Below, piece by piece: positions 1 to 64,000 of a DNA stretch of 64,000 nucleotides. The position numbers and the translations under genes are program-made. The stretch is from Lachnospiraceae bacterium (lineage in GTDB: Bacteria > Bacillota > Clostridia > Lachnospirales > Lachnospiraceae), in NCBI GenBank assembly GCA_022791575.1, contig JAAVZI010000015.1, forward strand, positions 1-64,000, read 5' to 3'. Below the pieces are notes generated by a model. That model was not told the origin of the DNA, did no database searches, and saw nothing but the letters and a program-made list of their open reading frames with translations. Numbering within the stretch: position 1 is the first letter of the stretch; each line of letters opens with the position of its first letter.

Positions 1-170
1 AAGCGACGATTTTAGACAAAACATACAAAAACGCCGCTCAAAAACGTTGATTGGACATGAGGAGGGACCCACGAAGTGGGAGGAGTCCTGGTGTCAGCAT
101 TAAATTCGCTCTGTTTTTGTATGTTTTGCCTAAAATCTGGTGATGAATACTGCGTTTCACAAACACCTAA
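1..170. repeat. Hairpin repeat copy R1, long-loop form, left end cut by the window
   Basis: A long imperfect inverted repeat. The left arm (about 10-32, gattttagacaaaacataca) pairs with the right arm (about 113-138). Between them is a second, GC-rich hairpin: CCCAC GAA GTGGG around 69-81, flanked by partly complementary GGA/TCC segments. The right end reads gtttcacaaacacctaa, a variant of the family end seen at 1309, 52815 and 53035. The closest relative is the copy at 52825-53035, which shares the GC-rich insert almost word for word. It ends about 13 bp before the ribosome site of the next gene, so it lies in that gene's 5' region. Confidence 0.8.
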
Positions 171-202
171 TTACCTGATGCTAGGAAAGGAGGCAGACGG
201 AC

Positions 203-511
203 TTGTCATCGATTCTTACAGACGAACTAATTTATGAGATACTATCAGTGGTAGACGAAATCCCTAAAGGCAAAGTCGCCTCTTACGGACAGATTGCCCG
301 GCTGATTGGCCGAGAGCGAAACGCAAGGCTTGTGGGAAAAGTACTGAGTATGGCAGAATATTATGGAACCTATCCCTGCCACCGCGTAGTAAACCATGCC
401 GGGCGGCTGGCGCCGCATTTTTCTAATCAGAAAAGTTTGCTGCTCGAAGACGGCGTAACATTTAAGAACCAGACACACGTGGATATGAAAAAATGCCAGT
501 GGAATTGTTAG
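203..511 (+). CDS. MGMT-family alkyltransferase-like DNA-binding protein
   Basis: A 102-residue protein that is essentially the C-terminal, DNA-binding half of O6-methylguanine-DNA methyltransferase. It has the winged-helix region (G28QIARLIGR) and the active-site motif PCHRV with Cys59. Alkyltransferase-like (ATL) proteins of similar size usually replace this Cys with Trp; here it is kept, so alkyl transfer to Cys59 remains possible. The N-terminal domain of full-length Ogt/AdaB is missing, which is normal for the small Firmicute members. The start is TTG at 203, chosen because AAAGGAGG lies about 9 bases upstream and no ATG fits. The likely role is recognition or repair of alkylated guanine. 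Whether it is a true methyltransferase or an ATL-type damage sensor cannot be decided from sequence. Confidence 0.85.
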   Translation: MSSILTDELIYEILSVVDEIPKGKVASYGQIARLIGRERNARLVGKVLSMAEYYGTYPCHRVVNHAGRLAPHFSNQKSLLLEDGVTFKNQTHVDMKKCQWNC

Positions 512-530
512 CGATTTCCTGAAATGTGCC

Positions 531-1133
531 TTATCCTTCCCACGGCCGGATGCGGTATTCCGCCCCGATCTCATCACAGATAGCCCGGCAGCGTTCCTCT
601 TCTTCTGCAGAAATGGTTGTGGCAACCGTAGTCAATACTACTTTTGGAATAACGCCGACGCATTCTCTGGCAAAGGCAAGCATCGCGTCATAGGATTGTC
701 CTTTATAGTTAGACCGAACTAACTCTTCGTATTGTTCCTTGTCTGGGTGATTCAGACTGATGGAAACACAATCAACCAAACCTTTTAATTCCGGCACAAC
801 ATTGCGGCCGTATATCAGATTGCCCGCGCCGTTGGTATTGATGCGGATGGGTTTTTGATAGGTCTGTTTCACAAAAGCCGCCACCTTCAGCAGCACATCC
901 AGCGCCATCATTGGTTCGCCGAATCCACAGAACACGACTTCATGATACTGGGTCATATCAAATTTTTCAAATTCCGCAATCACTTCCTCTGCCGACGGTT
1001 CCCGCTCCAGCCACAAGCGGCCGGACTCGCCCATCTGATCTCTCGTCTGCCGCAGGCAGAATGTGCAGGCATACGGACAACGGTTGGTCAGATTGACATA
1101 CAGGTTGTTGTGTACTTTATATAATAGTTCCAT
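531..1133 (-). CDS. Radical SAM protein, TatD-associated type
   Basis: A 200-residue radical SAM enzyme. The cluster motif C19-x3-C23-x2-C26 sits in the N-terminal strand region and GFGEP follows near residue 70, the SAM-binding glycine motif. The short length, the NLTNRCPYACTFC start and the INTNGAGN motif match the small radical SAM family usually encoded beside or fused to TatD-type nucleases. No tatD gene is adjacent here: the neighbours are the MGMT protein (convergent) and repeats. The substrate of this family is not established. The family assignment is good and the role unknown. Confidence 0.85.
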   Translation of the reverse strand: MELLYKVHNNLYVNLTNRCPYACTFCLRQTRDQMGESGRLWLEREPSAEEVIAEFEKFDMTQYHEVVFCGFGEPMMALDVLLKVAAFVKQTYQKPIRINTNGAGNLIYGRNVVPELKGLVDCVSISLNHPDKEQYEELVRSNYKGQSYDAMLAFARECVGVIPKVVLTTVATTISAEEEERCRAICDEIGAEYRIRPWEG

Positions 1134-1165
1134 TGGTTTGATTTCCTTTCCTAATTCTGATATTT

Positions 1166-1309
1166 TTAGGTGATTGCGAAAGTCTAATTCAAGGCGACGA
1201 GTTTGAACAATCTATACAAAAATTCCGCTCAAAGACGTTTGAGCTTCGCTACATTTTTGTATAGATTGCTCAAACTCTGACAGTAAAGTGAAAGTTTCGC
1301 AAATGCTAA
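1166..1309. repeat. Hairpin repeat copy R2, short-loop form
   Basis: A complete 144-bp copy running from ttaggtgattgcgaaagtc to gtttcgcaaatgctaa, so the two ends are imperfect inverted repeats of each other. Inside, gagtttga(a/g)caatctatacaaaaat pairs over about 25 bp with its inverse at about 1247-1278, with one mismatch. The loop holds a second small palindrome, GCTCAAA-GACG-TTTGAGC. It is intergenic and contains no ORF. Confidence 0.85.
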
Positions 1310-1447
1310 TCCTTTAACATAAAGCAGAAATCCTCTTCGCCTCAAAACAAACGTTCACTCACTTAACACCTTTCTGAAATTTTGCATCCCCGCCCGCGCA
1401 ATTTTATCCTGACAGAATCAAACACATGTATATAGGTTCAACTGTCA

Positions 1448-1526
1448 GAGTGTGTAGCAAACATACAAAAACAGAGCAACTCCAAAACGTCTTTGAGCTC
1501 AGTTTTTGTATGTTTGCTACACACTC
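1448..1526. repeat. Hairpin repeat copy R3, diverged core
   Basis: A perfect 25-bp inverted repeat (1448-1472 against 1502-1526) around a 29-bp loop. The stem sequence differs from the other copies (gtgtgtagcaaacatacaaaaac), but the loop keeps aacgtctttgagctc and the flanks keep 'tgtcagag' and 'ctcgtcg'. The terminal TTAGG-type ends are not recognisable. Retained pairing despite sequence change suggests the structure matters or the copy is recent. The rest of the gene-free stretch 1134-1577 shows nothing else I can name. Confidence 0.7.
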
Positions 1527-1577
1527 GTCGCGTCGCCATATGCTTCCCCCTTGACTCACCACAAATTCGCCCAATTT

Positions 1578-2405
1578 CTATCTTAAGGTATACAGCACTT
1601 CCTCAAAACATACCCCATCTGTTAATGGAATATCCATTTCTATGGATTTGACAATGCATTTTTTAATGAAATCGGACGCCTTGCGCACGGAATCGCGGAA
1701 TTCTACACCATTGACCGCATCGGCGGCTATAATGGCGCTGAAAATGTCCCCGGTCCCCGATCGCTGCTCTCCTGCCCTCTTGTTGCGCAGTAGGTAGGCA
1801 GGCTTTCCTTCCTCGTAGCAGAAATTGGAAATATAAGAGCCTTGGGCAATGCCGGTGATGACGATTTTCTTCGGTCCCTGCAGAGAAAGAGTATAAGCCA
1901 TCCTTTTGAGTCCTGCAACGGTCCAGACGTCTTTGTATTCCATGTCTGCCAGAATACAGGCCTCCGTCAGATTCGGCGTAAGGATATCCGCATAATGGAC
2001 CAGCTTCTTCATTTCCAGGCAGATTTCCGGCGTATAGGTCGAATAGAGCCTGCCATAGTCGCCCATAACCGGATCGATAATGGTCAGGTTGGTATCGGTC
2101 TTGAAACGCTCCATAAATTGCTCGACAATGCGGATCTGCCGCTTGGATCCAAGGAATCCGGTGCAGATTCCGTCAAAGGCAAGACCAAGCTTCTCCCATT
2201 CCTCCATATAGGCTTCCATCTTGTCGGTGTAGTCATCGAAGAAAAAGCTCTCAAAACCGGTATGGTTGGAGAAGATGGAGGTCGGCAGCGGGCAGGCTTG
2301 GATCTTCATCATGGAGATAATCGGCAGCTCCACAGCGATCGAACATCGTCCGAAACCGGACATATCATTAATAATGGCTATTTTTTTCTGGTTATTGTGT
2401 GACAT
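1578..2405 (-). CDS. Pyridoxamine/pyridoxal kinase (PdxK/PdxY/ThiD family)
   Basis: A 275-residue ribokinase-fold kinase that phosphorylates pyridoxamine, pyridoxal or pyridoxine with ATP in B6 salvage. The N-terminus (INDMSGFGRCSIAVELPIIS) is the substrate-binding strand-loop of the family. TIIDPVMGDYGRLY is the central phosphate/Mg region, LTPNLTEACIL follows it, and GTGDIFSAIIAA near residues 217-228 carries the catalytic Asp of the GTGD motif. The length matches PdxY-like kinases of Firmicutes. The ATG is supported by CGGAG ten bases upstream. It is 14 bases downstream of the ABC-F gene and probably co-transcribed with it. ThiD (hydroxymethylpyrimidine kinase) is a less likely alternative. 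Confidence 0.85.
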   Translation of the reverse strand: MSHNNQKKIAIINDMSGFGRCSIAVELPIISMMKIQACPLPTSIFSNHTGFESFFFDDYTDKMEAYMEEWEKLGLAFDGICTGFLGSKRQIRIVEQFMERFKTDTNLTIIDPVMGDYGRLYSTYTPEICLEMKKLVHYADILTPNLTEACILADMEYKDVWTVAGLKRMAYTLSLQGPKKIVITGIAQGSYISNFCYEEGKPAYLLRNKRAGEQRSGTGDIFSAIIAADAVNGVEFRDSVRKASDFIKKCIVKSIEMDIPLTDGVCFEEVLYTLR

Positions 2406-2419
2406 GGTAGTTCTCCGTT

Positions 2420-4051
2420 TTAGTTATCCTCTTCCGTCATTGTATATACCTGACGTTTTCTTGCCATCTCATCACTGGCCAGATATTCATCATAAGTTGT
2501 AATTTTATCAATCAGAGCACCGCCCGGTACGATTTCCATGATTCGATTGGCAGTTGTTTCCACAAACTGATGATCATGGGAAGCAAACAATACGACGCCC
2601 GGAAACTTGATCAGTCCATTATTCAGCGCAGTAATACTCTCCATATCCAGATGGTTCGTCGGTTCGTCCAGCATTAAAACATTCGCTCCCAGAATCATCA
2701 TACGCGAAAGCAGACAGCGCACCTTTTCACCACCGGACAGTACTTTGACCTTCTTGACGCCATCATCCCCGGCAAACAGCATACGTCCCAAAAATCCACG
2801 CACATAGGTAACATCTTTTTCCGGTGAATAGGGCATCAGCCAATCGACAATGGTATCATCACTGTCAAAAATATCCGTATTGTCTTTAGGAAAATAAGAC
2901 TGGCTCGTAGTAACGCCCCATTTATAATTCCCTTCATCCGGTTCCATTTCACCGGCTAGAATCTTGAACAAGGTAGTCTTGGCTAACTCATTTCCACCAA
3001 CAAATGCAACCTTATCTTCCCTTCCCAGAATAAATGAAATATTGTCCAATATCTTAACACCATCAATCGTCTTGGAAAGATTTTCTACAGTCAGCACTTC
3101 ATTTCCAATCTCCCGGTTTGGACGAAAATCAATATAGGGATACTTGCGGCTGCTCGGCTTAATCTCCTCTAACTGTATCTTTTCCAGTGCCTTTTTACGG
3201 GAAGTCGCCTGTTTGGACTTGGACGCATTCGCACTAAACCGTGAAATAAATTCCTGCAGCTCCTTAATCTTCTCTTCTTTCTTCTTATTCGCTTCCTTCA
3301 TCTGCTTTACCAGCAGCTGGCTGGACTCGAACCAGAAATCATAATTGCCTGTATACAGCTGAATCTTGGCATAATCAATATCCGCAATATGTGTACAGAC
3401 TTTATTGAGGAAATAACGGTCATGACTGACTACAATTACTGTATTTTCAAAGTTAATCAAGAACTCCTCCAGCCAAGCAATCGCATCCAAATCTAAATGG
3501 TTAGTCGGCTCATCCAAAAGCAGAATATCCGGGTTGCCGAATAAGGCTTGAGCCAGCAGCACCTTGACCTTCTGGCTGCCGTTCAAATCTGCCATCTGGC
3601 TGTAATGAAGCTCCGTCTCAATGCCCAGACCGTTTAACAGCATTTCCGCATCCGATTCTGCCTCCCAGCCGTTCATTTCCGCAAACTCTGCCTCTAACTC
3701 ACTGGCACGAATGCCGTCTTCATCAGAAAAATCTTCTTTTGCATATAAGGCATCTTTTTCATTTCTAACCTCATACAGCCGGGCATTTCCCATAATAACA
3801 GTATCCAACACAGAATACTGATCGTATTTGAAATGATCCTGCTGCAGGAAAGACAGACGTTCGCCCGGTGTTACAATTACTTCGCCGCTTGTTGAATCAA
3901 GCTGGCCAGAGAGAATCTTCAAAAAGGTTGACTTTCCCGCACCATTTGCACCAATCAGGCCATAGCAGTTTCCTTCTGTAAATTTAATGTTAACATCTTC
4001 AAATAAAGCTTTTTTACCTATCCGTAATGTAATATTATTTGCACTAATCAT
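2420..4051 (-). CDS. ABC-F family ATPase (YkpA/YbiT type)
   Basis: A 543-residue soluble protein with two complete ABC ATPase domains and no membrane segments, the hallmark of ABC-F ribosome-associated factors. Domain 1 has GANGAGKST near residue 36 and LLLDEPTNHLDLD near 180. The charged interdomain linker (about 245-300, Lys/Glu-rich) inserts near the peptidyl-transferase centre in this family. Domain 2 has GGNELAKTT in place of a classical Walker A, an altered version, then LSGGEKVRCLLSR and MLDEPTNHLDMES. The sequence best fits the YkpA/YbiT subfamily, which acts in translation rather than transport. An antibiotic-resistance role is possible but not indicated. The atypical second Walker A is typical of this subfamily. 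Confidence 0.85.
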   Translation of the reverse strand: MISANNITLRIGKKALFEDVNIKFTEGNCYGLIGANGAGKSTFLKILSGQLDSTSGEVIVTPGERLSFLQQDHFKYDQYSVLDTVIMGNARLYEVRNEKDALYAKEDFSDEDGIRASELEAEFAEMNGWEAESDAEMLLNGLGIETELHYSQMADLNGSQKVKVLLAQALFGNPDILLLDEPTNHLDLDAIAWLEEFLINFENTVIVVSHDRYFLNKVCTHIADIDYAKIQLYTGNYDFWFESSQLLVKQMKEANKKKEEKIKELQEFISRFSANASKSKQATSRKKALEKIQLEEIKPSSRKYPYIDFRPNREIGNEVLTVENLSKTIDGVKILDNISFILGREDKVAFVGGNELAKTTLFKILAGEMEPDEGNYKWGVTTSQSYFPKDNTDIFDSDDTIVDWLMPYSPEKDVTYVRGFLGRMLFAGDDGVKKVKVLSGGEKVRCLLSRMMILGANVLMLDEPTNHLDMESITALNNGLIKFPGVVLFASHDHQFVETTANRIMEIVPGGALIDKITTYDEYLASDEMARKRQVYTMTEEDN

Positions 4052-4118
4052 TTTTTATTACCTTTCCTTCATTTCGCTATTCTCAAGTAAAAATACTCGC
4101 AATTGTTTCCAGTATAGT

Positions 4119-4163
4119 AAAAAAATGTGGATTTTTCAAGTGTTTTCTTAAAAAATCCACATT
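4119..4163 (-). terminator. Intrinsic terminator upstream of the ABC-F gene
   Basis: AATGTGGATTTTT (4124-4136) pairs with AAAAATCCACATT (4151-4163). Read on the minus strand, a run of T follows the stem (4119-4125). It closes the transcript coming from 5699-4209 before the ABC-F gene starts. Confidence 0.75.
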
Positions 4164-4208
4164 TATTAGCACTTATGACCGCTTCAGACTCTAAGACCTG
4201 AAACAACA

Positions 4209-4412
4209 TTAACTGGAATAATATAAAAATCCTGCACCCTTTTGCACATAACAGAACAGATATTCAGCAATCACTCCATCCTCATTGATTGTTTCTCTTT
4301 CAAAAATAAAGTACTTATAGAAACGTTCCGGCAGATCCATTTTTCTCTTTCCAGGTAAATAGATACGGATTTCATCCATATGATTAAAATAATCTAACTT
4401 TTTCGTAATCAC
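4209..4412 (-). pseudogene. Short ORF in frame after the TAG stop of the upstream gene; possible detached C-terminus
   Basis: A 67-codon reading frame from a GTG that has no well-placed ribosome site. It lies in the same frame as the cohesin/dockerin-like gene ending at 4455. Between that gene's TAG and this GTG the frame is open for 14 more codons (CNLSGEVRDESWGK), giving 82 sense codons after the TAG with no further stop until TAA at 4209. The ten bases AATCTATCTG occur just before and just after the TAG, which suggests a small duplication created the stop. I read it as the severed C-terminal part of the upstream protein or a readthrough extension. An independent small gene is less likely. 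The peptide has no recognised domain. Confidence 0.5.
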
Positions 4413-4454
4413 CTTTCCCCAGGATTCATCTCGTACTTCTCCAGATAGATTACA

Positions 4455-5699
4455 CTATTTATAAGAACGAAAACCAAGTTCAGATAGATTCATTCTACAT
4501 TTCAAAAAAACCAACAAATCCCAGCTGGCAAACCCAATTTGAACACAATTATTTGCTAATTCCTGAAAACTGCTTATAGGAACCTCTCCACCATCCAACA
4601 ATTTAAAATACAAATTGATATGGTCATTATATTCTGCTGTTTTAAAATCAGCGCTCGTAAAATAACTGATTCCTAAACTTTCACATTCATAGTCAAAATA
4701 AATTTTATTATCAACTGCCACTAAATGATTGATATCATACTGAAAATATACAGCATACCTTACTTCGATCCCTTGAATTATACTTACAAAATCAATACGA
4801 AATTCCATTATATCATTTGATTCATTCGTAATTGTATATAAGAAATTATTTTTGTCATTGTATAAACCAATATATTTATTTCCAAGCAAATCCGTTTGGC
4901 CTAGAGTATTGATATATACTTTTAACATATCTATGCTGTCATATTCCCACTTTAACTGATCCATATCTGTAATTATTTTCAGCGCTCCTTTTAACAGAAG
5001 CTGTACATCCAGCAGATCCATTCGACGATTACGATTAATATCCAGTTTCTCTAATTGCCATCCTGATAATTCCTCTATTTGCAGTACTGCCCTTAATGCT
5101 AATTGAGCATCCTTTAATGTCCATGTATCTGACTCTGTATCATTTCCATCATTATCGTCTGTCCCAGGGTCCGTAATGGGCTTGTCTACAATTGACATAT
5201 TGTCCAAGTCAATAACCAGTGTATCTGCTTTTTCTTCTGCATTACTAAAATCCCCATTATAATCCATGGCATGATTTACCAGCATCAGCTTTCCTGCCTG
5301 ATCTGACTTCACATGCAGTGTTACTTCAAATATACTGCCTGTCCATAAGAACTGTTCGGAATTGATTCCGATAAAAATGACAGCATTGTCTAAATTGACA
5401 CAATCCGCTACTGCCCCTTGTTTATCATAATAAGAATCCAAAAATTCCGAACTCCACGAGCAGTTTGTTTTTTCCAGACAATTATTATCATATACTAATC
5501 CAAAATTAAACTGCGTTAAATCTGCCTGATCCGTGTGAATAAAAATTTTAATTTCGTTGCCATCCCTGATAATTTCTGGTTTATAAATGGTATTCACATC
5601 TGGCCTGAATTCTTGTGCAGATACAGTTGTGAGCATTGTCGAACTCATCATTACCACACATAGCAAGCATATCAAAATCTTTCTCATTATTTTCCTCAT
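4455..5699 (-). CDS. Secreted protein with cohesin-like and dockerin-like modules
   Basis: A 414-residue exported protein. Residues 1-28 form a signal peptide (two Arg/Lys, a hydrophobic core, then TTVSAQE). Residues about 35-165 look like a cohesin/carbohydrate-binding beta-sandwich (FNFGLVYDNN, GSIFEVTLHVKSD). An acidic linker (about 170-192) precedes a dockerin type I-like pair of helices with the calcium-loop pattern D-x-N-x-N-x-x-x-x-x-x-D (LDINRNRRMDLLDVQ). Residues about 250-414 are an unrecognised C-terminal region. Having both cohesin-like and dockerin-like parts in one chain suggests intramolecular or cell-surface assembly. The start ATG has AGGAGG ten bases upstream. The frame continues after its TAG, see the entry at 4209. 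Confidence 0.6.
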   Translation of the reverse strand: MRKIMRKILICLLCVVMMSSTMLTTVSAQEFRPDVNTIYKPEIIRDGNEIKIFIHTDQADLTQFNFGLVYDNNCLEKTNCSWSSEFLDSYYDKQGAVADCVNLDNAVIFIGINSEQFLWTGSIFEVTLHVKSDQAGKLMLVNHAMDYNGDFSNAEEKADTLVIDLDNMSIVDKPITDPGTDDNDGNDTESDTWTLKDAQLALRAVLQIEELSGWQLEKLDINRNRRMDLLDVQLLLKGALKIITDMDQLKWEYDSIDMLKVYINTLGQTDLLGNKYIGLYNDKNNFLYTITNESNDIMEFRIDFVSIIQGIEVRYAVYFQYDINHLVAVDNKIYFDYECESLGISYFTSADFKTAEYNDHINLYFKLLDGGEVPISSFQELANNCVQIGFASWDLLVFLKCRMNLSELGFRSYK

Positions 5700-5807
5700 A
5701 GATTAGAAACCTCCTATATTTTTATTTGTAACTGTTTTATGAATATACTTTATTCAGCAGTCCATACTATCATTATACCATATAATTCCATAATTTTATA
5801 ATATTTA

Positions 5808-5836
5808 TTGCCTTTCTATCCAAATTCCGATATACT
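5808..5836 (+). promoter_or_regulatory. Sigma-A type promoter of the siroheme reductase gene
   Basis: TTGCCT (5808-5813), 17-bp spacer, TATACT (5831-5836). The ribosome site GGAGGAG follows at 5856-5862 and the ATG at 5868. Confidence 0.65.
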
Positions 5837-5867
5837 AAAATTATCTAATTTTAATGGAGGAGTTCAT

Positions 5868-6791
5868 ATGACTAAGTTAAAACCGGCAGATATTGCTGCC
5901 GTAAAAGCAAAAGGGTTCTTAATTAACCGAGGAACAGAACTATTTTCCGGAAGGATTGTTGCACCTGGTACAGTCTTTTCAGCGGAAGATATTGCTGTAA
6001 TTTCTGATATTTCCAAAAAATTTGGAAACGGTAAAATTGTATTCACCACCAGACTGGCCGTAGAAATCGCCGGCATTCCATACGACCAGATCGAACCTGC
6101 GATCAACTACGCAGCAGAGCACAATCTACACTTTGGAGGAACCGGCGCCAAAATTCGTCCTGTTGCCGCCTGCAAAGGAACAACCTGCATATATGGAAAT
6201 TATGATACCCATGCACTGGCCAAGAAAATTCATGAGCAATATTACGAAGGATGGTCAGATATTAAACTGCCCCACAAATTCAAAATCTCCGTTGGCGGCT
6301 GCCCTAACAGCTGTATGAAACCAAGTCTGAATGATTTTGGCATTGAGGGCCACCAAGAACCCGTATTCGATGCTGATATCTGTAAAGGCTGCAAGATCTG
6401 CCAGATAGAAAAATTCTGTCCTTCCAAAGCAGCCTCTCTGGCAGATGGCAAACTGGTGATTGATGATAAAAAATGTCTGACCTGCGGTGTCTGCACTGGT
6501 AAATGTCCATTTAAAGCCGTCAGCCATGACCGCCATACCAAATATCAGATTTATGTCGGCGGCACCTGGGGCAAAAAGACCCGTGTGGGAACCAAGCTTT
6601 CCCGCTTAGTAGAAGAAGAGGAAATCCTTCCTATTCTGGACAAGACCCTGCTCTGGTTCCGTGAAAATGCACATACTAAGGAACGTCTCGGCGCTGCGAT
6701 TGACCGGATTGGCGAGGACAAGCTTGAAGAAGCTCTGTTCAGTGATGACCTGCTGAACCGTAAGGAAGAAATCCTAGCCAAGGAATTATAA
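5868..6791 (+). CDS. Siroheme-type sulfite/nitrite reductase with two [4Fe-4S] ferredoxin domains (AsrC-like)
   Basis: A 307-residue protein. An N-terminal ferredoxin-like half domain is followed by the siroheme/[4Fe-4S] ligand pattern C102-x4-C107 and C145-x3-C149 (GGCPNSC). Two bacterial ferredoxin motifs come next: C172-x2-C-x2-C-x5-C184-P and C203-x2-C-x2-C-x3-C213-P. A helical tail ends the chain. This is the arrangement of AsrC, the catalytic subunit of anaerobic sulfite reductase, and of the single-gene 'Dsr-like' proteins of anaerobes. No asrA or asrB electron-input subunits are nearby; it is monocistronic with its own promoter and terminator. The electron donor and physiological substrate are therefore unknown. 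The start at 5868 is fixed by GGAGGAG just upstream. Confidence 0.8.
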   Translation: MTKLKPADIAAVKAKGFLINRGTELFSGRIVAPGTVFSAEDIAVISDISKKFGNGKIVFTTRLAVEIAGIPYDQIEPAINYAAEHNLHFGGTGAKIRPVAACKGTTCIYGNYDTHALAKKIHEQYYEGWSDIKLPHKFKISVGGCPNSCMKPSLNDFGIEGHQEPVFDADICKGCKICQIEKFCPSKAASLADGKLVIDDKKCLTCGVCTGKCPFKAVSHDRHTKYQIYVGGTWGKKTRVGTKLSRLVEEEEILPILDKTLLWFRENAHTKERLGAAIDRIGEDKLEEALFSDDLLNRKEEILAKEL

Positions 6792-6814
6792 TCCATAAAT
6801 ATATACAGCTAAAA

Positions 6815-6862
6815 AGAAAGACTATGAAGTATCATATGGATACGCTGTTTCATAGTCTTTCT
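6815..6862. terminator. Bidirectional terminator between the siroheme reductase gene and pyrD
   Basis: The 14-bp stem AGAAAGACTATGAA (6815-6828) pairs with TTCATAGTCTTTCT (6849-6862). The loop contains another small stem, GTATC/GATAC. It sits between two convergent genes. Confidence 0.8.
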
Positions 6863-6890
6863 TACTACATTTGATATTGTTATACTTCTG

Positions 6891-7796
6891 TTACTCTGTA
6901 ACTGCTCCGATCAATTCCTGAATATCTGTTATCCCATTCTTTTCCATATATTCTTCAATCCCAGACGCAATCTCTTCGGTTACATATGGATTGGAAAAGT
7001 TTGCAGTCCCAACTGATACCGCAGAAGCTCCGGCAAGCAGGAACTCCAGCGCATCCTCTGCATTTTGGATACCGCCCATACCAATAACCGGAATCTTCAC
7101 TGCCTTTGCAGTCTGATAAACCATACGAACAGCGATCGGCTTAATAGCAGGACCGGAAAGCCCTCCGGTACGATTCGCTAAGGCAAACTTCCGCCGGTTC
7201 ACGTCAATTTTCATGCCGGTCAAAGTATTAATCAAAGATACCGCGTCGGCTCCGCCAGCTTCTGCTGCTCTGGCAATTTCCGTAATATCCGTTACATTGG
7301 GACTTAATTTCATAATCACCGGCTGGCGGGCATATTTCTTAATCTCTTTCGTAACTTCTTCCACCATCTGCGGATTCTGTCCAAAAGCAATTCCACCTTC
7401 TTTGACATTCGGGCAGGAAATATTTATTTCCAGCAAATCTACCGGCTGTTCTGCAAGACGCTCTACAACCTCACAATACTGTTCTGTAGTTCTGCCGCAG
7501 ACATTCACAATCACTTTGGTATCATATTGCTTTAGAAATGGAAGATCACGTTTAATAAATAAGTCCACACCAGGATTCTGCAAACCGATTGCATTGAGCA
7601 TCCCTCCATAGGTTTCCGCAATACGCGGTGTCGGGTTCCCTTCCCATGGTTCACTAGAAACCCCTTTGGTCACCACAGCACCCAGCTTGTTCAAGTCCAC
7701 AAATTCACAAAATTCCGCACCGGAACCAAACGTTCCAGAAGCTGTCATAACTGGATTTTTCAGCTCTACTCCTGCAAGATTGATCTTTGTATTCAT
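6891..7796 (-). CDS. pyrD: Dihydroorotate dehydrogenase, class 1B catalytic subunit
   Basis: A 301-residue FMN-dependent TIM-barrel enzyme that oxidises dihydroorotate to orotate in pyrimidine synthesis. The class 1B signature NISCPNVKEGG (near 126-136) carries the active-site Cys used in place of the Ser of class 2 enzymes. FMN-phosphate motifs IGMGGIQN and GASAVSVGTANF are at the C-terminal end of the barrel. It works as a complex with PyrK, encoded immediately upstream with a 4-base ATGA overlap, so the two are translationally coupled. It is the last gene of pyrC-pyrF-pyrK-pyrD. Confidence 0.97.
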   Translation of the reverse strand: MNTKINLAGVELKNPVMTASGTFGSGAEFCEFVDLNKLGAVVTKGVSSEPWEGNPTPRIAETYGGMLNAIGLQNPGVDLFIKRDLPFLKQYDTKVIVNVCGRTTEQYCEVVERLAEQPVDLLEINISCPNVKEGGIAFGQNPQMVEEVTKEIKKYARQPVIMKLSPNVTDITEIARAAEAGGADAVSLINTLTGMKIDVNRRKFALANRTGGLSGPAIKPIAVRMVYQTAKAVKIPVIGMGGIQNAEDALEFLLAGASAVSVGTANFSNPYVTEEIASGIEEYMEKNGITDIQELIGAVTE

Positions 7797-8563
7797 GACA
7801 GCTCCACCTCCTCAGCCAGAAAAACCGGTCCTTCCTTACAGACACGCTTATTCTTCACATTGGTATGTTCGTCCGTATCTTTCGACTTACAGATACAGCC
7901 CAGACAGGCACCGATTCCACAGGCCATCCGCTCTTCCATGGAAATCCAGGCTTCTATTCCCTGCTCTTTGGCATATTCCTTTACTGCCTTTAGCATGGGC
8001 AGAGGCCCGCAGGCATAAATGATCTCTGCCTCTAACTGCTTTGTTCGAATAATATCAAGCACATTTCCATGAACCCCGCTGCTGCCGTCCTCTGTTGCTA
8101 CATAGACCTGTCCATATTTTTTTAACTCTTCGGTTAAAAATGTCTCATCCCGGTATCCAAGCAAAATCTGTTTCTCGCACTGCAGTTCCTTGGCCAGATA
8201 AAGCATGGGCGGAATACCAACACCTCCACCAATCAAAAAAGCTTTTTTCTCTTTCAATGGAAATCCATTGCCCAAAGGCCCAAGAATCTCAAGCTTGCGT
8301 CCTGTATGATAGCCTGAAAATTCCTTGGTTCCCTTTCCCACCACACGGTAGACCACACGTAACGCCCGCTCTCTGTGATCTACCTCACAGATGCTGACAG
8401 GACGAGGCAAAAGTCTGCTTCCGTCTCTGGAATAAATATTAATAAATTGTCCCGGCACCGTATAGTCAGTCATCTGCCCGGTCTTCAGCCACAAGCTGTA
8501 GACATCCTTGGCAATCTCCTCCTGCCGGATAATAAAAGAAGTTTCTCTGAATTTCTCTATCAT
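7793..8563 (-). CDS. pyrK: Dihydroorotate dehydrogenase electron transfer subunit
   Basis: A 256-residue ferredoxin-reductase-like subunit that passes electrons from PyrD's FMN to NAD+. It has an FAD-binding region with R-P-x-S-I (LLPRPVSIC near 52-60), the nucleotide loop IGGGVGIPPMLYLAKEL, and the C-terminal [2Fe-2S] motif C-G-I-G-A-C-x-x-C with a fourth Cys about 20 residues later. It overlaps pyrD by 4 bases and lies 1 base after pyrF. Confidence 0.96.
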   Translation of the reverse strand: MIEKFRETSFIIRQEEIAKDVYSLWLKTGQMTDYTVPGQFINIYSRDGSRLLPRPVSICEVDHRERALRVVYRVVGKGTKEFSGYHTGRKLEILGPLGNGFPLKEKKAFLIGGGVGIPPMLYLAKELQCEKQILLGYRDETFLTEELKKYGQVYVATEDGSSGVHGNVLDIIRTKQLEAEIIYACGPLPMLKAVKEYAKEQGIEAWISMEERMACGIGACLGCICKSKDTDEHTNVKNKRVCKEGPVFLAEEVELS

Positions 8564-8564
8564 A

Positions 8565-9497
8565 TTACCCCCGTTCCGCCTGTAATGCCTGGCTGATATC
8601 TTCGATCATATCCAATACAGCCTGTCTGGATGCATCGGCAAATGCTTCCTCACCAAACGCTGCATATTTCTCCTGCTTATAGGCAGCAATAATTCCTCTG
8701 GAAGAGTTAATAATCGCGCCCAAGCCATCTTCATTAAAGTAATGCACAAGATCTGCACCTTTCCCTCCCTGAGCACCATAACCCGGCACCAGAATAAAGC
8801 TCTTCGGCATTACCTTACGAAGAACCTTGCCCATCTCTGGATAGGTAGCTCCAACAACTGCTCCAATATAGCTGTAATTCCTGCCCATATGTGCTTCGCC
8901 CCATTGGACAACCTTCTGTGCGACATGTTCATACAACGGCCTGCCGTCAATCAAGCGGTCCTGAAACTCCCCGCTGGAGGGATTAGAAGTCTTAACCAGT
9001 ATAAACAGCCCTTTCTTCTCTTCTTTACATACATCAATAAACGGTTTGATGCCATCTGTTCCCAGATAAGGATTGACTGTGGCAAAATCCTCATTAAATA
9101 CCGGATACTTCTTACTGCCGACCGTTACCTTTCCCAAGTGTGCCGTGGCATAAGCCGCCGATGTAGAACCAATATCACCGCGCTTAACATCACCAATCAC
9201 TACCAGATCCTTCTCCCGGCAGTAATCTACTGTTTTCTGATATGCCTTTAACCCTTCCACGCCAAATTGTTCATACATGGCAATCTGAGGTTTTACTGCG
9301 GGTATGAGCTCATATACCGCATCTACAATCGCCTTATTATATTGCCAGACCGCTTCTGCAGCGCCCTCCAGAGTTTCTCCCAATTCTTCGAACGCACGTT
9401 CTTTTATAAAATCTGGAATATAATCCAGCATGGGATCTAATCCCACTACAATCGGTGCATTTGTCTTCTTTATTTTATCAATCAGTTTTTCAATCAT
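8565..9497 (-). CDS. pyrF: Orotidine 5'-phosphate decarboxylase, long (type 2) form
   Basis: A 310-residue decarboxylase that makes UMP from OMP. The catalytic D-x-K-x-x-D motif appears as GDVKRGDIGSTS near residues 95-106, and VVGATYPE and VPGYGAQGG are phosphate-binding loops. The chain is about 70 residues longer than the common PyrF and belongs to the long form frequent in Clostridia and Actinobacteria. Its start overlaps the end of pyrC by 8 bases, so it is coupled to it. Confidence 0.96.
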   Translation of the reverse strand: MIEKLIDKIKKTNAPIVVGLDPMLDYIPDFIKERAFEELGETLEGAAEAVWQYNKAIVDAVYELIPAVKPQIAMYEQFGVEGLKAYQKTVDYCREKDLVVIGDVKRGDIGSTSAAYATAHLGKVTVGSKKYPVFNEDFATVNPYLGTDGIKPFIDVCKEEKKGLFILVKTSNPSSGEFQDRLIDGRPLYEHVAQKVVQWGEAHMGRNYSYIGAVVGATYPEMGKVLRKVMPKSFILVPGYGAQGGKGADLVHYFNEDGLGAIINSSRGIIAAYKQEKYAAFGEEAFADASRQAVLDMIEDISQALQAERG

Positions 9498-10779
9498 TTT
9501 TCTTCTCCTGCCTGTATACTACTTTTCCGTCACAGATGGTTGCCATAACCATACCTTTTACCTTTCTTCCGTTAAATGGGGTATTGCGGCCCATAGACGC
9601 AAACTGAGAGGCATCTATTTCGTACTCTTGATTGGGGTCAAAGATTACCAGATCCGCAATTCTTCCTTCCTGCACCGTTCCCTTATCGCTATGGATAATC
9701 TGTGCAGGGTTATAGCTCATTTTCTCTGCCATTTGCATAATCGTAAGCCATCCCTGGTCTACCAGTTCGGTATAAGTCAATGCAGCAGCTGTCTCCAGCC
9801 CGACAATACCAAAGGCTGCCTTTTCAATCTTACAGTTCTTATCATCAAAATGATGCGGTGCATGATCCGTTGCAATCACATCAATAATACCATCCCGAAG
9901 CCCTTCTTTCAGAGCCTGCACATCTGCCTTGGAACGAAGCGGCGGGTTCATCTTATAATTAGAATCCTCACCTGGAATATCCTCGTCTGTTAAGGTAAAA
10001 TGATGCGGACAGACTTCTGCCGTCATACGGTCTTTGCGTTCTTTTACATATCTCATCAGCTGTACGGTAAATGCCGTAGAACAGTGGCAGAAATGCATCT
10101 GAACATCTATATCCCTAGCTAGAATAATATCGCGGCCCATAATAATTTCTTCCACTGCATTGCTAATTCCCTGTACGCCCAGTTCTTCCGCCTTTTTACC
10201 AGCATTGATCACTCCTCCATCTGCCAGGTTCTGATCCTCGCAGTGGGCAAACACCGGTATATTATGCGCTTTGGCCTCCTTCATGGCATCTACATAAACT
10301 TTGGTATTCATCACAGATTTGCCGTCTTCACTAATAGCTACAATTCCCATCTGTGCCATACCGGCAATATCTGATACTTCTTCTCCTGCCTGGCCTTTGG
10401 TCACAGCACCGATCTGGAGCACATGAATATCGGATACATCCTCTGCCGTATTATAAACATATTTCACGCGGTCTTTATTATCAATGACCGGCTTGGTATT
10501 GGGCATAGCACAGATCGTTGTAAATCCGCCGTGTGCGGCCGCACGGCTTCCAGTCTCTATGGTTTCTTTATATTCAAATCCCGGTTCCCTTAAATGAACA
10601 TGCAGATCTACAAATCCCGGCATAACATAACAGCCCTTTGCATCCAGAACCTCTTCTGCCTCTTCTGTTATTGCCGATGCAATTTTAACAATTTTATCTT
10701 TCTGAATCAAAACATCAGCTTTCTCTTCCTTTTTCGTTGTAGGATCTACAACAATTCCATTTTGAATTAATAAACTCAT
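9490..10779 (-). CDS. pyrC: Dihydroorotase
   Basis: A 429-residue class I metal-dependent amidohydrolase that cyclises carbamoyl-aspartate to dihydroorotate. It has DLHVHLREPG near residue 55 (the two metal-binding His), later His ligands in FAHCEDQ and CHCST, and DHAPHH near 300 with the metal-bridging Asp. The start is the ATG at 10779 (second of two in-frame ATGs three codons apart), because AAAGGA is nine bases from this one and directly abuts the first. First gene of the pyr operon; no aspartate carbamoyltransferase gene is in the window. Confidence 0.96.
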   Translation of the reverse strand: MSLLIQNGIVVDPTTKKEEKADVLIQKDKIVKIASAITEEAEEVLDAKGCYVMPGFVDLHVHLREPGFEYKETIETGSRAAAHGGFTTICAMPNTKPVIDNKDRVKYVYNTAEDVSDIHVLQIGAVTKGQAGEEVSDIAGMAQMGIVAISEDGKSVMNTKVYVDAMKEAKAHNIPVFAHCEDQNLADGGVINAGKKAEELGVQGISNAVEEIIMGRDIILARDIDVQMHFCHCSTAFTVQLMRYVKERKDRMTAEVCPHHFTLTDEDIPGEDSNYKMNPPLRSKADVQALKEGLRDGIIDVIATDHAPHHFDDKNCKIEKAAFGIVGLETAAALTYTELVDQGWLTIMQMAEKMSYNPAQIIHSDKGTVQEGRIADLVIFDPNQEYEIDASQFASMGRNTPFNGRKVKGMVMATICDGKVVYRQEKKND

Positions 10780-10826
10780 GGCATTCATCCTTTCTGCAAT
10801 TTCGCGATGTATTTTAATTATTCAAT

Positions 10827-10855
10827 ACTTTACCACAATTTCTCAAATGCCGCAA
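10827..10855 (-). promoter_or_regulatory. Promoter of the pyrCFKD operon
   Basis: On the minus strand, TTGCGG (10855-10850), 17-bp spacer, TAAAGT (10832-10827). The expected transcript start lies only about 40 bases from the pyrC ATG, which leaves no room for a PyrR-type attenuator. Confidence 0.6.
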
Positions 10856-10895
10856 CTGATTTTCATAAAATGACATGACAGAACAGATCCATCCA

Positions 10896-12140
10896 TCAGC
10901 AGAACTTTGCATAATCCTCTACCGGTACATAAGCCCGCACCAGAATTCCATCCTCCTGATACTCCTCATCCAACAGCTCTCCGCGTTTCCGGATCATTTG
11001 AATCAGTCCTGCCTGCTCATATGGCATTAAACGTTCAAAATACATCTTATTTTCCCGCAATATCTCTTCCAGAAGCTGAGCCAATTCCTCCAGCCCTGTT
11101 CCTGTTTTTGCTGAGATTCTAATCGTCTTGTCCGCCTTAAAATCCTTTAAAGATATTTCCCTCTCCAGCCGGTCTATCTTATTAAATAGTGTAATCACTG
11201 GTTTATCACCGGCATTCAGACGGTCCAGCGTCTCATATACCGTATACATCTGCTGTTCCATATGCGGATTCGTTACATCCACCACATGTAAAATATAATC
11301 CGCATAACGAGCCTCCTCCAGTGTCCCCTTAAATGCTTCGATCAGGTGATGAGGGAGCTTACGGATAAATCCTACGGTATCCGTCAGCAGAATCTTCTGC
11401 CCAGAAGGCAGCGTATAGGTTCTGGTTGTAGGGTCCAGCGTTGCAAACAGCATGTCTTCCTGCAAAACTCTGGCATCCGTCATATAGTTCAACAATGTAG
11501 ACTTTCCAGCATTTGTATATCCTACAATGGCAAAACTAGGAATGGACTCTCGCTTTCGCTTGCTTCTTGCCACTTCCCGATGTACCTTTACCTGTTTTAG
11601 TTCTTTATTGAGAATGGATATGCGTTCCTTAATCAGACGCCGGTCCATCTCCAGCTTTTTCTCACCGGGTCCTCTTGTGCCGATTCCGCCTCCGAGACGG
11701 GACATGGTTTTGCCTAGTCCAGCCAGCCTTGTCAGGCGGTATCGTAACTGAGCCAGCTCTACTTGAATCTTTCCTTCACTGGTCGCCGCCCTTCGGGCAA
11801 AGATATCCAATATCACCAATGTACGGTCCATAATTCTAATATCTAATTCCTGTTCCATATTGCGCAGCTGCGCAGGTGTCAGTTCATCATCGCATACAAT
11901 CCCGGAAGCGTTTGTTTCCCACAAAAGCTCCTTGATCTCTTCTAGTTTTCCCTTGCCGACATAAGTAGCAGGATGGATTTGCTCTCTGCTTTGTACCACT
12001 CTTCCTACCGCCTGTGCTCCGGCCGTCTTCACCAGTTCTTCCAGCTCGTCCATGGAACTTTCTATCTCTTGTTCCTCGCCAAGGCTGACACCAATTAATA
12101 GTACCGTTTCTATTTCCTGTTTAGTTTCAAATAATTCCAT
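10896..12140 (-). CDS. hflX: Ribosome-associated GTPase HflX
   Basis: A 414-residue translational GTPase that splits stalled or stressed 70S ribosomes. The N-terminal HflX domain (about 15-130) contains VGKGKLEEIKEL. A coiled region with R-L-G-G-G-I-G-T-R-G-P-G-E near 150-165 is the family signature. The G domain has GYTNAGKST near 207, DTVGF (G3) and NKID (G4), followed by a short C-terminal domain. It is 17 bases downstream of the TPR lipoprotein and last in the run 14032-10896. Confidence 0.95.
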   Translation of the reverse strand: MELFETKQEIETVLLIGVSLGEEQEIESSMDELEELVKTAGAQAVGRVVQSREQIHPATYVGKGKLEEIKELLWETNASGIVCDDELTPAQLRNMEQELDIRIMDRTLVILDIFARRAATSEGKIQVELAQLRYRLTRLAGLGKTMSRLGGGIGTRGPGEKKLEMDRRLIKERISILNKELKQVKVHREVARSKRKRESIPSFAIVGYTNAGKSTLLNYMTDARVLQEDMLFATLDPTTRTYTLPSGQKILLTDTVGFIRKLPHHLIEAFKGTLEEARYADYILHVVDVTNPHMEQQMYTVYETLDRLNAGDKPVITLFNKIDRLEREISLKDFKADKTIRISAKTGTGLEELAQLLEEILRENKMYFERLMPYEQAGLIQMIRKRGELLDEEYQEDGILVRAYVPVEDYAKFC

Positions 12141-12157
12141 ATATTCGTCTGCTCCTA

Positions 12158-13195
12158 TTAGCGGGTCTGCAGAAATTCATATTCTTTTTTCCCTTCTTCA
12201 TCCTCTGGATACTGTTCCACATAAGCCTGGGCTGCCGTTCTTGCACTGGCAAAATCACTGCTTCGTTCATAGATTACAATTTCCTCAAACATTAGATCCT
12301 TTGTTTCGGAATTACCGGCGCTTTCTTTCATATAATGATTCAACTCTAAAGCCGCCGCATAATCTCCCTTTTTCATCATGCATTCGGCAACAGTCCGGTA
12401 TTCCCCAAATGTCAATCCCTTTTTATCCTTATAGGAATTGTAATAGCTGACAGCCTGATCATATTCACCGCGCTGCTCATAGATCGCCCCCAGATAAAAC
12501 AAAGCCTGATATTCCTTCTTTCCGCATTTTTCCAGAATTTCCAGAGCCTTTGCTTCTTCTCCCAGTTTATAATATGCCCGGCCCTGAATATATAATTCCT
12601 CATCTGTTTCTGCTTTCTTCTTTACAATCTGCTCCAGATATGATGTTCCTGCGTCGCTTCCCTTGCTTTCATAGGCTTCATAAATTCCATATAAAAGCCT
12701 GGAATCTCCTTCTTTAGCCGCCCTGTCAAAATCCTTCTTTGCCTTTTCCTGCTCATCCATCTGCAAATATGCGCTTCCGCGGTAAAAATAAGCCCATAGT
12801 TCCTCTTCATCGAATTCTATAATATTAGAATAACAGGAAGCTGCTTCTTTATATTTTCCCAGACAGATCTGTACCTCTCCCAGATAATAAGAGAGGTCTT
12901 CCTCTGTTTTTCCTATCATTCCGTCACTCTCTTTCAGGGCCCGCAGAAACATATCCTCCGCTGCCTGATAATCTGCCATTTTTAAATTGGCAATCCCAGC
13001 GCCCCGATAAGCCTCCTGCAGATCCTCATCCTCCATAATTGCTTTATTGTAATCATCCAGCGCAAGACCGTATTCTGCCTTTTCCATATACTGTTCTGCC
13101 TTTTTCAAATATGGTTCCTCGCTGCCCTGACATCCTCCCAGCAGTAACAGTGCTGTCAAAACTGCCATAGTTCCTTTTATCCGCCTGCTGCGCAT
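12158..13195 (-). CDS. TPR-repeat lipoprotein
   Basis: A 345-residue lipoprotein. It has a basic N-terminus, a hydrophobic segment and the lipobox LLGGC (Cys22), so it is predicted to be anchored on the outer face of the membrane. The rest is built of about seven tetratricopeptide repeats (for example YGLALDDYNKAI, YKEAASCYSNII, YDQAVSYYNSY), a protein-binding scaffold. The partner is unknown. It lies between the EutP-like GTPase and hflX with gaps of 25 and 17 bases. Confidence 0.85.
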   Translation of the reverse strand: MRSRRIKGTMAVLTALLLLGGCQGSEEPYLKKAEQYMEKAEYGLALDDYNKAIMEDEDLQEAYRGAGIANLKMADYQAAEDMFLRALKESDGMIGKTEEDLSYYLGEVQICLGKYKEAASCYSNIIEFDEEELWAYFYRGSAYLQMDEQEKAKKDFDRAAKEGDSRLLYGIYEAYESKGSDAGTSYLEQIVKKKAETDEELYIQGRAYYKLGEEAKALEILEKCGKKEYQALFYLGAIYEQRGEYDQAVSYYNSYKDKKGLTFGEYRTVAECMMKKGDYAAALELNHYMKESAGNSETKDLMFEEIVIYERSSDFASARTAAQAYVEQYPEDEEGKKEYEFLQTR

Positions 13196-13220
13196 TGTTC
13201 CAACCTCACAATCTTTCTAT

Positions 13221-13652
13221 CTATTCATCTTTCGCCAGATAATCCAGAATCTGGTCAATTCCCTCGCCTGTATAAGAACTGACAAAAAATATCTCTTTAC
13301 AGCCTGCCAGCTCCAGCCACATCTTGGCTAGATCCGGCCTGGCGTCGATTTGGTCAATCTGTGTTACAATTCCTATCACCGGCCTGGTAGATGCTGCCGT
13401 AACACAGGGCGGAAACAGGCTGTATGTATCGGTGGCGCTGATTAAAAGCCCAACCACATCGGCCTCATAAGAGTACAAAGCCAATGCCCTTCCCAGGGTA
13501 TGGTTTTCAGCATACTCCCCAGGGGTATCAATCACCACTTGAAAATGATTCACATACTGAGTCTTATGATAATGCAGCTTTTCACCATTAAGAGCTTGGC
13601 GCAGAGTCGTCTTGCCGCATTCGCTGCGTCCCATTAATATAATCTTTCTCAT
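13221..13652 (-). CDS. EutP/PduV-like small GTPase
   Basis: A 143-residue P-loop protein. The Walker A motif GRSECGKTT is at about residues 8-16, DTPGEY is the G3 motif, and TQIDQID (G4-like, NKxD replaced by TQID) and VSSYTGEGID follow. This is the EutP/PduV family, GTPase-like proteins of ethanolamine or propanediol microcompartment operons whose exact job is uncertain. The start is the ATG at 13652, which overlaps the stop of the upstream shell-protein gene in ATGA. A further six codons upstream starting at TTG are possible but unlikely. Confidence 0.85.
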   Translation of the reverse strand: MRKIILMGRSECGKTTLRQALNGEKLHYHKTQYVNHFQVVIDTPGEYAENHTLGRALALYSYEADVVGLLISATDTYSLFPPCVTAASTRPVIGIVTQIDQIDARPDLAKMWLELAGCKEIFFVSSYTGEGIDQILDYLAKDE

Positions 13653-14032
13653 GTTCTTGTAATCCCACAAACAGTAAACCCGAGATTCTCCTTCGTATAC
13701 TTTAAAATTGCCTGGATCGCAGATTCTACCTCAGCAATTCTTCCTGTAATGATCAAAGTTCCGCTGAACCGGTCAATAAAGCCCAGCTCAATATTGGCCG
13801 TCTTAATTGCCAGATCTCCGGCAATAACTGACACTTCACTGGGGCACATGGTCAAGATTCCAATGGCTGCCCGCTGATAATCCACTCCCGGGTCCAAACC
13901 AAGCTTCCGATATACAACCGGGTCGGGACTTGCAATGACATGTGCCATGGTAATCTGCTTACCAGGCACCTGCTCCTGTATAATTCTTAGCTTTTCTCCA
14001 TTTTCCTGATTAACCAACTGATTAAAATCCAT
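13649..14032 (-). CDS. Bacterial microcompartment shell protein, EutS/PduU-like
   Basis: A 127-residue protein with one BMC fold of the circularly permuted EutS/PduU type: an N-terminal extension, then AAIGILTMCPSEVSVIAGDLAIKTA and the later GFIDRFSGTLIITG region. EutS-type hexamers normally sit in the shell of an ethanolamine or propanediol organelle. The start ATG at 14032 has AAAGGAG ten bases upstream; an in-frame TTG three codons earlier lies too close to it. It is paired with the EutP-like GTPase and has no other microcompartment gene in the window. Confidence 0.85.
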   Translation of the reverse strand: MDFNQLVNQENGEKLRIIQEQVPGKQITMAHVIASPDPVVYRKLGLDPGVDYQRAAIGILTMCPSEVSVIAGDLAIKTANIELGFIDRFSGTLIITGRIAEVESAIQAILKYTKENLGFTVCGITRT

Positions 14033-14102
14033 AGTATTCAAGCTCCTTTATCAAACATCTGTCCGCATAGTGACACGTTGGCCCGCAACTGCCTATACAA
14101 TA

Positions 14103-14131
14103 ACTATATCAAATTCGTTTTGGTTTTACAA
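14103..14131 (-). promoter_or_regulatory. Promoter of the EutS-like/EutP-like/TPR/hflX run
   Basis: On the minus strand, TTGTAA (14131-14126), 17-bp spacer, TATAGT (14108-14103), followed about 70 bases later by the EutS-like start. It lies just after the addA stop codon, so the shell-protein run can be transcribed separately from addBA. Confidence 0.6.
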
Positions 14132-14136
14132 TAGAT

Positions 14137-17100
14137 TTACAGGCTTTTTGTTGTTTCAACTATTATTTCCTTTTCCAAAAAGACAGAATATAACACCAAT
14201 TCCTTCACTCTTTTTCCGGTAATCTCCTGCAGAGCTCTTTGATAATATTCAAACTGGATACGGTAACGCTGGCTTAACATGGATTCCTGGCCTTCCTTTA
14301 TGTAATCCGTCTTATAATCCAGCAAAACCAGTTCCCCTTCCTCTTCAAAAAAAACATCAATAATACCCTGAACCATAATCAGTTCCTGACTATCCCAGTT
14401 GTCATTAATCTCACAGGCTGGCACGGCATATACAAAAGGCTGCTCTTTATAGAGCTTTCCTTCTGTCTGAGCTCTCCGCATTCTCCTGCCAATCTCCGAA
14501 CAGGCAAAACGCCAGATCTTTCTTGGACGGATAACTGCCCGCATCCGTTCTTCCAATATGCCATTTTCATAGAAATGCTCCAGCTGCTCTTCAACATGAG
14601 AAATGCTTTCGCACCTGTCTAAGTCCAGACATTCAAATACTTTATGATAAGCGGTTCCACGGTTGACCGCTGATACTTCTGCTCTTTCCTGTTGTAGAAA
14701 AGAAGGCTGAATCTTCACACTTTCCTGCAGTGGGTATAGTAGATGCCCTTCTTCCGGTTCCTCTCTTTGGGCACGCTTTAATTCCGATACGGTTACTTTG
14801 GCCGGAATGCTCATCTGCTCTTCATATTGATACTGATATTCCAACCTTTCCCGAAGTTTTTCCGGCAGCTCTTCCTGATTCCCAGACTTCTCCATATCCA
14901 TCTGCAGATTCATCCGTTCTTCCTGTACCAGTTCCTGAAGATCTTCTTCTATCAATTCTGATAACTGAATCTCTCGGATCAAAAAAGAAGCATGGGGAAA
15001 ATCTGACTGCACACGGGTAGACGGAGGGGTACTGATATAATTTCTGATTTCTTCCTCTGCATCCGGATGACCAGAAAGTGCTGCCAAAATCCACTCCATA
15101 TAGCTGCCTGCCATAGTCAGGCTGCCATAGTCCGGCGCAGATGAATAGCCGTCCCGGCAGGCCCTTTTAATACACTTTTCTATCTGATCAACACCACCGG
15201 TCAGAATCAGTTTCTCCCGCGCACGGGTCAGGGCGACATACAATACCCTGAGTTCTTCCCCTAAGCTCTCTAATTGATTCTGCAGTAAAATCACGGAACG
15301 CAGCAAGGTCTTATTCTTCTGCCTGGTTTCCAGCAGTACATGTTCCATACCCAGACCTAACGTATGGTGGATGACCAGCGGCTGCCGGGATTCCATCTTA
15401 TTGAACTTCCTTCCCAGGCCGGCTGCAATCACAATCGGAAACTCCAGACCCTTGCTCTTATGAATCGTCATAATCCGTACCGTATCATCATTCTCACTGA
15501 TAATGGAAGCTTCACCTGTATCAATCTTGTATTTTTCCAGCTGTTCCATATAACGGATAAACTGAAAGACCCCGGCATAGCTGGTTTCTTCGAATGCAGC
15601 AGCTTTCTCAACCAGCATTTCCATATTGGCTTTTTTCTGTCCTCCTCCAGGCATCACTCCAATATAATCCCCATAACCCGTAGCATCCAGAATATGGCAG
15701 ATAAATTTATGAATCGGCATATAGCACATTTCCATTCTAAATTGCTGTAATTGTGCAAAGAATTCAGACAATTTAATCCGCAGTGCCTCCTCTTCTCCTT
15801 CTTCCATATAGTGCTGAACACATTGATAAATTGAAACCTCTTCCTGTTCAATACGAATCTTCACCAATTCTTCATCGTCCAGACCCACAAACGGAGATTT
15901 CAGTACTGATAACAGTGGAATATCCTGCAGCGGATTATCTATGATGCGAAGATAATTGAGCATGGTAGTAATCTCTAATGTATCAAAATACCCTTCGCGG
16001 GAAAGCATATGCGCCGGAATCCCTTCTGCTGCCAATTCTTCCAGCAATATCGTATCAAAGCCGCCGGTACTTCGAAGCAGAATCGCAATATCCCGATATC
16101 TGGCCTTTCGGTAAGTTCCCTCTCTTTTATCCAGAACATCAAGTCCGGTTTCCTCATCCACCAGCGCTTTGATCCGGTGGGCAATCAGTTTGGATTCATA
16201 TTGAATCGAATCTATATCCAGGTCTTTATTCTTACGGTCAAACAGCAGCAGTTCCGTTGTATAATCTCCCTCATGAACCGGCGTTGCAAACTCCATTCCC
16301 TGATAAAGCGCACTGGCATGGTCATAATCAATCCCTCCCAGAGAGCGTTTCATAATCTTCTCAAATATATAGTTTGCACTATCTAACACCTCGCCGCGGC
16401 TGCGGAAATTCTTATGCAGATCAATTCTGCGGCACGGTCCTTCTTCCAGAGAATAGGTGTGGTATTTCTCCATAAACAACTCTGGCCTTGCCAGCCGGAA
16501 ACGATAGATACTCTGCTTAGCATCCCCGACCATAAACAGATTGTTCCCACCCAGAGGCTGTTTCGATATACTGGTCAGCAGATATTCTTGTACTAGATTG
16601 CTGTCCTGGTATTCATCAATTAATATTTCTTCAAAAAACTCCGCATACTCCTTGGCGGTCTCTGTTGGCTCCCCTTCCTCATTTCTCAAAATATGAAGCG
16701 CCTCATGCTCCAGGTCATTAAAATCCAATAGATTCTGCCGATGCTTTTCTTCCTGAAAACGCTCCTGAAAACGCAGCACTGCCTGAATCAGCATTTCAAT
16801 TACCGGCGCACAATGAGACAGATCCTCTAAGATTTGCTCTGCACTCTGCTGAAAATACACTTCCCTCATTTTTTCCAGAATTTCCTTGACCTCATCCCGC
16901 AGCCCCTTCACCTCTTCTCTTACTTCTGCATCCGGACAGCTCTTTTTCCCTTTGGGAAGTGCCGGGGATGTTAGATTCTCCAGCTGCTTCTGCCAGCTGC
17001 TGTAATCACACTCTGCCTTCATAGCCTGAATCCGGGAAGCATAATAGTCAAAGATCTGCTGATAGTTTTCCGCCTCTGCAAACCCCTCTAACAGCTTCCT

Positions 17101-17802
17101 AGCCTGAACCAGCTTTTCCTCTGTATATTCCAGCATTCGAAACTGATGCGCAAATAAAATCTGCATCCATTCCGTCTGCATCAGTTCCTCATATGTGTTA
17201 ACCGTATAAAGGTTCCGGCAGTGTTCCAGCCACTGTCTGGGATATGGATAACTCATAGCAAAATCATATAAAGTAAGAACAATCTCTTCAATTCTGTCAT
17301 CACTTTTTCCGCTGGAAAATGTTTCGGTAAAACGATAGAACTCCTCACTGCCTTCTGTATAAAAATCCTCCAGCACAAGGGAAAGAACTTCCTTCTTCAT
17401 CAGCTTTAATTCGCCCTCGTCCCCTATACGAAAGGACGGTTCCAAATCTATTTCCTGAAAATGATTTTGGATCACATGCTTACAGAAGCTGTGAATCGTA
17501 GAAATATTCGCCATATGAATCCTGGTCCTCTGCCTCTGCAAATGCTCATTCTCTGGATGAAGAGCCGCTTCTTTTTCTATTGCAGCCTGAATTCGTTCCC
17601 GCATTTCTCCGGCGGCTGCCTGGGTAAAGGTAACTATTACCATCTGGTCAATATTAACTGGATGGTTCTGGTCCATCACTTTATCAATAATACGCTGTAC
17701 CAGTACGGCTGTCTTCCCAGAACCGGCAGCCGCTGAAACCAGAATATTGGCCTCTCTTAACGATATTACCTGTTGTTGTTCCTCTGTCCACTGCACCGCC
17801 AT
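14137..17802 (-). CDS. addA: ATP-dependent helicase/nuclease subunit A
   Basis: A 1221-residue UvrD-type helicase-nuclease that, with AddB, resects double-strand ends for recombination (the Firmicute counterpart of RecBCD). AAAGSGKT is the Walker A at 24-31. Helicase motifs TFTQAAAGEM, LIDEYQDSN (Walker B), VGDAKQSIYRFR and MTIHKSKGLEFP follow, then VALTRAREKL. The RecB-like nuclease at the C-terminus has LLDYKTDY near residue 1160, with the catalytic Asp and Lys. The start overlaps the addB stop by one base. It is the last gene of the run that begins at the LexA-box promoter. Confidence 0.97.
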   Translation of the reverse strand: MAVQWTEEQQQVISLREANILVSAAAGSGKTAVLVQRIIDKVMDQNHPVNIDQMVIVTFTQAAAGEMRERIQAAIEKEAALHPENEHLQRQRTRIHMANISTIHSFCKHVIQNHFQEIDLEPSFRIGDEGELKLMKKEVLSLVLEDFYTEGSEEFYRFTETFSSGKSDDRIEEIVLTLYDFAMSYPYPRQWLEHCRNLYTVNTYEELMQTEWMQILFAHQFRMLEYTEEKLVQARKLLEGFAEAENYQQIFDYYASRIQAMKAECDYSSWQKQLENLTSPALPKGKKSCPDAEVREEVKGLRDEVKEILEKMREVYFQQSAEQILEDLSHCAPVIEMLIQAVLRFQERFQEEKHRQNLLDFNDLEHEALHILRNEEGEPTETAKEYAEFFEEILIDEYQDSNLVQEYLLTSISKQPLGGNNLFMVGDAKQSIYRFRLARPELFMEKYHTYSLEEGPCRRIDLHKNFRSRGEVLDSANYIFEKIMKRSLGGIDYDHASALYQGMEFATPVHEGDYTTELLLFDRKNKDLDIDSIQYESKLIAHRIKALVDEETGLDVLDKREGTYRKARYRDIAILLRSTGGFDTILLEELAAEGIPAHMLSREGYFDTLEITTMLNYLRIIDNPLQDIPLLSVLKSPFVGLDDEELVKIRIEQEEVSIYQCVQHYMEEGEEEALRIKLSEFFAQLQQFRMEMCYMPIHKFICHILDATGYGDYIGVMPGGGQKKANMEMLVEKAAAFEETSYAGVFQFIRYMEQLEKYKIDTGEASIISENDDTVRIMTIHKSKGLEFPIVIAAGLGRKFNKMESRQPLVIHHTLGLGMEHVLLETRQKNKTLLRSVILLQNQLESLGEELRVLYVALTRAREKLILTGGVDQIEKCIKRACRDGYSSAPDYGSLTMAGSYMEWILAALSGHPDAEEEIRNYISTPPSTRVQSDFPHASFLIREIQLSELIEEDLQELVQEERMNLQMDMEKSGNQEELPEKLRERLEYQYQYEEQMSIPAKVTVSELKRAQREEPEEGHLLYPLQESVKIQPSFLQQERAEVSAVNRGTAYHKVFECLDLDRCESISHVEEQLEHFYENGILEERMRAVIRPRKIWRFACSEIGRRMRRAQTEGKLYKEQPFVYAVPACEINDNWDSQELIMVQGIIDVFFEEEGELVLLDYKTDYIKEGQESMLSQRYRIQFEYYQRALQEITGKRVKELVLYSVFLEKEIIVETTKSL

Positions 17803-20800
17803 TATGATTCCTCCTTCTGGGGATTCGACCCGTGCTTTTCCTCTATAGATTCCTTCATACGGGCATAGATTTCAGAATCGTTCAGCTTCTCCAGCTTACG
17901 GAATTCCTGGGGCTGCCCGTTCCTCTCCTGCATACAAATACTTCGATAGCCGCAGTAACTACAAGAAGTCAGCTCATGATCCATATAGGGATTGATCTGT
18001 ATATCGCCTGATAAAATTTCCTCTCCCATACTTCTCATCTTCTGGCTGGCATACTCCATCATGACCTGAAATTCTTCTTCCGATACCGTTTTGCTCCTGG
18101 CTGACAAAGTTCCGTCCTTCTTGCGGCTGACCGGAATCACCTTGGATTCATAAACTGCCCCTTCTTCTTCAAAGGTTCGATCCATTCCAGACAGTACTTC
18201 CTCGTTATCACTAATCACACCATCCACTCGGAGTGCCTTGAGAAGCTGATCTTCATAATCCGCTTCCCGGCTGCGCTCTATCAGCGGATCATCTACCCTA
18301 TAATAGACAATACCTGCCGGAAGCACTTTCTTCTCCGGGTACAGCTCCTTCTCAAACTGCATGGCTGCCTGCAGGTATACAATTAGCTGCAGTTGGGTTC
18401 CATAATAAACATTCAGCAGTTTAAACTCCTTTTTACCTGTTTTGTAATCCATCACCTTCACATATAAGTGGTCTTCTTTCTCACAGATATCCATACGGTC
18501 AATCCTGCCTCTGAGGTTCAGCCTTGCCGCTTCTTTTAAACCATTCTGAATCGGCTCTGTATTATGAAACTGCAGTTCATAACGGGAGGGAATAAACTGT
18601 CCCTGAGCCAGCTGTTTTGTCAAGGCCCACACGGTACGCTTGGCAATCCGCTTCATTCTTGTTATGCGGTACTGATCTCTCGCTGTATAATATAAAACTG
18701 CAGAATCGTACTTTAATATGGCAGCATCGACACATTGTTCAATCAGCTGCTCTTGCAGCTCCTCCTCCACTTCACTCCATAACAGATTTCTTTTCGCCAA
18801 CTCTTTTGCATAAAGCTCCAGAGCCTCATGAAGAATATTACCAAAGTCCAGGTTCTGAAAACCATATTCCTCCCGTTCTCCCGCACCAAGTCCGTACTGG
18901 AGAAAATGAGCATACGCACACGCAGCATACTTTTCCAATCGAGTCACGCTGCCGGACAGTTCATTGGTATACAGCGCTTTGGCAAGCGCTGCTTGAATAC
19001 GGTCACTGCCTTTGCCGTCCCTAGCTGCTTTCTTAAGTTTCTGCAAATGCTCCTTATACCAAGGCTTTTCCTCGAACCAGCGGTACAGCGGATAAAAAGC
19101 TTCTGGCTTGGTTCTTCTCAAATATGTAATGACATACTGCATAGCATTGACCGGAGAGACAATGCTGGCAAATTCTTTCCGCCGTTCTTCCTCATCTGTT
19201 ACAATGGTCTGCGGAAATAACTGTAGAACAGTCTTAATCAGGTAAGAAGGATTCCTGGCCTCGCCAGAGGCATCCACCTTGCTATAAGACAAATACAGCT
19301 TTTCACGGGGTTTGGTCATATTCAGGTACAGATAAAACTTCTGGGTATAATATTGTTCTTCTCGGCCAGGTGCCAGTTCAATCCCCTGTTCTCTTAAATG
19401 CTCTCTCTCCAATTCTGACAGTATTCCTGCCTCTGATTTATTCTTGGGAATCACACCGTCATTTACCCCCAGAAAGAATAATGCCCTGATATCTTTTAAA
19501 CGACTTCGTTCAATATCACCAACCGTCACTTGGTCTACTCCTGGCGGAATAATACCCACTTTGGTCTCTGCAAACCCCGCGTCCAGAAGCTTTGCATACT
19601 CTTCTCCATCCATTTTCTCATTGCCCAGAAGTTCCGCCAGCCGCTCCAGAATCTCAATTACAACCTTATACATCTGGCTATACTCTTTCCCCAAGGCCGT
19701 TTCTCCCCGCTCCTGGAAAATTTGTGTATATTGTTCTAATTGTTCCTGTACTTTATATATTTCCAATAATTGATACAATTCTTTGGTTTTTTCCAAAACC
19801 GTGGTCCGTTTCGAACGAATTACTTTGGTAAATGCAAGCATAGGCTGAATAAACTGCTCTCTTGATTGGTTTAGTTCCTTCAGCTCCTCTTCCTCCATGC
19901 CTCTTAGCGGTGACTGCCACTCTTCCTTCCAGCGTTTGCGTCCGCGGATTCCCTTTGCCAAAATATAATTTTGCATCTGATCTAAGACAGACTGTTCTAT
20001 AGGAATCAGCCCTGTCCTCCAGAGTTTTCCCACACTCTCATAGGTAAAGTCCCTGACTGCGCACTCCAGCAGACTTCGAATACAGGCAATCGCCGGATTA
20101 GCCAAAGCGTTTCTCTTATAATCGCTGAAATACGGAATCTGATATTGTTCAAACACCCGCTCTGCATAACTGCCGTACTTTGCAAGTTCTCCAGTTACAA
20201 CGGCAATATCCCGGTAACGATATCCTTCTTCTATAACTAAACGCCGAATCTCCTCTGCCGCAAACTGCATTTCCTCCAAAGGGTTCCGGCACTGATGAAT
20301 GCTGATTTGTTCCTGACTGCCTGAATAAGCCTTGGGCTGATTACGAAACAGATGTTTCTCCAGCCATGCCATGGCTGGGTTATCCTGAAATCTTTTATTC
20401 CCTTCGGCCGGAAAAATCACGTCCTTCTCCCGGCTGGCGCCAGCTTCTTCCGCCATAGCTGTCAGATCTTTCATCATCTTCGCGCTCATATAAAACAAAT
20501 GATAATCAGGAAGTGAACTGCGGACTGGCTGGGATGTATCATAAGTAACCGTTACCCACATATCCTGGCACAGTCCCAGAAGCCTTCCGATCAGCTTCTT
20601 CTGTACTGGTGTAAAACCAGTAAAACCATCCAGTATAATCGTAGCATCCTTTAAGAACAAAGACTGGTCCGCAACTCTGTATAAGGCATCCAGCAGTTCT
20701 TCTGATGTAATATACTGTTCTTTTAGAAAGTCTTGAAACGTCTCATAGATCAGTTTCATATCGTGCAGTTTTCCAAATATTTGCTGTTGATTTTGATTCT

Positions 20801-21233
20801 CCTGCAGAAGCTTGTCTAATACTTCTCCCTGTACATCATATTGCATAAACTCGGAAATCATGGATTTCACTTCATTGATATAGCCGATTTTGGAAAGATA
20901 ATTTCCCATCACAATTAAATCCTGTTTTTTTTCTTCGGCTGCTTTACGGACAACAAAAATCTTACCGATTTCATCCAAAATCGGCAGCTGAGCAGTATTC
21001 GTCTCACTAAATACCCGATAAGCAAGGCGTTCAAAGCTTAATATATCAATATTCAGAATTCCATGTGAGGGACTCATAGACACAAAGCTTTTCTGAGTCT
21101 GCATGGTAAACTGTTCTGGTACTAGGACGATATACTGATGTCTGGAGTTCTGCCCGGCCGCCTTAAGTACCTGCTGATACAGCGTATAAGATTTACCGGA
21201 ACCAGAATTGCCAATATAAAACTGCAGGGACAT
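17802..21233 (-). CDS. addB: ATP-dependent helicase/nuclease subunit B
   Basis: An 1143-residue partner of AddA. It has a P-loop GNSGSGKSY at 8-16, a helicase-like scaffold without full helicase motifs, and a C-terminal nuclease with MDYKTGKKEF. The iron-sulfur cluster ligands are one Cys in EKYAACAYAHF near 800 and the C1091-x2-C1094-x5-C1100 triplet close to the end; this Cys set is diagnostic of AddB. It starts 13 bases after the ATP-grasp gene, so it belongs to the same transcript. Confidence 0.96.
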   Translation of the reverse strand: MSLQFYIGNSGSGKSYTLYQQVLKAAGQNSRHQYIVLVPEQFTMQTQKSFVSMSPSHGILNIDILSFERLAYRVFSETNTAQLPILDEIGKIFVVRKAAEEKKQDLIVMGNYLSKIGYINEVKSMISEFMQYDVQGEVLDKLLQENQNQQQIFGKLHDMKLIYETFQDFLKEQYITSEELLDALYRVADQSLFLKDATIILDGFTGFTPVQKKLIGRLLGLCQDMWVTVTYDTSQPVRSSLPDYHLFYMSAKMMKDLTAMAEEAGASREKDVIFPAEGNKRFQDNPAMAWLEKHLFRNQPKAYSGSQEQISIHQCRNPLEEMQFAAEEIRRLVIEEGYRYRDIAVVTGELAKYGSYAERVFEQYQIPYFSDYKRNALANPAIACIRSLLECAVRDFTYESVGKLWRTGLIPIEQSVLDQMQNYILAKGIRGRKRWKEEWQSPLRGMEEEELKELNQSREQFIQPMLAFTKVIRSKRTTVLEKTKELYQLLEIYKVQEQLEQYTQIFQERGETALGKEYSQMYKVVIEILERLAELLGNEKMDGEEYAKLLDAGFAETKVGIIPPGVDQVTVGDIERSRLKDIRALFFLGVNDGVIPKNKSEAGILSELEREHLREQGIELAPGREEQYYTQKFYLYLNMTKPREKLYLSYSKVDASGEARNPSYLIKTVLQLFPQTIVTDEEERRKEFASIVSPVNAMQYVITYLRRTKPEAFYPLYRWFEEKPWYKEHLQKLKKAARDGKGSDRIQAALAKALYTNELSGSVTRLEKYAACAYAHFLQYGLGAGEREEYGFQNLDFGNILHEALELYAKELAKRNLLWSEVEEELQEQLIEQCVDAAILKYDSAVLYYTARDQYRITRMKRIAKRTVWALTKQLAQGQFIPSRYELQFHNTEPIQNGLKEAARLNLRGRIDRMDICEKEDHLYVKVMDYKTGKKEFKLLNVYYGTQLQLIVYLQAAMQFEKELYPEKKVLPAGIVYYRVDDPLIERSREADYEDQLLKALRVDGVISDNEEVLSGMDRTFEEEGAVYESKVIPVSRKKDGTLSARSKTVSEEEFQVMMEYASQKMRSMGEEILSGDIQINPYMDHELTSCSYCGYRSICMQERNGQPQEFRKLEKLNDSEIYARMKESIEEKHGSNPQKEES

Positions 21234-21246
21234 AACAAAAACCTCC

Positions 21247-22581
21247 TTATTGATCTGCGGGCTTCACGAGAATGGTCGCTATCGACATCTCACTATATTG
21301 GGTAGAAATAACGCTGCACTCAGCAATACGGGAATAGATACCGTAGAACCTGCCATGATAGACATAGAGGCCAGTGATATTACTGTAATCTCCAAACTGC
21401 GCTTCTTCCCTCTTCATCAGATCTATATTAATCGTACGATATGGCTGACAGAATTCCTGTACAATATAATGTCTGTTATACTGCTGCGGCACCAGCTTCT
21501 CCCACTCCTCCTGGCTGTACTCCACACCCGCATAAACCCCCTTGGAACCATAGGAATCTTCTGGCTTCAGAATCCACCCTTCACGATGATTCAATACCTT
21601 CTCCAGAGGCACCAATTCCTTTACAAAGCTCTGGGTATAGGGAAAGTGCTGTTGAACAAACTGCTGCTCTGCTTCTGTCAGCATCGACAGAGTCTCTTCC
21701 ATCTGAACAACCTTATAGAAAATCTTATTATGCACCACCTGAGTTCTAAAATCGCCTAAGATACAAACCGCACCCGCTTTTACTGCCTGAATCAACGGCT
21801 GCACCTCTTCATAGTGCTCCATAATATCACAGGTTACCGCTCTTCTGTAAATCATATCAATCTTTCTGCCAGACGGGGAATATAAGGCCTGACCATCGAA
21901 TGTCAGTTCTCTAATTTCACAGATTTCAGCTGTACAGCCTACCCTTCTAAGGCTTTCTGCCACTACTTTGAATTCATTCTCTGTAGCATAATCCATAAAA
22001 TCTACGATTGCCGCATGAGGGCAGCTGCTGGCATTCTCTGTTGCATCATAGATCGCTTTCAATTCTGCCGCCAGTGTATCAAACAGTTCAAACGTACACA
22101 GTTCATGATTCTCGGCAAACTGCTGGTAAGCTAGCGTTCTCTGAACGGCAATATTCAGCTCCCGGTCTTCATTCATAGCACTGGTGCCATCGGTATTAAA
22201 CTCGCAGAACTTAAAATCCCCAGTGATCTCATCATAAAAAATATCAATTCTCGCAACCGGAAGCCGGCATGGATATCGTGCCGGAAGACAAATCAATTCC
22301 TCCAGACGCGGATCAAATCCAAACAGCCTCCGGTAATCCTCATCCGCCAGATAACGGTCAATCACTTTATCAAAAATCCCATACAAGGTTCCGAGCAAAG
22401 CCTTAAAATTCGCTACGTCCCGTTCCTCAAAAAGCTTCGGCACATACAACGTTCGAACACAGCGCCCATGATATCTAGCCGAAGAATTTTCAATATATTC
22501 CAAAGCCTTCTGACCGCTTTCATAATGGGCTTTCCGATCTGCCTCAATAGACTGTATATACTCCTGTTCCAATTTTTTCAA
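21247..22581 (-). CDS. ATP-grasp ligase resembling glutathionylspermidine synthetase
   Basis: A 444-residue ATP-grasp enzyme. Motifs typical of the glutathionylspermidine-synthetase-like class are visible: ARIDIFYDE followed by FKFCEFNTDGTSAMNE (about 135-155, Mg/substrate loop), VVHNKIFYKVV (about 287-297), and GWILKPEDSYGSKGVYAG (about 335-352), the ATP-binding lysine and glycine loop. Such enzymes join a carboxylate to an amine with ATP. No amidase domain is fused, unlike E. coli Gsp. It lies 17 bases downstream of a GCS2-type gamma-glutamyl ligase and 13 bases upstream of addB, suggesting it extends the product of the former. The actual substrate is unknown. Confidence 0.7.
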   Translation of the reverse strand: MKKLEQEYIQSIEADRKAHYESGQKALEYIENSSARYHGRCVRTLYVPKLFEERDVANFKALLGTLYGIFDKVIDRYLADEDYRRLFGFDPRLEELICLPARYPCRLPVARIDIFYDEITGDFKFCEFNTDGTSAMNEDRELNIAVQRTLAYQQFAENHELCTFELFDTLAAELKAIYDATENASSCPHAAIVDFMDYATENEFKVVAESLRRVGCTAEICEIRELTFDGQALYSPSGRKIDMIYRRAVTCDIMEHYEEVQPLIQAVKAGAVCILGDFRTQVVHNKIFYKVVQMEETLSMLTEAEQQFVQQHFPYTQSFVKELVPLEKVLNHREGWILKPEDSYGSKGVYAGVEYSQEEWEKLVPQQYNRHYIVQEFCQPYRTINIDLMKREEAQFGDYSNITGLYVYHGRFYGIYSRIAECSVISTQYSEMSIATILVKPADQ

Positions 22582-22598
22582 TTTCTGCTTCCTTCTTT

Positions 22599-23858
22599 CT
22601 ATTCATTTCGATCCCGTACACTCTTCCCAGCCTGTACCAGTCTTTGCATTGGCTGGAGATAGGTTCGTTCCTCTTCCTCTAACTGCTGTCCCGCAAGCCT
22701 GAACATCCGTTCAAGCCAAAATCCCGCCGGCTTTCCATAAATCTTTCCCTGATATCCCCATGTTATCAACTGGTCCTTTCCCTGCCGCACATCCTCCTGC
22801 GTCATATGGCCAGATGGAGTGAATTGTTCTAATTCTTTGTATAATTTATACAATTCATCCCTATTCCAGAACATTCCCTTAAGCAGTGCAATATAGGACA
22901 TGGTATATTCTAAAGGCATGCTGTCTCCCACACGGATCTCCACATATTGCTTCAGCCTCACATCTGGAAATACAATAGACAAACCATGCTCTAATTGCTC
23001 TTCACTAAGCACTGCTTCTTTGCATAGATCCTTCAGCGACTTTCTTCCTACATAATCCTCGTTCCCATCCTTCTCCGCAAAAATAGAAGGAACTTCATAA
23101 ACCCATTTGGCATAAGCTTCAAACCCAAAACCATCATCAAACGTTCCCGGAACCATCGTACAGCGTTCCGGATCTACCCGATCCCATATAAAGGAACGAG
23201 CCATATGCTTCTCCCAAGGCTTCTTCTGAAAAATAGGTGCATTATCCGTTAACAGAGCAAATAACGGCGAAAATGCCACTGCAGCCCGATAAGTTTTGAC
23301 AAAATCCTCCTCGCTGTAATAATCTACAGAGCCCTGCACCGAAGCAGTCCCTCTCATCATACAGCGGCCATACATCCCAATCTCTTCAAAATACCGGTTC
23401 ATAAACTGATACCGCTTCTTGGGAATCAATTCCATATCTTCTGACCTTTCTGTCAGATGATACCCCGTTGTCAGCAGACACTGATCCCATTCTTCTAAAA
23501 TCGGATGGATCTGATCGATAAACTGCAGATAAATCTCCTCAATATCTTTCAACCATGTCCTTGGTACAATGCTGATCTCCAGCTGTGCCGCCGGTTCTAT
23601 AGAAATCACATAGGCATCATTTCCAAGGGCAATCAGCTGACCCTCACTCCTTCCCTTCTGAGGAAATGCTTCTGAAATTCGTTCCAGAAGCGCTCCAACG
23701 CCATGTGGTCCATAATAGCTGACTGCTGTCTGATCCTTCTTCTTAATTACAAAGTGCTCCACCTCCATTCCCACCGCCCCGGTATGCTTCTCCTTGCATC
23801 CAGCTTGGAAATACTCTCTGATCATCTGTATATTTCTTCTATCCGACTCGCTGCTCAT
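22599..23858 (-). CDS. Glutamate-cysteine ligase family 2 (GCS2) protein
   Basis: A 419-residue member of the GCS2 carboxylate-amine ligase family, which activates the gamma-carboxyl of glutamate with ATP and attaches it to an amine such as cysteine. VGMEVEHFVI near residues 29-38 is the family's G-x-E-x-E metal/glutamate motif, AQLEISIVP is near 93-101, MMRGTASVQGSVDY near 166-179 is the central strand, and YVEIRVGDSMP near 307-317 is the C-terminal metal site. It resembles the EgtA/plant-type GshA branch more than E. coli GshA. Clostridia do not usually make glutathione, so the product may be another gamma-glutamyl compound. First enzyme of the putative two-step pathway with the next gene. 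Confidence 0.75.
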   Translation of the reverse strand: MSSESDRRNIQMIREYFQAGCKEKHTGAVGMEVEHFVIKKKDQTAVSYYGPHGVGALLERISEAFPQKGRSEGQLIALGNDAYVISIEPAAQLEISIVPRTWLKDIEEIYLQFIDQIHPILEEWDQCLLTTGYHLTERSEDMELIPKKRYQFMNRYFEEIGMYGRCMMRGTASVQGSVDYYSEEDFVKTYRAAVAFSPLFALLTDNAPIFQKKPWEKHMARSFIWDRVDPERCTMVPGTFDDGFGFEAYAKWVYEVPSIFAEKDGNEDYVGRKSLKDLCKEAVLSEEQLEHGLSIVFPDVRLKQYVEIRVGDSMPLEYTMSYIALLKGMFWNRDELYKLYKELEQFTPSGHMTQEDVRQGKDQLITWGYQGKIYGKPAGFWLERMFRLAGQQLEEEERTYLQPMQRLVQAGKSVRDRNE

Positions 23859-23902
23859 ATCATTCTCTCCGTGTTCTTCTTTCTATAAACCATATAGAAT
23901 TA

Positions 23903-24334
23903 TTATTGGGCATAAAAGCCTACGACTTTCATTTCCTTATCGAATGTAATCGTATAATTTACCTCACCTTTTTCATAGGCTGCCGTTATAAGAATCACAC
24001 CGAAATCCTCCTTTGCTTCATCATGATGCTTTCCAATCACGGTCTCTTCTGTATAAGAAATAAATCCTCCCTTTCCTTTCGTCAGATTCCGCACCGTATT
24101 TTCCATAGTATCCAAATCAATATCCTTAAGAAAATCTTCTCTCATGCGCTCACTAAGTACTTGCTTAGTACCATTCAGCTGAATCTGATTAATCAGTTCC
24201 TCCCCTGAGTTCTTAATCGTCTCCTCATCAAATCCTTCTGCCAAATCCGTCGAAGCACAAGCGGTCAAAGAAAAACACAATACTAACAGACATAGGCATA
24301 CCAGAATTCCTGCAAAACTTTTTCTTCTTTTCAT
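23903..24334 (-). CDS. Small lipoprotein, DUF3887-like
   Basis: A 143-residue lipoprotein. It has KRRK at the N-terminus, a hydrophobic core and the lipobox LTAC with Cys near residue 26. The mature part resembles the DUF3887 fold (small alpha+beta, NTF2-like; VRNLTKGKGGF, VNYTITFDKEMKVVGFYAQ at the end). The start ATG at 24334 is set by GGAGG seven bases upstream; the frame could extend four codons to a TTG that lacks a ribosome site. First gene after the LexA-box promoter and 44 bases before the GCS2 gene. Function unknown. Confidence 0.75.
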   Translation of the reverse strand: MKRRKSFAGILVCLCLLVLCFSLTACASTDLAEGFDEETIKNSGEELINQIQLNGTKQVLSERMREDFLKDIDLDTMENTVRNLTKGKGGFISYTEETVIGKHHDEAKEDFGVILITAAYEKGEVNYTITFDKEMKVVGFYAQ

Positions 24335-24429
24335 AATTACCTCCAAAATAAAATTTTATCTTCCACTAGACAGCCGCCATTTCGCACCTTAGCAGATATA
24401 TTGGCAAATCCATGTTCTTGCTTTATTTT

Positions 24430-24473
24430 ATTATAGAACATACGTTCTTGTTTGTCAAGAACATTTTGAGAAC
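24430..24473 (-). promoter_or_regulatory. Consensus promoter with embedded LexA (SOS) box
   Basis: On the minus strand, TTGACA (24458-24453), 17-bp spacer, TATAAT (24435-24430): a perfect consensus. Inside the spacer, abutting the -10, is GAACATACGTTC (24436-24447), which fits the Gram-positive LexA/DinR consensus GAAC-RNRY-GTTC. A further inverted repeat, GTTCTTG-TTTGT-CAAGAAC (24444-24462), spans the -35, and another GAAC half-site lies at 24470-24473. The arrangement predicts repression by LexA and induction by DNA damage of the genes from 24334 down to addA. No lexA gene is in the window. Confidence 0.75.
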
Positions 24474-24553
24474 TTCATTCATGAATTACTTTCATCCTGC
24501 AATGTATTTATCATCAAATCTACTTCTACATCCTACCCATCCCCGCATACATT

Positions 24554-24575
24554 AATGAAAATAAAGATTTTCATT
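24554..24575 (+). promoter_or_regulatory. Perfect 9-bp inverted repeat upstream of the M23 peptidase gene
   Basis: AATGAAAAT (24554-24562), AAAG, ATTTTCATT (24567-24575), ending 16 bases before the ATG at 24592. It could be an operator or a small mRNA stem near the ribosome site. I cannot assign a regulator. Confidence 0.35.
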
Positions 24576-24591
24576 GACGGAGCCGTATTCA

Positions 24592-25710
24592 ATGTCAAAA
24601 AAACATTTTATTATTATCCCCAAAGAGGCCCGCTGCGCCTCAAGAAAATCTCATTATAAATTAGAAAACCTGTTTTTCATTGCTCTTTTTCTTGGTCTTG
24701 CTGCCTACGGCCTCTATTATTACCAGAACGGCAATACCCTGCCTTCCCTTTCAGATTCCTCTTTATATGCAACCACAGATACTGCAAAAGAATATATAAA
24801 ATGGGTGGACTTTAATGCTTCCTGTGAAGATCTGCAGAAAGCATACACCTATGATGTAGAAAGCTATGAACAGGAGATTCATTATAACTGGATTGACCTT
24901 CTCTCCTATGCTGCCTGTAAAAACGGCAATGACTTTTCGAAAACTTCCGTCACTTCCCAAGCCATGGAAGACTTTACTGCCGCATTAACCCAGGGGCAGT
25001 CAGTAGAAGAACTAACAAACGATATGAAATATTTTTCCTATTATCAGCAATGCTTTTCCGCCATACTAAGCGGCATGGTAGGCGAGTATGAGTTGGAAAA
25101 TGAACAGGGAAAAATGGAAAAGCACTATGGCTTAAAAGCCTTCCTGCCCATTGCCAAGAATTTCCCCTACTCGGATTACGATGACTTCGGAGTCTCACGA
25201 AGCTATGGCTATGCAAGACCCCATCTTGGCCATGATATGATGGGGCAAGTCGGCACGCCAATCGTTGCCGTTGAGTCCGGCTATGTGGAAGTCCTGGGCT
25301 GGAACCAGTACGGCGGCTGGCGGATTGGCATCCGCAGCTTTGATAAAAAACGTTACTATTATTATGCCCATCTTCGAAAAGATTTTCCATATTGTAAAAC
25401 ATTAAAAGAAGGCGATCTAGTAACCGCTGGCGATGTCATCGGCTATATGGGGCGTACCGGCTACAGCGCTAAAGAAAATGTGAATAATATCGATGAATAT
25501 CATCTTCACTTTGGTCTGCAATTAATTTTCGACGAATCCCAGAAAGATGGAAATAATGAAATCTGGGTCAGCTGCTACCAGCTTGTCCGTTTTCTATACC
25601 AAAATCGGTCAGAAACAGTCAAAAACACCCAGACAAAAGAATGGGTAAGAATACGGCGGATGAAGGACCCAGCCGTAGAAGATTATGCCAAAACCTTGAA
25701 AAAGAAATAA
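24592..25710 (+). CDS. Membrane-anchored M23 (LytM-type) metallopeptidase
   Basis: A 372-residue protein with one transmembrane segment near residues 22-42 (FFIALFLGLAAYGLYYY) and an extracellular helical region. The C-terminal peptidase M23 domain has H-L-G-H-D (GHDMMGQVGTP), GYVEVLGWNQYGG, YYAHL and EYHLHFGLQ, which together supply the zinc ligands H..D and H-x-H. This family cleaves peptidoglycan peptide bridges or acts in sporulation and cell division. The start at 24592 is preferred over a TTG six codons upstream because CGGAG lies at a proper distance. It is divergent from the LexA-box operon and ends at a terminator. Confidence 0.85.
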   Translation: MSKKHFIIIPKEARCASRKSHYKLENLFFIALFLGLAAYGLYYYQNGNTLPSLSDSSLYATTDTAKEYIKWVDFNASCEDLQKAYTYDVESYEQEIHYNWIDLLSYAACKNGNDFSKTSVTSQAMEDFTAALTQGQSVEELTNDMKYFSYYQQCFSAILSGMVGEYELENEQGKMEKHYGLKAFLPIAKNFPYSDYDDFGVSRSYGYARPHLGHDMMGQVGTPIVAVESGYVEVLGWNQYGGWRIGIRSFDKKRYYYYAHLRKDFPYCKTLKEGDLVTAGDVIGYMGRTGYSAKENVNNIDEYHLHFGLQLIFDESQKDGNNEIWVSCYQLVRFLYQNRSETVKNTQTKEWVRIRRMKDPAVEDYAKTLKKK

Positions 25711-25714
25711 TTTT

Positions 25715-25752
25715 AGAGCGTGTTTGACATCAACCTAATTCAAACACGCTCT
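25715..25752. terminator. Bidirectional terminator between M23 gene and dapL
   Basis: The 13-bp stem AGAGCGTGTTTGA (25715-25727) pairs with TCAAACACGCTCT (25740-25752) between convergent genes, with AATAATTTT before the stem. Confidence 0.75.
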
Positions 25753-25790
25753 ATTCCTGCCGTGTTAAATAACTTCTGAATAATCAATCA

Positions 25791-27005
25791 TTATAAAGCC
25801 TTAATCCGTTCCACCGCTGCTATCGTATTTTCATAGCTGCCAAAAGCAGTAAGACGGAAATATCCTTCCCCGCTTGGACCAAAACCAGAGCCGGGAGTAC
25901 CTACCACATTGGCCGTTTCCAGCAGATAATCAAAAAACTCCCAAGAAGTCATCCGGTCTGGCGTCTTCAGCCAGATATAGGGGGCATTTACACCGCCAGA
26001 CACCGTATATCCGGCGCTTTGAAGCCCTTCCTTAATCACTTTGGCATTGTTCATATAATAGGCAACCTGCTTCTTAAGCTGTTCTTTACCCAATTCAGAA
26101 TAAACAGCCTCTCCCGCCCTTTGAATAATATAGGGAGCACCGTTGTATTTGGTTCCATGGCGGCGCGCCCAGAGAGCATGAAGCGAAACCTCTCCGCATT
26201 TTAAATCTTTTGGAACCACTGCATACCCCAGCCGTACCCCTGTAAAACCAGCATTTTTGGAAAAACTCTTTAATTCAATGGCACAGCTTCTAGCGCCTTC
26301 ACATTCATAGATGGTATGTGCCACGTCCTCTTCTGCAATATATGCTTCATATGCCGCATCATAAATAATCACTGACCCATTTTTATTCGCATAATCCACC
26401 CATCCCTGCAGCTGATCTTTACGAATGGTCGATCCAGTCGGGTTATTGGGGAAACACAGATAGATCAGGTCGGGTGTCTCCTTAGGAAAATCCGGTGCAA
26501 AATGATTATCCGCCGTACATGGCATATAGATTACATCACTCCACATCTCTGTCTTCTCATCATATGTGCCGGTTCTACCCGACATTACATTGGTATCCAC
26601 ATAAACTGGATAAACCGGGTCACAAACGGCAATTTTATTATCTATGCTGAATATTTCCTGAATATTTCCAGAATCACATTTCGCCCCATCGCTGACAAAT
26701 ATTTCATCTGCCGCAATATCGGCGCCGCGGGATTTATAATCATTATCTGCAATCGCTGTCCTTAAGAATTCATAGCCCAGATCCGGCGCATAACCGCGAA
26801 AGGTCTCCTTTACGCCCATTTCATCCACAGCCTTATGCATACTATCAATAATAGCCGGCGCCAGCGGCTGGGTAACGTCCCCAATTCCCAGACGGATAAT
26901 CGTTTTATCGGGGTGAGCCTCTGTGTAGGCAGCTACCTTTTTTCCTATGGTACTGAACAGATAACTTCCCGGAAGCTTTAAGTAATTTTCATTAATTTTA
27001 AACAT
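25791..27005 (-). CDS. dapL: LL-diaminopimelate aminotransferase
   Basis: A 404-residue class I/II PLP aminotransferase that converts tetrahydrodipicolinate directly to LL-diaminopimelate. The N-terminus [15 protein letters not shown] and [11 protein letters not shown] are characteristic of Dap[16 protein letters not shown] is the cofactor loop, FPNNPTGS binds the substrate carboxylate, and [15 protein letters not shown] holds the PLP lysine. It follows dapF by 16 bases. Its presence means the organism uses the one-step aminotransferase route instead of the acyl-blocked DapD/DapE route. Confidence 0.95.
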
Positions 27006-27021
27006 CTTTATTTCCTCCTTT

Positions 27022-27855
27022 TTATATATTTATTTCTCCATGGAATACCGTTTCTGCACTGCCTGTCATATAGACTACATCCTCATTGCGGTCCCACTGA
27101 ATCCGTAAATCTCCACCAATCAGCTTCACCGTCACTTCCTCTTCGGTTAAGCCATTCAGCACAGACGATACTGCTACAGCACAAGCTCCTGTTCCGCAGG
27201 CAAGGGTTTCACCTGTTCCACGCTCCCACACACGCATCTGTAATGTCTTGCGGTCAATCACCCGCACAAATTCGGTATTAATCCGCGCCGGGAATTTCTC
27301 ATGCGCTTCGAACAAGGGACCCATTTTTTCCAGTTCCAGCTGTTCCACATCGTCCATATAGACAACTGCATGCGGATTCCCCATAGATACACAGGTGACC
27401 CGATACTCCTGGCCATCCACCATAATCGGCTGCTGAATACAAGTCTCTCCCTCATACAGCACTGGAATCCGTTGCGGTTCTAAAATTGGCTGACCCATAT
27501 TCACACGAACAAGGCTGACCCTGTCATTTTCCACCGTCAAATCCAGAACCTTAATCCCTGCCAATGTATCAATAGTTACCCTTTTCTTATCTGTTAATCC
27601 AAAATCATACACATATTTTCCCACACAGCGTATGGCATTGCCGCACATTTCTGCCTGAGACCCATCTGGATTATACATAGCCATAAAAAAATCCGCCTTA
27701 TCTGCCGGCTGAATCAACACTAACCCATCCGATCCAACCCCAAAATGCCGATCACTAATGATCCTGGCCGCCTGGCTTGGATTCTCTATCTTCTCCTCAA
27801 AACAATTGACATAAACATAATCATTGCCAATGCCATGCATCTTTGTAAATTTCAT
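27022..27855 (-). CDS. dapF: Diaminopimelate epimerase
   Basis: A 277-residue PLP-independent racemase that makes meso-diaminopimelate, the peptidoglycan cross-linking amino acid and lysine precursor. [12 protein letters not shown] is the N-terminal motif. The two catalytic cysteines are in [14 protein letters not shown] (near 72) and [14 protein letters not shown] (near 220). GGAG precedes the ATG. It is 38 bases downstream of the ANTAR regulator gene. Confidence 0.96.
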
Positions 27856-27893
27856 GCGTTTTCTCCTTTTACATAATTAAAACAGCAGGCAGT

Positions 27894-28439
27894 TTATAAC
27901 ATCAGACTCAGAATCATCTGTGCCGTCTCCACCATAGAACGCCCCATATCCATACTGTTTTTCTGCAGATATTTATGCGCTTCCTCTTCCGTCAAATTAT
28001 TCCGCTCCATCAACACCGCTTTTGCTTCATTTAAGATTCTCTTCTCGCTGTCTGTCCTCTCCTTTGGTTGCTTTCTCCGACGGCGCCTTTCCCGCTCCAG
28101 ATGATTTACCATCATACCCAGGGTCTGTAACAGCTCATGCGCTTTCAGTGGCATGGACAGCTTCATAATCTCATCTCCCCGGCACTGTTGCAGATACTGT
28201 GGAGAAGCGACTAAAAGCATCTGAAATCCCTTTGGCAGATATCCGTTTAGTTCCTGATACACCATATCTGAAAACTTATACCCACAGATAACTATGCCTG
28301 CGTCCAGTTCATTGGCCATACTGATCACCGCTGCGGCATGGTTGGCAATCCCCTGCACCTCGAATCCATTCCGCATTAGAAGTCCCCTGATTCCTTTGGC
28401 GTCCTCCAGTTTGGGAAATGCTACTATAATGCTTGTCAT
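27894..28439 (-). CDS. ANTAR-domain antitermination regulator with degenerate receiver
   Basis: A 181-residue protein in the NasT/AmiR layout: a receiver-like domain (about 1-115) followed by an ANTAR RNA-binding three-helix domain (about 122-180; LNEAKAVLMERNNLTEEEAHKYLQ). The receiver lacks the acidic pocket and the phospho-acceptor Asp: the strand that should end in Asp near residue 53 reads GIVICGYKF. It is probably not controlled by phosphorylation. ANTAR proteins bind paired hexaloop hairpins in mRNA leaders and prevent termination. It sits 35 bases after glnA, as in many Clostridia, pointing to nitrogen control. Confidence 0.85.
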   Translation of the reverse strand: MTSIIVAFPKLEDAKGIRGLLMRNGFEVQGIANHAAAVISMANELDAGIVICGYKFSDMVYQELNGYLPKGFQMLLVASPQYLQQCRGDEIMKLSMPLKAHELLQTLGMMVNHLERERRRRRKQPKERTDSEKRILNEAKAVLMERNNLTEEEAHKYLQKNSMDMGRSMVETAQMILSLML

Positions 28440-28474
28440 CTATCGTCACCTCCTGGATCACGCCGGCCCATATA

Positions 28475-29806
28475 TTAGATTTTATATAAATAATGTTCTA
28501 ATTCCCAGTCGGAAACATGCCTTTTATATTCAGACCATTCTTCCTTCTTAGACTGAATAAAGGTGTCTGCAATATGTCCTCCCAATACCTTCCTGATAAA
28601 TGTATCCTCCTGCATAGCCTTAACTGCATCAATCAGGCTATCCGGCAAAAGTTCAATTCCATCCGCTTCCAGCTGTTTCTTATTCATCTCAAATAAATTT
28701 TTGGTAATTCTCTCCGGCGGTTCCATCTGGTTCTCAATGCCGTCCAGCCCTGCTGCCAGACAGACTGCAATCGCCAGATAAGGATTACATGCCGCATCTG
28801 GACTCTGCAGCGCAATCTTCGTCCGACTTCCCCGGTCATCTGGAATCCGAATCAACGAAGTCCGGTTATTCGTTGACCAGGAAATGCTGACTGGCGCCTC
28901 ATATCCCTTTACCAGACGTTTATAAGAATTGACAGTTGGATTCAAAATGGCTGTCATTGCTTTCATATGTTTTAAAAGGCCGCCTACAAAATAATAAGCC
29001 TCCTTACTCAATCCCAGCTGATCCTCCGTATTATCAAACACATTTTTCCCACCTCTTGTCAGCATCATGAAAAGGCGCATGCCCGACCCATTGACGCCCT
29101 CTTTAGGTTTCGGCATAAAGGTTGCATACATTCCATGCCGTTTGGCAATGGTACGCACAGCCAGTTTATAGGTCATTATATTGTCCGCTGTCGCTAATGC
29201 TTCATCTGATTTGAAATCGATTTCATGCTGTGCCGGTGCCATTTCATGATACGAGCTTTCAATCTCAAACCCCATATCCTCCAGTGTCAGAACCATATCT
29301 CTTCTGGCATTTTCTCCCAGATCCATAGGCCCCAAATCGTAAAAACCTGCCTTATCATGAGACGACGTGGTCGGCCTGCCTTCCTCATCGGTATGAAATA
29401 AAAAGAACTCACACTCTGGCCCTACATTGAATTCATAACCCATTTCCGCTGCCTTCGCTGCTACCCGGCGAAGTACATTGCGGGAATCACCTTCAAAAGG
29501 CTCTCCGTTTTTTTTATAAATATTGCAGATCAGCCTTGCCACCTTCCCTTGCTGCGGTCTCCAAGGGAATATCTGAAAGGTATCCAGGTCCGGATAAAAA
29601 TACATCTCCGGTTCCTCAATCCTTAAAAACCCATCAATCGTAGTTCCATCAAACGTACACTGATTTTTCAATGCTTTTTCCAACTGACTGGCTGTTATGG
29701 CTATATTTTTCATAGTCCCCAGAATATCCGTAAACTGCAGGCGGATAAATTCTACATCCTCTTCTTCCACCATACGCCAGATATCATCTCTGGAATATCT
29801 GTTCAT
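28475..29806 (-). CDS. glnA: Glutamine synthetase, type I
   Basis: A 443-residue GSI-alpha type enzyme that forms glutamine from glutamate and ammonia with ATP. It has the beta-grasp N-terminal domain (FTDILGTMKNIAI), FDGTTIDGF, VGPECEFFLF with metal-binding Glu, EMAPAQHEIDF, and the C-terminal ATP region NPTVNSYKRLVKGYEAP and RIPDDRGS. The adenylylation site loop of GSI-beta enzymes is not evident, so control is probably by feedback. The start ATG at 29806 has AGGAG ten bases upstream; eleven additional in-frame codons to a TTG lack a better site. The length matches Firmicute GlnA. Confidence 0.95.
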   Translation of the reverse strand: MNRYSRDDIWRMVEEEDVEFIRLQFTDILGTMKNIAITASQLEKALKNQCTFDGTTIDGFLRIEEPEMYFYPDLDTFQIFPWRPQQGKVARLICNIYKKNGEPFEGDSRNVLRRVAAKAAEMGYEFNVGPECEFFLFHTDEEGRPTTSSHDKAGFYDLGPMDLGENARRDMVLTLEDMGFEIESSYHEMAPAQHEIDFKSDEALATADNIMTYKLAVRTIAKRHGMYATFMPKPKEGVNGSGMRLFMMLTRGGKNVFDNTEDQLGLSKEAYYFVGGLLKHMKAMTAILNPTVNSYKRLVKGYEAPVSISWSTNNRTSLIRIPDDRGSRTKIALQSPDAACNPYLAIAVCLAAGLDGIENQMEPPERITKNLFEMNKKQLEADGIELLPDSLIDAVKAMQEDTFIRKVLGGHIADTFIQSKKEEWSEYKRHVSDWELEHYLYKI

Positions 29807-29848
29807 CTCTGCCACACTCCTTTTTATCCTCTTATCCAATTCATAACC

Positions 29849-29877
29849 ACTTTAGCAGACTTTTCCAATTACGTCAA
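29849..29877 (-). promoter_or_regulatory. Promoter of glnA-ANTAR-dapF-dapL
   Basis: On the minus strand, TTGACG (29877-29872), 17-bp spacer, TAAAGT (29854-29849). The predicted leader is only about 36 bases, too short for an ANTAR-responsive double hairpin. Confidence 0.65.
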
Positions 29878-29882
29878 TGACA

Positions 29883-30659
29883 CTAAAGTGTTATATAATT
29901 CAGAACCTCTTCGAATCCGAGTGGACCGCCAAAGAGATCCAGTGCACTTCCAATCGTCACATCTACTCTGCCTTTTCCAGCCTCTTTTAACCGACCCAGA
30001 TCTTCCAAGCTGCCCACACCGCCGGCATAGGTGATCGGAATCCGGCAGGAACGCTCCAGAAGCCGAACCAGCTCTGTCTCAATGCCAGAGGCCTTTCCTT
30101 CCACATCGACCGCATGAACCAGTAGTTCGTCACAATAACTTTCTAGTTTTTGTATGGTTTCTTTTACCAGCTGCACATTGGTAAATTTCTGCCAACGGTC
30201 CGTTACAATATAATAAGCCTCTTTTCTCTTGCGGCAGCTTAGATCCAAAACCAGCCGCTCTCTTCCCACCAGGCTGCATAACTGCTCCAAACGTTCCCAG
30301 TCTACCTCTCCGTCCCGAAACACATAAGACGTTACGATTACATGGGAAGCTCCGGCGTCGAGATATTCTTCCGCATTCTGGGGAGTAATGCCGCCTCCCG
30401 CCTGAAGTCCCTGCGGATATGACCGAAGCGCTGCCAGTGCCTGCGCTTTTGTCTTGGCATAATATTCGGAATCTGGGGAATTCAGCTGAATGATATGCCC
30501 ACCCTTTAGTCCCCTCTCTTGATACAATCTGGCATAATACGTACTGTCCTGTTCGGATACAAAATTCTCTTCTGCCTGATTTCCCCTGTCAGTCAGGCTT
30601 CCTCCTACAATCTGCTTTACTTTTCCATTATGTATATCAATACATGGTCTGAATCTCAT
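29883..30659 (-). CDS. hisA: ProFAR isomerase, eukaryotic-type HisA
   Basis: A 258-residue TIM-barrel isomerase of histidine synthesis (ProFAR to PRFAR). The N-terminus RFRPCIDIHNGKVKQIVGGS, the long insertion with AEENFVSEQDSTYYARLY, LQAGGGI and TYAGGVGSLEDL are those of the fungal/plant HIS6 branch, not the usual bacterial HisA. The start at 30659 follows AGGAGGAG; the open frame runs further upstream through the terminator hairpin and is not coding there. No other his gene is in the window, so it stands alone. Assignment is good; the branch call rests on remembered motifs. Confidence 0.8.
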   Translation of the reverse strand: MRFRPCIDIHNGKVKQIVGGSLTDRGNQAEENFVSEQDSTYYARLYQERGLKGGHIIQLNSPDSEYYAKTKAQALAALRSYPQGLQAGGGITPQNAEEYLDAGASHVIVTSYVFRDGEVDWERLEQLCSLVGRERLVLDLSCRKRKEAYYIVTDRWQKFTNVQLVKETIQKLESYCDELLVHAVDVEGKASGIETELVRLLERSCRIPITYAGGVGSLEDLGRLKEAGKGRVDVTIGSALDLFGGPLGFEEVLNYITL

Positions 30660-30683
30660 CTGTCTCCTCCTGCTATAAAAATA

Positions 30684-30727
30684 CCGCATTAAGAAATACA
30701 ATAACAGCAGCTGATCTCTTAATGCGG
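30684..30727 (-). terminator. Terminator after the Asn-rich lipoprotein gene
   Basis: CCGCATTAAG (30684-30693) pairs with CTTAATGCGG (30718-30727). On the minus strand the stem is followed by TATTTTTAT. It lies just upstream of hisA, whose own expression may come from readthrough or from a weak promoter overlapping this stem. Confidence 0.7.
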
Positions 30728-30753
30728 CAGATAACCTATTCGTTAAAACAATT

Positions 30754-31128
30754 CTATTGGCCTGTTGCTGACGGGACTGGACTGGCCGTACTGTTATTCC
30801 CATTACCAGTCAGATCCTCTCCAACATCTGACACGCCGTCTACAACATCGGTACCCACATCCTCCAATGTATCTACAATGTCAGAACCTACATTGCCGCC
30901 GCTGGAATTACGGTCAGGATCGGTTGTGGCGTTTGTATTGTTATTCATATTATCGTTTGTCCTATCATTTGCATTATCTGTATTGGTAACCTTATCATTA
31001 TCTTTATTATCTTTCGTTCCATTATCTTCTGTATTATTCTCTGCATCATTGCCATTGCCGCAGCCAGTCAACAATGATAGAGAGAAACACATCAATAGTC
31101 CCAATGTAAATAATTTCAGTTTTTTCAT
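30754..31128 (-). CDS. Asn/Asp-rich low-complexity lipoprotein
   Basis: A 124-residue lipoprotein with signal peptide KKLKLFTLGLLMCFSLSLL and lipobox LTGC (Cys23). Residues about 24-75 are nearly all Asn, Asp, Thr and Gly, with no predicted fold. The tail (about 78-110) has a valine/aspartate periodic segment (SDIVDTLEDVGTDVVDGVSDVG) shared with small spore or membrane lipoproteins of Clostridia. RBS AGGAG precedes the ATG and a terminator follows. Function unknown. Confidence 0.75.
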   Translation of the reverse strand: MKKLKLFTLGLLMCFSLSLLTGCGNGNDAENNTEDNGTKDNKDNDKVTNTDNANDRTNDNMNNNTNATTDPDRNSSGGNVGSDIVDTLEDVGTDVVDGVSDVGEDLTGNGNNSTASPVPSATGQ

Positions 31129-31236
31129 AATTCTTCTCCTTTATTTCTATTCATACACCATAGTTTCGGCGATGTTACTATTAGAATGTGTAGGAATAAG
31201 GAGATTATTCACAAATGAACTGGTACTATTTGGATT

Positions 31237-32334
31237 TTATTTTTCAAAGCTTTCTGCACGAATGTTCACAACCGTATCCAATAATTCGGCACGAATCGTG
31301 TATACCACTTCTGCCCCTTCCAAGCACACATAATACTCTGGTTCACTGTATCCATCCTCCGGTACTTTATCTCCAATACGGAGTACATATTGCTTATCCA
31401 GCGTATCACATACCGTCTCTGTTACCCCATTGGCAATCTCGACCTGCTTAGCTGTGGTCTCATCCAACACCTGATAATCCACGGTCAGAATTACAGCCTT
31501 ATCCCCCAGGCCATATTCCTCTCTTTTCTTCTCATCTGCCCGATATTCAATCATCTTGGAATAATCGAAAGATGCAAGCTGGCTGATCAGTTCTTGCACC
31601 GCTGTCTGGTTTCCTTCCTGATAAGCCGATCCATCTTGAGAGACACTCCAGGTCTTCTCTTTTTCCAGATAATACTGCTTCGATAAAACCTCCTGAGAAT
31701 CCTTTTGTACCTCCCCCTTCAGTTCTACCATCTTGGAACCCTTCTGTACTGCAATGTGCGTAAAACTGCCTGCTTCAACATAAGGATAGTCTTCCTTATC
31801 TGCAATGTCATAAACACTTACATCAAATGCAAACACCATAGTCGCATCAATCAAATAAAGCTTCTGATCGCCTTCTACCTGCAGATAATACCCTTCCACG
31901 CCTGCATTATAGGAACCAACGTTCAATTTGACTTCATCACCGGTTATCTTCTTTAGAATCACCGTAAGAACCGGCTGATCTAGCCCATACTGGGACAAAT
32001 CCTCTTCTGGATTCTCAATCGTCCGTTCTGCCTTAGACACAGCCTCTGCTGCCGATACTGCCATCGTATTTGTTACAAAGACCTGATCCAGAGGGAATTC
32101 CTTATCTTTCTCATAATACCAGATATCCTTTTCCCGCACGAGGGAAATCGGCTCTCCCTTTGTTGCTTCACATCTGTACGTTATGCCTTCGATATCCTTC
32201 ACCGGTGTCTGGCTGACAGTGATTGGTCCTTGCTTCTCTTCTTTCTTTGTCAAATTCTTTATTACAAAAAAAGCGGTTGTCAGCACTGCCAGAAGCGCTG
32301 CTGCCACTGCCAGGCGTACTGCCTTCTTCTTCAT
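31237..32334 (-). CDS. DUF4340 domain membrane-anchored protein
   Basis: A 365-residue protein. The N-terminal segment KKKAVRLAVAAALLAVLTTAFFVI is a membrane anchor and the remainder is extracellular, with features of DUF4340 (repeated beta modules: YRCEATKGEPISLVREKDIWYY, AERTIENPEEDLSQYGLDQPVLTV, KLNVGSYNAGVEGYYLQVEGDQKLYLI). It is the last gene of the ABC cluster, overlapping the GldG-like gene by one base, which also fixes the start at 32334. DUF4340 proteins regularly accompany GldG-type ABC systems; their function is unknown. Confidence 0.8.
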   Translation of the reverse strand: MKKKAVRLAVAAALLAVLTTAFFVIKNLTKKEEKQGPITVSQTPVKDIEGITYRCEATKGEPISLVREKDIWYYEKDKEFPLDQVFVTNTMAVSAAEAVSKAERTIENPEEDLSQYGLDQPVLTVILKKITGDEVKLNVGSYNAGVEGYYLQVEGDQKLYLIDATMVFAFDVSVYDIADKEDYPYVEAGSFTHIAVQKGSKMVELKGEVQKDSQEVLSKQYYLEKEKTWSVSQDGSAYQEGNQTAVQELISQLASFDYSKMIEYRADEKKREEYGLGDKAVILTVDYQVLDETTAKQVEIANGVTETVCDTLDKQYVLRIGDKVPEDGYSEPEYYVCLEGAEVVYTIRAELLDTVVNIRAESFEK

Positions 32335-33746
32335 TATCGTTTCCTCCTTCTGGCCCAAAGCACCAGTCCGGCAATCAAACATACCAACGGTATGATAATC
32401 ATTAACACAAAGATCCAGAGCATAGTATGCCCGCTGGTAACTGTCAGCGAATTACTATAAACCTGTTTCCCACGGATAGCCACCATGCTTTCATGCTCAC
32501 ACAGATAGCCAATGGAATTCAGCAGGAAATCATAATTTCCGCCGGATACCTGTTCATTGCTCTGTTCCGAAAACAAATCATACGTAGTAGCTACAATTAT
32601 TTTGGTATCGTTTTTCTCCACCGCCACTGCCAGATTCATAACGCCGTTTTTGTCGCCAGCTTGCTTTTCCATAGTCTCTGCATTGACCTGCTTCAGATAT
32701 GCGGAAGATGAAGTACGAAGCAGCGGTGTAACTGTAATACTGTCTGCCCGGTCCTCCAGAAGCTCTATATGCTGCGGTATCGTTAGAATCATCTGCATCT
32801 GTGCTTTTGCCAACGGATTTACAATCTCATGCGAACCATAAACCGGACTGACCCATGCCGGATAGCTTCCATAATAGTTTCCTGCCCCTTCACAGACAAA
32901 GCCGTCCGCCACCTGAATTCCATATTCCTTTAACAATCCGTCCAGATTCGGAGTGGCATTTTTGGCAAAATAACTGACATAAAAGAACTTTCCTCCCTTT
33001 TTCAGATAATCAGACAAGGCCTGCGCCTCTGCTGCCGATATATCTGAGGTCGGAGCTTCCATAAGAATACAGTCCGCATCCTCCGGCACTCTGCCTTCCC
33101 TTGCCAGATTCAGCGTCGTATTGGAAATATTCTCTCTTTGAATCTCACTGGCAAAGCTACCGATGGGCTGTTCCCCATGTCCTGTCATAATATACAGCTT
33201 GGGCAGGCTTTCAGCCGTTACATAGTCAATCGCACTCGTAATCATATCTTCACCTACAAAAATGCTTTCTGACGTTAGCTGCAAACTATTATCCTGCTCA
33301 TTATAGCCCAATTTATCGTACATTTCAATGAATGTAACCACACGGCTCTGTTCCCCAGAGACAACGATAAGACTATTATCTGTTAATGTTTCTTCCGTAT
33401 ATTGCGAGGTAAAAGCCGGGTACACCGCGGGGTCCTTCACCTCTACCTTCAGATTGGAGGACAGCGCCTGGTATTTCTCCAACAGGCTTAACAGACTCTG
33501 GCTCTCATTTTCCTTCTGGGCAATCACATAGATGGTCACATCCTCTTTCAGCCCCTTAACCATCTGCTTTGTCTGCTCTGATAGGGTAAATGTCTGCTGT
33601 TCCGTAAAATCGAACTTGGTAACCGTGGCAGGAAGGGCGTTCACCATTAAATTCACCACAATGATAACCGCAATTACAATTACAGTAATCAGCGCACTAT
33701 AAGATCCGCTCTTTAAATGTCTGGATTTTGTATTATGCTTTTCCAT
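32334..33746 (-). CDS. GldG-like auxiliary subunit of an ABC system
   Basis: A 470-residue protein with a transmembrane helix near 19-38 (ALITVIVIAVIIVVNLMVNAL), a long extracellular domain and a second helix at about 447-465. The extracellular part matches the ABC-transporter auxiliary/GldG family (FTLSEQTKQMVKGL, YIMTGHGEQP, LSDYLKKGGKFFYVSYF). In Bacteroidetes GldG works with GldA and GldF in gliding; here the homologous trio must serve another surface function. It is 11 bases downstream of the permease gene. Confidence 0.82.
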   Translation of the reverse strand: MEKHNTKSRHLKSGSYSALITVIVIAVIIVVNLMVNALPATVTKFDFTEQQTFTLSEQTKQMVKGLKEDVTIYVIAQKENESQSLLSLLEKYQALSSNLKVEVKDPAVYPAFTSQYTEETLTDNSLIVVSGEQSRVVTFIEMYDKLGYNEQDNSLQLTSESIFVGEDMITSAIDYVTAESLPKLYIMTGHGEQPIGSFASEIQRENISNTTLNLAREGRVPEDADCILMEAPTSDISAAEAQALSDYLKKGGKFFYVSYFAKNATPNLDGLLKEYGIQVADGFVCEGAGNYYGSYPAWVSPVYGSHEIVNPLAKAQMQMILTIPQHIELLEDRADSITVTPLLRTSSSAYLKQVNAETMEKQAGDKNGVMNLAVAVEKNDTKIIVATTYDLFSEQSNEQVSGGNYDFLLNSIGYLCEHESMVAIRGKQVYSNSLTVTSGHTMLWIFVLMIIIPLVCLIAGLVLWARRRKR

Positions 33747-33757
33747 CTTCCTGCCTC

Positions 33758-34627
33758 CTAACTATAACGTTTCTTCTGTATGGCCTGAACGGTTAAAAAG
33801 ATAAAAATGGCACAGCCAGAAATAAAATACAGAATTTCATTTAAGTCCAGTACCCCGGCATAGAAATTCTTAAGCCGGCCGGAACAATTCAATACATTTA
33901 ATACCGTAGTAATGCCGCCTTCAAACCAGGTCCGTTTCACAAAATATAACACGACCAGAATAATTTCCAGCAGACAACCTGCGACAGCGGCCGCCACAAC
34001 ATGTTTAGTCAGATAATAAAGGATCATTCCTGCCAGAATGACAAAAGCTGAAAACCCAACCAGTGAAGCCGCTGCCGTACCTGGAATCTGAATTAAGATC
34101 AGCTCTATAAAGTAAGTAAACAGCAGCAATACAAACGTCAAAACAGCTGCAATGACCTGACTCTCCGTCAGCGTGGAGATAAACAAGCCGATCGCCAGAT
34201 ACATTGCACCAAACAGTACAAATCCCAATATTGCTATATAATCAGCCGTCATCGAGCGGCCTGACTTCCCGTACAGGCTCAGAATCAACGGATATACCAG
34301 AAACAATATCGCAGGAATCAAAAGAATCGTCACCATAGCGAAGAATTTACCAAGTACAATCCCGGTAATCCTGACCGGCGCTGTATACAGCATCTGATCC
34401 GTCTTCTGCCTCTTTTCTTCTGCCATAATCCTCATGGTAAGAATCGGCATCACAATAAAAAATACAAAAGATACGCCGCTTAAGCTTGTACTGAATGAAG
34501 CATTGCCAGCTGTCAGATTATACAGGCAGAAAAACATGCTTACCAGAAAGACGATAAAAGCAATAAAGGCAAAGCCTATCATAGTATGAAAATAGATCCT
34601 TAATTCCTTTTTATATATCGCAAGCAT
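33758..34627 (-). CDS. ABC-2 type permease (GldF-like)
   Basis: A 289-residue integral membrane protein with about six hydrophobic segments (residues roughly 15-38, 55-75, 98-120, 138-160, 165-190, 195-240 and 255-280). The N-terminus AIYKKELRIYFHTMIGFAFIA and MRIMAEEKRQKTDQMLYTAPV are typical of ABC-2/GldF permeases. It lies 3 bases after the ATPase gene and 11 before the GldG-like gene. It forms the membrane channel part of this ABC system. Confidence 0.85.
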   Translation of the reverse strand: MLAIYKKELRIYFHTMIGFAFIAFIVFLVSMFFCLYNLTAGNASFSTSLSGVSFVFFIVMPILTMRIMAEEKRQKTDQMLYTAPVRITGIVLGKFFAMVTILLIPAILFLVYPLILSLYGKSGRSMTADYIAILGFVLFGAMYLAIGLFISTLTESQVIAAVLTFVLLLFTYFIELILIQIPGTAAASLVGFSAFVILAGMILYYLTKHVVAAAVAGCLLEIILVVLYFVKRTWFEGGITTVLNVLNCSGRLKNFYAGVLDLNEILYFISGCAIFIFLTVQAIQKKRYS

Positions 34628-34630
34628 CCC

Positions 34631-35632
34631 TTATTCCTCCTTTTCCTTTCCCGCTGGCTGTCCCTTCTCTTCCTCTTCTGCTTCATAAACCAGTTCCTCA
34701 GTCTTGGTCAGTTCCAGGAAAATCTGTTCCAGAGTAAGCTTATCATTCTTCATCATCAATATCGTACAATGCTCTCTAGCGCAGGATGTGAACAAATGTT
34801 CTCTCACATCCGCACCCTCTTCCAACTCCAGCGTCAGATCCAGAGCCCCTTTGTCATATTGGGATTCTATCATTTTAAAATTCTTAATTCCCTTTGTGCT
34901 GCGCAGAATATTTCCGATGATATGCTCATCACCTTTCACAGTCAACAAAAGCAAATTGGAACCCTCACACCGTTTCTGCAGGCTCGCCATGGAATCATCC
35001 GCAACCAGCTTTCCATTGGTAATAATCAGTACATGATCGCAGACCTCACTGATCTCAGAGAGAATATGAGAGCTTAATATAATCGTATGATTCGTTCCCA
35101 GCTCACGGATCAGCTGACGCATTTCTATAATTTGCTTCGGGTCCAGACCTACTGTAGGCTCGTCCAGAATCAGCACTTCTGGATACCCAATCAGTGCCTG
35201 AGCCAGCCCAACTCTCTGACGATAACCTTTCGAAAGATTTTTAATCAGCCGGTCCTTCATATGTGTGATTTTAGTCATTTCCATCACATCCTGAACCATG
35301 GCTTTGCGCTTTACTCTCTCAATGCCCTTTAACTCTGCTGCAAATAATAAATATTCATAGGGCGTCAGGTCCATATAGACCGGCGGTATCTCTGGAAGAT
35401 AACCGATCGACTTCTTTGCCTGTTCAGGATCTTCAAAGATGTCGTACCCGTTAATCCGCACTTCGCCCTCCGTCATGGCAATATACCCAGTAATCATATT
35501 CATGGTAGTAGACTTGCCTGCACCGTTCGGCCCTAAAAAACCACAGACCTGTCCTTTTTTAATATGAAAATCCAGATGATCCACCACTGTATTTTTCCCA
35601 TAGGTTTTCACCAGATTCTTAACCTCTATCAA
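34631..35632 (-). CDS. ABC transporter ATPase (GldA-like)
   Basis: A 333-residue ATPase. It has GPNGAGKSTTMNMI (Walker A), a Q-loop near IGYLPEIPPVY, LSKGYRQRVGLAQALIGYPEVLILDEPTVGLDP (signature and Walker B) and ILSSHIL (H-loop). A C-terminal extension of about 110 residues is charged and ends in a Glu/Lys-rich tail. The start is the TTG at 35632, because GGAAGGAG is eight bases upstream; the ATG nineteen codons earlier has no ribosome site. First gene of a four-gene run with GldF-like, GldG-like and DUF4340 proteins. Confidence 0.88.
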   Translation of the reverse strand: MIEVKNLVKTYGKNTVVDHLDFHIKKGQVCGFLGPNGAGKSTTMNMITGYIAMTEGEVRINGYDIFEDPEQAKKSIGYLPEIPPVYMDLTPYEYLLFAAELKGIERVKRKAMVQDVMEMTKITHMKDRLIKNLSKGYRQRVGLAQALIGYPEVLILDEPTVGLDPKQIIEMRQLIRELGTNHTIILSSHILSEISEVCDHVLIITNGKLVADDSMASLQKRCEGSNLLLLTVKGDEHIIGNILRSTKGIKNFKMIESQYDKGALDLTLELEEGADVREHLFTSCAREHCTILMMKNDKLTLEQIFLELTKTEELVYEAEEEEKGQPAGKEKEE

Positions 35633-35879
35633 TGTAACTGTCTCCTTCCTGATTCCGCCCAATTCCTGAAGTTTAGTGTACTGACACATATTCTACAGCC
35701 AGACTTTTACGAATTCCATTATACGGAAAATATGTGTATTCTTTGCATTCGGATTGTGATTTTTCTATGAACAGCTCCTTCGCCAGAACGTGTTTGAAGC
35801 GGCACCTTTCCCAGTGCCGCTCCTGCCCCGCTGCCATCTTTAATACATTTTCGTAATCCTCAGTCTTTCACGAAAATAT

Positions 35880-36641
35880 TTATTCCCCTTCAATGACATG
35901 GCTCATATTATAATAACCTGCTGGTTTTCCTGCCAGATATTTGGCCGCCTGAATCGCACCTTTTCCAAAAACTGCTTTGGAATATGCTGTATGGCGGAAC
36001 TCAATTACCTCATCGGTTCCTGCAAAGATTACTTCATGTTCTCCTACAATCGTTCCGCCGCGTACAGCACTGATTCCAATCTCGGACTTTTCACGGCGTT
36101 TTTTCTCCTGCGTCCGGTCATAGACATAATGATAATCACCATCCAGCGCATCCCGGATCGAATCTGCCAGAGCAAGAGCCGTGCCGCTCGGTGCATCTAA
36201 CTTTTTGCTATGATGCCTTTCCACAATCTCCATATCAAAACCGGCAGGTGCGAATACTTGAGCCGCTTTCTGCAGCAGATTCAACAGGGTATTGATGCCA
36301 AGAGACATATTGGCCGATTTTAATACCGCGACCTTCTTACTGGCTTCCTCTACCTTCTGCATCTGCTCCTCTGATAATCCGGTCGTACACAGTACAACCG
36401 GCACCTGTTCCTTCACACAATAATCCAACAGCGCTTCAATGCCTTTTACCGAGGCAAAATCAATGATCACATCCGCCCTGACCGTGCAGCTCTCCAAACT
36501 GCTGAATACCGGATAATCATAATTCTGCGTATCATTGATATCAATACCAGCCACGATCTTTGCCTGAACATCTTCTTTCATCAGATCGGATATCATATGC
36601 CCCATCATACCATTGCAGCCGTGCATAATTACATTAATCAT
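35880..36641 (-). CDS. dapB: 4-hydroxy-tetrahydrodipicolinate reductase
   Basis: A 253-residue NAD(P)H-dependent reductase of the lysine/diaminopimelate pathway. GCNGMMGHMI near residues 8-17 is the nucleotide loop, ERHHSKKLDAPSGTAL near 150-165 holds the catalytic His and Lys, and SAVRGGTIVGEHEV is the conserved C-terminal motif. It follows dapA by 47 bases and is presumably under the same lysine riboswitch. A GC-rich stem-loop at 35798-35821 lies after it but lacks a T-run. Confidence 0.95.
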   Translation of the reverse strand: MINVIMHGCNGMMGHMISDLMKEDVQAKIVAGIDINDTQNYDYPVFSSLESCTVRADVIIDFASVKGIEALLDYCVKEQVPVVLCTTGLSEEQMQKVEEASKKVAVLKSANMSLGINTLLNLLQKAAQVFAPAGFDMEIVERHHSKKLDAPSGTALALADSIRDALDGDYHYVYDRTQEKKRREKSEIGISAVRGGTIVGEHEVIFAGTDEVIEFRHTAYSKAVFGKGAIQAAKYLAGKPAGYYNMSHVIEGE

Positions 36642-36688
36642 ACTATTCTCCTTCTACGTGCCGTTCTTTTATCGTTCCGTATAACCAC

Positions 36689-37582
36689 TTAATTTGCCAG
36701 TTTAATTCCAAATTCAACCATAGCTTTTTTCAGATTTTCCGTATGCTCTGGTTCCATCTCTGATAACGGCATACGAAGCGGCCCTGCCTGCAGTCCCATA
36801 AGATTCAGCGCCATTTTCACCGGAATCGGATTTACTTCACAGAACAGCTGGTTAATCAGCGGAATAGCCTTTAACTGTAAGTCACGGCTTCCAGCTACAT
36901 CACCCGCTAGGAATTTCGCAACTATATCATGTGTCTCTTTTGGTGCTACATTGGACAATACTGAGATCACTCCAACCCCGCCTAATGACAGCAGCGGTAC
37001 AATCTGGTCATCATTTCCAGAATACATATCAATACAGCCTTCTGCCAGCTGCATTAAAAGTGCGGCCTGGGAAATATTTCCAGAGGCTTCTTTGATCGCT
37101 ACAATATTATCTACATTCTTAGCTAAGTCCACAGCCGTTGCGGGTGCAATGTTACAGCCGGTCCTGCTGGGTACGTTATACATAACCAGCGGAATGTCAA
37201 CAGACTTTGCAATTGCTGTGTAATGTGCTTTCAGCCCGTTCTGGGTTGCTTTGTTATAATAGGGTGTCACAATCAGAGCCGCGTCCGCTCCATCCTTCTC
37301 TGCCTGCTTGGTCAGGGAGATTGCCGTCTCTGTACAATTCGAGCCAGTACCTGCCACAACTGGAACCCGCTTATTCGTGCGTACAATTGCTGTGCGGATA
37401 CATTCGGAATGCTCCTCTTCTGTAAGTGTAGAAGACTCTCCCGTCGTTCCACAGATAATGATACTATCTGTACCATTCTCAATCTGATAATCGACTAATC
37501 GTTCCAGCTGTTCATAATTTACCTCTCCGTTTTCCTTCATTGGCGTAACAATCGCGACACCTGCACCTGTGAAAATTGCCAT
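36689..37582 (-). CDS. dapA: 4-hydroxy-tetrahydrodipicolinate synthase
   Basis: A 297-residue aldolase that condenses pyruvate with aspartate semialdehyde. IICGTTGESSTLTEEEH is the substrate loop, YYNKATQNGLKAHYTAI follows, YNVPSRTG carries the catalytic Tyr, and IVAIKEASGN the Schiff-base lysine. The N-terminus GAGVAIVTPMKENGEVNYEQLE is complete. It is the first gene behind the lysine riboswitch and its terminator, 72 bases from the terminator hairpin. Confidence 0.96.
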   Translation of the reverse strand: MAIFTGAGVAIVTPMKENGEVNYEQLERLVDYQIENGTDSIIICGTTGESSTLTEEEHSECIRTAIVRTNKRVPVVAGTGSNCTETAISLTKQAEKDGADAALIVTPYYNKATQNGLKAHYTAIAKSVDIPLVMYNVPSRTGCNIAPATAVDLAKNVDNIVAIKEASGNISQAALLMQLAEGCIDMYSGNDDQIVPLLSLGGVGVISVLSNVAPKETHDIVAKFLAGDVAGSRDLQLKAIPLINQLFCEVNPIPVKMALNLMGLQAGPLRMPLSEMEPEHTENLKKAMVEFGIKLAN

Positions 37583-37657
37583 ATTCCCATCTCCTTCATA
37601 TTATTTTTATTCCCCATTTTGTGAATAGAATTCTGTGCTTTTACTGCCAAATTGTTG

Positions 37658-37686
37658 AAAAAAAGGAAGCAATTTTCATTGCTTCC
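37658..37686 (-). terminator. Riboswitch-controlled intrinsic terminator before dapA
   Basis: On the minus strand, GGAAGCAAT (37686-37678) pairs with ATTGCTTCC (37673-37665) around a GAAA tetraloop and is followed by TTTTTTTC. It sits between the lysine aptamer and dapA, the place expected for the expression platform. Confidence 0.85.
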
Positions 37687-37724
37687 TAAAATTCTACCTA
37701 CGCTTTGCATATATAACAATTCCA

Positions 37725-37921
37725 GGATAGCACTCCATCTTCTTGCCCCTTCCTAATAAAGGAACAATTTATTCGATGACAGTCATATAGTTATTCACCA
37801 TATGCCCAAGGAACTTCGTTCAGGTTCTTTCGTCCCCTTCGGCGTTATCCCCTTTCTGCTCCCTTCTGCTAAGCCTGAACTTATCCAGAAGCATACTCTT
37901 GAACAACGCAACCTCTATCAC
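37725..37921 (-). promoter_or_regulatory. Lysine (L-box) riboswitch
   Basis: The minus-strand RNA starts GATAGAGGTTGCG, then AAGAGTATGCTTCTGG, AGAAGGGAGCAGAAAGGGG, GCCGAAGGGG, CTTGGGCATATGG and TGACTGTCATCGAA, and closes with GGAGTGCTATC. The first GATAG pairs with the last CTATC to form P1. These are the conserved blocks of the lysine aptamer in the right order, and the length of about 197 nt is normal. With the terminator downstream, lysine should switch off dapA-dapB. Confidence 0.93.
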
Positions 37922-37935
37922 ACTCAATTAATGTT

Positions 37936-37964
37936 AATATAACATTATTATATGCAATTGTCAA
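37936..37964 (-). promoter_or_regulatory. Promoter of the dapA-dapB transcript
   Basis: On the minus strand, TTGACA (37964-37959), 17-bp spacer, TATATT (37941-37936), placed just upstream of the riboswitch. Together with the riboswitch and terminator this accounts for the gene-free stretch 37583-38010. Confidence 0.75.
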
Positions 37965-38010
37965 CGGTTGTTTCCTATATTTTTCTATTTTATGACAAGA
38001 ACGGAAACAT

Positions 38011-40173
38011 CTAAACTTCCTTTAATACCATCTGACAGGCCTCATACTCCTCATTCGGGCTTAGAAGGGGAATTCCACACTCCATCAGCGCCGCTCCTGG
38101 ATAAGTTCGGCCGGCTGCTTCATCCATATAGATCCGTTCTGGATTCAAGCCCCTTAGTTTTACATACAGTGGTGCCATGTTCCCCTCCAGCGAAAGCCGA
38201 ACCACCTGCACAAGAGCCTCCTTTTGATCTTCCGACACAAACATCCATCCTGAAAACGATTCTGAAAATGGATTCGAAAGACGGTAATACCTGCCTTGGC
38301 GAATGATTGCCTCATGCTTCTTATATTCCTGAATCTGTTCCTTTACAGCCTGTCGCTCCTCCTTACTGAGCCGTGCCGGGTTCAGCTCATAGCCAAAAGT
38401 TCCTGCCATAGCCACAATTCCTCTGGTATGCAGACTGGTTACTCTCCCTGTCTGATGATTCGGCACCGCCGACACATGAGAACCGACAGCAGAGATCGGA
38501 TAGAAAAATGAAGTGCCGTACTGAATCCGCGTCCGATTCACTGCATCCGTATTGTCGCTGCACCAGATCTGCGGCGTATAATAGAGCATACCAGCATCAA
38601 ATCTTCCACCGCCTCCACAGCAGCCTTCAATCAACAGATTTGGATACTTTACTGTCAGCTTCTCCAGAAATTCATAGACGCCCAGCACATAGTCGTATGT
38701 CAGTCTGCCGTCGTAAACATCGGTCATACTGCGGTTCATATCCCATTTTAGATACTCAATCTTCCCCTGGTCTAATACTGCGCACACTTGTTCGAACAGG
38801 TGTTCTCTTACTTCTTTTCTGGAAAAATCCAATAACAGCTGGTTCCTCGAACGCACTGGGCTTCTCTTTTCTATCGTAATGGCCCAGTCTGGATGCTCTC
38901 GATAGAGGTCACTGTCTTCATTCACCATCTCCGGCTCCACCCAGATTCCAAACTTCACACCAAAACTGTTCACTTTCTCAATCAGCTCGGCCAGCGTGCA
39001 GCCCAGCTTCTTCTCATTCACTTGCCAGTCCCCCAGCGAAGAATCGTCATGGTCCCGCTTCCCAAACCAGCCGTCGTCCATTACAACCATATCCATTCCA
39101 AGCTCAGCTGCTTCACGGGCCAGATTGACAATTGTCTCACCATTGAACTTAAAATATGCTGCCTCCCAGCTGTTGAGCAGTACCGGTCTGGTCTCGCGGA
39201 CATAGCGCCCTCTGCACACATGTTCAAGAATACAAGTGTGATAATTATGGGAAAGCTTTGATAAGCCCTCGCCGGAATAGGATAAAATTACCTCTGGTAC
39301 TCGAAACTCCTCTCCAACTCCCAAAGGATACGAAAACCAGTCGGTATTCAGCCCCATGATCAGTCTGGTCTGGTCTCTTTGGTCCTTCTCGGCCTCACAT
39401 AAGAAATTTCCACTATATACAAACAGCATACCATAACAGATTCCAGAATCTTCCGTAGTATCCTGATCTGCTAGAATCATCGCCGGATTGTGCTGGTGGC
39501 TGCTTGCACCTCTCCTGCTGCCAAAAGACGTCAGGCCATGCACAACCTTCCTGCGTTCCAGATTGCGTTCCATCGCATGTCTGCCATAAAATCCAAGTAT
39601 TTCATAGTCTCCGGATAAAAAGTCCAAACATGCACCAGACGCCTTCTTAAGCGTGATTTTGTCATCTCCCATGTTGCGAATTATCACACTTCTTGTAATC
39701 ACATCGATCTCTTCCAACACACCATACAGCAGTCGTACCTCGACTCTGCTGACCACATCCTCCAGCACGATCTCCAAAGTATCTGCCTCCTCCGCCGCAG
39801 CATATACCGAAGGAAGCCCTTGAAGCTGATATTTGCCTTTGCGAATTTCATAATGTGAGAACGTCAAATGACAGCACTGTGACCCATCTGCATGTTCCAC
39901 ATTTAAGGCATAACTTCGGTAGTCTCCCGTCCCCAGTGTCGGATACTCCTGCGGCAGCGTATCCAATGAATACGTCCGGTCCATACCCGCTACATACGGA
40001 TTCCCTGAAAACCCCACGTCCTCATAAGTCAGCAGATAATCCATAAATCCGCTGCTCCTTGCGCCATAATACAAATGCAGAAGACTGCCATACGAGTCAA
40101 CCATCATCTGATAGGTTGAATTCCTCGTATGCAGTGTAAATATATGTTTGTCTGAATGATAAAGAACCGCCAT
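38011..40173 (-). CDS. Alpha-galactosidase, GH36
   Basis: A 720-residue cytoplasmic enzyme (no signal peptide) that releases alpha-linked galactose from melibiose, raffinose and similar sugars. An N-terminal beta-supersandwich (1-310) leads into the (beta/alpha)8 barrel. Barrel motifs are MVVMDDGWFGKRDHD near 362-376 and FGIWVEPEMVN near 408-418. The nucleophile Asp478 is in YLKWDMNRS and the acid/base Asp540 in WCSDNTDAVNR, with CCGGGGRFD before it. The length and motifs match the tetrameric bacterial GH36 enzymes (AgaA/RafA type). Last gene of an operon with a sugar ABC importer, so it handles the imported oligosaccharide. Confidence 0.93.
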   Translation of the reverse strand: MAVLYHSDKHIFTLHTRNSTYQMMVDSYGSLLHLYYGARSSGFMDYLLTYEDVGFSGNPYVAGMDRTYSLDTLPQEYPTLGTGDYRSYALNVEHADGSQCCHLTFSHYEIRKGKYQLQGLPSVYAAAEEADTLEIVLEDVVSRVEVRLLYGVLEEIDVITRSVIIRNMGDDKITLKKASGACLDFLSGDYEILGFYGRHAMERNLERRKVVHGLTSFGSRRGASSHQHNPAMILADQDTTEDSGICYGMLFVYSGNFLCEAEKDQRDQTRLIMGLNTDWFSYPLGVGEEFRVPEVILSYSGEGLSKLSHNYHTCILEHVCRGRYVRETRPVLLNSWEAAYFKFNGETIVNLAREAAELGMDMVVMDDGWFGKRDHDDSSLGDWQVNEKKLGCTLAELIEKVNSFGVKFGIWVEPEMVNEDSDLYREHPDWAITIEKRSPVRSRNQLLLDFSRKEVREHLFEQVCAVLDQGKIEYLKWDMNRSMTDVYDGRLTYDYVLGVYEFLEKLTVKYPNLLIEGCCGGGGRFDAGMLYYTPQIWCSDNTDAVNRTRIQYGTSFFYPISAVGSHVSAVPNHQTGRVTSLHTRGIVAMAGTFGYELNPARLSKEERQAVKEQIQEYKKHEAIIRQGRYYRLSNPFSESFSGWMFVSEDQKEALVQVVRLSLEGNMAPLYVKLRGLNPERIYMDEAAGRTYPGAALMECGIPLLSPNEEYEACQMVLKEV

Positions 40174-40191
40174 CTTACACCTCCAAAACCA

Positions 40192-41028
40192 TTATTTTAC
40201 AGCGCCGTTCACTACGCCGTTGATAATCCGCTTCTGGCAGATCACGTAGAAAATCAATATCGGAATCAATGCCAGCAGGTAGGAAGAAAATGCCAGATTG
40301 TAATTCGTACCAAACTGAGACTGGAAATTCAGCTGTGCCAGTGGCAGAGTATTCGCCCCAGAACCGCCCATAATAATCAATGGCATCATAACATCATTCC
40401 ATACCGACAAAGCTGTAATAATTGCTACCGTAGCATGCATAGGCTTCATAATCGGAAAGATAATTTTCCAATAGGTCTGCCAGGTAGTAGCCCCGTCTAC
40501 ACGGGAAGCCTCTTCCAAAGCCACCGGAATATTTACCAGATATCCTGTATACAACAGCGTATTCATTGGCATATAAAATACTACATAAAGTATAATTACG
40601 CCCGCCCAGTTAGCCAGATACATCTGCGCTGTCTGCTTTGCCAAAGGCATCATCAAAATAGCAAATGGTACAAACATACCGCTGACAACAAAATAATACA
40701 CAAAGGAATAAAATTTGCTCTTCGCTTTCGTCCTGCCAAGCACATAGCCCAGAAGAGAATGCAGTACAATCGAAAGGACCACCGAAGCACCTGTAATCAA
40801 AACACTGTACAGCAGGGAACGCCAGAAATCTGTAATCCGCATTGCTTCACGGAAATTATCCAGGCTCCATGACTTAGGCAGGGATAAAATGCCACCGATA
40901 CTATTTGTCATCTCTGAAGGCTGCTTAAGCGCAATCATAATCGTCATATATAGTGGAAAAATAATGGTTGATAGGCCCAGAATCAAACAAATCATCACCG
41001 GCCAATTGGTTCTCTTATTCTCGATCAT
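40192..41028 (-). CDS. Sugar ABC transporter permease (MalG type)
   Basis: A 278-residue permease with six predicted membrane helices. The cytoplasmic EAA loop reads EEASRVDGATTWQTYWKIIFPIMKP near 190-215, which docks the ATPase. The N-terminal cytoplasmic stretch is short, as in MalG-type subunits. Its ATG overlaps the stop of the MalF-type gene in ATGA. No ATPase gene is present in the operon; such importers in Clostridia commonly share a general MsmK/UgpC-type ATPase encoded elsewhere. Confidence 0.9.
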   Translation of the reverse strand: MIENKRTNWPVMICLILGLSTIIFPLYMTIMIALKQPSEMTNSIGGILSLPKSWSLDNFREAMRITDFWRSLLYSVLITGASVVLSIVLHSLLGYVLGRTKAKSKFYSFVYYFVVSGMFVPFAILMMPLAKQTAQMYLANWAGVIILYVVFYMPMNTLLYTGYLVNIPVALEEASRVDGATTWQTYWKIIFPIMKPMHATVAIITALSVWNDVMMPLIIMGGSGANTLPLAQLNFQSQFGTNYNLAFSSYLLALIPILIFYVICQKRIINGVVNGAVK

Positions 41029-41891
41029 AGCTGTTCCTCCTTCTTACTTGATATTTTCATCTGGAATACTGACACAACTACAATCAGGACAAAGAACATC
41101 ACTGCATTGGCGCTCTGGAAGCCAAACTGTCCGCCTGACATGCCGTTGTTGTAAATCAGATAGGATATCGATTCTGTACTCTGTGCCGGTCCACCCTTTG
41201 TCAATGCCATAACCTGGTCGAACACCATCAGGAAATTCTTTACGCAAAGCACCATATTAATCGTAAAGAATGGAATAATCAGCGGAAAGGTCAGTTTCCA
41301 GAACTTCTTCCATCCGGTCGCTCCGTCTAATGCGCCCGCCTCATACACATCCTCCGGAACCGTCTGCAGTCCAGAAATGTAGATAATCGTATTCATCGCA
41401 ATCGCCTGCCAGGCACATACAATCATAATACCGACCCAAGCCGTGCTTTCCTTAGCCAGAATACTTGTAGAAAGGCTTTCTGCCCCCATCATATCCGCAA
41501 CTGCCGGAACAATATAGGTAAACAGATAATTAAAAATATAACCGACTACCAGCGCACCCAGAACATTCGGCAGAAAATAAGCCGCCCGGAAGAATCCCTG
41601 TGCACGAATCTTACTGTTAAGAGCAAGTGCCAGAAGCAGGCTGAGCACATTGACTACAATCGTACTGACAACGGCCAGTTTAAATGTAAACAAATAAGAC
41701 TTTCCAATCCTTGCGTCAGTAAACAGGTCGATATAGTTCTGAATCCCAATATAATCATAATTACCGAATCCCTTATAATTTGTAAAACTATAAATCACAC
41801 CCTTAATCAGCGGCACCGTATTAAAGCAGATAAATAACGCCAGTATCGGAATTGTGATCAGTAAATAAGTTCGTTTTCGTTCATTTTTCAT
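41025..41891 (-). CDS. Sugar ABC transporter permease (MalF type)
   Basis: A 288-residue permease with six membrane helices and the EAA loop YEAGALDGATGWKKFWKLTFPLIIP near 195-220. The N-terminus KNERKRTYLLITIPILALFI is the first helix. The start is taken at the ATG at 41891, since GCGAGG lies eight bases upstream; an in-frame GTG three codons earlier is the alternative. It lies between the binding-protein gene (15-base gap) and the MalG-type gene (4-base overlap). Confidence 0.9.
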   Translation of the reverse strand: MKNERKRTYLLITIPILALFICFNTVPLIKGVIYSFTNYKGFGNYDYIGIQNYIDLFTDARIGKSYLFTFKLAVVSTIVVNVLSLLLALALNSKIRAQGFFRAAYFLPNVLGALVVGYIFNYLFTYIVPAVADMMGAESLSTSILAKESTAWVGIMIVCAWQAIAMNTIIYISGLQTVPEDVYEAGALDGATGWKKFWKLTFPLIIPFFTINMVLCVKNFLMVFDQVMALTKGGPAQSTESISYLIYNNGMSGGQFGFQSANAVMFFVLIVVVSVFQMKISSKKEEQL

Positions 41892-41906
41892 CCTTGCCAC
41901 CTCGCT

Positions 41907-43175
41907 CTAATTTTCTTCCTCATACTTTTCCATCGCCCGGATAATATCACGGTTATACCGCGGCCAGATTTTGTCCCAATTGGACAGGAACTGGTCTGTA
42001 TCCTTCTTAATCAGATAGGTCTGCAAAAGTGCATCCGCCGCCATCTCCGACGGATAATAATGGTCGTGGAAATCTGCCATCCGGCCTTCTTCGATATAAG
42101 GCTTCATACTGTTCAGCTTTGGAGATATCTCAAACTCGCCGCTCTTGCAGGGAATTGCCGTCTGCTCATTGATATAGTCTTGAATATTCTCATCTTGATA
42201 GAGAAAATCTAAAACTTCATAAGCCGCTTCACGATTCTTACATTCCGCTGTCACATAAAACTGCAGGTCAATTCCAGAATTCAGGACATTGCCCTCACTG
42301 CTCTCACTGGCTGGAAGTACAAACGAATCCAGATTCAGATCAGGATTTACCGATAAAATCTGTGGAATCGCATAGCTGCCAATCGTGAACATCGCCGCTT
42401 CTTGCCGCGCAAATGCCGTACAAGCGTCGTTGTAGTTATACGCAAACGGATTTTTCGGGCCATAGTCCAGAATTTGTATGTATTTCTCAGCAAGTTCCCG
42501 GTATGCTTTCGAAAATGTTGTCTCCCCACGGTTCACTTGCTTGGCCGTATCCGTATCTGACAAGCTGACTGCCATGGCATTCCATGGTGCCAGACAGGTC
42601 CAAATGTCCTTAAATCCAAAATAGAATGGAAGTACGCCGTCTGACTGAATCTCTTCACATAACGACATCAGCTCCTCCCAGTTTGTTGGAATCTCCCAAC
42701 CGTATTGGTCAAACAAATCCTTGTTATACAGAATGCCTGCCGCATTGGCTGCATAGGGAAGCGCATATACTCCTTCTACTGGAACGATCTTCAACGCCTC
42801 GTCAATGGCAAGATAGGCCGGATTAATCTCTTTCACGCCCTGATAATCTGAAATATCTGCCAAAATACCAGCATCCACATAATAGGAATAATTAATGTCG
42901 CCTCCAATCCCGATAATGTCTGGATAATCCTCCCGGATGAAACGAGTTTTCAGCACTGTAGCTGCATCATTGGGTGAATAGATCGTCAAATGAATATCCT
43001 TGTGTTGTTCATTGAACGCTTTCTCCACCTTTTCAAAATAAGCAGCAGCCTCCGGCTTATACTGAACAATCTCAATTTCCGTTACACCTTCTGCTGTCTT
43101 AGAACACCCAGCAAGCGGAATTGCCAGAAACAGGCTGCAAGCAAATGCAATCACGCTTTTTGCTATTTTTCTCAT
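41907..43175 (-). CDS. Extracellular sugar-binding lipoprotein of an ABC importer
   Basis: A 422-residue family 1 solute-binding protein. The signal peptide ends in the lipobox PLAGC (Cys24), so it is tethered outside the membrane. The two-lobed fold is recognisable from EIEIVQYKPEAAAYFEKVEKAFNEQ, YALPYAANAAGILYNKDLFDQYGWEIPTNWEEL, and FARQEAAMFTIGSYAIP. Because the operon also encodes a GH36 alpha-galactosidase, the ligand is probably raffinose, melibiose or a related alpha-galactoside. The ATG is preceded by AAAGGAGG. Confidence 0.9.
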   Translation of the reverse strand: MRKIAKSVIAFACSLFLAIPLAGCSKTAEGVTEIEIVQYKPEAAAYFEKVEKAFNEQHKDIHLTIYSPNDAATVLKTRFIREDYPDIIGIGGDINYSYYVDAGILADISDYQGVKEINPAYLAIDEALKIVPVEGVYALPYAANAAGILYNKDLFDQYGWEIPTNWEELMSLCEEIQSDGVLPFYFGFKDIWTCLAPWNAMAVSLSDTDTAKQVNRGETTFSKAYRELAEKYIQILDYGPKNPFAYNYNDACTAFARQEAAMFTIGSYAIPQILSVNPDLNLDSFVLPASESSEGNVLNSGIDLQFYVTAECKNREAAYEVLDFLYQDENIQDYINEQTAIPCKSGEFEISPKLNSMKPYIEEGRMADFHDHYYPSEMAADALLQTYLIKKDTDQFLSNWDKIWPRYNRDIIRAMEKYEEEN

Positions 43176-43210
43176 GTTTCATCGACCTCCTTTATTTTTT
43201 ATTTATCATA

Positions 43211-43309
43211 CCATACCAAAATGCTATGAGGTATGGTCTAATATCAGCACTTTTATACCAAAATACTATTTTTCAGTTCTCTATTGCAAAAAGCCAAGCA
43301 TTTTGGTAT
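43211..43309. promoter_or_regulatory. Three ATACCAAAAT operator sites between araC-type gene and sugar operon
   Basis: ATACCAAAATGCTAT (43213-43227) and ATACCAAAATACTAT (43255-43269) are direct copies. The inverse, AGCATTTTGGTAT, ends at 43309. The first also forms an inverted repeat CCATACC (43211-43217)/GGTATGG (43230-43236). The sites lie between two divergent genes, as expected for the adjacent AraC-family regulator. Confidence 0.65.
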
Positions 43310-43312
43310 ATT
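43284..43312 (+). promoter_or_regulatory. Promoter of the AraC-type gene
   Basis: TTGCAA (43284-43289), 17-bp spacer, TATATT (43307-43312). The third operator (ATTTTGGTAT, 43300-43309) overlaps its spacer and -10, predicting autorepression. The -10 ends only 6 bases before the ATG at 43319. Confidence 0.6.
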
Positions 43313-43318
43313 AATTGT

Positions 43319-44155
43319 ATGAGTGAAGTTATTTTTTCAGTATTCCCAAGTGAAAATTTTATAGATTTAGGGCTTTACCAGTTTGGCTGGGAACAGTGCG
43401 ACCCCTCGCATTCGTTTGGCCCTGCTGCCAGAAATCATTACTTGTTCCATTATGTTATTTCTGGAACTGGAACCTTATTTGCCCAGAATTCCCATGGGAT
43501 TAGTATGGAATATGCAATAAAAAGCGGTCAGGGCTTTATGCTGTTCCCTAACCAGATCTGCACTTATATTGCCGATCAGAACCTTCCATGGGAATATGCC
43601 TGGCTGGAATTCGACGGCCTGCGAGCAAAAGAGATCGTAGAAATCTCTGGTTTGACCATCAATAGTCCGGTTTACAAGGCAAGATATAAGGAACTCGCCC
43701 AGCATATGAAGGAGGAAATGCTGTATATTATCAACCATGGAGAAGAATCTCCTATACATCTAATCGGACATCTATACCTATTTTTGGATGCCTTTTTACG
43801 TTCTTCTGCTAATACACCGATTAATAAAGGCAATAGTTTACGGGATTTTTATATAAAAGAAGCGATATCTTTCATTGAACAGAATTTCCAGAATAACATT
43901 TCTGTTGAAGATATCGCTGCTGCCTGCGGACTAAACCGCAGTTATTTTGGTAAAATTTTTCATGAAAATATGGGGAAAACCCCACAGGAATTCTTAATCT
44001 CTTACCGGATGACAAAAGCATCCGAACTTCTTCGACTAACCCAGCTCCCCATCGGAGATATCAGCTGCGCCGTCGGCTATGAAAACCCCCTGCACTTTTC
44101 GCGGGCATTCAAAAAAGTATACGGTGTATCTCCACGTAACTGGCGGCAGACATAA
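43319..44155 (+). CDS. AraC-family transcriptional regulator of the alpha-galactoside operon
   Basis: A 278-residue regulator. The N-terminal cupin-like sugar-binding domain (about 15-150) includes the motifs HYVISGTGTLF and GFMLFPNQICTYIADQ. The C-terminal double helix-turn-helix (about 180-278) has ISVEDIAAACGLNRSYFGKIFHENMGKTPQEFLISYRM and IGDISCAVGYENPLHFSRAFKKVYGVSPRNWR. It is divergent from the ABC/GH36 operon and likely activates it with alpha-galactoside as the effector. The start at 43319 agrees with the family's N-terminus, yet no ribosome site precedes it. Longer upstream frames overlap the sugar-binding protein gene and are unlikely. Confidence 0.85.
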   Translation: MSEVIFSVFPSENFIDLGLYQFGWEQCDPSHSFGPAARNHYLFHYVISGTGTLFAQNSHGISMEYAIKSGQGFMLFPNQICTYIADQNLPWEYAWLEFDGLRAKEIVEISGLTINSPVYKARYKELAQHMKEEMLYIINHGEESPIHLIGHLYLFLDAFLRSSANTPINKGNSLRDFYIKEAISFIEQNFQNNISVEDIAAACGLNRSYFGKIFHENMGKTPQEFLISYRMTKASELLRLTQLPIGDISCAVGYENPLHFSRAFKKVYGVSPRNWRQT

Positions 44156-44168
44156 TACCGCCAGTTAC
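44136..44168. repeat. Stem-loop over the end of the AraC-type gene
   Basis: A perfect 11-bp inverted repeat GTAACTGGCGG (44136-44146)/CCGCCAGTTAC (44158-44168) includes the stop codon. There is no T-run, so it is a weak terminator or mRNA-end stem for the convergent gene pair. Confidence 0.5.
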
Positions 44169-44200
44169 GCATAAACCGAAGTCTGCTAATGTAATATGCA

Positions 44201-44686
44201 TTACTTCACTTTCTCTATTCTGGAAACATGATCCGCTGCTGCAAGCAGCCGCTCGTCTGCCCGACGACCAGTTAGAATTAGATCGGTCGACTCCCAGCGG
44301 CTGTCAAACAGATCCATAATCTCCTCAACTGAAACCAGCCCCTGTTCCACCAGACCCAGTACCTCATCTAAAATCAACAAATCCGCTTCCTTAGTCGTCA
44401 GTACTTTCTTGGAGAACTTTAAGCCATTCTGCATATTAATGACTGCCTCCTGTTTCTTTTCTTCTGTCAGTTCATCATAGCAGACGTCCTCTTTCTCAAA
44501 AGAAAACCACTTAATATTCGGTTCCAGACTCTGCACAAAGGCACTCTGTTCGAACGTCCTGCCTTTCAGAAACTGAATCAGAATCACGGTCTTCCCCTGT
44601 ATAGCCGCATGTATCGCACTGCCTATGGCTGCTGCCGTCTTACCTTTTCCTTCTCCGTAAAAAATACTGACTGTTCCTCGTTCCAT
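44201..44686 (-). CDS. cobO: Corrinoid (cob(I)alamin-type) adenosyltransferase, CobO/BtuR family
   Basis: A 161-residue P-loop enzyme that transfers adenosyl from ATP to reduced corrinoid, producing coenzyme B12. YGEGKGKTAAAIG at 10-22 is the reversed-geometry Walker loop of the CobA/CobO family; LILDEVLGLVEQGLV and LILTGRRADERLL follow. The chain is slightly shorter than CobA of Salmonella because the N-terminal extension is missing, as in many Clostridia. It is not near other cobalamin genes. It lies 23 bases downstream of the FGGY kinase and could be co-transcribed with it. Confidence 0.9.
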   Translation of the reverse strand: MERGTVSIFYGEGKGKTAAAIGSAIHAAIQGKTVILIQFLKGRTFEQSAFVQSLEPNIKWFSFEKEDVCYDELTEEKKQEAVINMQNGLKFSKKVLTTKEADLLILDEVLGLVEQGLVSVEEIMDLFDSRWESTDLILTGRRADERLLAAADHVSRIEKVK

Positions 44687-44709
44687 GACACACCCCTTAT
44701 CTTTCTCTG

Positions 44710-46302
44710 TTATTTGAGAGAATCTACAGCTGCACGCTCAATCGCCAGTCCGTCTGTATATCGTTTAATAAATGTATCGAAGCCTTCCACGTCTGTAGCT
44801 GCCGGCTCCATTCTTGTACCGGCATCACTACCAAATACCTGCTGATTCAGGAATTCATCCAGCTGCTCTCCGTCTTTATGAATCATATAGGAAGCCAGCA
44901 AGGCAATTCCCCATGCACCACCTTCGCCAGCGGTCTCCATAACAGAAACCGGTGTATTAATCGCTCCAGCCAGAATGCGCTGTCCCACACCCTTTGTCTT
45001 GAACAAACCGCCATGCCCAAAGATCTGATCCAGCTGAACATGCTCCTGCTTCATCAATATATCCATGCCTGTCTTTAAAGCTCCCAAAGAAGTATAGAGA
45101 TGCACACGCATAAAGTTCGCCAGATTAAACTTACTGTCTGGAGTCCTTACGAACAGAGGACGTCCCTCTTCAAAATGTGTAATATGCTCTCCGGAAAAAT
45201 AATTATAAGCCAGCAAGCCTCCACAGTCTGCATCTCCTTCCAGTGCTTTGCGGTACAGAGTGCCGAATAACTGATCCATATCCACTTGTATCCCCATAGC
45301 TTCTGAATATTCCTTAAACAGATTTACCCAGGCATTCAAATCAGAAGTACAGTTGTTACAGTGCACCATAGCCACTAAATCTCCAGCCGGAGTCGTAACC
45401 AAATCAATTTCTTCATATACTTTGGATAGTTCCTGTTCCAGAACTACCATTGAGAATACTGAAGTTCCGGCAGATACATTTCCCGTACGTTTTGCCACAC
45501 TGTTGGTAGCAGCCATGCCGGTTCCTGCGTCTCCTTCCGGCGGACATAAAGGAATTCCGGCTTTCAGCCTGCCGGAAGGATCTAACAGCTTCGCCCCTTC
45601 TTCTGTCAGCACACCTGCCTCGTCTCCTGCTACCAGAACCTCCGGCAGAATCTCCTCTAGCTTCCAGCCGAATCCCTGATCTTTTACAGCTTCATTAAAC
45701 TTCGCAATCATATTCTCATTAAACTTCTTAGAGGAAATGTCAATCGGGAACATACCAGAAGCTTCTCCAACTCCAAGTACTTTTCTGCCAGTCAGTTTCC
45801 AGTGAATATAGCCTGCCAGTGTTGTGAAAAAGTCCACCTTCGGCACATGTTCTTCTTTGTTCAAAACTGCCTGATATAAATGGGCAATGCTCCATCTCTG
45901 TGGAATATGGTACTGAAAAAGAGCGGTTAATTCTTCTGAAGCCTGCTGGGTAATCGTATTACGCCAAGTCCGAAATGGTACTAACAGCTCTTCGTTTTTA
46001 TCAAATGCCATATAACCATGCATCATGCCGCTGAATCCGATCGCTGCCATAGTCTCAAGTTCCACGCCGTACTGTCTTTCTACATCCTTAACTAAATCCT
46101 GATAACAATCTCTAAGCCCGTTCCAAATTGCATCCAGACTATACGTCCAAATATTATTCTCCAGCTGGTTCTCCCAGTCGTGACTGCCAGAAGCAATCGG
46201 AACATTCTGTTCATCAATTAACACCGCTTTAATTCTAGTTGAACCAAACTCAATGCCAAGCACTGTCTTTCCGTTGATGACAGCCTGTTTTACATCACTC
46301 AT
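44710..46302 (-). CDS. FGGY-family carbohydrate kinase
   Basis: A 530-residue sugar kinase with two actin-like ATPase lobes. [16 protein letters not shown] near 15-30 is the phosphate-1 loop, [14 protein letters not shown] follows, and [15 protein letters not shown] and [20 protein letters not shown] are the phosphate-2 and adenosine motifs. FGGY members include ribulokinase, xylulokinase and glycerol kinase. The length and the [13 protein letters not shown] segment recall the ribulokinase-like branch, but no isomerase or epimerase gene is adjacent, so the substrate is unassigned. The start ATG at 46302 has AGGAGG nine bases upstream; seven extra codons to an earlier start would overlap that site. 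Confidence 0.85.
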
Positions 46303-46401
46303 ACTACATCCTCCTAATAACAAAATCTTAAGCTTGTTTTATTATACACCATATCCTGTATTTTTTCCAGTATAAATATACCAGATTTGTCAAATTAGGG
46401 A

Positions 46402-46430
46402 TTGTATCTTTTCCTAGTTTCCGTTATAAT
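46402..46430 (+). promoter_or_regulatory. Promoter of the sodium symporter gene
   Basis: TTGTAT (46402-46407), 17-bp spacer, TATAAT (46425-46430). The leader contains a small stem CTCCGC (46451-46456)/GCGGAG (46467-46472) before the ribosome site AAAGGAAAAG. A divergent TATAAT (46346-46341 on the minus strand) probably serves the FGGY kinase. Confidence 0.7.
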
Positions 46431-46492
46431 AGACTGATATTACTTATTAACTCCGCATTTTATACAGCGGAGATAAAGAAAGGAAAAGATTT

Positions 46493-47848
46493 ATGGAAAC
46501 AAAACATCATTTTTCGAATAAGATCGGATTTGTACTGGCTGCGGCCGGTTCCGCCGTAGGCTTGGGCAACCTTTGGCGTTTTCCTTACCTGGCTGCTAAA
46601 TACGGCGGCGGAACCTTTCTTCTGGTCTACATTATTCTGGCGGTAACTTTTGGCTTTGCTTTAATGATTACCGAAATAGCCATAGGACGCAGAACCGGAA
46701 AAAGCGCCCTGCACGCATTTGGCTCCCTTCACAAGAAAAGCGGTTTTATCGGAGTACTTGCCAGTATTGTCCCCATTTTGATTCTTCCCTATTATTGTGT
46801 AATCGGGGGCTGGGTTATTAAATTTATGTGGATTTTCCTGACCGGACAAGGCAACGCTGCTGTAAATAATAATTATTTTGGCGAATTTACCAGCAAGACA
46901 GTTGAACCTGTGTTCTGGCTGTTTTTATTTATCCTATTTACCCTGATTGTCATACTGCTGGGAGTCAATAAGGGTATTGAAAAGGTAAGTAAGATTTTAA
47001 TGCCACTTCTAATACTCCTGTCACTGATTATTACAGTATTTGTAGTTACCAGCCCTGGAGCCTGGGACGGTATCGTATATTATCTGAAGCCGAATTTTTC
47101 GGAACTTACGATTACTGCCTTTCTGGCTGCCGCCGGACAGATGTTCTATTCCATGTCACTGGCCATGGGAATTATGATTACTTATGGTTCCTACTCCTCT
47201 AAGAAGGATGATATTGAAAGCAGTGTCCGCAACATTGAGATTTTTGATACCTTAGTCGCCATTCTGGCTGGATTGATGATTGTCCCCGCTGTATTTGTAT
47301 TTTCTGGCGGCGATCAAGAAGCACTGTCTAAAGGCCCCACATTAATGTTTGTAACACTGCCAAAGGTATTTGAGAGTATGGCCGGCGGACAGATCATCGG
47401 AGCAATTTTCTTTGTGCTGGTGTTATTTGCTGCGCTGACTTCTGCTATCTCTCTGATGGAAACAGTGGTGTCCATTATAGTGGACAAATTTGGTACAGGC
47501 CGGAAGAAAACCGCAGTTGGAGTTGGAATCTATAGCGTAATTATGGCGATTCCTTCCTCCCTGGGATTCGGAATTTGGAGCGATATTTCGATTGGCGACA
47601 AAACAATCCTTGATATCTTTGACTTTATATCCAACAGCATTTTGATGCCTATTGTAGCCATATTAACTTGTGTATTTGTTGGATATATTATTAAGCCCAA
47701 AACCATTATTGATGAAGTAGAAAGTTCTACTCCTCGATTTAAGAGCAAAACTCTCTATGTTGTTGTGATTAAATACATTGCACCGATCTTGCTGGCGCTG
47801 ATTTTCCTCGCTTCCATATTGGAGGTTCTGGGTATTATTAAATTTTAA
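46493..47848 (+). CDS. Sodium-dependent amino acid transporter (NSS/SNF family)
   Basis: A 451-residue membrane protein of the neurotransmitter:sodium symporter family, with about eleven or twelve hydrophobic helices. The N-terminus KIGFVLAAAGSAVGLGNLWRFPYLAAKYGGGTF is helix 1, the unwound sodium/substrate site. ITEIAIGRRTGKSA, MFYSMSLAMGIMITYGSY (helix 6) and LVLFAALTSAISLMETVVS (helix 8) match LeuT-like proteins. It imports an unidentified amino acid with sodium. It is monocistronic and ends at a strong stem-loop. Confidence 0.92.
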   Translation: METKHHFSNKIGFVLAAAGSAVGLGNLWRFPYLAAKYGGGTFLLVYIILAVTFGFALMITEIAIGRRTGKSALHAFGSLHKKSGFIGVLASIVPILILPYYCVIGGWVIKFMWIFLTGQGNAAVNNNYFGEFTSKTVEPVFWLFLFILFTLIVILLGVNKGIEKVSKILMPLLILLSLIITVFVVTSPGAWDGIVYYLKPNFSELTITAFLAAAGQMFYSMSLAMGIMITYGSYSSKKDDIESSVRNIEIFDTLVAILAGLMIVPAVFVFSGGDQEALSKGPTLMFVTLPKVFESMAGGQIIGAIFFVLVLFAALTSAISLMETVVSIIVDKFGTGRKKTAVGVGIYSVIMAIPSSLGFGIWSDISIGDKTILDIFDFISNSILMPIVAILTCVFVGYIIKPKTIIDEVESSTPRFKSKTLYVVVIKYIAPILLALIFLASILEVLGIIKF

Positions 47849-47893
47849 ATCGGGTAGGAGGTAGATAAAATAATCATCTACCTCCTACCCGAT
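47849..47893. terminator. Bidirectional terminator between NSS transporter and ftsH
   Basis: A perfect 18-bp stem ATCGGGTAGGAGGTAGAT (47849-47866)/ATCTACCTCCTACCCGAT (47876-47893) with a 9-base loop between two convergent genes. It overlaps the last base of neither coding region's essential part and starts at the symporter's stop. Confidence 0.75.
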
Positions 47894-47910
47894 TAATTTC
47901 CTGCAAATTT

Positions 47911-49932
47911 TTATACAGGAACATTGGTATCTCCATAGACAGTTCCACCCTGGTAAATATCTCCTGGCTGGTTTTGACTGACAGAGCTCTCTGGCTCTTC
48001 ATGCATTTCAACGGTCTCAATCTCTTTTGGCTCAGCAGGCCTCTCATCCTTAGATTCTGCTGCTTCACCGCCGCGTATTCTGTGAAATATCTCCATAAAC
48101 TCTTTTCCTGTAATCGTCTCTTTCTGAAACAGGAAATCCGCAATGGCATCCAGACACTCCCGATTCTCAAGCAGAAGCCCTTTGGCTTCTTCATAGCGGA
48201 CCTTAATCATCTGCATAACCTCACGGTCAACCTCTGATTCTGTTTCTTCCCCGCAATTTGCTACTCTGCGGCGCTCCAGATACTGATCCTGAATGGTTTC
48301 CAATGCTACCAGGCCGAATTTCTCTGACATTCCATATTGGGTAATCATAGCTCTAGCTATAGCTGTGGCCCGTTCAATATCATTGGCAGCTCCGGTGGTA
48401 ACCGTATCAAATACGATTTCTTCTGCGGCGCGGCCAGCCAGGAGTGTCAGCAGTTCTGCCTCCAATTCATCCCTGGTCTTCATATATTTCTCTTCCTCTG
48501 GCACCTGCATCACATAACCCAAAGTACCCATTGTTCTTGGCACAATGGTAATCTTCTGTACTGGTTCGGAATCCTTAGTCAGAGCCGTCACCAGAGCATG
48601 CCCTACCTCATGATACGCTACAGTACGTTTCTCTCGATCATTCATCAGACGGTCCTTCTTCTCCTTACCGGCAATTACTACCTCTACCGACTCAAAAAGG
48701 TCTGCCTGAGAGACCAGCCTTCTTCCATGCTTCACCGCGTTGATAGCAGCTTCATTAATAATATTAGCCAGATCCGAACCTACCGTGCCGGCAGTTGCCA
48801 GGGCGATCTCATTCAAGTCCACGGTCTCATCCAGCGGCACATTCTGAGAATGTACCCGCAAGGTATCCAAACGCCCTTTTAAATCCGGCTTATCCACAAT
48901 TACCCGACGGTCAAAACGACCGGGCCGCAGCAAGGCCTTATCTAGTACATCCGGGCGGTTCGTTGCAGCCAGGATCAATAAGCCCTTAGAAGTATCAAAT
49001 CCGTCCATCTCCGATAAAAGCTGGTTTAACGTCTGCTCCCTCTCGTCATTGCCGCCATAACGGCTGTCACGGCTCTTGCCAATCGCATCGATCTCATCAA
49101 TAAACACAATACAGGGCGCCGATTCCTGCGCCTGCTTAAATAAATCACGAACACGAGAAGCACCCACACCTACAAACATTTCTACAAAATCCGAACCGGT
49201 CAGTGAGAAAAAGGGAACTTTAGCTTCTCCTGCAACCGCTTTGGCAAGCAGCGTCTTACCGGTTCCAGGGGGACCGATTAAAAGTGCACCTTTGGGAAGC
49301 TTGGCCCCAATCTGTGCATATTTTCCAGGAAAATGCAGAAAATCCACAACCTCCTGCAGGGACTCCTTTGCCTCTTCCTGACCTGCGACATCACGGAAAG
49401 TCACACCGGTGGACTTTTCCACATAGACTTTGGCATTACTCTTGCCGACTCCCATCATTCCGCCGCCTTTGGACATCTTTCTCATTAAAAATCCCAGTCC
49501 AATCCAGACAATAGCCACTGGAAGGGCATACATCAAAAGCAGGTCCAGCACGGTATTATTGGTATTCTGAATATCGGCCTTAATCTTTACATTTTTTTCC
49601 TTTAATAAAGGAAGCAGCTCTTCATCATTCAGATAACCCGTATAATATTTGATCTGTGTCAGGGCATTCATACTACTCCTGCTGTCTTTCGGTATAATTA
49701 CAATACGCCCGCTGGTCTCAAATGTAACGGATTTCACTTCATCCTCTTCTACCATTTCCAGAAATTCATCAAAGGTAATCTCTTTGGTGGTTGCATTTTC
49801 AAAAAAACTGCTGAAAAAGCTGATACCAATGCAGGTCAGAATCGCAAATACAGCAAATGCAATCCAGGTAGTCCTGCGCTGCGGAGACTTACCCCCATTA
49901 TTTCCATTGCGGTTATTTTGGTTTTGTTCCAT
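47911..49932 (-). CDS. ftsH: ATP-dependent zinc metalloprotease FtsH
   Basis: A 673-residue membrane AAA+ protease that degrades membrane and regulatory proteins. Two N-terminal membrane helices (about 22-42 and 130-150) flank an extracellular loop with [13 protein letters not shown]. The AAA domain has GPPGTGKT at 220-227, FIDEIDAIG (Walker B) and the second region of homology with RPGRFDRRV. The zinc site H441-E-x-x-H445 appears as HEVGH (Val in the usual Ala place). The C-terminal tail after about 610 is Glu/Pro-rich and not conserved. The ATG follows GAAGGAGAATATTAC. Confidence 0.97.
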
Positions 49933-50066
49933 GTAATATTCTCCTTCTTGTATAGTTCCTTACTATTATAATTACTGTCTTTCCATAAATCAATAGAAAT
50001 CCTGTGAAAATTTGCACACATAAATGAAATTTCCGAAAAGAACACATACATGATGCCATTTTGCTG

Positions 50067-50759
50067 CTAAATTTCTTCTACAAACAGAATTCCCTCTGCC
50101 TCGCCGACCAGGAATTGAAATTCCTCTGGACTGTGATGTTTCTTCCTTTTCACCATAATGACCATCGTTACATTTCCACCGTTCTGGCTGCGGTCATGCT
50201 CTAGCATGGTTCCCAATATCACAAAATCCGCTTCTTTGATTTTCACAATTACTCGTTTCATACTTCCTAAAGAATCCGCCTCAATGCAGTATTCCCGTAC
50301 ATACCGCCTGCTGTAGAAATACCGGTTTACTTTCTGAAAAGCAACCATCGCCATAGTCACAGCAAATGCTCCTACCACTGCCGCTTCATAAAAGCCAATC
50401 CCTATCGCCAGCCCCAAGCAGGCAGATGTCCATAAACCAGCTGCAGTCGTCAGACCCCGGACACGATGTGTCCTTGATGTTATAATGGTACCCACTCCCA
50501 GAAAACCTATGCCACTGATTACCTGAGCTCCCAGCCTTGCCGGATCGGCGCCAGGACTGACATACAGAATAATATACTGCCCTGTCATAGAAGTCATAGC
50601 AGCACCGACGCAGACCAGAATATGTGTTCGAAATCCTGCCACTTTCCCTCTGACCCCGCGTTCCATTCCGATAATTCCACTGCAGAACACAGCTAGCAGA
50701 ATCCGTAAGCAGATTGACCAGTAATTTAAATCTCGCAAATAACTCATCTCTACTTTCAT
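50067..50759 (-). CDS. MgtC/SapB family membrane protein
   Basis: A 230-residue protein. The MgtC domain occupies about residues 15-150 with four or five helices and the conserved GIIGMERGVRGKVAGFRTHILVCVGAAM, GIGFLGVGTII and VRGLTTAAGLWTSACLGLAIG motifs. A C-terminal soluble ACT-like region (about 155-230) is present, as in the longer members. MgtC proteins are linked to magnesium homeostasis and virulence, possibly by inhibiting ATP synthase; the function of chromosomal Firmicute versions is not settled. It is 45 bases downstream of aroD. Confidence 0.88.
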   Translation of the reverse strand: MKVEMSYLRDLNYWSICLRILLAVFCSGIIGMERGVRGKVAGFRTHILVCVGAAMTSMTGQYIILYVSPGADPARLGAQVISGIGFLGVGTIITSRTHRVRGLTTAAGLWTSACLGLAIGIGFYEAAVVGAFAVTMAMVAFQKVNRYFYSRRYVREYCIEADSLGSMKRVIVKIKEADFVILGTMLEHDRSQNGGNVTMVIMVKRKKHHSPEEFQFLVGEAEGILFVEEI

Positions 50760-50804
50760 GACCGTTACCCCCTGTCCTGCTAAAGCCCCATATGTTAACT
50801 ACTT

Positions 50805-51572
50805 CTATTGATTCTCATGTATGATTGCTAATATCTGCCGGAGCTTCCCCATCTCAATCTGGCCAGGAGCCGATGCCCTGCCCGCACTGGCAAATGTTAA
50901 AACACTTCCGAATATTTCACCGGACATACGGCTGATCAGCCCCTGCCCAGACATCGACATTGTAATAATGGGACACATTTCTGAATCTGAAGCTGCCTGA
51001 CAGGTAGCTGCCAGAAGCCTCTGCACATCCCCTGCATTCCTTGGCATTACAGCCAGCTTTGCTAGATCCATGCCAAAGTCCCGCATCTCATACAGACGTC
51101 TTACCATTTCTTCTGTTTCTGGCGTCTGCTGAAAATCATGGTTGGAACCAATCACCACCATCTGTTCTCTATGCAGCTGCTCCACCAGCCCTTCAACTGG
51201 GTTCCCAAACGAAAAGGCTTCCACATCTACTGCATCCACATAACCGCTTTGTGCTGCATGACAAAGCAGTTCCTGATATTGGTTCCATTCGATCTTTCGT
51301 TCCCCGCCTTCGTTCTTGGTACGAAAGGTAAAAAGAAGGGGAATCTCCTTTAGCTGTTCTCGAATTTCTTTTACGATCTCGTTTGCCCTCTGCCAATCGA
51401 ATATATGTTCATACCAGTCTGCACGCCACTCCACCAGATCTGGGGGATTCTCTAAGGATACGATCGCAGCTGCCGCCTCCCTAATCTCTGCTTCTGCTGC
51501 CCCTACGATCGGAACACAGATCTTAGGCATGCCCTCTCCTACATTCAAATTTCCGATTTTTACACATTTCAT
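50805..51572 (-). CDS. aroD: 3-dehydroquinate dehydratase, type I
   Basis: A 255-residue shikimate-pathway enzyme that forms 3-dehydroshikimate by a Schiff-base mechanism. PKICVPIVGAAEAEI, DLVEWRADWYEH, LLFTFRTKNEGGE, VIGSNHDFQQTP (catalytic His) and LAKLAVMPRN (Schiff-base Lys) are all present, ending in FASAGRASAPGQI. The start ATG at 51572 follows AGGAGGAACCGGCT; the frame extends fifteen codons further without a better site. It is far from other aro genes, between a glycosyltransferase and MgtC. Confidence 0.95.
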   Translation of the reverse strand: MKCVKIGNLNVGEGMPKICVPIVGAAEAEIREAAAAIVSLENPPDLVEWRADWYEHIFDWQRANEIVKEIREQLKEIPLLFTFRTKNEGGERKIEWNQYQELLCHAAQSGYVDAVDVEAFSFGNPVEGLVEQLHREQMVVIGSNHDFQQTPETEEMVRRLYEMRDFGMDLAKLAVMPRNAGDVQRLLAATCQAASDSEMCPIITMSMSGQGLISRMSGEIFGSVLTFASAGRASAPGQIEMGKLRQILAIIHENQ

Positions 51573-51630
51573 AGCCGGTTCCTCCTGTTCTTCTTCTGAA
51601 AAGCTAATTGCTGCCAATCGCTTCCTGATC

Positions 51631-52644
51631 CTAGCTTATTTCCTGATCCAGCATAAGCTGAATCTCTTCTGCCGCTTCCAGATTCCCTGCTGCCTGATAA
51701 CAGGAAATCAACTGCTTTAACGGATACTCCCTCTGGTAACGGATATTTAAAATGCATTCTGTCTCAAATGCCGCATTGCTGTACCAAAGCGCGGCCTCAT
51801 TATAGTTCTTCTTCTCCAGATAATAATCTCCCAGTTCACAACAAAGCTCTGACGGCGGTTCGCAGGCCACGCCTCTTAAGGCATATTGAAAAAAGGTCTC
51901 TGTATCCTCTAACCGCCTAGCACCCCTGGCCAAAATACAGATTGCTTCTTTAATCTCATCTATGGAACGTGCTCCGTCTTCCGCCGATTGCCGGAAAAAT
52001 TCCATAGCGCGGGAAAATTCGTCTATCGTTCCTCCAATGAACAGCTCTTTGGCATACATGGTATGCAGTCTTTGAGAAACGGTTCGATGATCCGCAATCA
52101 TTTTCTCAAAATGCTCAATATCACGGCTGCCATGGTATGCCGTCGGTAAATGCTGAATCTCAATCTCACTGTCATAAACAACCGGATCTAAGCGAACCAT
52201 CTCATGAATGGGATCGATAAAGCGGAATTCGCGTATACGCTTATAGAGCTTGGGCCGATACTCGCGATCATAATTATAAACCGTATTAAATGCAAGCTGG
52301 TTGCAGTAATACATCTGAACAATTTCCACTTCTTCTAACAATACCTGCTTCAGATCAAGAAACCGCCGGCGGTTGACCTCATCTAACACTTCGTCTGCAT
52401 CTGCGCAGTAAATATAATCCTTCGTTGCCTTTGAAAAAGAAAAGTTTCTGGCTGCTGCAAAATCATCATTCCAGGAAAAATCATAGATCTTATCTGTATA
52501 TCTGCGTGCAACTGCTTTTGTCTGATCCGTAGAACCTGTATCTACAATAATCACTTCATCCATAAGATCTGCTACCGAATCCAGACAGCGCGCCAGAACC
52601 TGTTCTTCATTTCTAACAATCATACATAAGCTGATGGTAATCAT
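51631..52644 (-). CDS. Family 2 glycosyltransferase with C-terminal TPR-like helices
   Basis: A 337-residue protein. The N-terminal GT-A domain (about 1-220) starts ITISLCMIVRNEEQVLARCLDSV, has VDTGSTDQT and the metal-binding D-A-D as YCADADEVL near 83-91. The C-terminal third is made of helical repeats (ELGDYYLEKKNYNEAALWYSNAA). This layout is shared with SunS-like peptide S-glycosyltransferases and with many uncharacterised Firmicute GT2 proteins. No peptide precursor or surface-polysaccharide genes are nearby, so the acceptor is unknown. The ATG at 52644 follows AAAGGAGAAAC. The frame continues upstream into repeat R4 and is not coding there. Confidence 0.85.
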   Translation of the reverse strand: MITISLCMIVRNEEQVLARCLDSVADLMDEVIIVDTGSTDQTKAVARRYTDKIYDFSWNDDFAAARNFSFSKATKDYIYCADADEVLDEVNRRRFLDLKQVLLEEVEIVQMYYCNQLAFNTVYNYDREYRPKLYKRIREFRFIDPIHEMVRLDPVVYDSEIEIQHLPTAYHGSRDIEHFEKMIADHRTVSQRLHTMYAKELFIGGTIDEFSRAMEFFRQSAEDGARSIDEIKEAICILARGARRLEDTETFFQYALRGVACEPPSELCCELGDYYLEKKNYNEAALWYSNAAFETECILNIRYQREYPLKQLISCYQAAGNLEAAEEIQLMLDQEIS

Positions 52645-52670
52645 GTTTCTCCTTTCGTTTACAAAATGTC

Positions 52671-52815
52671 TTAGGTGATTGCGAAAGTCGTATTCCAGGC
52701 GACGAGTTTGAACAATAGATACAAAAATTCCGCTCAAAGACGTTTTTAATTCGCTACATTTTTGTATCTATTGCCCAAACTCTGACATTGAATTAAAGGT
52801 TTCGCAAATGTCTAA
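52671..52815. repeat. Hairpin repeat copy R4, short-loop form
   Basis: A 145-bp copy from ttaggtgattgcgaaagtc to gtttcgcaaatgtctaa. The stem has gagtttg(a/g)(a/g)caatagatacaaaaat on the left and its inverse on the right. It lies in the 630-bp gene-free region 52645-53274, which is almost entirely four adjacent copies of this family (R4-R7). The copy is flanked on both sides by acaaaatgtc. Confidence 0.85.
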
Positions 52816-52824
52816 CAAAATGTC

Positions 52825-53035
52825 TTAGGTAATTGCGAAAGTCACATTTAAAGCGAGGATTTTAGACAATAGATACAAAAACGCCGCTCAAAGACGTTGA
52901 TTGGATATGAGGAGATACGACATGAGGAGGGACCCACGAAGTGGGAGGAGTCCTGGTGTCAGTACTTGATTCGCTCTGTTTGTGTATATTTTGCCTAAAA
53001 TCTGGTTATGAATACTGAGTTTCGCAAATGCCTAA
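52825..53035. repeat. Hairpin repeat copy R5, long-loop form
   Basis: A 211-bp complete copy from ttaggtaattgcgaaagtc to gtttcgcaaatgcctaa. It has the same GC-rich insert as R1 (gagggacccacgaagtgggaggagtcc), plus a duplicated short segment gaggagatacgacat just before it. The spacer to R4 and the right flank are again (a)acaaaatgtc. Confidence 0.85.
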
Positions 53036-53044
53036 CAAAATGTC

Positions 53045-53098
53045 TTATAGGTAATTGCGAAAGTCTGAATCAAAGCGACGATTTTCGCAATTATCTAA
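53045..53098. repeat. Hairpin repeat copy R6, internal-deletion remnant
   Basis: Only the left end (ttataggtaattgcgaaagtctgaatcaaagcgacgatttt) joined directly to the terminal cgcaattatctaa remains. The hairpin core is missing. Confidence 0.75.
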
Positions 53099-53107
53099 CA
53101 TAATGCC

Positions 53108-53252
53108 TTAGGCATTTGCAAAAATCTTATTTCAATGCCAGAGTTTGGGCAATAGATACAAAAATGTAGCGAATCAAAAACGTCTTTGAGCGGAATTTTT
53201 GTATCTATTGTTCAAACTCGTCGCCTGGAACAGTACTTTCACAATTGCCTAA
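53108..53252. repeat. Hairpin repeat copy R7, short-loop form, opposite orientation
   Basis: A 145-bp copy inverted relative to R4. It starts ttaggcatttgcaaaaatc and ends ctttcacaattgcctaa, with the stem agtttgggcaatagatacaaaaat pairing with its inverse. It is flanked on both sides by cataatgcc. Confidence 0.85.
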
Positions 53253-53274
53253 CATAATGCCTACAAATCATTTT

Positions 53275-53823
53275 TTAGATCAAGCGATACTCCAGATATG
53301 TCTCCCTAGTTTCTACATCTTTCCAGAGAAAAGTCTGCCCATCCCATATCATATAACTGTGTCTGGACTGTTCTTTAGGAATGGATACAGAACCAGGATT
53401 CATGTAGATGATATTCCCTGCTGCCTCGCATTTTGGTACATGGGTATGGCCGTTCAGCAGAATATCTCCATTTTTCAAAGGGGGCTGCTGGCTGGGGTGA
53501 TACTTATGGCCATGGGTAGCAAACAGCATGTTCTCTCCTGCTGGAATCAGGATATATTCCGCCAGCACAGGAAATTCTAAAACCATCTGGTCCACTTCAG
53601 CCTCACAGTTTCCGCGAACACAAAAAATCTGTTCCTTATATTGGTTCAGCAGCTCAATGACCTGCTTGGGCGCATACTCCTTGGGCAGATCATTTCTAGG
53701 GCCATGATAGAGAAGGTCCCCCAGAAGCAGCAGACGGTCCGCCTGTTCTTCTTGATATGCTTTTAAAAGGGCTCGGCAGTAATAAGCCGAACCGTGAATA
53801 TCTGAAGCGATTAAAAATTTCAT
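53275..53823 (-). CDS. YfcE/MJ0936-family metallophosphoesterase
   Basis: A 182-residue phosphodiesterase of the calcineurin-like class. KFLIASDIHGSAYYC near 2-16 (D-x-H), LLLGDLLYHGPRN (GD), VRGNCEAEVD (GN[H/C]E), ATHGHKYH and LNGHTHVPKC (GHTH) supply the two-metal site. E. coli YfcE hydrolyses bis-p-nitrophenyl phosphate; the natural substrate is unknown. The start at 53823 is favoured because GGAGG lies seven bases upstream; an ATG two codons earlier overlaps the preceding gene. It is coupled to the Hpt gene upstream. Confidence 0.88.
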   Translation of the reverse strand: MKFLIASDIHGSAYYCRALLKAYQEEQADRLLLLGDLLYHGPRNDLPKEYAPKQVIELLNQYKEQIFCVRGNCEAEVDQMVLEFPVLAEYILIPAGENMLFATHGHKYHPSQQPPLKNGDILLNGHTHVPKCEAAGNIIYMNPGSVSIPKEQSRHSYMIWDGQTFLWKDVETRETYLEYRLI

Positions 53824-53825
53824 TT

Positions 53826-54179
53826 TCATTCCTCCAACTGAACGATTACAGCCTTAACAGCTGTGTATTCTTCTTCCACTTTTGCAAATAATTCCGCCGT
53901 TTTTTCATATTCCTGCTGGCGTAGGGCTGTTACCATATTATGACATACTGCGGATATGGAACCAATGCCCAGGCTGGCTGCTGACCCTTTCATGGAATGG
54001 ATCGTTTCAATCACTGCATCATAATCTCTGCAGCCTACTGCCTGTCTAGCCTGATTCATATAACTGTCGTCTACAAAGGATTTTAATAAATGAATATAAA
54101 GAGACGTCCGGTTTACTACCCGGTCCAGCGCCTTTTCCAAGTCTATATTTAATTCATTTCCAGCTTCTTCCAAAGTCAT
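53826..54179 (-). CDS. Stand-alone histidine phosphotransfer (Hpt) protein
   Basis: A 117-residue all-helical protein with the Hpt motif IHSMKGSAASLG, phospho-acceptor His61. Hpt proteins shuttle phosphate between receivers in multi-step phosphorelays. No hybrid kinase or receiver is adjacent, so its partners must be elsewhere. Its stop codon is next to the start of the phosphodiesterase gene. A stem-loop without T-run at 54228-54268 precedes it. Confidence 0.82.
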   Translation of the reverse strand: MTLEEAGNELNIDLEKALDRVVNRTSLYIHLLKSFVDDSYMNQARQAVGCRDYDAVIETIHSMKGSAASLGIGSISAVCHNMVTALRQQEYEKTAELFAKVEEEYTAVKAVIVQLEE

Positions 54180-54227
54180 AACCTTTACTCCTGTCTGATT
54201 TTATTATGTACGAAATCATACCACAAG

Positions 54228-54268
54228 AGGCAAAGTCTCTATGCTGATATCCCGCAGAGCCTTTGCCT
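54228..54268 (-). terminator. Possible terminator after the ABC-2 exporter operon
   Basis: AGGCAAAG (54228-54235) pairs with CTTTGCCT (54261-54268), with a further inner pairing CTCT/AGAG. There is no T-run after it on the minus strand, so it may be only a stem-loop. Confidence 0.4.
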
Positions 54269-54312
54269 TCTATAAGATAATACCATATTTTGCTGAAAAA
54301 AGATAGTCCTAA

Positions 54313-55464
54313 TTATCCTGCCCTTCTGCGCTTCTTTGATACCGCCAGTCCAAAAGCTAGAAATGCAGCAGAAAATCCAAGCTGCATACCGATACTTACC
54401 CAGTACTGCTCTGCTTTGATGGCATAAGCCCCTTTTTCTAAAAATTCCAGTGCCGTAATATACCAGTACGTAGGGACAAAATGAGAAACCATTTTAATTC
54501 CGTCGCCCATGATACTAAGCGGCACGAAAACCCCGCCCAGGAATGCCAGCGACAGACTAGCAACGGTACTGGACATACCTAATGACTGCTCTTTCTGCGT
54601 TATCATCCCGATTAGGAAACTAAGAGAAAAGGCTACTATTCCAAAACAAACTAAATTTAGGATCATCAGTAATCCGGTTTGACTGAACAGCCCTTCCCGA
54701 TAAAATACTGCCGCTATCAAAAGATATAATAGAATGTATCCGGCTTCCACAAGTACGCTGCCGCCCCACAGACCTAAATTCCGTTTAAATAACGGATACG
54801 AAGATACATTGATACGGTCTTTCACCTCTTTACGGTTGAAGGTGACAATGCTGGCGCTGATTCCTAGAATACTAATGGACACAAGTACATAGGAAAGATA
54901 ACGCATAAAGAAATAAATCGGAGAGCCTTCACTGCCCTGATTCTGGCTGCTGAACGTCACTTCTGCTTCCTTCTTTAGAGTTGACTGTGTAGCTTTCATG
55001 GCTTCATCTAGGGTCATACCGGTCTGTTGATAGGCATACAAGGTACTCATATACTGATTTACATAATTTATCACAGACTGGCTGTAAACAGTACCTGGCA
55101 GTGTCGTAATCTCCAATAAATGCTTTGCATTACCCTTTTCAAGCTCCTGGCCAAAACCCTTTTTAATATAAATCACGCAGGCAATATTTCTAGCAAACAA
55201 TTGATCTGTCAGCAGTTCTTTATCATCCTCATAATTTTTTAATTCATTATTTTTTCCCACATATTTTATAAACTGCTGGCTGGCCTCTGACTGATCCTGA
55301 TCAAAAATCGTAATTGGATAACTGGTATTTTCAAAATTCCCTCCCATTTCACTGCTTCCCATTTTTGAAAGCCCAAATGCCAATACCAGAAAAATGCCGG
55401 TATAAATAAGGATGGAGTTCTTCCGTTTCCACAATATTTTTAAATAAGCATTAAAGACTTGCAT
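54313..55464 (-). CDS. ABC-2 type exporter permease, subunit 2
   Basis: A 383-residue membrane protein with one N-terminal helix (SILIYTGIFLVLAFG), a large extracellular domain (about 35-180) and five or six C-terminal helices, the ABC-2/YhgE-like layout of drug and lantibiotic/linearmycin exporters. EQSLGMSSTVASLSLAFLGGVFVPLSIMGDGI is the typical motif. It overlaps the neighbouring permease gene by 14 bases. The substrate is unknown. Confidence 0.85.
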   Translation of the reverse strand: MQVFNAYLKILWKRKNSILIYTGIFLVLAFGLSKMGSSEMGGNFENTSYPITIFDQDQSEASQQFIKYVGKNNELKNYEDDKELLTDQLFARNIACVIYIKKGFGQELEKGNAKHLLEITTLPGTVYSQSVINYVNQYMSTLYAYQQTGMTLDEAMKATQSTLKKEAEVTFSSQNQGSEGSPIYFFMRYLSYVLVSISILGISASIVTFNRKEVKDRINVSSYPLFKRNLGLWGGSVLVEAGYILLYLLIAAVFYREGLFSQTGLLMILNLVCFGIVAFSLSFLIGMITQKEQSLGMSSTVASLSLAFLGGVFVPLSIMGDGIKMVSHFVPTYWYITALEFLEKGAYAIKAEQYWVSIGMQLGFSAAFLAFGLAVSKKRRRAG

Positions 55465-56590
55465 ACTTCATCCTCCTTGTCAATAAAATACTGGCGGCGC
55501 ATATGAAAACGGTCATTGCCGCAAGAATCCCCAGGTTTCTCCAGTACCGTTCTAAGGAATCGTACACATTCAGCGAATAAAGGCTGTCTACAATCAATGT
55601 AGCAGGATTAATTCGGTTTAAGATCGGAAGATGGTCTTCTATCACCTGCTTAACGATATTCACCATTAGGCCGCTTAGGAACGATAATAGCAGCGTAATA
55701 CTGGTATTTAAGCCATAACGTATAGGCATAGTAAGACTTCCGGCAGAACCCAGCAGTATACCAATGGCAATACCGATAGAAGAGCCAAGCAATATGACCG
55801 GAATAAAGTATACAATTCGGCTGCCAAGCTGAATGCCCAGCACATTTCTCAGATACACAAGCAATAGGCACTCAATCACGCATTCGATTAAAAGACAAAC
55901 CAGAAATTCTGAGATTACGACTACGCTTTTTTTAATCGGTGCCACACCTCGTCTTGCTCCAATGGCCGTTGCATTGGCCTGCAGTTTAGAAAAACGGTCC
56001 AGGGACAAATAGCTGGCAAATAAACAGCTCATAGCAATCAGCGCGTAGAAATACTGCAGCATATTATCCATATTTCCCTGAGACTGATTCACCTCAGTAT
56101 AGAATTCCGGCATATTCTCCCAAGCAGACAGCAGTTTGGAAATGTTCTGGGGCGCCCTGGCCGATACTTCCTTTACCATACTCATCTGTTGCTGAACGCG
56201 TTCCAAAAACATATGAAGAATTGTCTGATTCACGCCGTTTTCCTGCAGAACAAGACTGATTTCTTTTCCTGCCAGATAATAACCGTCAATTTTTTCATTC
56301 TTAAGCGCTTCCTCTGCTTCTTTTTTTGTCATCCGGCTAATTCGAAACATCTTTGTACCTTTTTCATCCTCTACGGTCTGAAGCAGCTTCTCAAAAGCTT
56401 GATTTTCCTGGTTTTCCTCTTCTATGACTAAAGCGGCTGGAATCTCATGGTATTGTTCTGCGCGTTCATATATATCACCAAAGGAAACATAGAACAGCGT
56501 TCCTAAAATAAATGGAAACAAAGCTGCCCAGAATACCGCCTGTCGTTCGCGCAGAATTCCTTTTAGTCCATAAATAAAATTATGAATCAT
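55451..56590 (-). CDS. ABC-2 type exporter permease, subunit 1
   Basis: A 379-residue permease with an N-terminal helix (RQAVFWAALFPFILGTLFYVSFGDI), an extracellular domain (about 45-190) and six C-terminal hydrophobic stretches. It is paralogous in layout to the next gene; a two-permease ABC-2 system is like LnrM/LnrN. It overlaps the ATPase gene by 4 bases and the other permease by 14, so all three are translated together. Confidence 0.85.
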   Translation of the reverse strand: MIHNFIYGLKGILRERQAVFWAALFPFILGTLFYVSFGDIYERAEQYHEIPAALVIEEENQENQAFEKLLQTVEDEKGTKMFRISRMTKKEAEEALKNEKIDGYYLAGKEISLVLQENGVNQTILHMFLERVQQQMSMVKEVSARAPQNISKLLSAWENMPEFYTEVNQSQGNMDNMLQYFYALIAMSCLFASYLSLDRFSKLQANATAIGARRGVAPIKKSVVVISEFLVCLLIECVIECLLLVYLRNVLGIQLGSRIVYFIPVILLGSSIGIAIGILLGSAGSLTMPIRYGLNTSITLLLSFLSGLMVNIVKQVIEDHLPILNRINPATLIVDSLYSLNVYDSLERYWRNLGILAAMTVFICAASILLTRRMKYASL

Positions 56591-57528
56591 GAATCACGCA
56601 GCTCCTTTCCTGTAATCTCCAGAAATACATCATTTAATGTTGGCATTTCGGAATAAGCACGGCCAAAATAGACTTCCTTCTCTTTTAAAAACTCTAATAT
56701 ATGAATCATATTATGCTTACCGCCGTCACATTTAATTTTCAAAATACCATTTTCATAAGTAGTCTGATATACATGGGAAATCTGACGGATTTCCTCCAGA
56801 TAGGAATCTGAAAATTCTGGAAGTTCAACAGTAATATTTTCTGAATTACGAATCATGCCCTTTAATTCATCCTTCGTGCCTATCGCAATATTCTTTCCTT
56901 TATCCATGATGGCGATCCTTGTACAGATCTGCTCCACTTCTTCCATATAATGAGAAGTATAAATAATGGTGGCACCCTCTTTATTCAGCTGCTGAATTCC
57001 CTCTAGTATTTTATTCCGGCTCTGGGGATCAACTGCCACGGTTGGTTCATCCAGTATAATCAGCTCTGGCTTATGAGCAATGCCGCAGGCAATGTTCAAT
57101 CTTCTTAAAAGACCGCCAGAAAGTTTCTTCGGATACATTTTACGGAACTCTTCCAGACCTACAAAGGCAATTGCCTCCTCAACCATTCTGCGCCGTTTCT
57201 GCTTCTCCCGAACATATAGGCCGCAGAAATAATCTATGTTTTCAAAAACCGTCAGTTCTTCAAAGACTGCCACATTCTGCAGAACCACACCAATTCGGCG
57301 TTTCAGATCGTAACTGTCCGGCCGCATCTCCTGACCGAATACCTGAATGCTGCCTTTATCATATGCGAGCAGCGACAGCAGACAATTAATGGTAGTCGTC
57401 TTGCCGGAACCGTTCGGACCCAGAAGGCCGAATACCTCTCCCTTTTCAATAGACAGGCTGAAATGGTCCAAAGCTATTAATTCCTGATATCTTTTAACCA
57501 GATTCTCGATTTTTACAATATTCTCCAT
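56587..57528 (-). CDS. ABC exporter ATPase (LnrL/CcmA type)
   Basis: A 313-residue ATPase. GLLGPNGSGKTTTINCL is the Walker A, LSGGLLRRLNIACGIAHKPELIILDEPTVAVDP is the signature and Walker B, and IYTSHYMEEVE the H-loop. A C-terminal region of about 90 residues follows, as in drug-export ATPases. The start ATG at 57528 is chosen over one six bases upstream because AAGGAGG then has a nine-base spacing. It heads the three-gene exporter operon; the two-component system at 59244-60978 is a plausible regulator. Confidence 0.88.
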   Translation of the reverse strand: MENIVKIENLVKRYQELIALDHFSLSIEKGEVFGLLGPNGSGKTTTINCLLSLLAYDKGSIQVFGQEMRPDSYDLKRRIGVVLQNVAVFEELTVFENIDYFCGLYVREKQKRRRMVEEAIAFVGLEEFRKMYPKKLSGGLLRRLNIACGIAHKPELIILDEPTVAVDPQSRNKILEGIQQLNKEGATIIYTSHYMEEVEQICTRIAIMDKGKNIAIGTKDELKGMIRNSENITVELPEFSDSYLEEIRQISHVYQTTYENGILKIKCDGGKHNMIHILEFLKEKEVYFGRAYSEMPTLNDVFLEITGKELRDS

Positions 57529-57663
57529 ATACATGCTCCTCCTTTTCTACGGTTACAGTTTACCGAAAAAAAACATAATATAACAGTGAAAATTATAAAT
57601 TTCATAAATGACATTTGTCACATTTTTCATTCAGGGGAATTGATCTCTGTACATTTTACAGCA

Positions 57664-57698
57664 AAAAGCAGCCGTTGGTTTTATTACGGCTGCTTTAT
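57664..57698 (-). terminator. Terminator after the membrane-anchored hypothetical gene
   Basis: AAAGCAGCCGT pairs with ACGGCTGCTTT around AATAAAACCA. On the minus strand the stem ends in CTTTTTG. It closes the transcript of the gene at 57731-58147. Confidence 0.7.
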
Positions 57699-57730
57699 GT
57701 ATTGTATAATTTGATGGTTTGCCTGTCTTT

Positions 57731-58147
57731 TTACAGAAATAATTGTTTCACTTTTGTAAATGCAGGTATATCGTATTTCTTTTCTTTTTTCAATTCAACA
57801 CTAAAATAGGCATCCTCTTCATAATTGTAGATCAGCACATAACGAAAATCAGAAATGGATTGCTTTAATTCTTTCTTTTTAAAAAATTCCTGAGCTTCAT
57901 CCGGTCTATACTTAAATTCCTTTTTCGAAGCGTCAAGTAAAGATAGTGTAGGTGCATAGGTAGTTAATAATTCCTGCAGTTCTTCCACTCGAAGATCGTT
58001 TTCATTTAACTCTTGATAATGGCTAGCCGATTCGTTTAATTTAATCACTACCACTTCATTTTGAAAAACGATTTTGGCAGAAACTAACACAACAATAATG
58101 CCGACAACCATTATGCCGAGTAATACATCAATCAGCTTTTTCTTCAT
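57731..58147 (-). CDS. Hypothetical protein with N-terminal membrane anchor
   Basis: A 138-residue protein. Residues 5-27 form a strong hydrophobic helix after KKK, leaving a 110-residue extracellular domain rich in Glu and Lys (ESASHYQELNENDLRVEELQELLTTYAP, then FFKKKELKQSISDFRYVLIYNYEEDAYFSVELKK). I do not recognise a family. RBS GAAGGGACGG and a terminator support it as a real gene. It is more AT-rich than its neighbours. The 415-base gap to 58563 is AT-rich and holds the repeat fragment R8; I see nothing else in it. Confidence 0.65.
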   Translation of the reverse strand: MKKKLIDVLLGIMVVGIIVVLVSAKIVFQNEVVVIKLNESASHYQELNENDLRVEELQELLTTYAPTLSLLDASKKEFKYRPDEAQEFFKKKELKQSISDFRYVLIYNYEEDAYFSVELKKEKKYDIPAFTKVKQLFL

Positions 58148-58501
58148 AAAATTTTCCGTCCCTTCATAAAATTTTTTCTGTTGCTGTACAGCTTTTATCT
58201 ATTGGCTGCTAACTGTATTATAATATATTTTTTTCCTGTTGTCCACTGAAACAACGATCGAAAAAAGCATTAGCTGTTATTTTTGATCGTATGTAAACAG
58301 ATTTTTGAGAAAAATTGTAACATCCAATTTCTTATTTATCCAAGATAATTTTGAAGTTTGTGGATATATTATGAATGTGATTTAATTTAAATACAATTTA
58401 TAGTGCAGCAAGTTTTTTAAGGAATAAACAGGTCAGAGATACAGTTGAATGTAGTTAAATTAGATATTAAAAATATTTAGATGTTGACAATATAACTGGA
58501 A

Positions 58502-58545
58502 TAGGTAATTGTGAAAGTCTGTATCAAAGCGACGATTTTAAACTA
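58502..58545. repeat. Hairpin repeat fragment R8 in the AbrB-type gene leader
   Basis: ataggtaattgtgaaagtctgtatcaaagcgacgatttta matches the left end of R5 and R6, but the rest of the element is missing. It ends about 4 bases before the AGGAAGG ribosome site of the next gene. Confidence 0.7.
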
Positions 58546-58562
58546 GGAAGGTGAAAAATTGT

Positions 58563-58859
58563 ATGAGAGAAACTGGTGTAATCCGTAGAATAGATAATTT
58601 GGGCAGAATCGTGATTCCCAAGGAAATTAGAACAAAATGGGGAATAAAAAATGGAGATTCCTTTGATATTTATATTCACAGAGATGAGATTGTTTTGAAA
58701 AAAACGAATTCTTCTCCTGGATTAAATGAACTTATAATAAGGTTAGAAGAAAAATTTCATAATGTAAAGGATGAAATGGACATTGATATTTCTAATAGCA
58801 TTTATGAACATATAAATGCGTTGCGAGAAATTCTAAATAAGATAAATGAAAAATGTTAG
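58563..58859 (+). CDS. AbrB/MazE/SpoVT-type transcriptional regulator
   Basis: A 98-residue protein. The N-terminal swapped-hairpin DNA-binding domain (about 1-50) has RETGVIRRIDNLGRIVIPKEIRTKWGIKNGDSFDIYI, the AbrB signature. A short helical C-terminal part (about 55-98) resembles the dimerising tail of AbrB/SpoVT-like regulators. The start is taken at the ATG at 58563; a GTG four codons earlier overlaps AGGAAGGTG and is less likely. The gene lies in the most AT-rich stretch of the window, beside tRNA-Gly and a repeat fragment. Its targets are unknown. Confidence 0.85.
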   Translation: MRETGVIRRIDNLGRIVIPKEIRTKWGIKNGDSFDIYIHRDEIVLKKTNSSPGLNELIIRLEEKFHNVKDEMDIDISNSIYEHINALREILNKINEKC

Positions 58860-59050
58860 AGAGTTTTTTTAATCGTTTTAATAACCAAACTAGTTAATTA
58901 TAACTAAAATAATATAATAATTAATTATATATCAAATAGTTTGATAAGCAGACAAAAATAGAATGATAAACAAATCAGAATTATTCAAAAGGTGTTTGGT
59001 TGATTTTGCTTTTCGGATTTTATTCAAAACCCTATAATCAGTACAAAAAA

Positions 59051-59121
59051 AGCAGATAACGGGAATCGAACCCGCCTTTCCGGCTTGGGAAGCCGGCGTT
59101 CTACCAATGAACCATATCTGC
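59051..59121 (-). tRNA. tRNA-Gly (anticodon CCC)
   Basis: The minus-strand sequence GCAGATA...TATCTGC forms the acceptor stem, with GTTC/GAAC D-stem, a CCGGC-TTCCCAA-GCCGG anticodon arm (CCC at positions 34-36), and a CGGG-TTCGATT-CCCG T-arm. The discriminator base is T and CCA is not encoded; a T-run follows at once. Length is 71 nt, normal for Gly. Confidence 0.95.
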
Positions 59122-59243
59122 ATGGAACTATCATACCACTCTTTCAGGTAAATTGCAAGAATATATTTTATAAAATTAATGTTCCCATAAAGCGGATTCA
59201 AGAATTAATTTCAGCTATTCAATGCAGCTTCCACCTATGCTGC

Positions 59244-59870
59244 TTAATTCAGATTCATATAATAGTAGACGGCTAGCTGCGTCCGGTCCCGTAGCTCTAA
59301 TTTATCCAAAATGGTACTTAGATAATTACGTACAGTCCCCTCGCTCAAGAACAGCGTATCGGCAATCTCACGATTGTTCAGTCCTTTGGCAACTAGTTCA
59401 ATCAGCTGAAATTCTTTATCTGTAATCTGAGGCGGTAATGAGGGTCTGCCAGAATTCTTATTCTGCATAAGACTGGAAAATTTGGTAATCACCTGTCCAT
59501 CAAACACCGTCTGTCCCTGCATAACTGCGCGAAGTGCTGGTGCTATGCTTTCAAAGGCCTGCTTCAAAATATATCCTTTTGCTCCAATATGCAGGGCTTT
59601 GACAATGTATTCCTCATCTGAAAAAGTAGTTAGAAAGAGAATTCGGCAGTCTGGGAATTTTTTCAGAAGTAATTCTCCGGCTTCCAGCCCAGTCATATGT
59701 TCCATGCGGATATCCATAAGCAGAATATCCGGCTGACAGGCTTCATATAGTTCAAGGGCTTCTTTACCGCTGTTTCCAATAGCAGTGATCTCAATATCCT
59801 CGTTATTGTCCAAAATCGTTTTTAAAGATAATGCAACCAATGGGTCATCATCAATAATTAAAACCTTCAT
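59244..59870 (-). CDS. NarL/LuxR-type response regulator
   Basis: A 208-residue regulator. The receiver domain has the acidic pair D7/D8, phospho-acceptor Asp53 (LLMDIRMEHMTG), T at about 81 and the conserved Lys in GYILKQAF. The C-terminal helix-turn-helix has ITDKEFQLIELVAKGLNNREIADTLFLSEGTVRNYLSTIL, the NarL/LuxR pattern. The start at 59870 follows AAAGGAG; the frame overlaps the kinase gene further upstream. It pairs with the sensor kinase upstream (13-base gap). Likely targets include nearby exporter genes, by analogy. Confidence 0.92.
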   Translation of the reverse strand: MKVLIIDDDPLVALSLKTILDNNEDIEITAIGNSGKEALELYEACQPDILLMDIRMEHMTGLEAGELLLKKFPDCRILFLTTFSDEEYIVKALHIGAKGYILKQAFESIAPALRAVMQGQTVFDGQVITKFSSLMQNKNSGRPSLPPQITDKEFQLIELVAKGLNNREIADTLFLSEGTVRNYLSTILDKLELRDRTQLAVYYYMNLN

Positions 59871-59883
59871 AAATGATCTCCTT

Positions 59884-60978
59884 TTATAGTCTTTCTTTGG
59901 GAACACTGATAAAAATTCGAAAGCCATGTTCAGTCGTAATTTCTATCGTTCCATGAAGGGAAAGTATTCGCTCCTGCATACTAAGAAGTCCCATGCCGCT
60001 TCCATTATATCCGCTTGGAGAAAACTGTTCCGGCAAGACACCATTGTCCTCAATAATCAGTTGGTAAAATTGAGGATGTTCCAGCATAGTAATCTGCATG
60101 CAATCAGCATTACTGTGACGTATGGTATTATGAATGGCTTCCTTAATAATAGAAAGAAGGTGATAGGTCAGTGTCTGCGAAATCTTCTCCACCTTATAAT
60201 GCAGATGAATCTTAGGCTGGGAAATACCGCATATGAAACTGTTTATAGAAAACTGCAGGTTCGTTTCAGGATTATGAAGATTGTGAACACTGGTACGAAT
60301 CGTATCCATGGCTTGATTCAGCGTCTGGGAAACCTGATCCAAAAAAGGAGTCAGCTGTTCATTTTTATGGATTGTATTAATTGCACCGATCTGTAGAATG
60401 GAACGAGTTAATAAATGTCCTACGTTATCATGAATTTCTCTGGCAATACGATTTCGTTCTCGAAGCGTAGCAGCCTCTATTTCATAATGAGATTTTTCTA
60501 TCAGATCAGCATTTTTCTGCTCTAACAGCAGTTGTAGCTCCCTGTCATGATCTCGGTTTCTGCGAATCGTATCCTGTAGCTGACAGAACATATGATATGA
60601 CCGGCCCATAACGATTGCAGCCAGAATCAAGAGCATCAGCAGACAGCCCAATCTGAAGGGAATTCTAGGAAAAAGAACAGCATAAGCTGCAATAATACAA
60701 AAATAGGAAATTAGTTTCTCCTTTTTTGTGAGTTTTCGATCAGTTGTATCATATGCCGTAATGGGAAGATACATGCCTAGAGCAGATAAATACCAAACAA
60801 ATATAACAGTAAGACAGGCCGTTACTAAAGATAATCGTCCATTGTCTGAGTAGTAGGACAGACTGCTTAAAGCAAGAATTAGCAAAGAAGCAGCAGCGCA
60901 TACTGTAATTTCAAAATTAGGCAGAAGAAGAATCAGACATAACAAAAATAAGATTATCTTTTCAATTAAATAACGCAT
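59884..60978 (-). CDS. Sensor histidine kinase (HisKA_3 type)
   Basis: A 364-residue membrane kinase. Four or five N-terminal helices (about 5-30, 30-45, 52-70, 88-125) have little extracellular loop, so an intramembrane-sensing type is possible. A short coiled stretch (about 145-170) precedes the phospho-acceptor motif REIHDNVGHLLTRS with His183. The C-terminal ATPase domain has HSNADC and the glycine loop GYNGSGMGLLSMQERI. It is the LnrJ/DesK-like class. Co-operon with the NarL-type regulator. Confidence 0.9.
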   Translation of the reverse strand: MRYLIEKIILFLLCLILLLPNFEITVCAAASLLILALSSLSYYSDNGRLSLVTACLTVIFVWYLSALGMYLPITAYDTTDRKLTKKEKLISYFCIIAAYAVLFPRIPFRLGCLLMLLILAAIVMGRSYHMFCQLQDTIRRNRDHDRELQLLLEQKNADLIEKSHYEIEAATLRERNRIAREIHDNVGHLLTRSILQIGAINTIHKNEQLTPFLDQVSQTLNQAMDTIRTSVHNLHNPETNLQFSINSFICGISQPKIHLHYKVEKISQTLTYHLLSIIKEAIHNTIRHSNADCMQITMLEHPQFYQLIIEDNGVLPEQFSPSGYNGSGMGLLSMQERILSLHGTIEITTEHGFRIFISVPKERL

Positions 60979-61008
60979 AACTCTTCTCCTTTTGATTTAA
61001 TAACAGTT

Positions 61009-61121
61009 TTAGGCATTTGCGAAACTCTTATTTCACTTTCAGAGTTTGGGCAATATATACAAAAATAGAGCGAATTAAGTACTGACACCGCCTTGAATAC
61101 AACTTTCGCAATGATCTATAA
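61009..61121. repeat. Hairpin repeat copy R9, deletion form
   Basis: Starts ttaggcatttgcgaaactc and keeps the left arm agtttgggcaatatatacaaaaat, then jumps to gagcgaattaagtactgacaccgccttgaatac (parts of the long-loop form in inverse) and ends ctttcgcaatgatctataa. The right arm is missing. The flanks ATAACAG and ATAACAACAG may be a decayed target duplication. It fills about a third of the gene-free stretch 60979-61328; the rest is AT-rich with no other feature than the promoter at 61271. Confidence 0.75.
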
Positions 61122-61270
61122 CAACAGGCCTGACAAAGGCCAATTCTTCCTTCTGTAGTATAATAGATTTTTTTACAAAAAGCAATAAAATTTCACACCA
61201 CCTTTACCCGCACTTCCTCCTACACCACAATACCTATACAAAAATCCCGCAACCAGTTCTTACCCAATTC

Positions 61271-61299
61271 TTGAACATACCATCGATTTGCTGTATAAT
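61271..61299 (+). promoter_or_regulatory. Promoter of the 153-residue lipoprotein gene
   Basis: TTGAAC (61271-61276), 17-bp spacer, TATAAT (61294-61299). Ribosome site AAAGGAG follows at about 61313. Confidence 0.7.
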
Positions 61300-61328
61300 A
61301 AGCAAAAATACAAAAGGAGCCGCCGAAT

Positions 61329-61790
61329 ATGAACAGGAAAAAAATATACCTTCCATGGATTTGTCTGCTGTGCCTGCTTCTAACCGCATGCAGCAATGCA
61401 TTTGCCGAACGGGAGTACGATTCAGATGAAAAAATCTCACAGCAGGGAGACCACTATTCCAAAAAAGGTTCTGTGTCCCATTCCAAAAATGGGGACTATT
61501 CACTTACCGTTTCATCCTTCAACGGGCGTCAGACCATTTGGAACAAACATTTAAAAAAAGCTCAAACAATCGAACTAGATGTCTCGTTCCGCCTCTCCAA
61601 CGGACAGGCAAAGCTCGTACACATTGACAAGGAGGGAACGGTTACAACCATAATCGAATGTTCACCCAACACTTCAACCGATGGATTCGTAACAAAAACA
61701 GTATCCCTAACCAGCGGAGAAAACCGCTTGAAACTAGTTGGCTATGACTGCAGCGATCTCGCTTTAGACCTGCTGTTTTCAGAACCATAA
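61329..61790 (+). CDS. Hypothetical lipoprotein
   Basis: A 153-residue lipoprotein with NRKKIYLPWICLLCLLLTAC, lipobox LTAC (Cys21). The mature part looks like an all-beta domain (GSVSHSKNGDYSLTVSSFNGRQTIW, IELDVSFRLSNGQAKLVHID, FVTKTVSLTSGENRLKLVGYDCSDLALDLLFSEP), which resembles carbohydrate-binding beta-sandwiches in texture, but I cannot name a family. AAAGGAG precedes the ATG and there is a good promoter. It is flanked by hairpin repeats on both sides. Confidence 0.75.
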   Translation: MNRKKIYLPWICLLCLLLTACSNAFAEREYDSDEKISQQGDHYSKKGSVSHSKNGDYSLTVSSFNGRQTIWNKHLKKAQTIELDVSFRLSNGQAKLVHIDKEGTVTTIIECSPNTSTDGFVTKTVSLTSGENRLKLVGYDCSDLALDLLFSEP

Positions 61791-61830
61791 GCAAAGAACG
61801 CCGCCCTCTCCTTTCTTATTTAAAATAGTT

Positions 61831-61974
61831 TTAGCATTTGCGAAACTTTCACTTTACTGTCAGAGTTTGAGCAATCTATACAAAAATGTAGCGAATCTCA
61901 AACGTCTTTGAGCGGAATTTTTGTATAGATTGTTCAAACTCGTCGCCTTGAATTAGACTTTCGCAATTATCTAT
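61831..61974. repeat. Hairpin repeat copy R10, short-loop form, inverted
   Basis: A 144-bp complete copy, from ttagcatttgcgaaactttc to ctttcgcaattatcta. Read on the other strand it is nearly identical to R2 (stem gagtttgaacaatctatacaaaaat, loop aacgtctttgagcgg). The left flank and the spacer to R11 both contain taaaatagt. Confidence 0.85.
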
Positions 61975-61982
61975 TAAAATAG

Positions 61983-62031
61983 TTAGGCATTTGCAAAAGT
62001 CGCCTTGAATTCGACTTTCACAATCATCTAT
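61983..62031. repeat. Hairpin repeat copy R11, internal-deletion remnant
   Basis: The ends ttaggcatttgcaaaagtc and gactttcacaatcatcta remain, joined through gccttgaattc; the hairpin core is gone. Together with R10 it fills most of 61791-62040. Confidence 0.75.
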
Positions 62032-62093
62032 TTCATACTACATCTTTTAGATTAGTTTTTGATTTGCTTTTATAAGGTTTTGATTAAATCGCC

Positions 62094-62149
62094 AAAAAAG
62101 CCGCCAGTAAATAACTGACAGCCTTTACAAAATAGGCCAAGCGGCTTTT
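62094..62149 (-). terminator. Probable terminator downstream of the CapA-type gene
   Basis: AAAAGCCGC (62096-62104) pairs with GCGGCTTTT (62141-62149) and on the minus strand the stem runs into TTTTTT. A 36-base loop includes a small inner stem. It lies about 190 bases after the capA stop. The stretch 62150-62332 between them has a weak 80-codon open frame without a ribosome site and may be decayed coding sequence. Confidence 0.5.
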
Positions 62150-62332
62150 GCTGGAAACAGACGAGCCAGTTACCAGCATTGCATTTACGACCAGATTTAA
62201 CAGTAGCGCTTATTTCAGCAAAACATTTAAGCAGTATCAGCATGTCACACCGACCGAATTTCGGCAGTCCCGTAAAACAGACCTGCTTGAAGGGCTTTCT
62301 TAGTTTGTACACATTGTCTGAACGAATCAGGG

Positions 62333-63553
62333 TTAGTTTTGGCTAACTCTGCCCTGTGTATCCACTTGCACATTGACCGAAACACTCTCTAAAAACCGAT
62401 ACAGCGTATCCGCCTCCTGCCCGTTCATGGTTCTGACATAAAAGGCCTTGGTTACACATGGCAGGAGTTTGACGGCAATCTGGTTTTCTTGATCTATTTC
62501 TACCTGCAGCACTGCCGTCTCCTTTTCATAATTGCCAAACAGAAAATTTCCCAGATTATAGAAAATATATTTCCCCTTGTAGCACTCCATCCCCTGCAGC
62601 ACATGAGCGTGGCTGCCGACCACAAGATCTGCCCCCGCGTCAATCCAAGCGCGGGAAATCTGCTGCTGGTAGGGGACAAACGTATTCTGCTTCTCCACGC
62701 CGTAATGTGCAAAAATAATTACAAGGTCTGCATGAGCGCTTTGTTTGAGCCAGGAAATGTAATCCATCAGCACCCGGTAATTGTCGGTTCCCTCATAGGT
62801 GGTCAGCAGTCCGGGCGTTGTACTGTCCGCATGCCAGCTGACGTCGGGGACAAAATGCGACACGGCCACAAAGGCAATTCTGCGGCCCTTGATTTCGCGG
62901 ATCACGGCCTGCTTCGCCTCCTCAATATTGCTGCCGGCGCCGGCACAGTCGATTCCTAACTCCCGCAGCGTCTGAATGGTCTCTTGCATACCGGGAACGC
63001 CGTAATCTAAAATATGGTTGTTAGACAGCCCAGCGATATCTACGCCCAGTTCCTTAAGGATAAATTCATGCTGCGGCTCGGAACGGAAATTATAAATCTG
63101 GTAATCAACTTTTTGCGTCTCATGCGTACTGGCGTATTCGTGATTAATCATAGTCAGATCGGAATCTGCCAGCGCCGATCGGACGGCTGCGTCTGCAATG
63201 CCGGCACAGCCATGCTGCTGGTAGGCATTGACCATGGCCTCACTTAAGTACACATCGCCGGTAAAACTCAGTGTAATGGGGGATGTGTCGGGGCTGTTTT
63301 CTGCTGGCTGATTACTGTCTGACAACGGATTTTGACTGTCCTCCGGCGATAGATTCTGACCGTTCTCCGGCGAATCATTCTGGTTCGTTTGGGTATCTTC
63401 GTCATGCGCCGGCAGATTCTGAGAATCTGCCGATTGTTTTGTATCCGCAGCTGCTTTTTTGTTCTTCTGCTGGCAGCTGCACAAATTTATACTAATTAAT
63501 GCGGTCAGCATACAGAGCAAAAGCAGCCCTGATCTCTTTCTTAGTAGTTTCAT
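62333..63553 (-). CDS. CapA-family (poly-gamma-glutamate synthesis type) lipoprotein
   Basis: A 406-residue exported protein. A signal segment with lipobox-like LCSC (Cys27) is followed by a Gln/Asn/Ser/Asp-rich unstructured linker (about 30-90) and a CapA metallophosphoesterase-like domain (about 92-380). Domain motifs are LSFTGDVYLSEAM, MINHEYAST, GLSNNHILDYG, FAHYGVEKQ and VGSHAHVLQGME with YNLGNFLFG. CapA/PgsA proteins act in poly-gamma-glutamate export or anchoring, but most Clostridial members have no capBC and an unknown role; capBC are absent here. Confidence 0.87.
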   Translation of the reverse strand: MKLLRKRSGLLLLCMLTALISINLCSCQQKNKKAAADTKQSADSQNLPAHDEDTQTNQNDSPENGQNLSPEDSQNPLSDSNQPAENSPDTSPITLSFTGDVYLSEAMVNAYQQHGCAGIADAAVRSALADSDLTMINHEYASTHETQKVDYQIYNFRSEPQHEFILKELGVDIAGLSNNHILDYGVPGMQETIQTLRELGIDCAGAGSNIEEAKQAVIREIKGRRIAFVAVSHFVPDVSWHADSTTPGLLTTYEGTDNYRVLMDYISWLKQSAHADLVIIFAHYGVEKQNTFVPYQQQISRAWIDAGADLVVGSHAHVLQGMECYKGKYIFYNLGNFLFGNYEKETAVLQVEIDQENQIAVKLLPCVTKAFYVRTMNGQEADTLYRFLESVSVNVQVDTQGRVSQN

Positions 63554-63680
63554 CTGATTTTCCTCCTGGTTTATGCAGCGGTTTACAGATCACGCGTCGT
63601 ACTACTTCCAAATTGCTGGAATCCTTTACTTTACTTCATTTCCTGTTCTTATATCTAAAAATGATTTGGTTTCGGTTCCT

Positions 63681-63709
63681 ATTATACTAAAAAGCCAAGC
63701 TTTATTCAA
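63681..63709 (-). promoter_or_regulatory. Promoter of the CapA-type gene
   Basis: On the minus strand, TTGAAT (63709-63704), 17-bp spacer, TATAAT (63686-63681), about 130 bases before the ATG. The same gene-free stretch (63554-63943) also holds a 20-bp palindrome CTGTAAAAA-AA-TTTTTACAG (63777-63796); otherwise it is AT-rich with nothing I recognise. Confidence 0.65.
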
Positions 63710-63943
63710 GCATGTCCGCCATAGCTCCTGTGGGCTCTGGCTGGCCGTTCACACATTATGCAGACAATTTGTTCTTCTGTAAAAAAATTTTTACAGCATT
63801 TTTTCTGTTTCTATTTGATTCTTACTTGATTCCTGTTTTTTTCAGACAATTCTAAATTATTCCGAAAAGCAAAAATTTATTTTATGCATATAATTTATTA
63901 AACCCTGAGAACAACTCTGTTTATATGAATGAGGTGATATTAA

Positions 63944-64000
63944 TTGAATAATTTTAATGATAATTTTATGATTAATCTGTCAAATCTGCTTGGCATGGGA
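63944..64000 (+). CDS. Start of an unidentified gene, cut by the window end
   Basis: From TTG at 63944 the frame is open to the last base (19 codons, MNNFNDNFMINLSNLLGMG). The ribosome site GAGGTGAT lies about 7 bases upstream. An in-frame ATG eight codons later is the alternative start but lacks a ribosome site. Too short to assign. Confidence 0.5.
   Translation, partial: MNNFNDNFMINLSNLLGMG

Follow-up and report, generated by a model that had tools for sequence, protein, structure and literature searches.

We propose that a gut bacterium of the family Lachnospiraceae carries a composite operon in which two ligases resembling a glutathione-making pair lie between a lipoprotein gene and the DNA-break repair genes addB and addA, with all five genes behind one strong promoter that LexA may read. 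We give this reading as a whole, in which the arrangement is a species-level composite with a glutathione-like module set between the lipoprotein gene and addB, a probability of about one half. The operon lies on the minus strand of a 64,000-nucleotide stretch of contig JAAVZI010000015.1 (assembly GCA_022791575.1; hereafter, the window), and coordinates given without a locus handle are window positions.

The first gene encodes a DUF3887 lipoprotein of 143 amino acids (23903-24334; Pfam PF13026, 2.1e-09, over the cut-off), whose ATG is at 24334, while the listed open reading frame begins at an upstream TTG at 24346. It is followed by a gene for a GCS2 ligase of 419 amino acids, a relative of plant-type glutamate-cysteine ligase (22599-23858; PF04107, 3.4e-23), and by a gene with a TTG start for an ATP-grasp ligase of 444 amino acids with the glutathione synthetase/glutathionylspermidine synthetase fold (21247-22581; PF14403, 1e-06, below the cut-off). 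The last two genes are addB (17802-21233; TIGR02773, 937 bits against a cut-off of 904) and addA (14137-17802; TIGR02785, 1129 bits against a cut-off of 708), identified as such by NCBIfam equivalog profiles that both exceed their cut-offs and by their adjacency with a 1-base overlap. Re-reading of the coordinates upheld the gaps of 44, 17, 13 and -1 bases that an initial annotation of this DNA had reported between the five same-strand genes, and a terminator scan found no terminator-like sites in those gaps. On both counts, the five genes are likely to share a single transcript. Directly 3' of addA on the same strand are genes for an EutS-like microcompartment protein and an EutP/PduV-type GTPase (13221-14041).

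Ahead of the lipoprotein gene lies a consensus promoter that matches TTGACA-17-TATAAT at 12 of 12 positions (24430-24458; -35 at 24458-24453, -10 at 24435-24430). Read directly, the minus strand from 24458 is TTGACA-AACAAGAACGTATGTTC-TATAAT, with a spacer of 17 bp, and the last 12 spacer bases are a perfect palindrome, GAACGTATGTTC (24447-24436), that abuts the -10 element, as the initial annotation had described. GAAC-RNRY-GTTC is the Gram-positive LexA box, and double-strand-break repair is a classic SOS function. The operator form GAAC-N4-GTTC is thus present inside the spacer of the 12/12 promoter, and the palindrome, GAACRTAYGTTC at 24436-24447, is either a candidate LexA-type operator or a member of a dispersed class described below. 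An inverted repeat on the minus strand, ATGTTCTTGACAAACAAGAACGT (24442-24464), listed by the terminator scan, lies over the -35 element and adds a further GTTC half-site.

The promoter is the sole 12/12 match among 24 promoter-like hits between 13900 and 25000, and because that number of hits is not above shuffles (20.6 +/- 4.2), it is the 12/12 score alone that is notable. The window holds five distinct GAAC-RNRY-GTTC sites (seven strand matches against 0.12 expected) and the genome has 40 copies of GAACRTAYGTTC (reversed control 0), so the box is not rare and by itself is weak evidence. The unusual feature is that it fits exactly into the only perfect promoter: with 40 sites placed at random, the probability that at least one lands in a given 17-bp spacer is ~7e-5, a figure to be read with the caution that this promoter was picked post hoc. 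This figure bears on the idea that the five genes are an ordinary housekeeping unit with a strong promoter, in whose spacer a scattered copy of the palindrome landed by chance and has no regulatory role. Such an origin would suit a palindrome that is dense in the genome and a box that is unconserved in relatives, but it has to accommodate the low chance of that placement and the fact that any palindrome-binding protein would block the promoter, and we consider it quite unlikely.

The palindrome belongs to a class that is dispersed through the genus. Its 40 copies in this genome comprise the one in the window and 39 further places (e.g., L053-L088), and the second genus genome that we examined (G001) has 51, compared with 0-8 in each of 114 further genomes from the family and order. 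Among the sequences compared, the excess of GAAC-N4-GTTC is confined to this genus and to the four-base gap; base composition is an unlikely cause, as other gaps and the reversed pattern are without excess and so are the relatives. In loci drawn from the genome collection the gap-four form is instead under-represented, with 4 occurrences in 1.03 Mb where ~11 would be expected, a deficit that resembles avoidance of LexA-like sites. Most copies lie inside open reading frames (27 of 40 in this genome and 30 of 35 sampled sister sites, 57 of 75 in total, at coding densities of 0.87-0.91), and only 2 of the 35 sampled sister sites coincide with sites in this genome. In other aligned genes the counterpart of the palindrome differs by one or two substitutions, and on the basis of these substitution differences, seen in few aligned genes, we rejected the idea that the palindrome is an inserted 12-mer. 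The dispersed copies and the box in the window have A...T flanks in common. Of the 75 sampled palindromes, only that of the window lies in a promoter scoring above 9/12; for this reason, and given that 27 of the 40 copies are intragenic, we did not derive an SOS regulon list from the genome-wide boxes.

These distributions raise the alternative that the box in the promoter is a copy of a genus-specific, chromosome-wide palindrome read by some protein other than LexA, such as one that organises the nucleoid or a regulator with dispersed sites, and that the operon responds to this protein and is outside the SOS response. The confinement of high copy numbers and of the gap-four excess to this genus, the intragenic and rarely shared positions of the sites and the presence of the same flanks on the window's box all point in that direction. 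Against it, the palindrome is also a textbook Gram-positive LexA site in a genome where LexA is present, no candidate protein besides LexA was found, and LexA-type repressors typically act from sites placed in a promoter spacer. We regard this alternative as possible but rather unlikely. A broader idea is that GAAC-RTAY-GTTC serves this genus alone as a binding site all along the chromosome. Its ~40-50 perfect copies in each genome, mostly intragenic, would turn over fast and be read either by LexA in an extended role or by a chromosome-organising protein, which would tie break repair to that reader; we offer this idea as an unlikely, speculative lead. Within the literature library that we searched, no paper described a dispersed palindrome of this kind.

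Control of the operon by LexA itself can be assessed from the SOS genes of the genome. Both lexA (231 bits) and recA (572 bits) are encoded, with scores over their cut-offs. The lexA gene is typical; it is divergently oriented to a yneA-type LysM gene and has several RAAnATATGTTCG sites. In both genus genomes recA has AAACATTAGTTCGGAAAATATGTTCG; lexA promoters of other Lachnospiraceae have CGAACATATGTTTG-like sites. When we searched the genome for tandem operators, only those of lexA and recA were convincing as SOS operators. Their form, tandem RAAnATATGTTCG (GAAN-N4-GTTC), differs from the single perfect palindrome of the window, which is the form common to the dispersed class. Because the box belongs to a class scattered through both genus genomes, LexA is a reader that we infer. 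A second LexA-like protein (G000:C53) was considered as the reader and set aside; it is a short helix-turn-helix open reading frame, and its contig, small and AT-rich, has no such box.

The uvrB locus provides no clean reference operator. The 5' end of the gene is apparently interrupted (G000:C38:26900-29926, L069 and L293; G000:C45:38631-40538): an N-terminal remnant with two stops gives way to an intervening segment of ~2.2 kb that contains an unrelated open reading frame of 246 residues, beyond which the contig ends in another, divergent uvrB N-terminus. This arrangement could reflect an integrative element that provides the gene with a new start.

The SOS reading put forward in the initial annotation is therefore borne out in part: the box agrees with LexA sites of clostridia, the genome encodes both lexA and recA, and the arrangement predicts one transcript, but the box is not conserved and the palindrome is scattered. 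Judged from these sequence features, the chance that LexA controls the operon is about even or somewhat better.

Comparison of the addBA locus with relatives indicates that the gene order is peculiar to the species. In G001 the order is lipoprotein-addB-addA, without the ligases and without the box; the lipoprotein (58% identical) immediately precedes addB, whose product is 62% identical, and an apparent purA end, read by eye, lies just upstream. The G001 genome is 78% complete, yet intact across the lipoprotein-addB junction. A DUF3887 lipoprotein gene thus precedes addBA in the genus, in both genomes compared, and such a gene was found upstream of none of 69 further addB genes (0/69). Upstream genes vary among these loci, and we rejected the idea of a fixed upstream neighbour of addB in the family. 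Conservation of the box and of the gene order, proposed as a check in the initial annotation, was not seen: besides its absence from G001, a perfect box precedes only 1 of the 69 addB genes and none of 47 loci of the ligase pair. Family-wide conserved SOS control of addBA is rejected on the same count, as 68 of the 69 other addB genes have no preceding box, and so is the idea that the box travels with the ligase pair (0/47). The one exception is G060, where a perfect LexA-type box, GAACAAATGTTC, stands 41 bases before addB (L123); SOS control of addBA may have arisen there independently. For the ligase module we infer gain in this species as the simplest history, and loss in the sister is less simple because most of the family is without the module (the ATP-grasp gene occurs in only 12 of 145 related genomes).

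The two ligases, judged by their gene neighbourhoods, are a conserved unit of their own. A scan of the genome collection returned 443 relatives of the ATP-grasp protein, and among the best 80 of these a GCS2 gene is immediately upstream in 46, the remainder having other neighbours. In 7 of those 46 the two are fused into proteins of 832-860 residues (L198, L190, L194, L202, L204, L205 and L236). None of the best 80 of 443 has the ligase pair beside addBA. One locus on an unrelated Clostridiales contig (L234:3-2395) carries a C-terminal fragment of AddB and, ~70 bases beyond it, an ATP-grasp homologue that lacks a GCS2 partner. Another (L047:34-5023, in G011) has GCS2 and ATP-grasp genes followed by what appear by eye to be a second glutamate-cysteine ligase-like gene and a class II glutamine amidotransferase-like gene, possibly a larger thiol cluster.

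The GCS2 protein matches TIGR01436 at 2.6e-64 and 217 bits, below the 463-bit equivalog cut-off, so it is related to that family and not filed as the same equivalog. A profile of its own family, built from 19 relatives, matches plant glutamate-cysteine ligase structures at 1e-74 over positions 9-405 of 414. For the ATP-grasp protein, which none of the curated family models names, we relied on a confident structure model (pLDDT 91). Its matches, with Foldseek E-values down to 1e-18 and TM-scores of ~0.7, and VIA-align Z-scores of 25-30 over 330-420 residues at 12-16% identity, include plant, human and yeast glutathione synthetases, glutathionylspermidine and trypanothione synthetases and Escherichia coli YgiC. 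On this model the protein is a member of the glutathione synthetase/glutathionylspermidine synthetase superfamily with a permuted ATP-grasp, and the matches are tied, so that the fold does not choose among glutathione synthetase, glutathionylspermidine synthetase and YgiC. Fusion and adjacency suggest that both ligases act in sequence, and the most likely activity of the pair is synthesis of gamma-Glu-Cys and its extension to glutathione or a close analogue. The literature library that we searched yielded no paper on such a ligase pair in Lachnospiraceae.

Gene order and a shared promoter could also mean that the ligases and AddAB are a true functional module kept by selection, for example one whose thiol product, made when needed, shields DNA or AddAB while breaks are repaired. 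The position of the L234 homologue after AddB would agree with this, but that locus has no GCS2 gene, no other locus among the best 80 of 443 relatives has ligases near addBA, and addBA in the sister genome stands without them; we consider such a module very improbable. A selected link between the ligases and AddAB is not supported, the pair being found elsewhere in relatives, and the picture of an SOS unit in which ligases and AddAB belong together biochemically draws no support from the comparison with relatives. A specific biochemical link between the ligases and AddAB is not indicated.

Under the composite-operon reading that we favor, the ligase module would have been inserted between the lipoprotein gene and addB, and the lineage would have acquired a new promoter region. 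The one consensus promoter would then read all five genes, and a repressor on GAACGTATGTTC, between the -35 and -10 elements, would block RNA polymerase. LexA would be the likeliest such repressor, in which case DNA damage would release the operon. The ligases would share the induction because of their position in the operon; GCS2 would form gamma-Glu-Cys, which the ATP-grasp ligase would extend to glutathione or a near analogue.

If this reading is true, the operon neatly illustrates how a set of metabolic genes comes under damage control through its place downstream of a regulated promoter. In the ligase pair, which several relatives encode as a fusion, we see a candidate pathway of the glutathione type for Lachnospiraceae, one to which none of the curated family models that we applied gives a name. 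Because the palindrome is scattered, a tally of LexA boxes exaggerates the extent of the SOS regulon in this genus; the palindrome is the most novel lead from this work, and the identity of its reader is a testable question. Both the ligase pair and the dispersed palindrome are worth following.

Among known systems, the closest counterpart of the promoter is found in Clostridioides difficile, where LexA binds GAAC-N4-GTTC/T sites with various flanks (PMC4234289). The lexA, recA, uvrB and ruvC operators described there have the GAAC-N4-GTTC core in or near the promoter (PMC4234289), as does the candidate operator of the window. The differences are that the window's box is a candidate LexA (DinR) site and a single palindrome of a scattered class, and that addBA is absent from the C. 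difficile LexA targets seen in that paper, addA having no mention in its text (PMC4234289). The GCS2 ligase resembles plant-type glutamate-cysteine ligase (TIGR01436; PDB 2gwc and 6gmo) along its full length, as judged by the profile match at 1e-74, and differs in being bacterial, in being paired or fused with an ATP-grasp ligase and in its score of 217 against 463 bits. The ATP-grasp ligase shares its fold over most of its length with eukaryotic-type glutathione synthetase, glutathionylspermidine synthetase and YgiC (PDB 5oes, 2hgs, 2io7 and 7uka). A further likeness is its partner, which by homology makes gamma-Glu-Cys. It stands apart from them in its 12-16% identity and in reaching no curated family. 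The seven fusions recall GshF, the bifunctional GshAB of other Firmicutes, which we take to combine glutamate-cysteine ligase and ATP-grasp in one chain; here, both domains presumably come from other branches, namely plant-type glutamate-cysteine ligase and permuted ATP-grasp.

Follow-up and report, generated by a model that had tools for sequence, protein, structure and literature searches.

A coupled GCS2 and ATP-grasp gene pair in a Lachnospiraceae bacterium: a predicted route to a gamma-Glu-Cys-X thiol, probably glutathione

Background

What is made by a GCS2-type gamma-glutamyl ligase whose gene is followed at once by that of an ATP-grasp ligase, in a clostridial genome without a GshB match? 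The question is raised by a locus in the window, by which is meant the whole stretch of DNA analysed (64,000 nucleotides of contig JAAVZI010000015.1 from a Lachnospiraceae bacterium). A first-pass annotation, made from the sequence letters, had proposed a two-step pathway to a gamma-Glu-Cys-X or gamma-Glu-amine product, perhaps a protective thiol or a metal ligand. A passage of a 2015 paper (PMC4595758) describes Clostridium acetobutylicum as being without glutathione synthesis genes and mentions unknown thiols reported in clostridia; a review, on the other hand, counts this species among the users of glutathione (PMC4360819). No paper describing the GCS2/ATP-grasp pair by title or abstract was found in the open-licence literature. 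Such neighbourhoods might be mentioned in a 2009 amidoligase survey by Iyer and colleagues.

Results

The locus

The features of the locus are collected in Table 1. Coordinates and domains agree with what had been described for the pair, a GCS2-type ligase followed after 17 bases by an ATP-grasp protein in which no amidase domain is predicted. Stretches resembling ribosome-binding sites (AAGGAAG and GGAGAG) lie upstream of the two starts. Each gene is present in one copy in the 3.48-Mb source genome, in which neither a class-I GshA or GshF (domain PF04262, a family other than GCS2) nor a GshB-family match at E<=1e-5 was found.

Table 1. Features at the GCS2/ATP-grasp locus, by position in the window
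Feature	Position	Strand	Remarks
addA-like gene	14137-17802		beyond addB; judged from its own sequence
addB	17802-21233		follows the ATP-grasp gene after 13 bases; Pfam domains
ATP-grasp ligase, glutathione synthetase / glutathionylspermidine synthetase fold	21247-22581	minus	444 aa, TTG start
GCS2, plant-type glutamate-cysteine ligase	22599-23858	minus	419 aa, ATG start
DUF3887 gene	23903-24346		44 bases upstream of GCS2; Pfam
Candidate promoter TTGACA-N17-TATAAT	24430-24458	minus	12/12, consensus match only; ahead of the genes for DUF3887, GCS2 and ATP-grasp
Palindrome GAACGTATGTTC	24436-24447	minus	between -35 and -10 of the candidate promoter

Because the gaps between the genes are short, the candidate promoter probably drives the GCS2/ATP-grasp pair. 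The palindrome inside it, a candidate binding site, resembles a Gram-positive LexA box, and the core pattern GAAC-N4-GTTC occurs seven times in the window against 0.64 expected. The genes downstream, DUF3887-GCS2-ATP-grasp-addB-addA, might form an SOS-controlled operon. No Rfam elements were found within positions 13000-26000 of the window.

The enzyme of the first step

The window GCS2 protein matches the Pfam GCS2 family (E 3.4e-23) and, over residues 15-417, the NCBIfam model for plant glutamate-cysteine ligase (GCL), TIGR01436, at 217 bits, which is under the equivalog cut-off of 463 bits. In the PDB, a profile of the protein with 22 relatives finds plant GCL (2gwc, E 2.8e-80), which is also the top Foldseek match of the predicted structure (pLDDT 94.5; E 2.3e-28, TM 0.89-0.90, whole length). 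All 29 invariant residues of the 23-row alignment A2, made of the window protein and 22 of the 25 loci in which GCS2 adjoins ATP-grasp (near-duplicates, partial or split matches and L038 were left out), are identical in 2gwc. The enzyme is thus like plant-type GCL in fold (TM 0.89) and in every invariant residue but scores under the equivalog cut-off and has a new partner.

Family and fold of the ATP-grasp protein

The function of the ATP-grasp protein carries no name in Pfam or NCBIfam: the former gives the window protein a sub-threshold CP_ATPgrasp_2 match and a spurious KRAB one, and the latter no match. Alignment A1 consists of 38 members, the window protein and 37 of the 45 loci with ATP-grasp relatives, near-duplicates and partial or split matches having been left out. 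GSP_synth (PF03738) matches 14 of these members with a best E of 3.6e-10, the window protein itself not being among them. The eukaryotic glutathione synthetase family PF03917 matches one (E 0.042) and the GshB family PF02955 (GSH-S_ATP) five (best E 0.016), values that place the proteins in neither family. When the ATP-grasp profile is compared with the PDB, the best match is Cp1B of the fungal E-64 pathway (9cjn, E 7.8e-5), and trypanothione synthetase is found at E 8.6e-4.

The predicted structure of the ATP-grasp protein (pLDDT 93.5) is matched by Foldseek to glutathionylspermidine synthetase (GspS, E 1.1e-18) and to potato glutathione synthetase with bound gamma-Glu-Cys (E 1.6e-18), and also to soybean homoglutathione synthetase, human and yeast glutathione synthetase, YgiC, YjfC and Cp1B, with best-chain Z scores of 24-29.5 in structure comparison. 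Over the whole chain the model reaches Z 28.0-28.2 against 2hgs, 8fbz, 5oes and 3kal, while bacterial GshB (1gsa) reaches 8.7. YgiC, YjfC, GspS and the glutathione synthetases tie at Z 28-29.5, so spermidine ligases fit equally well.

Active site of the ATP-grasp protein

Seven residues (R111, D113, E127, N129, Y245, R247 and K339) are invariant in all 79 ATP-grasp relatives, four of them forming the catalytic motifs R111-x-D113 and E127-x-N129. In Cp1B, which adds an L-amino acid, Arg, Asp, Glu and Asn residues likewise make up an essential set (PMC12568646). When the family is aligned, profile to profile, with four eukaryotic glutathione synthetases (E 1.2e-5), Y245-R246-R247 falls on Y265-F266-R267 of the human enzyme, and K339 on K364. 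According to a passage on the trypanosome glutathione synthetase, a Tyr-x-Arg motif puts its Arg, equivalent to human R267, on the gamma-glutamyl carboxylate (PMC2845819), and a section of another paper has charged side chains, one of them Arg, holding the glutamate part of gamma-Glu-Cys (PMC5919673).

E. coli Gss has Thr at the position of R247, and the pocket therefore differs from that of Gss. The earlier label 'Gsp-like' was accordingly half right: the fold does tie with Gsp synthetase, but eukaryotic glutathione synthetase ties as well, and R247 corresponds to the Arg of the latter enzyme and not to the Gss residue. R418, a candidate for the human R450 that binds the glycine carboxylate, is kept in 78 of the 79 relatives, although in the profile alignment it does not fall on R450.

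Coupling of the two genes

The two genes are functionally coupled, near-obligatorily. GCS2 adjoins ATP-grasp in 25 of the 45 loci, which by record title come from Lachnospiraceae, other Clostridia, Coriobacteriia and others. Strand and order are identical in all 52 locus entries with unfused pairs (a few of them fetched twice), and the gap ranges from -53 to 171 bases. A single reading frame carries both domains, GCS2 and ATP-grasp, in seven loci, L012 among them, with four changes on the tree. Of cultured species, Frisingicoccus caecimuris has the pair, and Acetitomaculum ruminis has an ATP-grasp gene with GCS2 and GshA at other places. Among 398 Bacillota genomes (the phylum sample), 26 have a full-length ATP-grasp and 36 have GCS2; in all 26 the GCS2 gene adjoins on the same contig, once as a fusion. 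Three of the 29 profile matches were left out of this count as partial (51-69 bits, about positions 204-421). In a sample of 150 genomes of the family, ATP-grasp was found in 16, GCS2 in 13 and both in 12, adjacent in 11 and on separate contigs in one (G087). Conservation of the pair in 25 of 45 loci, with constant strand and order, excludes chance, and the explanation of chance neighbours is likewise rejected by the 26/26 adjacency.

The reverse does not hold to the same degree, as GCS2 without ATP-grasp was found in 10 of the 36 phylum-sample genomes with GCS2 and in one genome of the family sample (G002). In three of these 11 cases (L063, L072 and L073), GCS2 adjoins an EgtC-like class II amidotransferase, identified by Pfam in the first two and by sequence likeness in the third; GCS2 thus has another life too.

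Exchange of GCS2 with class-I GshA

All four family-sample genomes with ATP-grasp but without GCS2 carry class-I GshA, which is present in only 4 of the 134 genomes without ATP-grasp (Fisher p 4.8e-6, relatedness of genomes being ignored here as in the other tests on genome counts). Among the 20 loci without adjacent GCS2, the genome has GshA in 15 and GCS2 in five, one having both, so that 19 are covered. The one left over, G156, has ATP-grasp and neither ligase was found in its genome; one of the 15 GshA matches (G159) has an internal stop. On a tree of 79 ATP-grasp domains the partner has to change seven times between GCS2 and GshA. This quick tree places the window protein next to a GshA clade, on a branch without strong support. 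That one and the same ATP-grasp is served by two gamma-glutamylcysteine ligases of unrelated families is the chief reason for taking gamma-Glu-Cys to be the pathway intermediate. Mutual exclusion of GshA/GshF and ATP-grasp was also considered in the phylum sample and was not significant (0/26 vs 11/372, p 1).

Some GshA genes lie in a different cluster. In six loci (L054, L059, L060, L070, L125 and L127) class-I GshA occurs together with a distant GCS2-like protein of about 462 aa and an EgtC-like class II amidotransferase, and L070 encodes GshA and the GCS-like protein as one 880-aa fusion. An 880-aa reading frame in G079, considered as a GshF, was rejected as such because it is GshA fused to a GCS-like protein. 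The cluster seems to represent another gamma-glutamyl pathway, distinct from the first. With some GshA genes lying in it, their tie to ATP-grasp is not certain in each case. Three genomes (G103, G160 and G161) have this cluster plus a second, separate GshA, as predicted if GshA supplies gamma-Glu-Cys; in two others (G058 and G165) the sole GshA found is the one inside the cluster. Cysteine synthase genes lie near GshA in L054 and L057, the one in L054 passing the cysK cut-off.

Glyoxalase I and the lack of GshB

In seven loci, which carry four GTDB-family labels (f49, f73, f82 and f99), the pair has a glyoxalase I gene as its neighbour, divergent and next to GCS2 in six of them and with one gene between in L083. 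The three linked glyoxalases that were tested all pass the NCBIfam cut-off for GloA (lactoylglutathione lyase). Orthologs at E<1e-50 are present in 11 of 26 genomes with ATP-grasp and in none of 54 without it, and in 4 of 19 against 0 of 54 when the seven model-building genomes are left out (p 0.004, relatedness ignored). With the limit relaxed to 1e-20, the counts become 11/26 and 7/54. The gene is absent from 15 of the 26 genomes, and the window genome has no match at E<=1e-20. Glyoxalase I acts on the methylglyoxal-glutathione adduct, and the product of the pair is therefore most simply glutathione. A clear GshB was found in none of 41 genomes with ATP-grasp (33 without a match, eight with weak ones, the best at 50 bits).

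Discussion

The pair very probably makes a thiol of the type gamma-Glu-Cys-X. GCS2 would use ATP to link glutamate, through its side-chain carboxyl, to cysteine; the ATP-grasp enzyme would then phosphorylate the cysteine carboxyl of gamma-Glu-Cys and transfer the activated dipeptide to the amine of one more residue. Glycine is the most likely candidate, and the product would then be glutathione. In function the ATP-grasp enzyme would be a replacement for GshB from outside the GshB family. That the third residue is glycine and the product glutathione itself is, in our judgement, likely. The substrates, above all glycine, and the physiological role in the source species are what we infer from the comparisons above.

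The two-step pathway of the first-pass annotation is well supported by coupling and active sites. Two checks had been named there: independent occurrence of the genes and lack of active-site residues would have spoken against it. The genes are not independent (26/26 adjacency in the phylum sample), and the residues are in place, invariant in 79/79 ATP-grasp relatives and with 29/29 of the GCS2 invariants in 2gwc. Its proposal for the product can be narrowed: the replacement of GCS2 by GshA and the glyoxalase I that adjoins the pair elsewhere speak for a gamma-Glu-Cys-X thiol, probably glutathione. Nothing emerged in favour of a gamma-Glu-amine or a metal ligand.

It is possible, if rather unlikely, that X is not glycine and that the thiol is a glutathione analogue, the third position being taken by another amino acid, for example beta-alanine as in homoglutathione, or by an amine, for example a polyamine. 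Soybean homoglutathione synthetase, GspS, YgiC and YjfC share the ATP-grasp fold at tied scores, the best PDB sequence match adds an L-amino acid according to the passage on Cp1B, and other thiols are usable by glyoxalases, a trypanothione-dependent glyoxalase I being among the PDB matches. Against this reading stand the Thr in place of R247 in E. coli Gss, by which the pocket differs from that enzyme, and the linked glyoxalases, which pass the lactoylglutathione lyase cut-off where tested.

The remaining explanations do without a gamma-Glu-Cys-X product. GCS2-fold enzymes are diverse, with YbdK and others among the fold matches, and TIGR01436 is matched under its equivalog cut-off, so GCS2 might use some other amine in place of cysteine as the acceptor of glutamate, and the product would be no thiol; this is very unlikely given the identity of all 29 invariants of the 23 rows with 2gwc, the repeated replacement of GCS2 by class-I GshA, the cysteine synthase near two GshA loci (L054 and L057) and the glyoxalase I linkage of the pair. 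Gamma-Glu-Cys alone serves as a thiol buffer in some microbes, and the two genes could be co-transcribed but act separately; the pathway would then end with gamma-Glu-Cys, and the ATP-grasp enzyme would modify a peptide or protein. Peptides can reportedly be substrates for relatives of this fold (YgiC/YjfC), but adjacency of GCS2 in every phylum-sample genome with ATP-grasp, seven fused proteins and the conserved Arg for the gamma-glutamyl carboxylate make such a separation extremely improbable.

The predicted synthesis of a gamma-Glu-Cys-X thiol by the pair shares with GshA/GshB and with the bifunctional GshF two ATP-dependent ligations, the chemistry of the first step and fusion in some genomes. 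It differs from GshA/GshB in that the first enzyme is usually plant-type GCS2 and not class I, and in that the second is not GshB. The seven fusions join GCS2 to ATP-grasp, unlike GshF, and a GshF look-alike was rejected on the same two grounds. Glutathione-type synthesis as such is known; what would be new is the different second enzyme and the different fusion.

With eukaryotic glutathione and homoglutathione synthetases (5oes, 3kal, 2hgs, 1m0w) the ATP-grasp enzyme has in common the whole-chain fold, R-x-D, E-x-N and the Arg for the gamma-glutamyl carboxylate, but it is no member of their sequence family (PF03917 in 1/38; pairwise profile E 1.2e-5). Gss, YgiC, YjfC and trypanothione synthetase share its fold and the pre-ATP-grasp motif, and GSP_synth matches 14/38 members, though not the window protein. 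In contrast to the Gss group, it has no amidase domain, carries R247 where Gss has Thr and nearly always has a gamma-Glu-Cys ligase in its genome. Cp1B has the same kind of essential Arg/Asp/Glu/Asn set, whereas its acid substrate and pathway are different.

The pair could explain how anaerobes thought to be without glutathione genes make such thiols, and it would be a non-orthologous replacement of GshB, together with a fusion that resembles GshF but is assembled from unrelated domains. As the pathway is recognisable from two genes, or sometimes one, annotation could predict which gut and environmental anaerobes make the thiol, and the old question of clostridial thiols becomes directly testable. 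A bolder reading, which we hold only tentatively and consider doubtful, is that of a widespread, independently assembled pathway of anaerobic Bacillota and Coriobacteriia to a new gamma-Glu-Cys-X thiol other than glutathione, used by glyoxalase I and in redox defence. If true, this would explain the reports of unknown thiols from clostridia.

Two further observations concern the neighbourhoods. Four genomes with the family label f61 (L076, L077, L078 and L079) have a divergent GCS2-like protein and no ATP-grasp; its N-terminal Gly/Glu motif looks altered, and its gene lies downstream of a small gene and, in three of the four, also of a gene resembling diaminopimelate epimerase in sequence. Genes for a zinc-type ABC transporter, assigned by sequence only, recur near ATP-grasp in L039, L065, L092 and L101.
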